IMG/VR virus record: IMGVR_UViG_3300045999_008113
Coordinates: 1 to 26,838 of that record
Length of the DNA stretch: 26,838 bases
Direction: 5' to 3' (one strand)
Source: a virus
In this document: one piece after another, positions 1 through 26,838 of the stretch
Position numbering within the stretch: position 1 is the first letter of the stretch
Layout of the letters: each line of letters starts with the position of its first letter
Translations under genes and position numbers: made by a program
The notes under the pieces: generated by a model
What the model was told of the DNA's origin: nothing
What the model saw: only the letters and a program-made list of their open reading frames with translations
Database searches by the model: none

Positions 1-1324
1 GATGCAACGATGTCAGGATGTGCCCAAACCCAATGCTGTTGAATCCGTGGATATTGTCGATGCAGTCTCCGCGAACGTAAAGTTCCATCGGAACCTTGCG
101 AATCGGAGACGGCTCCATGACTCCTCCAAACTCGTCAAACTGGACCCACTTCGGGGGAGGAGGAGGAATGATTACCGGCTCTTCTGGCGGCGGCAGCGGC
201 ATGCCCATCGGGTCAATGCCGCCCATCATCTGGTACTCCTCAAGCTGCATTTGGTACTCGGCCTGGCGCTGGTCGAATACGCTCATCGCGTCTCGGTAGC
301 GTTGGAGCATGGCCGTTTGCTCCTCAAACCTTACGCGGTCTTTCCAGTCGTCTTCTTCCCTGACGTAAAGACGCACGACAGACTTAGTCTTCGGCTCGAC
401 AGTCGCGCAAATAGGACGCCGCTTTTTCTCGCCCGGGAGTTTCCAAAACCCGTGATACTCAAGGAAGAACACGGGCGCGTGCTTGTCGCTCTCGTCTGGC
501 ATCAACCCTTCGAGTGACGCGAATCGCTCGCGGATGCTGTCTTCCACCGGGTTGTCATCGTGAGATGCCGTCCTCGAAAGGACCTTATCTAGGTTCGCAA
601 ACGTGCCCTTTTCCTCAAGGTCTTCGAGCTCATGCGCGTAGTAGTTCAGAACCTCGGCCTTCCACGGCATGTCAGACAGGTCAATCTCGACAGCCGTATC
701 GACGTAAGGAACGATAAATTTGTCATACGTGATCACGTCGTGGCGGTTGCGATTGCGCAACACATCGCGCGACGACTTGAAAAAGACAGTGCCCTGGGCG
801 ATAAACTCGAACAGGCCGCGCTTTTGCTGTTTAAGGAAGTCGGTAATCTCCTCGTTAATCTGCCAGTTGCCATGCGCCGTGAGCAGCCTGGCCGCCTCAA
901 TCTCGTCAGGGTCCTGCGAGTTTGCGTTGACGCGGAACACGTCACGGTTCGCGACGAAAATTTCCACAAAGAGCCGCGAGTAAAGACGGTGCACGCGTTC
1001 AAGTGCAAGATACGTTTTCATGTCGGCGCAACCGTCCCAGTGCCCGTTACGGCGCTTGGTTCGGCCGGCAATCGTCTCAAAAACCTTCTTGCGCTCCTCG
1101 CGCATGCCGCTAGAGTTTTCCAGCGCCTTGTCGCACTTCTCGCAAACCTCCGACGCCATGGTTTCGAGAAACTTGGTCTTTTCCTCGCTCTTTAGGTATT
1201 CTTGTACGAGGTTATCGGTGTCCCCGTACGCGGAATCCTCTAGCCCGGCCTCAACCTCGATCTCCTCGCTCTCCTCTACCTCGGGCTCTTCTTCAATCTC
1301 TAGCTCTTCGTCTTCTTCGCGCAT
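1..1324 (-). CDS. Phage portal protein (C-terminus cut by window edge)
   Basis: An uninterrupted frame of 441 codons runs leftward from an ATG at 1324 and off the window at base 1, so the C-terminus is missing. It starts 3 nt after the TerL stop, the usual place for a portal, which forms the dodecameric DNA channel at one capsid vertex and docks the terminase. The first 35 residues are extremely acidic (mostly E and D). The body is a long helical/mixed protein with an RVHRLYSRLF-type helix, a GTVFFK strand, a helical region around DFLKQQKRG and a late GFGHIL segment resembling the portal region before the tunnel helix. A proline-rich insert (PLPPPPEEP, IIPPPPPKW) lies about residue 380. The assignment rests on length, position beside TerL and general resemblance to P22-type portals. 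Confidence 0.75.
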   Translation of the reverse strand, partial: MREEDEELEIEEEPEVEESEEIEVEAGLEDSAYGDTDNLVQEYLKSEEKTKFLETMASEVCEKCDKALENSSGMREERKKVFETIAGRTKRRNGHWDGCADMKTYLALERVHRLYSRLFVEIFVANRDVFRVNANSQDPDEIEAARLLTAHGNWQINEEITDFLKQQKRGLFEFIAQGTVFFKSSRDVLRNRNRHDVITYDKFIVPYVDTAVEIDLSDMPWKAEVLNYYAHELEDLEEKGTFANLDKVLSRTASHDDNPVEDSIRERFASLEGLMPDESDKHAPVFFLEYHGFWKLPGEKKRRPICATVEPKTKSVVRLYVREEDDWKDRVRFEEQTAMLQRYRDAMSVFDQRQAEYQMQLEEYQMMGGIDPMGMPLPPPEEPVIIPPPPPKWVQFDEFGGVMEPSPIRKVPMELYVRGDCIDNIHGFNSIGFGHILTSLH

Positions 1325-1327
1325 GGC

Positions 1328-2716
1328 TTAGTCCTCATCCTCATCAAGAGGCGGCAAAAGCGTTTGATATGTGTAACGCGCCATGACTCCATATGTCAGA
1401 GCGTCGTACCAGTGGTCGGGGCCGCCTTTTTGCGGCACTTCGGGGTCAGACGGGTCAGTGGGAAGCGTCGGGACCGTCTTAATAAGCTCCTTACACGTGT
1501 CGAAAAACACAACGCCCGGGGAGCCGTCTTTGTTGCGATGGTTGAGGCGCCTAACGAGCTCTTGCGCCGCTTGCTTGCGGCCCTTCGTTGCCTTTATCCA
1601 CGGAACACCGTGCTTCATCATGCCGAGCGCGATTGTGGGGCCGGTGTGACCGCGCTCTTCCCATGCCTGCGTATCAAGCGGACCGCAAATCATGCTCCGA
1701 TTGCGCAGTCGGCTCCAAATCCCGTCGCGCAATTCAACCTTCTTTACGCTTTCCGCTACTTGAGTCCAGTCGAGCCCCTTGTACGTCTCCTCGCGGTAGC
1801 AAATCAGTTGTTCGTTGGGCGCAATCGCAAACCATAGGACGACGCACGCTGATTTGAAGCCCCAGTCACAAGCGCGGAACCTAGGCCACGAGTCGGGAAT
1901 CGCGAACGGCTTGCAGACGTGTACATTCGGGTCCCAGCAGCGCGCGTAATACGCGCCGGGCGCTACGTACCAGTTGCCGTTAAGAAGCGCGTCGATAATG
2001 TGAGGCGGGTTGCCGCGCAAGTTGCGCTCGTACTCTCTGCGAAACTCGGCGTCGGGGTGGTCAGACAGGCGCGCCGGAATGAACATGCGCGTCTTTTTTG
2101 ACACCGTCCCGTCGGACATGGTAAATCTTGTACTAAGAAGCTTCCTTCCATTTGGAGCGGGCTCAACGAAATGGTCACGAACCCACCCAGGACCAGGGTT
2201 AGACGCCGCCCGAACTCGTAGGAACGGACGCAAGAGAGGGTCGGAGCTTCGTACGCGCGTAGTCAGTTGCTTGTACTGCTGTTCCTCGAATTGAATCAAC
2301 TCGTCGAAGTACAGGGCCACATATTGTTTGCCGTAGTAGTTCTGCCAGCTAGTCGAGTCTTTCATGTGCCCAAACTGATAGGTAAGGCCACACGAGAGCT
2401 GGAAAATGTGTGAATCACCGTCGTAACGAATCTTTTCCTGGCCAGTGATGTGGCGTAAGATCATTGACGTGCGGTCGATTGCCTCCTCAAGCTGCGGGAA
2501 TGTGCGCTGGACGTGCAGTATGCGAGCCGTTGATCGAAACGTGCGTTTCTCTTCGCGCCAGCGTCTGTGTTCTTGGTCGATTATCGGAAAAGGGTCCCAT
2601 AGGAGGGCCTCGGTTTTTCCAGGACCAGCCCCGCCGCCGAATAACACCTCATCCGCGACAGCGTCGTGGAATTCTTGCTGCACGGGTGACGGCCTATACG
2701 GCGCTACGTCGGCCAC
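1328..2716 (-). CDS. terL: Terminase large subunit (TerL)
   Basis: This is the packaging motor ATPase plus headful/cos nuclease that translocates DNA through the portal. The 462-residue protein has a Walker A-type loop GGAGPGKTE at about residues 28-36, a Walker B segment VALYFDE (D138-E139), and a C-terminal RNase H-like nuclease with the first metal aspartate in RACDWGF (D284), a middle acidic segment (GPLDTQAWEE) and a final DHWYDAL motif near residue 435. The start is GTG at 2716, chosen because GAAGG lies 7 nt upstream; the preceding gene stops at 2718, so translation is probably coupled. Length and all key residues are normal, so it looks functional. Confidence 0.95.
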   Translation of the reverse strand: MADVAPYRPSPVQQEFHDAVADEVLFGGGAGPGKTEALLWDPFPIIDQEHRRWREEKRTFRSTARILHVQRTFPQLEEAIDRTSMILRHITGQEKIRYDGDSHIFQLSCGLTYQFGHMKDSTSWQNYYGKQYVALYFDELIQFEEQQYKQLTTRVRSSDPLLRPFLRVRAASNPGPGWVRDHFVEPAPNGRKLLSTRFTMSDGTVSKKTRMFIPARLSDHPDAEFRREYERNLRGNPPHIIDALLNGNWYVAPGAYYARCWDPNVHVCKPFAIPDSWPRFRACDWGFKSACVVLWFAIAPNEQLICYREETYKGLDWTQVAESVKKVELRDGIWSRLRNRSMICGPLDTQAWEERGHTGPTIALGMMKHGVPWIKATKGRKQAAQELVRRLNHRNKDGSPGVVFFDTCKELIKTVPTLPTDPSDPEVPQKGGPDHWYDALTYGVMARYTYQTLLPPLDEDED

Positions 2717-2717
2717 T

Positions 2718-3200
2718 TCACACCTTCAGCCGGTGCATGTCGGCCACGACGTACCAAGACCAAGCGAGCCCGCCGGCGTCATCGCGGACTTCAAGGTACA
2801 CTTGCCGGTCCGTCGCGTCCGCTGCCCACCGAACGGCTGCGGCCGAGCCAGTGTCCCAGACGTCGCCCGCGTCAATGCCGGAAATTGACACAGAAAGGGC
2901 CACGCTTACGGCCGTATTCGCGATACGGTTGTAGCGGCACCAATGCGAGTAGTCCGAATTCGCGCCGACTACGTCAGCTACGACGCCATACAGCCCGTTC
3001 GTCTCCAGTACCGGCGAGCGCCACACCTCCGTCCACGCTCCGTCCCCCGACGTGCTCAGCGTGTGAGCCTCTCGCAGCTGCGCGTTAGCCTTGTCGCGAA
3101 GCTCCCTGAGAGTCGGCAAAGCCTCTTCGTTCAGGACCTCAACCGCGGTTCGTTCGGAAACGGTGCGGTTGCTTATGCCTCGCCCAACCGTGTTACGCAT
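2718..3200 (-). CDS. Hypothetical protein of packaging operon, 160 aa
   Basis: I do not recognise this protein. It has a short basic, polar N-terminus, one helix with ELRDKANAQLREA (about residues 33-45), then a beta-rich body with regularly spaced aromatics (WTEVW, YSHWCRYN, VWDTG, LAWSWYV). That pattern resembles small beta-sandwich virion or tail-accessory proteins, but this is only an impression. It overlaps the upstream gene by 8 nt and ends 1 nt before the TerL start, so it belongs to the packaging/head operon. No clear SD precedes the ATG at 3200, which fits translational coupling to the gene before it; the start is therefore somewhat uncertain. Confidence 0.7.
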   Translation of the reverse strand: MRNTVGRGISNRTVSERTAVEVLNEEALPTLRELRDKANAQLREAHTLSTSGDGAWTEVWRSPVLETNGLYGVVADVVGANSDYSHWCRYNRIANTAVSVALSVSISGIDAGDVWDTGSAAAVRWAADATDRQVYLEVRDDAGGLAWSWYVVADMHRLKV

Positions 3201-3582
3201 GGTTCAACGCGTCGGTCACGGCAGCCCACAGGTTCCGTTCGCGTTCTGAAGCGTACGGCAGCGCATCGGCCCCGGACCGTGCCAAGGAAATGCGCTGGTG
3301 CTCGTGCAGGTTTTCCCATGGGTCTAGCCGACGAATGCCGCCAACGTATTTGCGCGTAGCCCTGACAGCGTCGTATGCGGCCTCGGCGATTTGAAGAGAG
3401 GTCAGCCGCGCCTCTGGAATCGCCGACCAGTCGTCGTCACGATACGGTATCACCGTATGTTCAAGTCCTGCGACCAAAACGACAGCCGGGCGACCTTGAA
3501 TCGTCTGAAAAACGCCTCGCTGGCCGCCTAGCTTCGATACCAGCATTTCCCCTTCACGTGGTGTCAAAGCACCACGCAGCAT
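3193..3582 (-). CDS. Hypothetical packaging-operon protein, RyR-like C-terminus
   Basis: A 129-residue protein between the putative small terminase and TerL. The N-terminal half (ALTPREGEMLVSKLGG, then a VVLVAGLEHTVIPY strand) is unfamiliar. The C-terminal half, with IAEAAYDAVRATRKYVGG then DPWENLHEHQRISLARSGADAL, faintly resembles the RyR-type domain common in small phage proteins (a helix, a PW(E/D)xL turn, then an xxQRxxxxxxV helix). That resemblance is weak and by eye only. The ATG at 3582 has no good SD, and no earlier in-frame start exists before an upstream stop codon. A small-terminase role is an alternative because of position. Confidence 0.65.
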   Translation of the reverse strand: MLRGALTPREGEMLVSKLGGQRGVFQTIQGRPAVVLVAGLEHTVIPYRDDDWSAIPEARLTSLQIAEAAYDAVRATRKYVGGIRRLDPWENLHEHQRISLARSGADALPYASERERNLWAAVTDALNHA

Positions 3583-3615
3583 ATCAAAGCGGGAAGCGCC
3601 CGTATTACCAAAAAG

Positions 3616-4029
3616 TCACTGGTCTGTTGAGTCATCTACCACAACTTCCTCGTATTCGCGCCGTTCCCTCGGGAAGAAGTTGATTTGCAGCGCAAGCGGC
3701 GGCCTGGCCTGCTCTTCGCCCTGCTTCTGCGCCGACTCCCAAATACGCTGATTCAACTTGAGGCCCCAAGGCGTGTTCTTGTCGTTCTCGGCCGCGTCAA
3801 TCGCCATTTGGTACTCTTCGTCGGTCATGTCTTCGGGCTTTTTGCCGCCTGACGCTTTGATTTCGGCGTAACGCGACGCCGCAAGAACGGCCTTGGTCGC
3901 TTTTTCGCGGATGACTTGGTCAATTCGCGCCAATTCGGCCTTGCGGTCGTCTTTCGTGAGCGCTTTTTCCTTCGGCGGGAGAAACTCGGCCTTGGGTTCA
4001 ATGACGGTTGGCTTAAGAGCGTCGGTCAT
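3616..4029 (-). CDS. Putative terminase small subunit (by position)
   Basis: First gene of the packaging operon, 137 residues, directly behind promoter 4036-4063 and two genes upstream of TerL, the normal place for the DNA-recognising small terminase. The sequence is hydrophilic and helical: KDDRKAELARIDQVIREKATKAVLAASRYAEIKA reads as helical hairpins, in pieces shorter than that string, followed by a PWGLKLNQRIWESAQKQG helix and a C-terminal strand LALQINFFP with an acidic tail, an arrangement like some P22-type small terminases. There is no recognisable helix-turn-helix. The ATG lies only 6 nt beyond the -10 hexamer, with no SD, so the mRNA may be leaderless. Function is inferred mainly from synteny. 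Confidence 0.55.
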   Translation of the reverse strand: MTDALKPTVIEPKAEFLPPKEKALTKDDRKAELARIDQVIREKATKAVLAASRYAEIKASGGKKPEDMTDEEYQMAIDAAENDKNTPWGLKLNQRIWESAQKQGEEQARPPLALQINFFPRERREYEEVVVDDSTDQ

Positions 4030-4035
4030 TCCATA

Positions 4036-4063
4036 ACCGTACCACTTTGCGACGCTAGGTCAA
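4036..4063 (-). promoter_or_regulatory. Promoter of the packaging operon
   Basis: On the minus strand TTGACC (4063-4058) and TACGGT (4041-4036) are separated by 16 bp. The -10 box is followed by 6 nt and then the ATG at 4029, which places the expected transcription start at or next to the start codon. It sits immediately downstream of a strong terminator, so it is needed to express the head genes. Confidence 0.65.
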
Positions 4064-4064
4064 T

Positions 4065-4106
4065 AAAAAAAGCCCCTGCCAGGCGGAGACGGTACCTGAC
4101 AGGGGC
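4065..4106 (-). terminator. Rho-independent terminator after RNA ligase operon
   Basis: On the minus strand a 12-bp stem (GCCCCTGTCAGG paired with CCTGGCAGGGGC, one G-U pair) with an 11-nt loop is followed by seven Ts (4071-4065). It ends the operon that starts at 6003 and separates it from the packaging operon. Confidence 0.9.
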
Positions 4107-4135
4107 AACGATGAGTACAAAGCTAAGATACGGTA

Positions 4136-4354
4136 TTACAGAAGCTTCGTCAACCTGTTTTTCACGGCGCTGACGAATTTGCGGACGAGCAAGAACAGCG
4201 CGGCCGGAATCGACAACGGCCATAGCGCGCCGAGTAACACGCAATCGAATGGGTCTGGCTCGAACTTGCCAACGAATACCGCTGACAATGCGAACGCCAA
4301 AGACGCCAACCACGTGCCGATTGACCAGATTAAAAGCCAGTCGGCAAGGCTCAT
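4136..4354 (-). CDS. Small two-helix membrane protein, paralogue of 5178-5381
   Basis: A 72-residue hydrophobic protein with two predicted transmembrane segments (about residues 5-28 and 38-58) and a basic C-terminal tail (VRKFVSAVKNRLTK). The second half, with CVLLGALWPLSIPAALF then LVRKFVSA, matches the protein at 5178-5381 position by position (VVLVLAWPAAVPALAVYVVVKAISA), so the two are paralogues. The start at 4354 overlaps the preceding stop as ATGA and has a near-perfect GGGGGAG 5 nt upstream; longer upstream starts lie inside the previous gene. The cellular role is unknown; inner-membrane localisation is inferred from hydropathy. It is the last gene before the terminator at 4065-4106. 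Confidence 0.75.
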   Translation of the reverse strand: MSLADWLLIWSIGTWLASLAFALSAVFVGKFEPDPFDCVLLGALWPLSIPAALFLLVRKFVSAVKNRLTKLL

Positions 4355-5181
4355 CGGTCTCCCCCGAGCACGCGGCGGACCCATTTGTCCGTGAAGCTGC
4401 CTCCCATCACCGTCTGGATGTACCATGCGCTTTCGTCTCCCATCATGCGCGTACGGAGGACCTCGCCGCCAAAAACGCCCGCATAGTCCGCATCCTCGAA
4501 CCGATCAACTTCCTCGTAGACCACGCTACCGTCGGGACTTGACCAGCGGCGGGGCTCGGGTTTTGCGACTTTGCGCAGCCAAAGTAGACGGCCTTCGGCG
4601 ACGACGTCTGGGAAATTGAGCCACAGGTCGCATCGCCATTTGCCGGAATGGTCGCGATACAATCCTCTGCGCCCAACGTTGTAACCGCCGCGCTCCGCCT
4701 CCTTCCACGAACAAAACTCGTAGCCCTCAGGTGGCTTGGGTTTGGGCATTTCGCATTCGGCATCCTGCTGCATAGACGCGCCTTCTCCCACGTAGCGAAC
4801 GTAATGGTCGAATCGCGCAAGCCCCCACTCCCTTTTGTGGCCCATGGCCCTCCATAAGCTCTCGGACACCTCGACCAACACCGCGCGCTGATCAGCGTCG
4901 TTATTTACAACCCCACTATTCGCCTCCTCCCATGTCGCTACCTCCTCCCACGGGCCCCAGCGGCGTGGCTTGGGCTTTGCAACTTGACTCGGCTCCTGCG
5001 CGCCCTCGGGAGCAATCCAGCGCCAATTGCCGCCGGAGCAGTCGCCAAAGCTCCCGTCACTGCTTCTTGTAACGAGCACGCGGCCATCTCGCACGAAAAA
5101 GAGCGCCATGTACTTCCCGTCGTCGGCCGGTCCGATTACATGCGGCGCATCAACGAACTTAAAACCACTGGGCGGTGTCAT
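4351..5181 (-). CDS. Repeat-containing hypothetical protein, 276 aa
   Basis: A soluble protein I do not recognise, built from what look like four degenerate modules of about 60-70 residues. Recurring pieces are a proline-led opening (PPSGFKF, KPKPRRW, PPEGYEF, KPEPRRW), an EEVATWEEA / SWKEAERGG / EEVDRFEDAD helix, and a closing aromatic strand (WRWIAPEG, YVRYVGEG, LLWLRKVA, KWVRRVLGG). The ATG at 5181 has AAGGAGG 5 nt upstream and overlaps the previous stop as ATGA. It lies between two paralogous membrane proteins in an operon led by an RNA ligase. Carbohydrate or protein binding would fit beta-type repeats, but there is no direct evidence. Confidence 0.7.
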   Translation of the reverse strand: MTPPSGFKFVDAPHVIGPADDGKYMALFFVRDGRVLVTRSSDGSFGDCSGGNWRWIAPEGAQEPSQVAKPKPRRWGPWEEVATWEEANSGVVNNDADQRAVLVEVSESLWRAMGHKREWGLARFDHYVRYVGEGASMQQDAECEMPKPKPPEGYEFCSWKEAERGGYNVGRRGLYRDHSGKWRCDLWLNFPDVVAEGRLLWLRKVAKPEPRRWSSPDGSVVYEEVDRFEDADYAGVFGGEVLRTRMMGDESAWYIQTVMGGSFTDKWVRRVLGGDR

Positions 5182-5381
5182 TTCGTCCTCCTTGCTTCTT
5201 CTCGCGCCGCCGAAATAGCCTTTACCACGACGTAGACGGCAAGCGCAGGTACCGCCGCCGGCCACGCGAGCACGAGCACTACGTCTTGCAGCGTTGCAAG
5301 CTTACCCGACCTGCCCGCCAACAACGAAAGCGCCGTCATTCCAATCAAAGACACCACCAACCACATGAACAAAAATGTCAT
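5178..5381 (-). CDS. Small two-helix membrane protein, paralogue of 4136-4354
   Basis: A 67-residue hydrophobic protein with two predicted membrane helices (about residues 3-22 and 33-54) separated by a short RSGKLATLQD loop, ending in a charged tail AAREEARRTK. Its second half aligns with the 72-aa protein at 4136-4354 (LAWPAAVPAL against LWPLSIPAAL, then VVKAISA against VRKFVSA). The ATG overlaps the upstream stop as ATGA and its own stop overlaps the next start the same way, so all four genes of this operon are translationally coupled. A holin-like or membrane-anchoring role is possible; the sequence alone does not say. Confidence 0.75.
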   Translation of the reverse strand: MTFLFMWLVVSLIGMTALSLLAGRSGKLATLQDVVLVLAWPAAVPALAVYVVVKAISAAREEARRTK

Positions 5382-5953
5382 CGAGCCTCTCCTTTGTGTC
5401 CGTCTCCGCCAAACGTGTACTTGTAAAGATCACCAGACGGCTTGTGCCCAATCACCACTCCCTCGGGCCTCTCGTATCCGGGGACAATCCAAGACGAACA
5501 GAAATACCTAAGTACTTCCTCAATCTCGCACGCCTCAACGACCCCAAGCAACGGCACAACCTGGCAGCAAGCGGGCGCTTCGGTCGTAGCGAACGGCCCC
5601 GCGTTGCCCGACCCCCACAATGGGCTCGTCCCGCCCACCATGTGCCACCGCCTCACATTGAACAGCGCAAAGCGACGGTCAAACAACCCGTAGCCTCGCT
5701 GAATCCCCCTGCCGTACCACTCGCCGTAATGGTTCCCAGGGCCCAACTTGCGAATCTCATCAGCGTTCGCCTCAACCCATGCCGCAAACCCAAAATTATC
5801 ATCCGATACCGTGAGCCACCTGTTTCGTGAGCCAGCTCGCACCAACCCGTCTTCACCAACGGAAACAAGGCCGTTCGTGCCGTCCACTTTCTCCGTCACA
5901 ATCCAATCTCGATAAAAACGCGTAATCCTAGGGAATGATGGATATTCGTCCAC
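5378..5953 (-). CDS. RNA ligase (Rnl2-like nucleotidyltransferase)
   Basis: This 191-residue protein carries the covalent nucleotidyltransferase motifs in order: motif I EKVDGTNG with the AMP-accepting lysine at about 22, an RAGSRNRW element (about 39-46), motif III-like GEWYGRGIQ followed by FALFNV (about 77-100), motif IV PEGVVI (about 162-168) and motif V-like LYKYTF (about 175-180). Such enzymes seal 3'-OH/5'-phosphate RNA breaks using ATP and in phages often repair tRNA cut by host defence nucleases. The GTG at 5953 is preferred because AAAGGAGG lies 6 nt upstream and promoter 5975-6003 sits just behind it; longer upstream starts would cross the promoter. It is short: only the catalytic core is present, without a C-terminal domain. 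Confidence 0.88.
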   Translation of the reverse strand: MDEYPSFPRITRFYRDWIVTEKVDGTNGLVSVGEDGLVRAGSRNRWLTVSDDNFGFAAWVEANADEIRKLGPGNHYGEWYGRGIQRGYGLFDRRFALFNVRRWHMVGGTSPLWGSGNAGPFATTEAPACCQVVPLLGVVEACEIEEVLRYFCSSWIVPGYERPEGVVIGHKPSGDLYKYTFGGDGHKGEAR

Positions 5954-5974
5954 TTGTCGCCTCCTTTGTCCAGT

Positions 5975-6003
5975 ACCGTACTGCAACGACGCGGACGTGT
6001 CAA
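5975..6003 (-). promoter_or_regulatory. Promoter of RNA ligase operon with palindrome
   Basis: On the minus strand TTGACA (6003-5998) and TACGGT (5980-5975) are separated by 17 bp, followed by a short leader with AAAGGAGG. The -10 box lies inside a perfect odd palindrome, CAGTACGGTACTG, which carries the CGGTAC element shared with other promoters here and could be an operator. Confidence 0.8.
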
Positions 6004-6066
6004 GGCGAGAACGGTGCGTCAAAGAGTTGTAGGGGCGTATTTTTGTGGAAGCGGGGGCATGCGTAT

Positions 6067-6088
6067 TTAAAAGGGGGTGGCACCCCCC
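6067..6088 (-). terminator. Possible minus-strand terminator
   Basis: On the minus strand GGGGG, loop TGCCA and CCCCC are followed by TTTTAAA. The stem is short but all G-C. It would stop transcripts entering the RNA ligase promoter region from the non-coding region. Confidence 0.4.
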
Positions 6089-6327
6089 GGGCCCTACCCT
6101 GACGCAAAGTTTGCGCAGCGACACGGGGCCTCAACAATCGCAGCGCAAGCGGCGGGGCACAAAGCACCTACGAACGCGGAGACTTTGTATGCGCCTTGTC
6201 CCGAGCGCATCGCGCAACCGAGCCGAATGCACCATGCTTTGACTACACATACCCACACACTCGTACTCTAGACTTAGCGCGTCATACCACTACCCTGGAT
6301 AAACACCTGTAATCACACGCATCTATA

Positions 6328-6352
6328 TGTGATGAATAGGTCATTCATCACA
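6328..6352. repeat. Perfect 10-bp inverted repeat, 5-nt spacer
   Basis: TGTGATGAAT, spacer AGGTC, ATTCATCACA. There is no T-run on either side, so it is not a typical terminator. It could be a dimeric-protein binding site or a hairpin in an origin or attachment region. Confidence 0.75.
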
Positions 6353-6600
6353 ATGGGCTTAGGGCCGATAGGTTCAGGCTATCAACATGGCCGGCAGTTC
6401 GGGGGCGAAGGGACGGTTGGGAGCGGGCGAGGAGCCAGCCCTCTGCCCTCCATCCACGCCTTCTATCGCTTGCGCCCGAGCCGTGGCGCATCCTTGAGCC
6501 CGCAAGCGCAGCAATGGAAGTTGGTATAGGCGAAGTCTCCGAACGTCTCTCCATTCCGCGCTTAACATGCGCACAAAATGTTTCTAACGTTAACTCAATG

Positions 6601-6650
6601 ATTTCAGCTACTTAGGTTTTCGCGTCATAAGTAATTTCAGGCACTTAGGT
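6601..6650. repeat. Direct repeat pair, 17 bp, period 33
   Basis: Two copies of ATTTCAGnnACTTAGGT at 6601-6617 and 6634-6650 match at 15 of 17 positions and start 33 bp apart, about three helical turns. They lie in AT-richer DNA, so iteron-like or arm-type binding sites are possible. Confidence 0.6.
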
Positions 6651-6681
6651 CACTTTTGTAAGATTGTAGACCTTTGGATTG

Positions 6682-6718
6682 TTAACGCCACCAATGATAT
6701 CGCGGGTTTACGCCACCA
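6682..6718. repeat. Direct repeat pair, 12 bp, period 25
   Basis: TTAACGCCACCA (6682-6693) and TTTACGCCACCA (6707-6718) match at 11 of 12 positions and are followed by a (CG)n run at about 6723-6732. The function is unknown; they belong to the same non-coding region as the 17-bp repeats. Confidence 0.55.
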
Positions 6719-6796
6719 TCAACGCGCGCGCGTGTATTACTAGCAGAGCTTCCGTAGGCCCGTGGGGCCGTCGTGTTGTCTGCGAGCCACAAACGC

Positions 6797-6822
6797 AAAA
6801 AGGGCCCCGCTAAGGGCCCCTT
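6797..6822 (-). terminator. Rho-independent terminator
   Basis: On the minus strand AAGGGGCCC, a short loop (TTAGC) and GGGGCCCTTTTT form a G-C stem with one bulge or mismatch followed by a T-run. It lies 35 bp beyond the stop of the gene at 6857-7129 and closes that unit before the non-coding region. Confidence 0.75.
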
Positions 6823-6856
6823 CGCAACGTCCGAGGAATGCTCGGTAGTTCACACG

Positions 6857-7129
6857 TCAAGCGCCAAACGACCTATCCCACGACTCTCGCAAGAGCTGGA
6901 CCGTTTCCGTGGCGCCCCAAGGGTTACCCGCCTCCACAACGCGCTCGGCGTCTTGGATGGTGGGAAACCCGGCTTCCATTGCGTCCGCAAGAATATCCTT
7001 ATCCGGGAAGGCGGCGCGAACTGCGCAAAGCACGCGATACGTCGGAACTCCGTCAATGCCATCAAAGACTTCGTCAAAGTCCCAGCTCTTAGTCTTTGAG
7101 CCATCAATCACCGTAACTGTTGATTTCAT
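6857..7129 (-). CDS. Hypothetical small protein, 90 aa
   Basis: I do not recognise this protein. It starts with a strand-like basic segment (MKSTVTVIDGSKTKSW) followed by an acidic loop (DFDEVFDGIDG) and helices (YRVLCAVRAAF, ILADAMEAGF, DAERVVEAGN), suggesting a small alpha/beta fold. The ATG at 7129 is chosen because AAGGAGG precedes it by 8 nt; an upstream ATG at 7156 overlaps the promoter. It has its own promoter (7152-7180) and is followed by a terminator (6797-6822), so it is a complete single-gene unit. The gene may be a phage accessory protein; no function is proposed. Confidence 0.7.
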   Translation of the reverse strand: MKSTVTVIDGSKTKSWDFDEVFDGIDGVPTYRVLCAVRAAFPDKDILADAMEAGFPTIQDAERVVEAGNPWGATETVQLLRESWDRSFGA

Positions 7130-7151
7130 CGTCGTTGCCTCCTTACAACCA

Positions 7152-7180
7152 ATCATGGATCAGAACGGTACGCCCGTCAA
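7152..7180 (-). promoter_or_regulatory. Promoter of gene 6857-7129
   Basis: On the minus strand TTGACG (7180-7175), a 17-bp spacer and CATGAT (7157-7152), with CGTACCG 2 bp after the -35 box. It is nearly identical to the promoter at 7429-7457 through the -10 box, up to the SD. Confidence 0.7.
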
Positions 7181-7185
7181 GCGCT

Positions 7186-7407
7186 TTATTCCATCCCTGC
7201 TTCAAGTACGTCAATCAACGTGTCAAAGTCCACCGCAGTAGTTCGCGGCTCCACAACACCACCAAGCGCGCACCGGCCTTTACTTGCAACGCGCAACACG
7301 TTTTCCGCGTAGTCCAGCGCGGCATCTTCATCGGCGGCAGCAATGCGACACACAATTACCAGGTTCCCACAATTGACGCGCACGTATGTATTGGTGAGTC
7401 TTGCCAT
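7186..7407 (-). CDS. Hypothetical small protein, 73 aa
   Basis: A small alpha/beta protein: strands TYVRVNCGN and LVIVCRIAA, a helix DEDAALDYAENVLRVA, a strand RCALGGVVEPR and a final helix VDFDTLIDVLEAG. The pattern (two strands, a helix with DYAENVL, a strand) is common in small phage host-interaction proteins, but I do not recognise a family. The ATG at 7407 follows AAGGAG by 8 nt. It has its own promoter at 7429-7457, and its stop lies just before the promoter of the next unit. Confidence 0.72.
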   Translation of the reverse strand: MARLTNTYVRVNCGNLVIVCRIAAADEDAALDYAENVLRVASKGRCALGGVVEPRTTAVDFDTLIDVLEAGME

Positions 7408-7428
7408 GTCATTGTCTCCTTACAAGCA

Positions 7429-7457
7429 ATCATGGATCAGGACGGTACGCGTGTCAA
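7429..7457 (-). promoter_or_regulatory. Promoter of gene 7186-7407
   Basis: On the minus strand TTGACA (7457-7452), a 17-bp spacer carrying CGTACCG and CATGAT (7434-7429). It shares most positions with the promoter at 7152-7180, suggesting a duplicated promoter/leader unit. Confidence 0.75.
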
Positions 7458-7531
7458 GCGCTCACAACAGCCGGATATTCTCCACACACGTTAGGGCCAC
7501 CAATCCTGCGATGCGGCTTCCATCCGGTCAT
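7454..7531 (-). CDS. Possible 25-aa microprotein
   Basis: An ATG at 7531 preceded by AGGA at 5 nt opens a 25-codon frame (begins MTGWKPHRR, ends YPAVVSA). Its TGA overlaps the -35 box of the next promoter. It fills an otherwise empty gap after the gene at 7544-7768. It is too short to judge by composition; treat as a candidate only. Confidence 0.3.
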   Translation of the reverse strand: MTGWKPHRRIGGPNVCGEYPAVVSA

Positions 7532-7543
7532 GTCAATCCTATG

Positions 7544-7768
7544 CTAACCGGCACGCGCGAGGTCGCACCCTTCCGGGGTAACAGTGTCGGCAATTGGCTT
7601 CGTGCGGCTCTTATCAAACGAACCATCGTCATCCCAGCCTACTACGCGACACGTAATAGTACGGTTCTCGAAGTCGAGCGTGTCAATGTACGTCGTTTCG
7701 GACGGGCCCCACTCGGAACAGCCACGCGATTTTTTAGTGATGCTGTATCTGATTTTCGTGATGTTCAT
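7544..7768 (-). CDS. Hypothetical small protein, 74 aa
   Basis: A 74-residue protein whose N-terminus alternates basic and polar residues (MNITKIRYSITKKSRG) followed by a strand-rich core (YIDTLDFENRTITCRVVGWDD) and a polar C-terminus. The start at 7768 is chosen because GGAGACGCGACA precedes it, almost the same ribosome site as in the gene before (GGAGACACGACA); the longer frame upstream only runs through the end of that gene. It follows the gene at 7792-8199 by 23 bp and is probably co-transcribed with it. I do not recognise a family. Confidence 0.65.
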   Translation of the reverse strand: MNITKIRYSITKKSRGCSEWGPSETTYIDTLDFENRTITCRVVGWDDDGSFDKSRTKPIADTVTPEGCDLARAG

Positions 7769-7791
7769 TGTCGCGTCTCCGTTTCCAGCGG

Positions 7792-8199
7792 TCATATCAG
7801 TCTCAACATTGATTGCGGCTGAGTCGTTTTGACGCCGCTTGACCACGCGACTGTAGCTAGAGGCCCGTTAACCGATATCACCTCGCCATCATCGGCGTCG
7901 GCACCTTCTCCGGCGCACACGCGGTCACCGGGCTCGAATGCGTCATATACATATAGAACCGCATAGCTAGCGCCAGCCGCAATGAGCGCATCAACGTACT
8001 CATTCCAGCCCGCGATTACGTCGTCATCCTCGGCCCCATTGAGGCACTCGCGGCGTAGTTGTTCCGGATCAATTCCGTCGGCAAGCCGAGTACTATCCTC
8101 GCGCACGATTTGCGCGGGGTCACCAACCTGGGCCAACACATTCACCGCGTTATCGCTCAGCTCAACCGTTTTGCCATATGCCGTCGTGTAAGTAGCCAT
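7792..8199 (-). CDS. Hypothetical protein with SH3-like C-terminus, 135 aa
   Basis: The N-terminal part is helical (VELSDNAVNVLAQVGDPAQIV, here in pieces; then DPEQLRRECLNG and WNEYVDALIAAGASYAVLY). The C-terminal 35 residues (FEPGDRVCAGEGADADDGEVISVNG, in pieces, then ATVAWSSGVKTTQP) look like a small SH3/KOW-type barrel, a GDRVxxxxxxxGxVxxVxxxxAxVxW pattern often seen in nucleic-acid or protein adaptor domains. The ATG at 8199 has GGAGA 8 nt upstream; the longer frame starts inside the promoter. It is the first gene behind the promoter at 8255-8283. Function unknown; the barrel is a motif-level inference. Confidence 0.7.
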   Translation of the reverse strand: MATYTTAYGKTVELSDNAVNVLAQVGDPAQIVREDSTRLADGIDPEQLRRECLNGAEDDDVIAGWNEYVDALIAAGASYAVLYVYDAFEPGDRVCAGEGADADDGEVISVNGPLATVAWSSGVKTTQPQSMLRLI

Positions 8200-8254
8200 T
8201 GTCGTGTCTCCTGTCTTTGTCTCGGGCAGCCACCGTGCCGCCCTCACACTGAGA

Positions 8255-8283
8255 GTTGTACCGTGCCACGACGCCAACGTCAA
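8255..8283 (-). promoter_or_regulatory. Promoter of gene 7792-8199
   Basis: On the minus strand TTGACG (8283-8278), a 17-bp spacer and TACAAC (8260-8255), with CGGTAC overlapping the -10 region. It lies between a terminator and the gene. Confidence 0.65.
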
Positions 8284-8324
8284 GCCATGTCGTCAACAAA
8301 ATTGCAAGCGCGCGGAATCAAAGA

Positions 8325-8361
8325 CAAAAGCCCCAGCCACTCACTAAAGGCGGCCGGGGCT
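8325..8361 (-). terminator. Rho-independent terminator, minus strand
   Basis: On the minus strand AGCCCCGGCC pairs with GGCTGGGGCT (one mismatch), the loop is 13 nt, and TTTTGTCTTTG follows. It ends the long accessory operon that starts at about 12966. Confidence 0.85.
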
Positions 8362-8373
8362 TTCGGAGCGATT

Positions 8374-8410
8374 ACCACGCCTAGGGCAAAACTAGGCGTG
8401 GTTTTGCTTT
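8374..8410 (+). terminator. Hairpin oriented as a plus-strand terminator
   Basis: A perfect 11-bp stem ACCACGCCTAG / CTAGGCGTGGT with a 7-nt loop is followed on the plus strand by TTTTGCTTT, but by no T-run on the minus strand. It would stop rightward (antisense) transcripts and lies beside the minus-strand terminator. The stop of the 22-aa frame lies inside it. Confidence 0.65.
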
Positions 8411-8460
8411 ACCAGCCACTCTATTGGTTGAAACACCTTGCGCCTACTGCTAGGCTTCAC
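8392..8460 (-). CDS. Putative 22-aa basic microprotein
   Basis: A GTG at 8460 preceded by GGAGG at 6 nt opens a 22-codon frame (begins VKPSSRRKVF, ends WLVKQNHA) whose start overlaps the stop of the gene before it. The ribosome site is one of the best in the window, which is the main support. The stop lies in the hairpin at 8374-8410. Function unknown. Confidence 0.4.
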   Translation of the reverse strand: MKPSSRRKVFQPIEWLVKQNHA

Positions 8461-8612
8461 ACTTCACCTCCATTGAGGAAAATATCATTCAATGCTTTCG
8501 CATTCGACACGCGTCGTAACTCACGTCGTAACTCACGCAAGTGTTGCGCCTTAACGCGCAACATAGCAAGCCTGATACGACGGCAAATATCTCGGTAAAC
8601 GACGCCGCTCAT
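8457..8612 (-). CDS. Small basic helical protein, 51 aa
   Basis: The ATG at 8612 overlaps the previous stop as ATGA and opens a 51-codon frame. The product is very basic and probably one long amphipathic helix (RDICRRIRLAMLRVK, HLRELRRELRRVSNAKAL), followed by FLNGGEV. Such a protein could bind DNA or RNA or interact with another protein through the coiled helix. Its end contains the GGAGG that serves the 22-aa frame after it. No family is recognised; the coupling and composition make it likely to be real. Confidence 0.55.
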   Translation of the reverse strand: MSGVVYRDICRRIRLAMLRVKAQHLRELRRELRRVSNAKALNDIFLNGGEV

Positions 8613-8854
8613 TTTTCACCCCCTGTACGTATAACAACGATCAGCCTCTCTACATCCTCGTGCGCCCACAAACATCGCCCAGGCCGCGCGGTAGCGCGTG
8701 GTCTATCGTCCGAGTAATGCGTTGCGAGGCGCGCCGGCACAATACCGGCCGATTGTGCAAGCCTGCGCACCGTAACAGGCGTTACACCTAAGACGTCTGC
8801 AATCTCGCGTGTAGTCCAAAATCGCACCCTACTGGAGCGCCGTTTTCTCGACAT
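8609..8854 (-). CDS. MerR/AlpA-type helix-turn-helix DNA-binding protein
   Basis: An 81-residue protein. A basic N-terminus (MSRKRRSSRVRFW) is followed by a helix-turn-helix, TTREIADVLGVTPVTVRRLAQSAG in consecutive pieces (residues about 14-37), then a wing-like segment and a WAHEDVERLIVVI helix, the layout of excisionase/AlpA/MerR-like winged helices. In a phage with a tyrosine integrase this is the best candidate for an excisionase or small transcription regulator, but it lies 10 kb from the integrase. The ATG at 8854 is chosen over an earlier frame start because it overlaps the end of the preceding small gene and has AAGGGTGG upstream. It could also regulate the promoters that share the CGTACCG element. 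Confidence 0.72.
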   Translation of the reverse strand: MSRKRRSSRVRFWTTREIADVLGVTPVTVRRLAQSAGIVPARLATHYSDDRPRATARPGRCLWAHEDVERLIVVIRTGGEK

Positions 8855-8993
8855 TGTCGCCACCCTTGAGCATGAGCCGCACAAACTCAGCCGCGAGTCG
8901 CTTCGCACGTCGTTTCGCTATGGCTCGGTCTACCGCATACACTGCAAAAATTGCGCATAACGCGCCTAGGAAACTACCTACAAAAGACCACAT
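8829..8993 (-). CDS. Single-pass small membrane protein, 54 aa
   Basis: The ATG at 8993 has an excellent ribosome site (GGAGG, 6 nt spacing). The product begins with a hydrophobic segment (WSFVGSFLGALCAIFAVYAV, residues 2-21), then a strongly basic helix (DRAIAKRRAKRLAAEFV) and a polar tail. It is therefore likely an inner-membrane protein with a cytoplasmic basic tail. It overlaps the following helix-turn-helix gene by 26 nt. No family is recognised. Confidence 0.7.
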   Translation of the reverse strand: MWSFVGSFLGALCAIFAVYAVDRAIAKRRAKRLAAEFVRLMLKGGDNVEKTALQ

Positions 8994-9052
8994 GCGTTAC
9001 CTCCATTGTTGCTGATTCGGACGCGAACCCCTATAAGTAGAAATTCCGGCTC

Positions 9053-9128
9053 AGTGAGAATTCACTTGAAATTTCTTTGGCCGGATGTTTTTGGCCCAAC
9101 AGGGGGGGGAGTTTCAGAACGGTACGTT
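9053..9128. promoter_or_regulatory. Short intergenic region with hairpin and operator-like site
   Basis: A small inverted repeat AGTGA-GAAT-TCACT (9053-9066) and a palindromic AACGGTACGTT (9118-9128) lie between the small membrane gene and the sigma-like gene. The second contains the CGTACCG/CGGTAC element found in promoters of this phage, but no good -35/-10 pair accompanies it. An AT-rich TTATAG at about 9030-9035 (minus strand) may be a weak -10 box. Confidence 0.4.
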
Positions 9129-9142
9129 TGCGAACCGCGCCT

Positions 9143-9418
9143 TCACTCTCTCATGATATGCGCTGCTTTGAGTCGGCGCAACTTGATAAGCCCGGTTTCA
9201 AGGACTTTGTTTACTCCGTTCTTGGTGATGCCTTCAAGTCGCGCGATTTCGTCGAAGCCGAGGGGGCCGCCCTGGATTTTCAGCAGCGAGCACTCACCTG
9301 TTTTGCCCGTTCTGAAACGGCACGACTCGAATTCACACGCTGCGTCCACGGTGACGGTCTGGCATTCTCCGCCGGTCTCTTTGTATAGATTTGTCTTAAG
9401 TGGCTGAATTGCAGGCAT
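9143..9418 (-). CDS. Cys-containing sigma-region-4-like DNA-binding protein
   Basis: A 91-residue protein. The N-terminal half has four cysteines in CQTV, ACEFESC and GEC, a possible metal knuckle or disulphide region. The C-terminal half, GPLGFDEIARLEGITKNGVN in consecutive pieces then KVLETGLIKLRRL (residues about 50-83), matches the helix-turn-helix of sigma-70 region 4 (LxEIAxxxGxTxxxVxxIxxxALxKLRR). There is no region 2, so it cannot be a complete sigma factor; it may be an anti-sigma, a transcription activator or a terminase-like DNA binder. The ATG at 9418 has GAGGTGAG upstream. It ends the 12.9-9.1 kb operon and is a candidate for phage transcription control. Confidence 0.68.
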   Translation of the reverse strand: MPAIQPLKTNLYKETGGECQTVTVDAACEFESCRFRTGKTGECSLLKIQGGPLGFDEIARLEGITKNGVNKVLETGLIKLRRLKAAHIMRE

Positions 9419-9602
9419 GTTGTTTTCTCACCTCATCAACGTACTCATAAGCGCCACCACGGCGGCACGCGAAGCACGCGCCAGCCTGGTGGCCGCACGC
9501 AGCGCAGAACCAATATGCCGCACGAAACGGAGGCACGTCGCGGTTGCAATCGGGGCAATGGACGTGCTCGGGTGGCGCGAGGGTGCAGTCTGTGTTTGTC
9601 AT
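9396..9602 (-). CDS. Double zinc-ribbon small protein, 68 aa
   Basis: The product has eight regularly placed cysteines in the pairs CPDC, CAAC and CFAC plus single ones, with basic and aromatic residues between (AAYWFCAACG, GGAYEYVDE). This looks like one or two zinc ribbons, used for nucleic-acid or protein binding. The ATG at 9602 overlaps the previous stop as ATGA, so longer starts upstream are rejected. It overlaps the sigma-like gene by 23 nt. Function unknown. Confidence 0.7.
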   Translation of the reverse strand: MTNTDCTLAPPEHVHCPDCNRDVPPFRAAYWFCAACGHQAGACFACRRGGAYEYVDEVRKQHACNSAT

Positions 9603-10096
9603 GCAGCGATCACCTTTTCGATCCGACACGCCAGGCACACTTCGCAATCCGCGCTGTGCTCGCCCATGTGATGGTCGCAGTCGCAATCACACCCATTATC
9701 TTCGAGGAGTCGCCGCACGGCAAGCAAGCGATCGGCGGATTCCCGTTGGTCGAAGCCGCTCATTTCAGCTCCTCTTTCGTAAGTCGCTTCAATCAGCACG
9801 TCGACGCGATCGGCGTAATACGAGTAAGCCGCGGCTATAGCGCCCCCTTCTTCGGCATCTTCCTGCGCCGCCTCTCGAAATTCGCGGCAAAGTTGGCTCA
9901 TTCCACGTCGCATACGCTCGTTCTCGGCTTCAAGCTCCATGGCACACATGTTCTCCGTCTCAAGCTTTGCGATACGCTCTCTCCCCGCCTCAGTAGCAGC
10001 CAACCACACTACCCACGCGTGCATCTTGGACGGGTAAATGTCGCGTTCATCCGAGCGCCACCAGGCGTTGAAGCGGTCTGATTCTGTTTGGCTCAT
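9599..10096 (-). CDS. Coiled-coil hypothetical protein with Cys/His cluster, 165 aa
   Basis: The N-terminus (SDRFNAWWRSDERDIYP then HAWVVWLAATEAG) resembles the opening of many small phage proteins of the ead/Ea22 type. A coiled coil follows (GRERIAKLETENM, LEAENERMRRGMSQL). The C-terminus has a CDCDCDHHMGEHSADCEVC stretch, rich in possible metal ligands. The ATG overlaps the previous stop as ATGA and the stop overlaps the next start. It belongs to the accessory operon; function unknown. Confidence 0.7.
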   Translation of the reverse strand: MSQTESDRFNAWWRSDERDIYPSKMHAWVVWLAATEAGRERIAKLETENMCAMELEAENERMRRGMSQLCREFREAAQEDAEEGGAIAAAYSYYADRVDVLIEATYERGAEMSGFDQRESADRLLAVRRLLEDNGCDCDCDHHMGEHSADCEVCLACRIEKVIAA

Positions 10097-10506
10097 GTCG
10101 CATCCCTCGGTCCGTCATCCCACTTGCCCAGCGCCACCCAGCATCGGCGCATGGAGTCGATAAGGAATCTTCGAGTCTCCCACAGCGGCGCATAGTCGAG
10201 CCGCTTTCTCCAGACTTCGTGGAAGTCGACTACAGCTCGATCAAGCGAGCCCTGAAGCTCCGCCACGCGCGCATTGAGCCCGTCGATGGTGCCCTTGAAA
10301 TTAGCGTTCTCTATTTCAAGCCTTCCGCGCGTTACCAGGTTAGACGCACTGGCTTCGACTTCGCGCGCCATCTCTGCACGAAGGCCGTCGTTGTCGACTG
10401 TAAGCTCAATCACGCGCGCCTCAAGCTCGGCCACGCGGTCACGCAGCCGATACGCCTCGGCCTCGAAGTTGGGCTCTGCTCTCATGTCGTCGGTCGTGTC
10501 GCTCAT
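10093..10506 (-). CDS. Coiled-coil protein with WETR-RCWVALGKW C-terminal module
   Basis: Residues about 15-95 form a long coiled coil (AYRLRDRVAELEARVIEL, GLRAEMAREVEA, GLNARVAELQGSLDRA). The last 45 residues, with FHEVWRKRLDYAPLWETRRF then SMRRCWVALGKWDDGP, are nearly the same as the end of the protein at 11108-11446, both in protein and in DNA. This module may be an interaction domain. It is coupled by ATGA to the genes on both sides. The duplication flanks the gene at 10503-11111, which suggests that a gene pair was copied within the operon. Confidence 0.72.
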   Translation of the reverse strand: MSDTTDDMRAEPNFEAEAYRLRDRVAELEARVIELTVDNDGLRAEMAREVEASASNLVTRGRLEIENANFKGTIDGLNARVAELQGSLDRAVVDFHEVWRKRLDYAPLWETRRFLIDSMRRCWVALGKWDDGPRDAT

Positions 10507-11111
10507 TGTCCGATCCTCCGAAAGTCAACGATCCAAACGTAGGGGTTTGCGTCCCACGAGCCGTGGCCGTTGATAGAGCGCCAAAGCCCCTCGAACTCCT
10601 CGACACCACTCACGCCCTCGGCACGCGCATCCACGTCCGTGATTTCTTGCAATCGCTCAACGCGTACGCCGGTGATTCCCAGCGTGATGCGGGAGGCCTC
10701 GCGTGGCATGTGGATGCTTGGCTTCCACCCGTGGGCGACGCATGCGTAATTTAGCGGACGGCAGTCAAGGTCGTCGCGGTCGCCGCCGTCGTCAGGGGAG
10801 CCGCTCGGAAGCCTAAGCCATCCGCCAGCGCGATAGCTGATAAAGCCGCCAGCGCAGTGCGGGCACCGGTGGAACGTCTCTCGCACCCAAAGCCGATCGC
10901 CGACCTCCCCATATTGACACGGCATCAATGGTGATGCTTGGTCGCCATGCGACCACGTTGTGTCGTACGGCCATGGCGTGCCGTCGTCGCGCTCGTCCAT
11001 CACCCAGGGCGGTCGCAGCTTGATCACCCGCCTTGTCTGCGTCTTTCGCCCCTCGAGAATCGCGCGGACCATGGGCGCGCTGAATAGAATCGGGCGCTCT
11101 TTGATTCTCAT
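10503..11111 (-). CDS. ASCH-like conserved phage protein, 202 aa
   Basis: The sequence carries the hallmarks of a widespread phage family often annotated as ASCH-domain or 'morphogenetic' protein: KERPILFSAPMVRAILEG near the start, KTQTRRVIK (about 22-30), GDRLWVRETF (about 68-77), WKPSIHMPREASRI then GVRVERLQEIT (about 125-155), a DARAEGV helix and a closing SWDANPYVWIVDFRRI strand. ASCH folds are PUA-like RNA/base-recognition barrels, but the phage role is not known. The start at 11111 has AAGGAG at 5 nt and overlaps the previous stop as ATGA; an earlier start would lie inside that gene. CPHC (about 81-84) may be a half zinc site. Confidence 0.82.
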   Translation of the reverse strand: MRIKERPILFSAPMVRAILEGRKTQTRRVIKLRPPWVMDERDDGTPWPYDTTWSHGDQASPLMPCQYGEVGDRLWVRETFHRCPHCAGGFISYRAGGWLRLPSGSPDDGGDRDDLDCRPLNYACVAHGWKPSIHMPREASRITLGITGVRVERLQEITDVDARAEGVSGVEEFEGLWRSINGHGSWDANPYVWIVDFRRIGQ

Positions 11112-11446
11112 GGCGTCTCCTTCGGTCCGTCGCCCCACTTGCCAAGCGCCACCCAGCATCGGCGCATAGATTCGACGAGGAATTGTCGAGTCTCCCACAG
11201 CGACGTCATGTCGAGCAATTTTACCCTGGCCTCATGGAATTCGCCTGCCGCTCGTTCAATCGCGCCTTCAAGCTCCGCCACGCGAGCCTCAGCCGCCTTG
11301 GCTCGCCAGACCTGTCCGCGCCACGCTTGCGTGATGACCGTTAATGCGTCCTCGCCACGAGAGCAAGTCGGGCATAGAATGGGCCCGGCGCCACTCCATC
11401 CCACGAGGCGCTTGCCGTGGCAATATTCACATGCTGTGTCGGTCAT
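11108..11446 (-). CDS. Zinc-ribbon coiled-coil protein with duplicated C-terminal module
   Basis: The N-terminus has two CxxC pairs (CEYCHGKRLVGW and CPTC, residues about 6-28), a DnaJ-type or zinc-ribbon knuckle. A short coiled coil follows (AAEARVAELEGAIERAA), then the module WETRQFLVESMRRCWVALGK ending in GDGPKETP, which is almost the same as the end of the protein at 10093-10506. It is ATGA-coupled on both sides. The shared module with different N-termini suggests domain shuffling by recombination within the operon. Confidence 0.72.
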   Translation of the reverse strand: MTDTACEYCHGKRLVGWSGAGPILCPTCSRGEDALTVITQAWRGQVWRAKAAEARVAELEGAIERAAGEFHEARVKLLDMTSLWETRQFLVESMRRCWVALGKWGDGPKETP

Positions 11447-11808
11447 GTCATCTCCCCCGCAAATCCAAGCACGGCGCGCCTCAGCTCCTCGACTGGCCTC
11501 CCATCACGCAATGCCGACGCGTACTCACGTGCGGCCCACACGAGCTGAGCTACGTTAGGATGATTGGCGAGCGCATCGACTTCGGCACACAGGCGCAGGC
11601 GAGTGTCTTCGCGCAGTCGCTCGCGCTGAAGCTCGATTACGGCGGCGTCAAGCGCAACATCGCAGTCAGCTGCCTTGGTTGCCAGCGCCTCTATGACCCC
11701 TCCATCGCGACCGCCGTAGATGAATGCATTCAACTTGGCATACGCAATCTTGTCCTTCCTCAGCACCTCTGCCCATTGCGCGTGCAATTCTTTTTCACGT
11801 TCGGTCAT
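11443..11808 (-). CDS. Helical hypothetical protein, 121 aa
   Basis: An all-helical, charged protein (REKELHAQWAEVLRKDK, AALDAAVIELQRER in outline, LRLCAEVDALANHPN, VEELRRAVLGF) of unknown function. The ATG at 11808 is chosen because GGAGG lies 7 nt upstream and it overlaps the previous stop as ATGA; an earlier start would lie well inside the preceding gene. It is one of the run of small accessory genes in the 12.9-9.1 kb operon. Confidence 0.68.
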   Translation of the reverse strand: MTEREKELHAQWAEVLRKDKIAYAKLNAFIYGGRDGGVIEALATKAADCDVALDAAVIELQRERLREDTRLRLCAEVDALANHPNVAQLVWAAREYASALRDGRPVEELRRAVLGFAGEMT

Positions 11809-12032
11809 GTTTCTGCCTCCGGCATTGACGTGATTACCATCGCATCGGCTAGCACCCATACGGCCTCACCGTTCAACCCTTCGCCGTCGCCAAGTGTCTC
11901 AAAAATCACAGCGTTCTTGCGCCCGCCGCCAATCACGTCGATTTGATGAATCTTCAGCGCTACAAGACATTCACTGTAGTTGAAAAGCTGGCCTACTTTT
12001 AGTTTGTCGAAACTCACCATTGTTGTGCTCAT
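11805..12032 (-). CDS. Small beta-rich hypothetical protein, 75 aa
   Basis: Composition and pattern suggest a compact beta barrel: SFDKLKVGQLFNYSE, LVALKIHQIDVIG, NAVIFETLGDGEG, AVWVLADAMVIT. The opening 'xFxxLKVGQxFxY' with later short strands is a recurring pattern in small phage proteins that act as modifiers, but I cannot name a family. The ATG at 12032 has AAGG 5 nt upstream; a second ATG 12 nt later is also possible. It follows the repeat protein by 20 bp. Confidence 0.68.
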   Translation of the reverse strand: MSTTMVSFDKLKVGQLFNYSECLVALKIHQIDVIGGGRKNAVIFETLGDGEGLNGEAVWVLADAMVITSMPEAET

Positions 12033-12052
12033 ATCAACCTTGCCCCTTGGTT

Positions 12053-12568
12053 TCACTTTGTAACCAACTGTTCCATCAACGCGCGCAAGTCCTCAATGTC
12101 GGACTCGCTGATGTTGTTCGCACGCGCTAGCTCCTCGCCTTGTTCCAGCCACGCGCGCGGCGTTAGTGTCGTGCAGCCGATTTTCACCGCACCCCCTGGC
12201 TTTAGCGATGGAGCGAATCGGCTGCCGTAGCCGCTGCCGTCGCCGCTGCCGCATCCGTCGCCGCTGCCGTTGTAGCCGTCGCCGCTGCCGTCGCCGCTGC
12301 CGTTGTAGCCGTCGCCGCTGCCGCTGCCGCTGCCGTAGTAGCCGTCGCCGCTGCCGCATCCGTCGCCGCTGCCGTTGTAGCCGTCGCCGCTGCCGTCGCC
12401 GCTGCCGTTGTAGCCGTCGCCGCTGCCGCTGCCGCTGCCGTTGTAGCCGTCGCCGCTGCCGCTGCCGCTGCCGTAGTAGCCGTCGCCGCTGCCGCTGCCG
12501 TAGCCGCTGCCGCTACCAATGCCGCTACCAATGCCGTAGCCGCTGCCGTAGCCGTAGCCTAAGTTCAC
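12053..12568 (-). CDS. Gly-X (GSGDGY) repeat protein
   Basis: Residues about 4-118 are an unbroken Gly-X dipeptide repeat in which X is S, D, Y, N, C or I; a 35-codon higher-order unit occurs twice (105-bp period, second copy from about 12356). After the repeats, a normal C-terminal domain of about 50 residues follows (GGAVKIGCTTLTPRAWLEQG then a helical LEQGEELARANN and ESDIEDLRALMEQL). The D/N-rich Gly repeats recall calcium-binding or flexible spacer regions. The GTG at 12568 is favoured: it overlaps the previous stop as GTGA and has GGAGGG 7 nt upstream, while an ATG five codons earlier has its SD too close. It follows the gene at 12565-12918. Confidence 0.72.
   Translation of the reverse strand: MNLGYGYGSGYGIGSGIGSGSGYGSGSGDGYYGSGSGSGDGYNGSGSGSGDGYNGSGDGSGDGYNGSGDGCGSGDGYYGSGSGSGDGYNGSGDGSGDGYNGSGDGCGSGDGSGYGSRFAPSLKPGGAVKIGCTTLTPRAWLEQGEELARANNISESDIEDLRALMEQLVTK
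12210..12560. repeat. GC-rich hexanucleotide-based coding repeat, 105-bp unit
   Basis: The DNA is a long run of GCCGCT/GCCGTC/GCCGTA-type hexamers that encode Gly-X pairs on the minus strand. A larger unit beginning at GCATCC recurs 105 bp apart (about 12251 and 12356). Such arrays expand and contract easily, so copy number may vary between isolates or assemblies. Confidence 0.8.
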
Positions 12569-12918
12569 GTCCTCGCCCTCCATTCCTCGAACGATTGCAA
12601 GTTTTTCAGCGCTGCATCGCTCAGCGGCAAGATCTCGCACACGTCGGTGTATCGCAAGCGCTTTGGCCTCACGGTCACCGACACGTGTCCGCTCTTGATT
12701 CCGTAGACGCTCACCTCGCTCAACTCGGTCGCCCCCTCCCAGCTCCAAATTCGACGGCACTCGTCGAGAACAACCCACCCAGAAGACGCCCCGTCGTTTA
12801 CCAGAATCCCAAAGTGCACCCCCTGGTCACGTCCACGCGTCAACACCCACTCGGGGCCCTTGGTCTTTGTCCTCGTAGCCTTTGCCTTCGTCGCTGTCTT
12901 CTTCACTGTCTTCGTCAT
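12565..12918 (-). CDS. Conserved phage protein (DUF6948-like), 117 aa
   Basis: After a lysine-rich N-terminus (about residues 1-20, KTVKKTATKAKATRTKTK), the core has VHFGILVND, the segment CRRIWSWEGATELSEVSVYG and SVTVRPKRLRYTDVCEILPL followed by a helix with SFEEW. This reads like the family I know as DUF6948, with a conserved RRIWxWxGAxxLxxLxxxG motif and a xLxDVxEIIPxT end. The family's role is unknown. The ATG at 12918 has AAGGAG 6 nt upstream and promoter 12937-12966 directly behind it, so it leads the accessory operon. The DUF number is from memory. Confidence 0.75.
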   Translation of the reverse strand: MTKTVKKTATKAKATRTKTKGPEWVLTRGRDQGVHFGILVNDGASSGWVVLDECRRIWSWEGATELSEVSVYGIKSGHVSVTVRPKRLRYTDVCEILPLSDAALKNLQSFEEWRART

Positions 12919-12936
12919 GTCATCTCCTTAAGACCA

Positions 12937-12966
12937 AACGTACCGTAACAACCCGGTACGTGTCAA
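12937..12966 (-). promoter_or_regulatory. Promoter of accessory operon with inverted-repeat operator
   Basis: On the minus strand TTGACA (12966-12961) and TACGTT (12942-12937) are separated by 18 bp. The spacer is spanned by a perfect 8-bp inverted repeat ACGTACCG-n8-CGGTACGT (12961-12938), placed where a dimeric repressor would block polymerase. It reads into the gene at 12565-12918. Confidence 0.82.
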
Positions 12967-12975
12967 TGTGTTTTT

Positions 12976-14292
12976 TTACGCCGCACGTTCCGCGTCTTCA
13001 TACCGCGTCATCGGCCCGTTCCACCACACGCTAACAACCCCCGTCCTTCCGCCGCGGTTCTTCGCTACAATCAACTGAGCCTGGCCGCATCCCTCGTTAT
13101 CTTCGCTGGACTGGTCGCGATGCGGAAATACGATAACGTCTGCGTCTGCCTCAATTTGGCCAGACTCGCGCAGGTCCGACATGTTGGGTAACCTCCCCTC
13201 CTGCTCGCTCCTTCGGCTCAACTGGGCCACCATTACGCTCGTCGCCCCCAACTCCTTAGCCAAGAGCTTCCCGGCCTTTGACACGCCAGCCACTTCTTGC
13301 TCACGCGTCGAGGAACGGCTTCCAACGACGAGACCAAGGTAATCCGTAACAAATACAGCATGTTGGCCATGTTTCACATGTTTCGAATGCCAACTGCGCA
13401 CCGCAGCCTGGTACTTGTCCAGGTTCATCGAGCGGTCACACACGTAAAGCGGGATTCCAGCCACTTTGGACGCAGCTGAACTGATTCTCTGCCAGTCTCC
13501 CAGCCCCAAATCTCCTTTACCCATCGCGGTTGCGGGCACGTTGGCGAACCCTGACAGCAGCCGCTCTACCTGCTCTTGCACGGTCATTTCCAGACTCAGC
13601 AGCAGACATGGCGCCTTCTGCACCAGCGCCATGTGCGTGATGACCTGCAACGCGTAAGCCGATTTGCCGCCGCCCGGACGAGCCGCGACGACGACCTGCT
13701 GCCCAGGCCGGTAACCGCCGATTGCGTCATCGTAGGCACATATGCCAGTACGCAAGCCAGCGACCACGCCGCCCTCGACTCGCATACGTGCTCGTTCCTC
13801 GATAGCCTCCAGGGCCGTATGGAGCGCCTCCGAAAGCGCCACTGGCTCAGCCTGCCCAGGCGTCTCGATTCCCAGTACAGCGGCACGATGCTCGCCCAGG
13901 ATGCGCTCAGGGTCGGAACCGGGAGTTTGCAGCTCCTGGGACGCTTGAGAGCAAAATAAAGCCAGACGCCTTGCAAGCGCCGTTTTCCTCACGATAGCTC
14001 CGAGAGCCCGCGGAGACTCGAAACTCGCGTCCTGGGCCCAGCCAAGAAGCGTGGCGATGCTTTGCGGGTCTGTCGTGTGACCGCCAAGTACCTCACGCAG
14101 CGAAATTGGGGTCACGTCACACCCCCGCCTACGCAGTTCGCCAATCGACGCCCAGGCCGCTCTGGCCAACGGGAGCTCAAACTCCTCGGCGCCGACCGCT
14201 GCTTCATCCTGGGCCTGGGGGCGAACGAACGCCAGGCCGACGAGAGCACGTTCAGCTGGCGGGTTCGACACGGGCGTAACGCGGTCAGACAT
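12976..14292 (-). CDS. dnaB: Replicative DNA helicase, DnaB family
   Basis: A 438-residue hexameric 5'-3' helicase. Residues 10-140 form the helical N-terminal domain (NPPAERALVGLAF, the usual DnaB opening 'PxAExxLLG'). A linker precedes the RecA-like core: GLRTGICAYDDAIGGYRPGQ, Walker A ARPGGGKS (about 204-211), LLLSLEM with the catalytic Glu at about 235, Walker B-type VFVTDYLGL (about 310-318), a VSKAGKLLAKELG helix, VAQLSR and DLRESGQIEADADVI. All motifs are intact. The ATG has GGGAG 7 nt upstream and overlaps the end of the initiator-like gene by 8 nt, a lambda O-P-like or phage initiator-helicase pair. A homopolymer of seven T and the next promoter follow directly. Confidence 0.95.
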   Translation of the reverse strand: MSDRVTPVSNPPAERALVGLAFVRPQAQDEAAVGAEEFELPLARAAWASIGELRRRGCDVTPISLREVLGGHTTDPQSIATLLGWAQDASFESPRALGAIVRKTALARRLALFCSQASQELQTPGSDPERILGEHRAAVLGIETPGQAEPVALSEALHTALEAIEERARMRVEGGVVAGLRTGICAYDDAIGGYRPGQQVVVAARPGGGKSAYALQVITHMALVQKAPCLLLSLEMTVQEQVERLLSGFANVPATAMGKGDLGLGDWQRISSAASKVAGIPLYVCDRSMNLDKYQAAVRSWHSKHVKHGQHAVFVTDYLGLVVGSRSSTREQEVAGVSKAGKLLAKELGATSVMVAQLSRRSEQEGRLPNMSDLRESGQIEADADVIVFPHRDQSSEDNEGCGQAQLIVAKNRGGRTGVVSVWWNGPMTRYEDAERAA

Positions 14293-15148
14293 TGCCCGGC
14301 TCCCACTTGCCAGGAACGAACGACTTGCGCGGCTCCGGGTTCAGCAACCGCAACGGAGGGGGCGTCGGCCTGTTTGCCTGCTGCGGCTTCTGGGCGGGTG
14401 GGGGATTCTCCCAGCGGCGGTTTTGAATCCACCGATGCGCCCCGGGGAAGTACGCTTCCTCGGTGTTGGCTACCCATGCCGGCAGAGCCGAAAGAATCGC
14501 CTTGAGCGTCTCAGGGTCCTCGCAGCCCTGCTTCTTCCAGGCCGTGGCGAAGGCTGACTTGCCGGACCTGGAACGGCTCAAAGCCGGGAGGGAATTCCAG
14601 ACGCGTTCAGCGTCGGGGGAGAGCGAGGGCAATTTGCGCTTTCGTGGTTTCGAGGATTCGCCAGAATCCGACATATCTTGATCCAGATCCAGATCCAGAT
14701 CCAGATCCAGATCCAGATCAGGCGCGAGGGTCTCGCGAGGGTCTCGCGAGGGTCTCGCGAGGGTTTCTGTAACTACTTGATTTTGTTCAGTTTCGGGCGC
14801 AGGGATTCGTGGTTTACTGGGCTTGTCCACTTTTTGGTGCTTTCCCCAGTTGCGAATCTCGAAATACGACTGCCCCCTTACCTCGTAAATGGATACGAAG
14901 CGTGTTTCGACAAGCTCGCGAAGGGCTCGCGAGGCTTTCGCGAATGTCTCGCGAGGGTTGTTCTGGTCGCGCTCCATTTCATAGCGCCACACGTTGGTTG
15001 CGATGAAGGCGACTGATGCCCTTCCCCTGCCGTAGTCGTCTGCCATGAGAATCAGCCCTATAGACAGAACGCGAGCCGCATCTGATGTCCCTGCCAGCAC
15101 TTCATCTTCCAGCCACTCCGGTTTCACTGAGCGAATCCTCCCCATCAT
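14285..15148 (-). CDS. Replication initiator-like protein (winged helix)
   Basis: A 287-residue protein just upstream of DnaB. The first 110 residues (MMGRIRSVKPEWLEDEVLAG, then VWRYEMERDQNN, a helix-turn-helix with ASRALRELVETRFVSIYEV and YFEIRNWGKHQKVDKP) match the N-terminal domain of many phage replication proteins ('RxRxIKPEFxxSExL...LPDxxGR'). A low-complexity linker with Leu-Asp repeats follows (about 140-155), then a C-terminal helical domain with a WIQNRRWENP tail, the DnaT/DnaD-like layout that loads the helicase. The DNA holds two arrays of 11-bp repeats, so this gene probably contains the origin it acts on. The start overlaps the previous stop (ATGATG), with GAGGAG 8 nt upstream. 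Confidence 0.82.
   Translation of the reverse strand: MMGRIRSVKPEWLEDEVLAGTSDAARVLSIGLILMADDYGRGRASVAFIATNVWRYEMERDQNNPRETFAKASRALRELVETRFVSIYEVRGQSYFEIRNWGKHQKVDKPSKPRIPAPETEQNQVVTETLARPSRDPRETLAPDLDLDLDLDLDLDQDMSDSGESSKPRKRKLPSLSPDAERVWNSLPALSRSRSGKSAFATAWKKQGCEDPETLKAILSALPAWVANTEEAYFPGAHRWIQNRRWENPPPAQKPQQANRPTPPPLRLLNPEPRKSFVPGKWEPGNV
14681..14719. repeat. Hexanucleotide tandem repeat (ATCCAG)6
   Basis: Six perfect copies of ATCCAG plus a partial one encode Leu-Asp pairs in the linker of the initiator. It directly abuts the 11-bp repeat array and may vary in length. Confidence 0.9.
14721..14764. repeat. 11-bp iteron array I, four copies (candidate origin)
   Basis: Four consecutive copies of CTCGCGAGGGT with 11-bp period (14721-14731 degenerate, then three perfect copies to 14764). 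The period is not a multiple of three, so each copy is read in a different frame and the repeat is not caused by protein repetition. An AT-richer stretch (about 14765-14795) follows immediately, the arrangement of an iteron-type origin. Confidence 0.8.
14915..14958. repeat. 11-bp iteron array II, four degenerate copies
   Basis: Four copies with exactly 11-bp period: CTCGCGAAGGG, CTCGCGAGGCT, TTCGCGAATGT, CTCGCGAGGGT. They carry the same unit as array I, about 150 bp away in the same gene, and overlap codons of the winged-helix domain. Confidence 0.75.
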
Positions 15149-15951
15149 GACAACGACTCCTCGACGCGGCGAATAAATCTCCTGTAAGAGTTGGTCCTCT
15201 TGGCCACGTCGACCATGTGGCCTATGTCGGCACCATTGGCGACTAGATTATCCAAGTGCTCAATGACTAGGTATGGCTCTGGTATTCTTGGGCAGCGATT
15301 CCTCAAAATGCCGCGTATGTAGTACAGCTTCCGCGCGGTATCGTCGCCCTCGCTCTTCTCAATTACGCAGGCGTACCTGCCAACGCATTCAAAGAATTCG
15401 GTAAGGCTTTCTTCTGTCGCTGCGCCATCCTTGTCCCTTTTGATCTTGACGCTCGCCTCCTCTATGGCCTGAAGCAAAGTTCCAGTCTCAAATCTCTTTG
15501 CCCATTCACGCACGGTCCCTACGCCGCTTTCGCTGACCTTGCATGACGGGGCAAGGTGTCCGTTGATGTTGCTTACGATCGCTTTAACCTTGTCGTTCTC
15601 AAGCTCAAGCAGGCCATTTCGCCAGTCAATCATCATTTCAAGCTGGGCCCGCCGCTCGTTCAATTCTTCCAGCTGCGCCCTTTGCCGTGACAGCACTGAA
15701 TTGTCATCGAGTTCGCGTGCCCCCTTTCCAAGGTTGCACTCGGAACAAGACGTAATCAGGTTCAATAGGTCATTGTCGCCCTTCTTCGCAACCGGCTTTA
15801 TGTGGTCAACATGAAGCGTCACCTCAGGTGACTTTCCCCCACAGTATTGGCACGTAAACGAGTCGCGCTTGAACACCTCAAACCTGAGCTTCCCGCCAAT
15901 CGGCTTCCTTTCACTCACTACGCTCTCGTAACGCCCCTTGCTCACTCGCAT
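15145..15951 (-). CDS. HNH endonuclease-domain protein, 268 aa
   Basis: Residues about 15-80 form an HNH nuclease: LRFEVFKRDSFTCQYCG with the first Cys pair, LHVDHIKPVAKKG with the catalytic His, then NLITSCSECNLGKGAREL with the second Cys pair. A charged coiled coil follows (QRAQLEELNERRAQLEMM, about 85-105) and then a helical C-terminal domain that I cannot name. Standalone homing enzymes are usually shorter, and the gene sits in line within the replication operon, coupled to the initiator by overlap, so a replication or genome-processing role is as likely as homing. The start at 15951 has GAGGAG upstream; the longer frame would overlap the previous gene. Confidence 0.82.
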   Translation of the reverse strand: MRVSKGRYESVVSERKPIGGKLRFEVFKRDSFTCQYCGGKSPEVTLHVDHIKPVAKKGDNDLLNLITSCSECNLGKGARELDDNSVLSRQRAQLEELNERRAQLEMMIDWRNGLLELENDKVKAIVSNINGHLAPSCKVSESGVGTVREWAKRFETGTLLQAIEEASVKIKRDKDGAATEESLTEFFECVGRYACVIEKSEGDDTARKLYYIRGILRNRCPRIPEPYLVIEHLDNLVANGADIGHMVDVAKRTNSYRRFIRRVEESLS

Positions 15952-15953
15952 GA

Positions 15954-16190
15954 CTACTCCTCCTCCGTGAGCTTCTCGCACCATTCCAGGTGTGGCACGA
16001 GCGCCACAATCGAGCCGTTGACCATCACTGCCCAATGCGGTTCGTCTACCCGCTTCGATGCGAATCCGCCCAAACAGGGCATGGTCACATAGTCACCTGC
16101 GTGCACGTATCTCACTGACACGATTTGGTCATCGTCGTGAGCTTTCTTCGTCTGCTCGTTTCCACGGTCTCGGGATTTCGATTGGCTCAT
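15954..16190 (-). CDS. Hypothetical small protein, 78 aa
   Basis: A hydrophilic N-terminus (SQSKSRDRGNEQTKKAHDDDQ) is followed by a beta-rich core (VSVRYVHAGDYVTMPCLGG, HWAVMVNGSIVALVP) and an acidic end (LEWCEKLTEEE). The core may be a small barrel. It overlaps the gene before it by 62 nt; the start is uncertain between ATG at 16199 and at 16190. The later one is given because GGAG lies 9 nt before it. Stop to next start is 2 nt, so it is coupled to the HNH gene. Function unknown. Confidence 0.6.
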   Translation of the reverse strand: MSQSKSRDRGNEQTKKAHDDDQIVSVRYVHAGDYVTMPCLGGFASKRVDEPHWAVMVNGSIVALVPHLEWCEKLTEEE

Positions 16191-16377
16191 TTCGGTCATC
16201 TCCGTCAAGTCTCCCCCATGGGTCCGGCTCACTTGAGCGCATTGTTACGCGGTAGGTCTTACCGTCCGAACCCGTTACGTACTGTCCGATCAGTTTGTCG
16301 CCCTTCGCCGCCTTGCCAGCCCGTTCGTTGGCCTGGTCCGGCGGCTCGAAGCGCTCGTCAAATAGCGAGACTGTCAA
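16129..16377 (-). CDS. Hypothetical small protein, 82 aa, TTG start
   Basis: The product is hydrophilic (SLFDERFEPPDQANERAGK, GDKLIGQYVTGSDGKTYRVT, then a proline/arginine-rich tail). The middle may be a small beta segment. The apparent start is TTG at 16377, within the end of the upstream gene, with only a weak SD, so the N-terminus is uncertain. It overlaps the preceding gene by 20 nt and the following by 62 nt, unusual even for this compact genome. No function is proposed. Confidence 0.5.
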   Translation of the reverse strand: MTVSLFDERFEPPDQANERAGKAAKGDKLIGQYVTGSDGKTYRVTMRSSEPDPWGRLDGDDRNEPIEIPRPWKRADEESSRR

Positions 16378-17068
16378 CTCGCTTTACCGCCATGGCTTCG
16401 TCGGCAATGCGCTTGGCGATTGCTTCGAGCTTAGGGTCATGAGCGCACTTGTAAACGAACGCTCTTGGGCGCGGTAGGTTCATCGTCTCCCCGGCGTCGT
16501 GCGGCGTTATCCCGTACACCAGGCAAATGGCGCGTACCGCTACCGCCCTTGCGTTCGTAACCTTTGCGGTAGAACGCTGGAAGCCCTCATAGGCCATTGC
16601 CTGCTCTGACACTCCGAATTCCTCGCACGCCGCCCTGATTATGTTTTCTATGCCGCCAGCCAGCACAATGGCGTTGCGCTTGGCGACGCTGGCCCCCCAC
16701 AACTGGGAGGAAATGTCATCGACCACTCGCATAAGGTCCGGTGTACATCCGACCCTCGCAACGTGGTCCATTGCGTTCTTGTAGCACTTGTACCCAAGTC
16801 TCCGCGCCGCGCTCGCAAGGTTCCCGTTGTCGTGTCTACGCATGAGGTAGAGCGCAACGGCCCGAGCTTGCACAATCGTGCGTACCTTCCTCGGCGAGCG
16901 GAGCAGCTTTCGCGGCAAGTTGAACGCCTCGCATACCGCCTTCTCGATAAGCGCCGGTCTGTGGTCGAGCGACAATGCGCTATCGATCGCACCGTCTATC
17001 CCAAGGCCAGCGAGTAAGCCGTCTGCCACAGACGACAACACATGCTCCGAGACTAATTCGGCGCGCAT
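16358..17068 (-). CDS. Protein with two DnaA domain-IV-like DNA-binding modules
   Basis: A 236-residue protein. Residues about 41-115 (IEKAVCEAFNLPRKLLRSPR, VRTIVQARAVALYLMRRH, LASAARRLGYKCYKNAMDHV) match the DnaA C-terminal domain: basic loop, helix with xxARxxAxYLxR, then a helix-turn-helix ending xxGxxxxxAxxHV. Residues about 139-222 repeat the outline (IENIIRAACEEFGVSEQAM, KVTNARAVAVRAICLVYG, a proline-rich loop and a final helix). There is no AAA+ domain. The sequence therefore suggests a DNA-binding factor that could recognise DnaA-box-like sites or the phage's own repeats and help replication start or copy control. The ATG at 17068 has GGGAGG 7 nt upstream. Confidence 0.68.
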   Translation of the reverse strand: MRAELVSEHVLSSVADGLLAGLGIDGAIDSALSLDHRPALIEKAVCEAFNLPRKLLRSPRKVRTIVQARAVALYLMRRHDNGNLASAARRLGYKCYKNAMDHVARVGCTPDLMRVVDDISSQLWGASVAKRNAIVLAGGIENIIRAACEEFGVSEQAMAYEGFQRSTAKVTNARAVAVRAICLVYGITPHDAGETMNLPRPRAFVYKCAHDPKLEAIAKRIADEAMAVKRVDSLAI

Positions 17069-17322
17069 TGACGGGCCTCCCTGAGTGCGTTCTTGACCAT
17101 GCTCCTCCCAAGCTCTTCCAGGGCCTCCGAGCAAAGCGCCATTTCGGACATGAGCTCGTCTCGGAACTTAGGCATGTCGCCTTCATCCACCGCTGTGACC
17201 GCGTCTGCCAGCGCGCCACAAAGAGCATCCACGTTCTCGTAATTGCGCAAGACCGCCTGCCGCTGCAAATCCTTGCGAATACGCACTGCAATCGATACGA
17301 ACAGCGCAGACTTAGACGTCAT
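17053..17322 (-). CDS. Helical hypothetical protein, 89 aa
   Basis: The sequence is mostly helical (SALFVSIAVRIRKDLQRQAV, VDALCGALADAVTAVDEG, KFRDELMSEMALCSEALEEL). It reads as a small helical bundle with no motif that I recognise. The ATG overlaps the preceding stop as ATGA and its end overlaps the following gene by 16 nt. It is one of the small genes upstream of the DnaA-like protein in the replication operon. Confidence 0.65.
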   Translation of the reverse strand: MTSKSALFVSIAVRIRKDLQRQAVLRNYENVDALCGALADAVTAVDEGDMPKFRDELMSEMALCSEALEELGRSMVKNALREARQCAPN

Positions 17323-17606
17323 GACTCACCTCCCCATGACATGTACAGGTAACAGCCGCTCGTGTTGATGCCTGTCGACGCCGAGAATCCGCGGCGCGTC
17401 AGTTCCTTTGCGATGATTTTGTATAGGCCCATGTCGCCCTCTGGGAAGCCCATCGAGACGCTAGAGCGGCCCGTAGAAGCGTTTGACATGGCAACGTTTA
17501 GCGCGTCATGTAGCAGGGCCGAGGCGTTCTTTTCGGCATTGTCGTTCGTCACTTTCCTGACCTTCTCCACGTCAACGTCTTGTCTAACGTTTTTCAGCGC
17601 ATCCAT
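17319..17606 (-). CDS. Small alpha/beta protein, paralogue of plus-strand gene 25220-25492
   Basis: A 95-residue protein. Residues about 28-92 align with the only plus-strand gene: both have ALLH, then an A-S dipeptide, SV followed by a strand and P, a helix ending L-x-x-x-GF-x-A-S/T, and a final strand ending in x-x-W (YLYMSW here, FIRINW there). The layout (helix, strand, helix, two strands) is found in small phage proteins of unknown function. The start at 17606 has GAGGT 6 nt upstream; earlier starts would run deep into the preceding gene, which it overlaps by 13 nt. It is ATGA-coupled to the next gene. Confidence 0.72.
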   Translation of the reverse strand: MDALKNVRQDVDVEKVRKVTNDNAEKNASALLHDALNVAMSNASTGRSSVSMGFPEGDMGLYKIIAKELTRRGFSASTGINTSGCYLYMSWGGES

Positions 17607-18022
17607 GGGTTTACCTCGCTGTTGTATTGTTCGAGTACGGTACGGAGAAACTCCGACGCCATTGCTTGTTCGCCTTCTCCCCACACGAGTTCGCCGTCCA
17701 CCAACACGTCCGCTACTGACACGACAATCGTAGGAATCTTAAGGACGCCCGCTTCGTTGCGTTCGTCGACGCACCCCGTTGAGTGGTCATTGGCTGAAAA
17801 CAGCGCGTCGCATGTGCGCATCTCGTCAAGCGTAAACGCATACCATTCCTGTGGCGAAAGCGTGCCCTCGATGCCGCGTCCCATGAGATGTGGAACGACT
17901 GCCCAGCCTAGCCCAGTCTCATTGATCCATGCCCCCATCGCAACAGCCCTTTTGATATTCGCCTCAACCTCGTACCAACTTGAGCCCGAATACCTCGCGC
18001 AAACGTAAATCCTCGGTTTCAT
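17594..18022 (-). CDS. DUF4406/nucleoside deoxyribosyltransferase-like protein
   Basis: A 142-residue protein with the pattern of a Rossmann-like nucleoside-2-deoxyribosyltransferase-related family: KPRIYVCARYSG at the N-terminus, a helix with EVEANIKRAVAMGAW, VVPHLMGRGI with the PH motif, SPQEWYAFTLDEMRTCDALF and a helix after DHSTGCVDERNEA with the putative acidic residue. These phage proteins may act on nucleotides or nucleotide sugars, but the activity is unproven. The ATG at 18022 overlaps the preceding stop as ATGA and has GAAGG 3 nt before it; an earlier start would overlap the preceding gene completely. Confidence 0.75.
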   Translation of the reverse strand: MKPRIYVCARYSGSSWYEVEANIKRAVAMGAWINETGLGWAVVPHLMGRGIEGTLSPQEWYAFTLDEMRTCDALFSANDHSTGCVDERNEAGVLKIPTIVVSVADVLVDGELVWGEGEQAMASEFLRTVLEQYNSEVNPWMR

Positions 18023-18252
18023 TGACCTTCTTCTTCTGCCAGTTCCCCGGCTGCTATTAGAACATCGTATGGCTCGGTGCTGTCGATGTTGCACCTTGCC
18101 CAAATTGCTCGTATGTAATGCATTGCGTCCGCAGTTGGCCTGCATGTTTCCGCCAGCGCCTGCTCTTCTGTTAGTGCCCTCCATGACCCTTCTCGAATGT
18201 ACGACGCCGCTTCGAAAAGCTGCGTACTTACCCTAGAATCCCAGCTGCCCAT
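18019..18252 (-). CDS. Hypothetical small acidic protein, 77 aa
   Basis: The product is mainly helical (STQLFEAASYIREGSWRAL, EEQALAETCRPTADAMHYI in part, IRAIWARCN) with an acidic end (AAGELAEEEGQ). No motif was recognised. It starts 25 nt inside the end of the preceding 57-aa gene, with AGGG about 10 nt upstream, and is ATGA-coupled to the deoxyribosyltransferase-like gene. Its order suggests an early gene of the replication operon. Confidence 0.62.
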   Translation of the reverse strand: MGSWDSRVSTQLFEAASYIREGSWRALTEEQALAETCRPTADAMHYIRAIWARCNIDSTEPYDVLIAAGELAEEEGQ

Positions 18253-18401
18253 GCGTAGTCATCCCTGTACTCGTCCGCCCTAGGGTCGCCCGTAAGAGCG
18301 GCTTTAATCCAGCGCGCTTTCAGTCGATAGACGGCGCTCTGTACCTCGGGCTCAAAGCGTGTAGATTCGGTTTCGTCTTCCTCGTTTTGTACCGTTGTCA
18401 T
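18228..18401 (-). CDS. Small hypothetical protein, 57 aa, leads replication operon
   Basis: An ATG at 18401 opens a 57-codon frame. The product has an acidic start (VQNEEDETESTRFEPEVQS) and then a helix with AVYRLKARWIKAALTG followed by DEYRDDYAWAAGILG. The gene lies directly behind promoter 18409-18437, with just 7 nt between the -10 box and ATG and no SD, so its mRNA may be leaderless. It overlaps the following gene by 25 nt. Codon usage and the conserved-looking helix make it plausible, but no family is recognised. Confidence 0.6.
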   Translation of the reverse strand: MTTVQNEEDETESTRFEPEVQSAVYRLKARWIKAALTGDPRADEYRDDYAWAAGILG

Positions 18402-18408
18402 ACGCCAA

Positions 18409-18437
18409 ACGTTACCCCGCTATGAACGGAATGGCAA
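18409..18437 (-). promoter_or_regulatory. Promoter of replication operon
   Basis: On the minus strand TTGCCA (18437-18432), a 17-bp spacer and TAACGT (18414-18409), followed by 7 nt and then ATG. A CGGTAC element lies just inside the gene (18389-18394). This appears to be the only promoter ahead of the genes from 18401 down to DnaB. Confidence 0.6.
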
Positions 18438-18472
18438 TAGCGATTCCGTCATTAGTGACGATTTCCCGTCAC
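18427..18472. repeat. Two small inverted repeats next to integrase
   Basis: CGGAAT-n10-ATTCCG (18427-18448) and GTGACG-ATTTCC-CGTCAC (18455-18472) stand side by side between the integrase terminator and the replication promoter. They could be integrase core sites (attP) or operators. Confidence 0.5.
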
Positions 18473-18474
18473 CG

Positions 18475-18506
18475 AAAAAAGGAAAAGCCCCGACGCTTGC
18501 GGGGCT
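18475..18506 (-). terminator. Rho-independent terminator after integrase
   Basis: On the minus strand AGCCCCG, loop CAAGCGT, CGGGGCT, then TTTTCCTTTTTT. It follows the integrase stop by about 30 bp. Confidence 0.88.
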
Positions 18507-18536
18507 CTTCGTGCGGACGCGGTGCTTATGCCGGCG

Positions 18537-19469
18537 TCATCTTCTCAACCTTTCCGCTTGTTTCAGTAAGTGTTTCCGCGTTCCCCTGACGTATTTGCGG
18601 GCCATGCCAACATCGGCCCAGCCCATCGCTTGGCACAGCTCAAACTCACCGTAACCCTTTTCCAGTGCGAGCCTAGTAGCCAGTGTGTGCCGCATCGAAT
18701 ACAGAAGCGGCGGTGTTCCGTCGTCGTTGTTGGCCAACCCAGAAGCCTCGGCGCACTTCCGCCAACCCTGTTCGAGCGACGACAGCGACGCGTGCTTGCC
18801 AGGGTCGCGCGGTGACTCAAGTAGGAACATGCTGCCGCGGCTTGGCACCTGGGCGAGCGCCGCGACGGCTTCTGGCTGTAGAACGCAATCCCTGGCCGTC
18901 CCGGTCTTCGCAACGTCATCGGGCACATGGAGCACGCCAAACGCGTCCAGGTCTCGCTTGCGAGAGCGCAGGAGCTCTATCGGCCGAATCCCGGTCCAGC
19001 GCATGACGGACACGACGGCGAAGGTCCTGACGTCCCCCAAGAGCTTGGCCACGCGCAGGACACCGTCAATCTCAGCATCCGTGTAGACCCTGTCCCTGGT
19101 CCCTTGGCGCGCTCCACTTTCCCATCCTGCGAGTGGCGAGTATGGCAGCTTGCGGCGTCTCACGGCCCATGTCAGCGCGGTACCGAGCGCGGTGATTTCC
19201 TGCGCCGCCGTGCCGCGAGACACGCCTTCGTCCTCGCGCTTGTCGAGGTATTCGTCTGCCACGTCGTGGCTGACTTGAATCGCCTGCACGTCTCCAAGGT
19301 GACGCACGACTGAGCGCAATCGAGACGCCACGGCTCGCATCGAGCTGTCACGGACGCGGCCATGCTTGTGCGCGAGGTAGTCCGCCACGAGCTTAGACGC
19401 CGAAAACGACGAACCCTCCACGTTTCCGAGGAGGGCCGCCACTTGGGTTAGTATCTCCTGCGTGTTCAT
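18537..19469 (-). CDS. int: Tyrosine recombinase/integrase
   Basis: A 310-residue site-specific recombinase. Residues about 15-115 form the SAM-like core-binding domain (YLAHKHGRVRDSSM, GTAAQEITALGTALTWAVRR). The catalytic domain has TGIRPIELL (R162), the beta-hairpin lysine in VAKTGTA (K188), YSMRHTLAT (R260, H261), GWAD (W284) and the nucleophile in RKYVRG (Y293). The usual histidine of HxxR is a tyrosine at 257; otherwise all catalytic positions are filled. The ATG at 19469 is chosen; a TTG at 19508 would read through the promoter and lacks an SD. The mRNA leader would be only a few nt. A tyrosine integrase implies a temperate phase. Confidence 0.9.
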   Translation of the reverse strand: MNTQEILTQVAALLGNVEGSSFSASKLVADYLAHKHGRVRDSSMRAVASRLRSVVRHLGDVQAIQVSHDVADEYLDKREDEGVSRGTAAQEITALGTALTWAVRRRKLPYSPLAGWESGARQGTRDRVYTDAEIDGVLRVAKLLGDVRTFAVVSVMRWTGIRPIELLRSRKRDLDAFGVLHVPDDVAKTGTARDCVLQPEAVAALAQVPSRGSMFLLESPRDPGKHASLSSLEQGWRKCAEASGLANNDDGTPPLLYSMRHTLATRLALEKGYGEFELCQAMGWADVGMARKYVRGTRKHLLKQAERLRR

Positions 19470-19479
19470 CGCAGAAGAG

Positions 19480-19508
19480 AACGTATCAAATCGGTACGTT
19501 ATGCGCAA
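19480..19508 (-). promoter_or_regulatory. Integrase promoter with inverted repeat
   Basis: On the minus strand TTGCGC (19508-19503), a 17-bp spacer and TACGTT (19485-19480), which leaves 10 nt to the integrase ATG and no SD. The inverted repeat AACGTA-n9-TACGTT covers the spacer and -10 box and carries CGTACCG. Confidence 0.6.
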
Positions 19509-19799
19509 TTAAAAAGGGTTGTCTTCGTCCGGAGGCGGCACCGTTCCAGCGAACGGTGTTTTCGGCTTGTCTTTGGGCTCGGCCTCCTCAAAATACAGCG
19601 TGTAGTCCGGGCTCTTCGGGCCGCGTTTTTCTTTCTCTTTGAACGCTACGATTCGCAGGCCTCCAAGGTTCCCGCTCAGTACCCCGTTTCCCTCCCATAG
19701 CCCGCCGACTCTCACCCGATTGCGTTTCTTTTTTTCTTCCACGTTGCTGTCCTCCTTCTTCGGTAAATGACCCTTAACCAAATCCCATAACGACGTCAC
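19509..19799 (-). CDS. SSB-like OB-fold protein
   Basis: A 96-residue protein. A lysine-rich N-terminal part is followed by beta strands with VRVGGLWEGN, VLSGNLGGLRIVAFKEKEK and DYTLYFEEAEP, resembling small OB-fold/DUF736-type proteins, and an acidic C-terminus PPPDEDNPF like the DDxxPF tail of single-stranded DNA-binding proteins that recruits partner enzymes. It is coupled to the recombination genes before it, which fits a role in protecting ssDNA produced by the exonuclease. The start overlaps the previous stop (ATG at 19799). The assignment is from pattern and tail; a replication accessory protein is possible. Confidence 0.68.
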   Translation of the reverse strand: MTSLWDLVKGHLPKKEDSNVEEKKKRNRVRVGGLWEGNGVLSGNLGGLRIVAFKEKEKRGPKSPDYTLYFEEAEPKDKPKTPFAGTVPPPDEDNPF

Positions 19800-20392
19800 G
19801 GCAGCTTAGATGCGGCATCTTTCAGCGCCGCGATATCCGCCTCCAAGATGTCCTTCGGAGCGCGAATCTTGCGGCCGAGTATTTCGCTTACCCACGTCAG
19901 CCGTGCCCCGGACTCGGAAATACCTTTAGAATCAAGCACTTGCAAGAGCTCTTGCAGGCTCGCCACGGAAGCCGAGGCCAGCTTCTTCTCTTCCGGCGGG
20001 AGCGGCTTCACCACGAACAATTTGCGCTTTCCCCTGGTCGCTGTGAGGGCAATTTTGACGTCCGCCGGAACGTCTGCGTGAGACACGCGAATCCCGCCGG
20101 TTTCCATTGGACCGAACGTGACGGAGTTGTCGCGGTACAGAGTGACGCGCTTGCCGACGTATTCGCTTCCCTTGGGCCCCCAAAGCGCGATGAGCACGCG
20201 GCGCATGGAAAGACACGGCTTCCACGGTCGTCCGTCGTCGCCCTCGTAATAGACCGATACGGGCTGCTCCGGCGTTTTGTTCACGCTGACGCTCGTAATG
20301 CGAATCGTGCGCGGGCCGGCAATTAGGTCATCCGCGTTCAGTTGGTCGCTCTTAGGTGTCACTGTCCAAGTCAAGTCAGCGTCGTCACTCAT
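19796..20392 (-). CDS. Conserved phage recombination-operon protein, 198 aa
   Basis: A conserved phage protein that typically accompanies YqaJ exonucleases. Recognisable pieces are QLNADDLIAGPRTIRITSVS, QPVSVYYEGDDGRPWKPCLS, the MRRVLIALWG helix, YVGKRVTLYRDNSVTFGP and GGIRVSHADV, then a strand pattern KIALTATRGKRKLFVVKPL. The last 65 residues add a helical region (ASVASLQELLQVLDSKG, LTWVSEILGRKI) that could be a SAP/HeH-type module. The biochemical role is unknown; position suggests an annealing or nuclease-partner function, taking the place of a RecT-like protein that I do not see here. The ATG overlaps the exonuclease stop as ATGA. Confidence 0.75.
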   Translation of the reverse strand: MSDDADLTWTVTPKSDQLNADDLIAGPRTIRITSVSVNKTPEQPVSVYYEGDDGRPWKPCLSMRRVLIALWGPKGSEYVGKRVTLYRDNSVTFGPMETGGIRVSHADVPADVKIALTATRGKRKLFVVKPLPPEEKKLASASVASLQELLQVLDSKGISESGARLTWVSEILGRKIRAPKDILEADIAALKDAASKLP

Positions 20393-21078
20393 TCTGTAAT
20401 CTCCATTGCGATTCGTTCGGTGTTCATCCAGTCACAATGTGCAACGACGCTGTTGAACGCGTCGCGCATCCTGGCCAGTTCGTCTTCTGCCGCATACACA
20501 GCTTCGATGATTTTCTTATGCAAGCCTTCGTCGGGCCTCACTCGAATGACGGCAAGTGGAAGTCCGCCGCAGTATGATACGTAATCCCACCACTCGCGGC
20601 CGGTCACCAGGAGGCACATTTGCACCTGTAGGATGTGCTCGTCAGGAACGTTGTAGTTTGACAAAATCGTGGCGATTTGGTGCTTTGGACGCCGCGACTT
20701 GATTTCGATTCCGCCGTCGTCGCCAACGAAGCCGTCCGGTGAGCAACCAATGATGACACCGCCCTCCGTCAGCTCACGCGTGACAAAGCCCACTTCTTGG
20801 ACGTGGCCATATTTCTCCGCATACAGAGCCCTCGCAATTGGCTCCTCCTCTACCCCGCGGGCCATGTCAGGAGTCTGGAAAATAGCGTCAACGTGACCCG
20901 TGAGGCGCTGGGCGAGTAGGTCGTGCAACCGTGCCCTGGACGTTGCGTTGTTAGCGACCTTGCCAGACGGGGTCAGCAGGTCGCCGACAATTGAACCTGT
21001 GATAACCCCGCATCGAGCCTGTAGCCACTCGGGCGTGCCCTGTTCTAAGTCCTCGTAAACAGTGACTTTTCCGTGCAT
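20389..21078 (-). CDS. YqaJ-type viral recombinase exonuclease
   Basis: A 229-residue lambda-exonuclease-like (PD-(D/E)XK) protein that degrades one strand at dsDNA ends for phage recombination. It has QGTPEWLQARCGVITGS at the N-terminus, the helix with ARGVEEEPIARALY (conserved Glu), GCSPDGFVGDDGGIEIKSRR with the catalytic D...E-x-K, and a Q-rich helix HILQVQMCLLVTG. All motifs are intact. ATG at 21078 is chosen because AGGAG lies 8 nt upstream; a GTG three codons earlier overlaps that SD. It leads the recombination operon behind promoter 21165-21193. Confidence 0.9.
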   Translation of the reverse strand: MHGKVTVYEDLEQGTPEWLQARCGVITGSIVGDLLTPSGKVANNATSRARLHDLLAQRLTGHVDAIFQTPDMARGVEEEPIARALYAEKYGHVQEVGFVTRELTEGGVIIGCSPDGFVGDDGGIEIKSRRPKHQIATILSNYNVPDEHILQVQMCLLVTGREWWDYVSYCGGLPLAVIRVRPDEGLHKKIIEAVYAAEDELARMRDAFNSVVAHCDWMNTERIAMEITE

Positions 21079-21164
21079 CGTCTCCACTCCTATCGTTCGG
21101 CGCTAACGGTGCGTATTTGCCCATTTATGCGCACATACACAAAAATAATGCGTTTCACCCCGAT

Positions 21165-21193
21165 ACGGTACGACGTTACCGCGTTGGAGTCAA
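21165..21193 (-). promoter_or_regulatory. Promoter of recombination operon
   Basis: On the minus strand TTGACT (21193-21188), a 17-bp spacer and TACCGT (21170-21165), then an A/T-rich leader of about 80 nt with AGGAG. CGTACCG overlaps the -10 box, and the small inverted repeat GGTA-n6-TACC lies around it. Confidence 0.75.
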
Positions 21194-21197
21194 GTGC

Positions 21198-21479
21198 CTA
21201 CTCCACTATGCCCAAATCTCGCAAGGCATCTTGCAGCGTAACCCAACGATACAGAGGCCCTCCGTGCTTCGGCCAGTTTGCGAAAAACTCAACCTGCCCC
21301 TCTGTAAATGGGCTTTTTTCCGTGGCTTTTACGTCCGCTAGGTACGTTTGGCCACGCCAGCCGACGAGTAGGTCAACCGGGCGGCCGATTATCTCAATCC
21401 GCACGCCACGCTTGCGCAACTCGTCGACCAGCGCGGCTTGATTGCCGTCGGCGCGGTGGTAGAGCCTCCGACCTCTCAT
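21198..21479 (-). CDS. VRR-NUC-like small nuclease
   Basis: A 93-residue protein typical of small phage PD-(D/E)XK nucleases: a basic N-terminus MRGRRLYHRADGNQAALV, GRPVDLLVGWRGQTYLADVK with the D...D-x-K catalytic set (aspartate of 'DLLVG', then 'ADVK'), then GQVEFFANWPKHGGPLYRWV and LQDALRDLG. Here the second acidic residue is Asp rather than the common Glu. Such proteins may act as Holliday-junction or DNA-processing nucleases; the phage role is unproven. The ATG overlaps the previous stop as ATGA. Confidence 0.82.
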   Translation of the reverse strand: MRGRRLYHRADGNQAALVDELRKRGVRIEIIGRPVDLLVGWRGQTYLADVKATEKSPFTEGQVEFFANWPKHGGPLYRWVTLQDALRDLGIVE

Positions 21480-21682
21480 GCTTTGGCTGCTGGTCGCCAG
21501 GGGGTCATGTTGAGCGCAGCGGCTTGTGACGCTCGTACGAGAATACAAGCCGGGCAAGTGTCCAAGTCGCGCCTGTCTGGGATGTTGATAATGGCGCCAC
21601 AGTCGAGGCACTCCCAGCGCTCTACGTCTGAGCCGCCGCGAAACACGAACCCAGGCAACTTACGACGTTTTCGTTCGTGCAC
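21476..21682 (-). CDS. Zinc-ribbon protein, 68 aa
   Basis: The product has a basic start (VHERKRRKLPGFVF) and a zinc ribbon with WECLDCG and DTCPACI (two CxxC pairs 17 residues apart), then a helical tail. Such ribbons bind DNA, RNA or protein. The GTG at 21682 is chosen because GGAGG lies 6 nt upstream; it overlaps the preceding gene by 23 nt. The stop is ATGA-coupled to the small nuclease, suggesting these two products may work together. Confidence 0.72.
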   Translation of the reverse strand: MHERKRRKLPGFVFRGGSDVERWECLDCGAIINIPDRRDLDTCPACILVRASQAAALNMTPWRPAAKA

Positions 21683-22058
21683 GGTACGCCTCCAAGACAG
21701 CAATAGCCATGTACTCAGCGCGAATCTCCGAATGGCGGCGCTTAAGTTTGCTTTCCAACGCGTGAGTAGATTCATGCGCAACAGTTGATACAAGGTGCTC
21801 CTTCCAGTTGCGCAGCGTGTACTGCGGCGCGGTCTTAAGGCCCGGGTATCTGTAGGTGTACGGAAATGACTGGTCTCTGCCGAGCTGAATCAAGACGATT
21901 GACTTATCTTCGCCGTCCAGGTGGAATCCGTGGGCCTCGGTCATGTCACATACCAACACGGTCCCGAGCAGATGTGACGCACCGGAATAGTCTGCCGTCC
22001 ATCGCACTAACCTGTTGACTTCCTTGGTGTTTTTGTGCGAGCTATTCACGACTTTCAT
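21660..22058 (-). CDS. HExxH zinc-metalloprotease-like protein
   Basis: A 132-residue protein. The segment HLVSTVAHESTHALESKLK carries HESTH (H95, E96, H99), and an acidic helix EIRAEYMAIAVLEAYR, 16 residues after the second His, could supply the third ligand (E115). That is the layout of minigluzincin/SprT-like metallopeptidases. The N-terminal half (VLVCDMTEAHGFHLDGED, SIVLIQLG) is beta-rich. Whether it cleaves a host or phage protein or is structural is not known. It overlaps the gene before it by 17 nt. Confidence 0.75.
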   Translation of the reverse strand: MKVVNSSHKNTKEVNRLVRWTADYSGASHLLGTVLVCDMTEAHGFHLDGEDKSIVLIQLGRDQSFPYTYRYPGLKTAPQYTLRNWKEHLVSTVAHESTHALESKLKRRHSEIRAEYMAIAVLEAYRARTKTS

Positions 22059-22350
22059 CGAACTTCCCCGCTAGCTCGTGATGTAGTAGAATCAGACAGT
22101 TTGCAATCGCATGCCCAAGATGCGATGCCCCGCTAACTGGGTCCTTTAGCTCGCCACCTGACCAGGCCACGATGTGCCGCTGCAACGCGCTTAGGTAGGC
22201 GTCACGCGTTTCGTCGCTGTAGTTTTTCCACGTGCCAGGGCCGTATTTGCGGGCTCCGTCTTCCATTGCAATGACGGCCTGCTCAAGTTCGCGCCACGGC
22301 ATTAGAGACCACTTGCGCTTACCGCTAAGGTCTTTTTTGTCGTCGCTCAT
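22042..22350 (-). CDS. dATP/dGTP diphosphohydrolase-like domain protein (DUF5664)
   Basis: A 102-residue protein that matches the domain known as DUF5664 or dATP/dGTP diphosphohydrolase N-terminal: KWSLMPWRELEQAV, MEDGARKYGPGTWKNY, YLSALQRHIVAWSGGELKDP and GASHLGHAIANCLILLHHEL, with the conserved W-L-P-W, GAxKYG, RH-x-x-x-x-x-GExxD and SGxxHLxHAxxN pieces. Enzymes of this group (MazZ-like) change dNTP pools, in some phages together with PurZ to make 2-aminoadenine DNA. No PurZ is in this window, so the connection is only a possibility. The ATG overlaps the HNH gene's stop as ATGA. Confidence 0.85.
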   Translation of the reverse strand: MSDDKKDLSGKRKWSLMPWRELEQAVIAMEDGARKYGPGTWKNYSDETRDAYLSALQRHIVAWSGGELKDPVSGASHLGHAIANCLILLHHELAGKFDESRE

Positions 22351-22853
22351 CGGACCATTCCAGGCTTGTAAAGGCGCTCCCCGGCTTTTGCCCAGGTTCC
22401 ATTCTTCTTGATAGCCCAGATAAGGCCCTTTGATACGCCGGTTGCTGATTTAATCTGAGAGTATGTGTGTCCGGCGTTTAACATGCCGACAACCTTGAGA
22501 GCGACGTCTTCGCCATATTTATAACCATGTGTACCGGCGCCAATTCGGTGCGACCAATTCTCCTTGGCATCTCCAAGCTTCAAGTGCTCAGGATTCACGC
22601 ATTTGCCGTTGTTACACAGGTGCATAACTTGCATGGTTGCGTTGTTTCCGCCTGGCTTAACACCGTTTGCGATAGCGTATGAAACACAATGTGCCTTCTT
22701 GTCCTTCCCGCCGAACTTGAAGCGGCCGTAGCTGTGACGGAAAAGTCCCCCTGTCCACTCCCAACATCCGTCCGACTTGACAACCTTCGACCAAAACCTG
22801 TTGATATCACTCTCGGAGAGATCCGAAGCCTTTATTTCATGAGCCAGATTCAT
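22347..22853 (-). CDS. HNH homing-type endonuclease
   Basis: A 168-residue protein with an HNH_3-type nuclease: CWEWTGGLFRHSYGRFKFGG, KAHCVSYAIANG, then MHLCNNGKCVNPEHLKLGD with the catalytic His and zinc-like Cys, and SHRIGAG. A C-terminal part (DVALKVVGMLNAGHTYSQIK then VSKGLIWAIKKNGTW) resembles a DNA-binding helix-turn-helix (IENR/NUMOD-like). This is the layout of phage free-standing homing endonucleases that invade intergenic sites. The start at 22853 is chosen because AAGGGGG precedes it by 6 nt; an earlier ATG at 22883 would overlap the phosphoesterase gene. Confidence 0.85.
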   Translation of the reverse strand: MNLAHEIKASDLSESDINRFWSKVVKSDGCWEWTGGLFRHSYGRFKFGGKDKKAHCVSYAIANGVKPGGNNATMQVMHLCNNGKCVNPEHLKLGDAKENWSHRIGAGTHGYKYGEDVALKVVGMLNAGHTYSQIKSATGVSKGLIWAIKKNGTWAKAGERLYKPGMVR

Positions 22854-22867
22854 TGCATACCCCCTTC

Positions 22868-23977
22868 TTACGAAGCCTTCCACAAGAAGCGCGCTATCTC
22901 GCCTTGCTCAGGGTGAATCTGTATCTTCGTCATAGCCCGCGTTGAGCGGTGGCGACTTCCCGCCGCATAGGCATCCGGCGCCGCAATGGTGGGGAAAATC
23001 TCAATCGAGCACCCTTCGTCAACGGCTTCCAGGTCGTCGCGCAACACGCGAACCTTTGAGCGCTTAGAATGATGGAAATGGCCACTGAAAACGTATTTCC
23101 ATCGGCATCGTCCCCAGTCCTCGTAATAGTCATACGCCATCACAGTAGGCGCGTCCGTTGGCTTCATCGTGTGGCCATGGATGAAAGCGAATAGGTTGGA
23201 GCCGTAGACATGCTTTATCATCGCCGGCGCATTGTGTTTCACGTCGACCCGCGGCTCGTTTTCGTACCGCAGGCGAAAGGCCATATTAAGATATTGCGCC
23301 GCGTCTGGATCATGGTTCCCAGCCAACATGACAAGCGTCACGTGCCCGTGAACTTGCAAGGCGCGCTGGACCATGTAATCGGCCATCTTGATAAATTCCC
23401 AGCCCGTCTTTCCAACACGGCTGTCCACGTCCAGGGAGTGCTTGGAACGCGGCGTCTGCGCGGTCATGTCGTTGGCGTGCAGGTTGTCGCCCATCAAGGC
23501 GACTAGGGCGTTAGACGTTTTGTCTCCCTTGCTGAGTAAGTAATCGAACGCCTCTCGGTGCCTCTGGACGCCTATCTCAGTGGTCCAATTGTGCCCGGTT
23601 TCCCGGTGCCACGAAAGCATGCCAATGTGCTGATCACCAATACCATATATGGATAGCCCCTCAACTTCGCCATCGGCGCAGCGAGGCATCGGGTTCATCT
23701 TCAGTATCTCAAGCTCACCGAACGCTTCGGCTATTGCGGCCGGGTCCACAATTGGGCGGCGTTCCATCTTGACCCACTCGGGCTTCCCAAACCCGTTGGG
23801 GACCATGGTGCTCACGGCGCGCGCCCGAAACCCGTCATAGGTCGGTACCTCGCCAGCCAGCCGCATGAGCCTATTTCGCAGAGTCGAGCGCGGGATGTTC
23901 AGCTCCTTTGCGGCATTTCGCACGGAGCCAAACTTTTCTACCGCTTCTCGTAGGTCAGAAAACGATGATTCGTCCAA
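22868..23977 (-). CDS. Calcineurin-like phosphoesterase with N-terminal HTH
   Basis: A 369-residue protein. Residues about 8-40 (LREAVEKFGSVRNAAKELNI then PRSTLRNRLMRL) form a helix-turn-helix. The metallophosphoesterase domain has YGIGDQHIGM (D115, H117), MGDNLHAN (D164, N165), LAGNHDPD (N221, H222, D223), FIHGHTMK and SGHFHH, all metal-binding signatures of the Mre11/SbcD-like superfamily. Phage versions may process DNA ends or cyclic nucleotides. The start is TTG at 23977, supported by AAGGAG 6 nt upstream. The domain fusion suggests it is directed to a DNA site, which is inference. Confidence 0.88.
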   Translation of the reverse strand: MDESSFSDLREAVEKFGSVRNAAKELNIPRSTLRNRLMRLAGEVPTYDGFRARAVSTMVPNGFGKPEWVKMERRPIVDPAAIAEAFGELEILKMNPMPRCADGEVEGLSIYGIGDQHIGMLSWHRETGHNWTTEIGVQRHREAFDYLLSKGDKTSNALVALMGDNLHANDMTAQTPRSKHSLDVDSRVGKTGWEFIKMADYMVQRALQVHGHVTLVMLAGNHDPDAAQYLNMAFRLRYENEPRVDVKHNAPAMIKHVYGSNLFAFIHGHTMKPTDAPTVMAYDYYEDWGRCRWKYVFSGHFHHSKRSKVRVLRDDLEAVDEGCSIEIFPTIAAPDAYAAGSRHRSTRAMTKIQIHPEQGEIARFLWKAS

Positions 23978-23980
23978 ACG

Positions 23981-24076
23981 TCACTCCTTGTTATGTGTCG
24001 ATGCGTAAAACGCGAAACCGACGAGCAGAACAAGGAACGCAACGAAACGAACAAGGGCCCAAAACGCCAGCTTCAC
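23981..24076 (-). CDS. 31-aa membrane microprotein
   Basis: A GTG at 24076 overlaps the stop of the spanin-like gene as GTGA and opens a 31-codon frame. The product is one hydrophobic helix (begins VKLAFWALVRFVAFLVLL) with a short polar end (STHNKE). The end contains the AAGGAG that serves the phosphoesterase gene. Because it follows the lysis genes, it may be an accessory holin-like or spanin partner, but this is speculation. It would be missed by a usual length cut-off. Confidence 0.55.
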   Translation of the reverse strand: MKLAFWALVRFVAFLVLLVGFAFYASTHNKE

Positions 24077-24606
24077 CAGCGCACCGACACCGACACCCCG
24101 CCGGCCCCCACGGAATTGACCCATACGCCAGCCGAGACTGGACCAACAATCCTACGCTCAACCGATGCGCCTACGACGACGTTGCCAAAAATAGGCACAG
24201 CAGGTTCAACGATTGCCATTCCGCCAAGCGCCGTAACGGTCCAATCCGGTACGGTCGGGACAAGTTTCGTTACGGTGCGTTCCTGTACCGCCACACTGTC
24301 ACTGTAGCGCACCTTATCCGCGCGCGCAACGGTAGAATCGAACTGTGGGCCGGTTGACGTTTCTTCCGTCGTGTCCGTGGTCGTGCCGTCGGGTAAGCGG
24401 TGAACTATTCGAATTTTTCTAACAGCTGGTCCCACTGTACGAATCGTGACGACCTCCGGCTTTACTGCCTCGGCCTTGGTTTCAGCCGCCACGTCAACAT
24501 AACGCTCCTTGACAACGGTTCTTGTCTTTTCTGGGGCCGCGAACCGCCCTAGAACGAGCCCAAGAACTAGACACGCCGCACACGCTATGTAACCGCGGGT
24601 TCCCAT
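24073..24606 (-). CDS. Membrane-anchored, spanin-like lysis protein
   Basis: A 177-residue protein with one N-terminal membrane segment (GYIACAACLVLGLVLGRFAA, residues about 5-24) followed by a periplasmic-looking coiled/charged region (EKTRTVVKERYVDVAAETK) and a beta-rich C-terminus (WTVTALGGMAIVEPAVPIFG). The position right after the endolysin fits an i-spanin (Rz-like), but a typical Rz lacks the long glycine-rich end, so this may be another lysis accessory protein. The start overlaps the endolysin gene by 22 nt, with no strong SD. A GTGA overlap links it to the 31-aa gene. Confidence 0.55.
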   Translation of the reverse strand: MGTRGYIACAACLVLGLVLGRFAAPEKTRTVVKERYVDVAAETKAEAVKPEVVTIRTVGPAVRKIRIVHRLPDGTTTDTTEETSTGPQFDSTVARADKVRYSDSVAVQERTVTKLVPTVPDWTVTALGGMAIVEPAVPIFGNVVVGASVERRIVGPVSAGVWVNSVGAGGVSVSVRW

Positions 24607-25109
24607 TTGTCCACGTCCAGATAACAGTAAATATCTTTGACTTTGCGGGCCCTAATGTAAACTCCGTCTCCCTCACGAGAGCCCGCGGCGTTCGTGTTGC
24701 CTTCCACGGTTTCAAGTGTACCGTTAGGCAGAGCCTGAATGACGAAGCCGATATGCCCGGGGCGATGCTTTGAGCCGTCCGGATTTTCCCTGACGCCGTA
24801 GTCCAGTACGAACGCGTATCCGGGCTGCGGCCTTTCGCGCTTGAGCCGAGCGTTTCGGCGCAGCATGTCGAATACACCTGCGCTCAGTTCAATCGGTAGC
24901 GTCGGTGGTCCTACGCGACCGCTGGCGATTTGATTATGGTTTGCCGCCTGCGCAACGCACCACGATACGAACGCCGCGCACCACGGGTAGGAGCCTTTTG
25001 TCGGGTCGAGGCCAACGGCGCGGATGTATTCGTCAACCTCAGGCCCGCGATTGCGGCCGCCCTGTTCTCGAACGCCGACTTGCGTTAGGGCTACGTCAAC
25101 GGCTCGCAT
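24585..25109 (-). CDS. CHAP-domain endolysin
   Basis: A 174-residue peptidoglycan amidase/endopeptidase. VREQGGRNRGPEVDEYIRAV opens it; YPWCAAFVSWCV has the nucleophile Cys44; RPGHIGFVIQ has the catalytic His (about 119); VEGNT (about 135-139) supplies the polar residue. It has no separate wall-binding domain and no signal peptide, so it needs a holin. The start at 25109 has AAGGAG 7 nt upstream. Its first 15 nt are part of a 16-bp repeat that also ends the holin gene, implying that the two genes overlapped before the cassette entered. Confidence 0.85.
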   Translation of the reverse strand: MRAVDVALTQVGVREQGGRNRGPEVDEYIRAVGLDPTKGSYPWCAAFVSWCVAQAANHNQIASGRVGPPTLPIELSAGVFDMLRRNARLKRERPQPGYAFVLDYGVRENPDGSKHRPGHIGFVIQALPNGTLETVEGNTNAAGSREGDGVYIRARKVKDIYCYLDVDKWEPAVT

Positions 25110-25110
25110 T
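25095..25110. repeat. Left copy of 16-bp direct repeat flanking cassette
   Basis: GTCAACGGCTCGCATT; on the minus strand it holds the endolysin start codon. The identical right copy is at 25515-25530, and a degenerate third copy is at about 25137-25151. Confidence 0.85.
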
Positions 25111-25183
25111 CTGACGCTCCTTGACGATTTTGTTTCTGTCAACGACTCCGATGGTCTCTGTTTGCATCTCCGGGCCCTTGGGC

Positions 25184-25211
25184 TTGACACCACGTCCAGT
25201 TACGCTAACGT
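25184..25211 (+). promoter_or_regulatory. Plus-strand promoter of the cassette gene
   Basis: TTGACA (25184-25189), a 16-bp spacer and TAACGT (25206-25211) lie on the plus strand, 8 nt before an in-frame ATG at 25220. It resembles the phage's other promoters in both hexamers. Confidence 0.68.
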
Positions 25212-25219
25212 TCAAAGGA

Positions 25220-25492
25220 ATGATATCCGCAACACAAGCCACTGCGCTGTCTGGGCCTATTATGTCAAAAACCGACGCCTTGCTGCATCGCTGTGATAGC
25301 GAGATCCGACTGGCGGCTTCGCAGAAAAAGAGATCTGTCACGATTAATATCCCGTTCGGGTTTGGTGGCGTCGTCGAATCCGTGACACAAGCCTTGGAAT
25401 CAGAAGGATTCGCCACGTCCCTTCATTACGTCAAGAGCTACGACCTGCCCGATTTCATCCGAATCAACTGGCCAGCTCTAGATCAGGGTTAG
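25220..25492 (+). CDS. Plus-strand small alpha/beta protein (cassette gene)
   Basis: The only convincing plus-strand gene. The product (90 residues from ATG 25220; a shorter start at 25262 gives 76) has a helix (KTDALLHRCDSEIRLAAS), a strand SVTINIPF, a helix SVTQALESEGF and two strands (ATSLHYVKSY, DFIRINW). About 65 residues align with the minus-strand protein at 17319-17606, sharing ALLH, SV, GF-x-A and a final W. Third codon positions are clearly GC-rich as in other genes. It has its own promoter, and the ATG follows the -10 by 8 nt with AAAGGA too close to be an SD. Being in opposite orientation between lysis genes, it looks like a moron cassette. Function unknown. Confidence 0.68.
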   Translation: MISATQATALSGPIMSKTDALLHRCDSEIRLAASQKKRSVTINIPFGFGGVVESVTQALESEGFATSLHYVKSYDLPDFIRINWPALDQG

Positions 25493-25514
25493 TCCGCATG
25501 GGGTCGGCTCGGCT

Positions 25515-25530
25515 GTCAACGGCTCGCATT
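25515..25530. repeat. Right copy of 16-bp direct repeat flanking cassette
   Basis: GTCAACGGCTCGCATT; on the minus strand it encodes the last residues NASR and stop of the holin gene. It is identical to 25095-25110. Confidence 0.85.
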
Positions 25531-25788
25531 GACTGTCTCTCTAAGAGCCGCAACATCGCGGGACAAGTCCTTAAGGGTCTCTTTTACCGCTGCGTGATGC
25601 GTAGACGACTGAGCCTGCCCGTCGCCTAGCTGTTTCATAACGGTAATTTGAATATCCATAAACGTTTGCAGCTTGTCTAGGTGAGCGAAAAAGCGATCGA
25701 AAAGCCGCTTGAACACCCACACGAACAGCCCGAGAAAGGTTGCGGCGAATCCGCCGATTGCCCCGTATTGCCACCAGTTCTGGTCCAT
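25516..25788 (-). CDS. Holin-like protein with one membrane helix
   Basis: A 90-residue protein. A short N-terminal polar segment (MDQNWWQYGAI) is followed by one membrane helix (GGFAATFLGLFVWVF, residues about 12-27), then a basic RLFDRFFAHLDK region and a helical tail with TVMKQLGDGQ and LKDLSRDVAALRETV. This is like BhlA/UviB-type holins or holin-associated proteins. AAGGAG precedes the ATG. It lies just before the endolysin in transcription order, apart from the inserted cassette, and its last codons are in the 16-bp repeat. Confidence 0.72.
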   Translation of the reverse strand: MDQNWWQYGAIGGFAATFLGLFVWVFKRLFDRFFAHLDKLQTFMDIQITVMKQLGDGQAQSSTHHAAVKETLKDLSRDVAALRETVNASR

Positions 25789-25799
25789 GGTTGGGCTCC

Positions 25800-26327
25800 T
25801 TAGCGAGGCTCAAAGATTAGATCGGCGCGAACGCGAATAGTCGCCATTGTCGCGTTGAACGGATCTTTTATGACCACGGATGTGATTTCTGTAGACGTGT
25901 CTGCAAATCTCCCTGACGCTGACTGTATTGCAAGCTGAGCAGATGCTGACGACGTGACTCCGTTTGACCAGAAAAACCTATTTCCCGCCGATGTTTGCAG
26001 GTCGATCCAAAATTCAAAATCGTGTTCTACTCGCGACGCTCCAGCGTTCACCATGAGAGCGAGAGCGGAAATCGCCTGCGCTGTTCCGTCTCCAATGTGC
26101 CTACTCGTGCAATTTGTGTCCGCTCCGTTTGGCCTGGCATACAGGAACGTGATCGCTTCTGACGCAAAGGTAACCTTTCCGCGAGCATGAAGGCGCGTCG
26201 CTCTTGTTTCCGATGGAATCACAATGGACGCGGTGGTAACGGATGAAGAGTTTATGGCTAGGCCTGATCCTGCGGTAGTTATCGGTATCGAAGTGACAGG
26301 GCCGACGGGGATAGCTGCGTATGACAT
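25800..26327 (-). CDS. Putative virion/tail-surface beta protein, 175 aa
   Basis: Composition is rich in S, T, A and G with alternating hydrophobics (SGLAINSSSVTTASIVIP, RVEHDFEFWIDLQTSAG, NRFFWSNGVTSSASAQLAI, ITSVVIKDPFN). That is typical of beta-sandwich virion-surface or tail-fibre accessory proteins. No enzyme motif is seen. AAAGGG lies 8 nt before the ATG. It follows the similar protein at 26329-26805 and precedes the lysis genes, the usual end of a structural module. Specific role unknown. Confidence 0.62.
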   Translation of the reverse strand: MSYAAIPVGPVTSIPITTAGSGLAINSSSVTTASIVIPSETRATRLHARGKVTFASEAITFLYARPNGADTNCTSRHIGDGTAQAISALALMVNAGASRVEHDFEFWIDLQTSAGNRFFWSNGVTSSASAQLAIQSASGRFADTSTEITSVVIKDPFNATMATIRVRADLIFEPR

Positions 26328-26328
26328 T

Positions 26329-26805
26329 TTATAGAACCCTTTCTATTACAATAAGGAAGCTTACCGAACCGGCGGATAGGCCGGAAAGATTGCCGGAGCT
26401 AGAGGCAAGGCGAGCGTATATACTTGTCTTCCCCGTCCTTGACGGGATGAATCCGCCTTGCACTGCAGTGGTTAGCGAAGCGCCGAGGTGTGATGCCGAC
26501 GAGCCAACGTCTATGGCTGCCGTCTTTACGTCAGTATCAAGCAGGAGATCGTCAGATCCGCTGGACGTGCCAAGCCTAAGTACGAGTGTTCCAGCTGGAC
26601 CAGCGAACGCAGCAGTTACCCTTGCTTCGCAGTGTACGATTTTATCCCCCGGCCACAGGTTGCAGATTTCGTAATCTGCCGTGAGCGCCGCCGCCTGGAA
26701 TTTTTGATAACCGACCGTCACTACCGTTGTTCCCTTGGCGTTAAACCCAGCCTTGTTGCAGGCAAAGTTTGCATCGAACGCGCGCGGGAATCCCGGTTGT
26801 AACAT
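26329..26805 (-). CDS. Putative virion/tail-surface beta protein, 158 aa
   Basis: Similar composition to its neighbour: AFDANFACNKAGFNAKG, VVTVGYQKFQAAALTADYEI, EARVTAAFAGPAGTLVLRLG, TAVQGGFIPSRTGKTSIYA and a final strand VSFLIVIERVL. It reads as a beta-rich structural protein with no enzymatic motif. The frame stays open to the window edge at 26838, so the ATG at 26805 (no clear SD) may be internal and the protein could start outside. Its stop is 1 nt before the next gene's start. Confidence 0.6.
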   Translation of the reverse strand: MLQPGFPRAFDANFACNKAGFNAKGTTVVTVGYQKFQAAALTADYEICNLWPGDKIVHCEARVTAAFAGPAGTLVLRLGTSSGSDDLLLDTDVKTAAIDVGSSASHLGASLTTAVQGGFIPSRTGKTSIYARLASSSGNLSGLSAGSVSFLIVIERVL

Positions 26806-26838
26806 CGTGAGACTTTCGATATAGTTCCTTGCGGGTCT

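Follow-up and report, generated by a model that had tools for sequence, protein, structure and literature searches.

Two arrays of 11-bp repeats inside a phage initiator gene: a candidate replication origin shared across an initiator family

An initiator gene and its neighbours

The window, that is, the whole stretch of DNA analysed here, is a 26.8-kb fragment (26,838 nt) from an uncultivated virus. One of its genes had been proposed in a preliminary description to encode a winged-helix initiator-like protein directly upstream of DnaB. Both parts of this proposal were supported, as the PHROG matches and an AlphaFold2 model of the product agree and the overlapping gene downstream encodes a DnaB-like helicase (Table 1). 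In a profile search, the window protein matched PHROG 2149 with an E value of 6e-27 and PHROG 1408 with 3e-25, and all 52 aligned family sequences matched the same two PHROGs. Pfam gave no match for the window protein at E values up to 0.1, and a profile of the family's N-terminal part found none among PDB sequences.

The AlphaFold2 model was built from 52 sequences of the window and the related loci. It predicts a winged-helix domain at residues about 10–104 (pLDDT mostly above 90), a disordered linker of low pLDDT at residues about 123–165, and then the C-terminal part. Within the predicted winged helix, helix H3 (residues 65–81) occupies the position of the recognition helix. The best structural match of this domain was a riboflavin kinase/regulator (Z 8.2; Foldseek/VIA); the matches were to generic winged helices only, and we drew no structural family assignment from them.

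By pairwise search, a DnaB homologue was found directly downstream of the initiator gene in 18 other relatives. When ten further relatives were scanned, the neighbour was a DnaC-like loader in four, a DnaB-like helicase in two, and a primase or primase/helicase in two. In phage HK639, a CII-like gene and then one small gene precede the family member HK639_54 (Table 1), and a P-like helicase loader comes directly after it. HK639_54 thus occupies the position of lambda O. Its 11-bp periodicity is weak, and its linker region contains a repeat of 21 bp.

Several other features of the surroundings were noted. Directly upstream of the initiator gene lies an HNH endonuclease gene (15145–16035), part of which shares ~70% DNA identity with the HNH gene carried by Pseudomonas phage JBD44. 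The product of 16358–17134 is a phage protein in which one stretch was recognised as the helix-turn-helix of DnaA domain IV (Bac_DnaA_C, E 2e-13); it matched no PHROG family. A scan for DnaA boxes (TTWTNCACA) found none in the window, and hence no such box for this protein to bind there. A 241-aa protein encoded at 12053–12778 consists mostly of Gly-Ser-Gly-Asp-Tyr repeats, with DNA periods of 33 and 105 bp, and had no PHROG match. An Rfam scan of 12.5–17.5 kb of the window gave no matches. The nearest relatives in bacterial assemblies were in Sandaracinus and Kofleriaceae MAGs, a hint that the window's phage may infect myxobacteria.

Table 1. Positions of the genes and repeats discussed, in the window unless another record is named
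Feature	Position	Strand	Description
DnaB-like replicative helicase gene	12976..14292	-	directly downstream of the initiator gene, 8-bp overlap; DnaB_C E 1.5e-60, PHROG 19
Initiator gene	14285..15148	-	287 aa; matches to PHROG 2149 and PHROG 1408 'replication initiation protein'; AlphaFold2 model
Short tandem repeat	14680..14719	-	GATCTG x6.7 on coding strand, touches array I; TRF score 80; 6-bp repeat equalled in 0/2000 synonymous shuffles; family pattern
Array I (site B on coding strand)	14721..14764	.	four 11-bp iterons, ACCCTCGCGAG on coding strand; codons of the disordered linker
Array II (site A on coding strand)	14915..14958	.	four 11-bp iterons, TCGCGA core; codons of predicted H3 (residues 65-81)
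HK639_54 (phage HK639)	L202:1585-2448		annotated 'hypothetical protein'; family profile match E 1e-21

Repeats in the window gene and among its relatives

The two four-copy arrays of an 11-bp unit reported in the preliminary description were confirmed at the positions given there. Array I consists of one degenerate unit, GGCGCGAGGGT (two mismatches), and three exact copies of CTCGCGAGGGT, and was also called by TRF. The units of array II carry 2, 1, 3 and 0 mismatches, in that order. Read along the coding strand, the first of the two is array II, referred to as site A (gene nt about 190–234); array I, ~160 bp away, is site B (about 385–428). That site A encodes the predicted recognition helix was not part of the preliminary description. 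Site B, together with the short repeats that adjoin it, encodes the linker of the model. The window contains 15 copies of TCGCGA where 16.5 are expected, so that it is the spacing of the cores, not their count, that is significant. All seven closely spaced copies lie within the two arrays, and the other eight, elsewhere in the window, are isolated singles. At 14742–14762, the palindromic iterons are also picked up as a hairpin resembling a terminator on the plus strand, antisense to the gene; this is probably a by-product of the iteron palindrome.

We compared the gene with synonymous shuffles of itself in which protein and codon usage were held exactly fixed. The 11-bp periodicity score of the window gene was 32, which none of 2000 shuffles reached (maximum 21). 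Array II alone was weaker and was equalled by 14 of the 2000; we accept it as real because the same site is conserved among relatives, as described below. Applied to lambda O as a positive control, the test picked out the known iterons only, and lambda P as a negative control gave nothing. In the relatives, iteron starts were spread about equally over the three codon phases (167/166/142), which indicates that the constraint acts on DNA and not on protein. These results uphold the earlier statement that the repeats do not stem from protein repetition.

Relatives were gathered by protein only, and each of 75 non-redundant genes was compared with 100 of its own synonymous shuffles. The 11-bp periodicity exceeded all 100 shuffles in 42 of them; after period 11 came its harmonic 22 and then, as the next non-harmonic peak, period 7 (20 genes). 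By region, the 11-bp signal was significant at gene nt 140–265 in 28 of 69 genes and at nt 320–470 in 40 of 69, compared with 0, 0 and 1 of 69 in three other regions (about 1 expected by chance). Four genes were significant at site A and not at site B. When TCGCGA iterons of the relatives were mapped onto the window protein, they started at residues 57–83 or 122–141 and nowhere else. The arrays are thus not confined to the window: many relatives that encode this initiator have them too, at the same two places. About 40% of the relatives had no significant 11-bp periodicity; some of these carried other cores or periods of about 21 bp, and in others nothing was detectable.

The association was also seen when the protein was left out of the search. 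We searched 2.9 million viral contigs for the pattern of three TCGCGAG spaced 11 bp apart and obtained 71 contigs, of which 67 contained a gene of the family and 65 had the array within it. With 21 specified bases, very few chance matches would be anticipated; this is our own estimate, as the scan itself carries no expectation. A survey of 20 phage stretches, each of 20 kb, gave 29 arrays, every one of them within the initiator gene. The exceptions in the contig scan comprised a fragment at a contig edge (L130), an array without a recognised gene (L163), one distant from the family gene (L167), one beginning 60–82 nt ahead of the assigned gene start (L162), one within a different protein (L171) and one that is intergenic (L120:3855–3910, four CTCGCGAG palindromes at 11-bp spacing). 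No initiator of the present family was found in the L120 stretch. In L171 (7077–8588), GAACAA-like 6-bp repeats come after TCGCGAGTCAG 11-bp repeats; this is the same architecture, in a protein that lies outside the family and has no PHROG match, and convergence in another initiator is possible.

Sites A and B match each other within a genome. Not every relative has TCGCGA cores: the core is CTCTGGAG-like in L019, CCGAGGAC in L080 and CTCAAGAG in phage Ramsey, and within each of these genomes related cores occur at both sites. Sites A and B shared 4.46 8-mers when taken from the same genome and 2.08 when taken from different genomes (z 8.8); in control regions of the same genes, z was about 1 or less. 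Genomes without TCGCGA at site A still gave a z of 6.9. Since the match within genomes exceeds that between genomes, the two sites behave as expected of sites that serve one genome-specific protein.

Beside array I, the window carries a 6-bp tandem repeat (Table 1) that was missing from the preliminary description and whose score lay beyond all 2000 synonymous shuffles. Among the 91 relatives with a TCGCG chain, 82 have a short tandem repeat directly after site B. The unit is 8 bp long in 33, 7 bp in 25, 6 bp in 18, and 4, 5 or 9 bp in six, most of these lengths not being multiples of three. The units resemble GGAACAGG, GATCAGG, GACCTCC, GACCTAC or GAAACA, and GATCTG in the window. The coding strand is poor in T at the short repeat (11.3% compared with 15.4% gene-wide; Wilcoxon p about 1e-7). 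We regard the GATCTG repeat as a candidate strand-opening or loading element. In another relative (L010:4408–4505), the 7-mer ACGACCA occurs in fourteen perfect copies inside the initiator gene, running through all three frames.

The AT-richer stretch that had been described after array I is present in the window, where one 30-nt bin reaches 0.63 AT, but it is not a feature of the family, as the AT content at this place in the relatives is 0.385 compared with a gene mean of 0.369 (p = 0.15). A GC-skew switch at the candidate origin was sought and not seen in the window, in the Mycobacterium phages Bernal13 and Butters, or in the average over 20 phage stretches. We treat GC skew as uninformative for mosaic temperate phages.

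A probable origin within the gene and other readings of the repeats

It is very probable that the initiator gene contains the phage's own theta-type replication origin, since two repeat sites, with shorter repeats adjoining one of them, are found at matching positions of this gene in many diverse viruses. The candidate origin put forward in the preliminary description is thereby supported by direct observation of the sites inside an initiator gene, their constraint at the DNA level, their recurrence, the matching of A with B, and synteny.

We infer that the gene's own winged helix binds the sites, with opening, helicase loading and a division of labour between A and B to follow. The winged-helix domain would contact the 11-bp iterons from a single face of the helix. 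Together with the adjoining short T-poor repeats, site B would form the core, where wrapping may open the duplex and expose the repeats as single strand. DnaB, encoded by the adjacent gene, could then be recruited by the linker and C-terminal part; in other phages the recruited partner would be a DnaC-like loader, a lambda-P-like loader or a primase. Site A would act as an auxiliary array that either aids assembly or limits re-initiation through pairing with site B. In a refinement, rather than an alternative, the origin would comprise only site B and the short repeats, site A being a separate control by handcuffing or titration, like the inc iterons of plasmids. The short repeats come after B, and B is present more often than A (40 compared with 28 of 69 genes); against this, four genes are significant at A and not at B, and the sequences do not separate the two versions. 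We give the refinement an even chance.

Other functions, or none, might explain repeats in this gene. They could be coding repeats or products of polymerase slippage without a function at the DNA level, and it is true that the window hexamers translate to an Asp-Leu run and that the linker is disordered. However, none of the periods 11, 8 and 7 is divisible by three and codon phase is uniform, and the occurrence of the repeats at the same positions, with matching inside each genome, across diverged phages already contradicts this explanation, which we consider extremely improbable. Packaging, partition or recombination sites might also have come to lie in the gene by happenstance. Direct-repeat arrays are found at parS and pac sites too. 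In mycobacteriophage Miko, five direct repeats lie at parS beside repA (PMC7157519). Yet 65 of 71 contigs have the array inside the initiator gene, and no partition or terminase gene was found adjoining that gene, which makes this possibility very improbable.

Arrays of this kind resemble protein-binding sites in general, and they could be operators used by the initiator, or by some other phage protein, to repress transcription of its own gene or of genes downstream, with no origin involved. Autoregulation is frequent among winged-helix proteins and common for iteron initiators. The arrays, however, lie 190–430 nt within the coding sequence and not at a promoter, none being predicted near them in the window, and a regulator has no need of the short repeats conserved beside site B. 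Moreover, it is in the corresponding part of the gene that the origins of lambda O and pSK41 Rep lie (PMC5043065, PMC5703833). We therefore regard operators as unlikely, and an origin inside the initiator gene remains our preferred reading.

More tentatively, a broad family of phage initiators may share a three-part origin that has not been described before. It would consist of an array in the recognition-helix codons, an array in the linker codons, and a strand-asymmetric tandem repeat of 4–9 bp (mostly 6–8 bp) that replaces an A+T-rich unwinding element as the site of opening or helicase loading. If this proposal is true, iterons in the recognition-helix codons would make binding specificity and its target one inseparable piece of DNA, and the family would offer a natural system for initiator–site co-evolution in which the site encodes the DNA-reading helix. 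It would also raise the question of GC-rich phages opening their origins by way of repeated sequence rather than A+T content. The combination of 11-bp iterons and short T-poor repeats within the initiator gene amounts to a strict, testable rule. By this rule, sequence alone predicts where replication should start in many temperate phages, among them well-studied mycobacteriophages in which the gene of this family is annotated only as 'replication initiation' or 'hypothetical' protein.

Comparison with known systems

The preliminary description had likened the locus to the origin of lambda. In lambda O, iterons lie in the middle of the gene and the adjacent DNA is opened (PMC5043065, PMC7466680); lambda has a single array of 18–19-bp inverted-repeat iterons and, with it, 40 bp of A+T-rich DNA (PMC5043065; L201 annotation). 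The likeness to lambda ori and its Stx phage relatives stands in so far as multiple iterons again lie in the middle of an initiator gene that neighbours a helicase-loading gene, as HK639 shows at the O position. It ends at the repeats, which in the window family are 11-bp direct units in two arrays, not inverted repeats of 18–19 bp in one, and at the neighbouring DNA, where short T-poor repeats take the place of an A+T-rich unwinding region that is weak in the window and not kept in relatives. The family profile did not match lambda O, and the O-like PHROG 345 was matched by one of the 52 members and not by the window protein.

In the RepA_N initiator of plasmid pSK41, the winged-helix N-terminal domain of Rep binds DNA, four Rep boxes lie centrally in rep, and the origin encodes the linker (PMC5703833). 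The window gene likewise has a predicted winged-helix N-terminus, and site B lies centrally in the gene in codons of the low-pLDDT linker; this agreement concerns position alone. By contrast, the 11-bp units of the window are GC-rich, where Rep boxes are A+T-centred, and the window gene also has a second array, in the codons of the predicted recognition helix, and adjoining short tandem repeats. RepA_N (PF06970) was absent among the families matched by the 52 members at E values up to 0.01, with no match in the window protein. The plasmid initiator domains 4pql and 4pt7 gave Z scores of 6.7–7.0 with the predicted winged helix, among many generic winged helices. As the window system fails to match either lambda O or RepA_N by sequence, we did not file it under either family.

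A fragment carrying repA of mycobacteriophage Miko sufficed for plasmid replication. Wetzel and colleagues suspected that an origin lies within repA or immediately upstream of it, but in the region from the tail genes to parS-L they saw no repeats (PMC7157519). We considered Miko RepA as an experimentally tested member of the family and rejected it (E 0.12 to the family). In the open-access papers that we searched, we found no description of the two arrays, the iterons in recognition-helix codons or the adjoining short repeats of the window family.

DnaA-trios and the DnaD recognition element are strand-specific, single-strand repeats beside double-strand sites (PMC10797057, PMC10201434). The window family resembles them, as well as the iteron plasmids RK2, F and P1, in placing putative double-strand sites beside short repeated motifs that may serve single-strand binding (PMC10797057, PMC10201434). 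The repeats of known DNA unwinding elements, however, are A+T-rich 13-mers or 3-mers, whereas those of the window family are mostly 6–8 bp long, not A+T-rich and intragenic; unlike the DnaA-type elements of oriC, the window is without DnaA boxes. An origin within an initiator gene is already known as a kind from lambda O and the RepA_N protein of pSK41.
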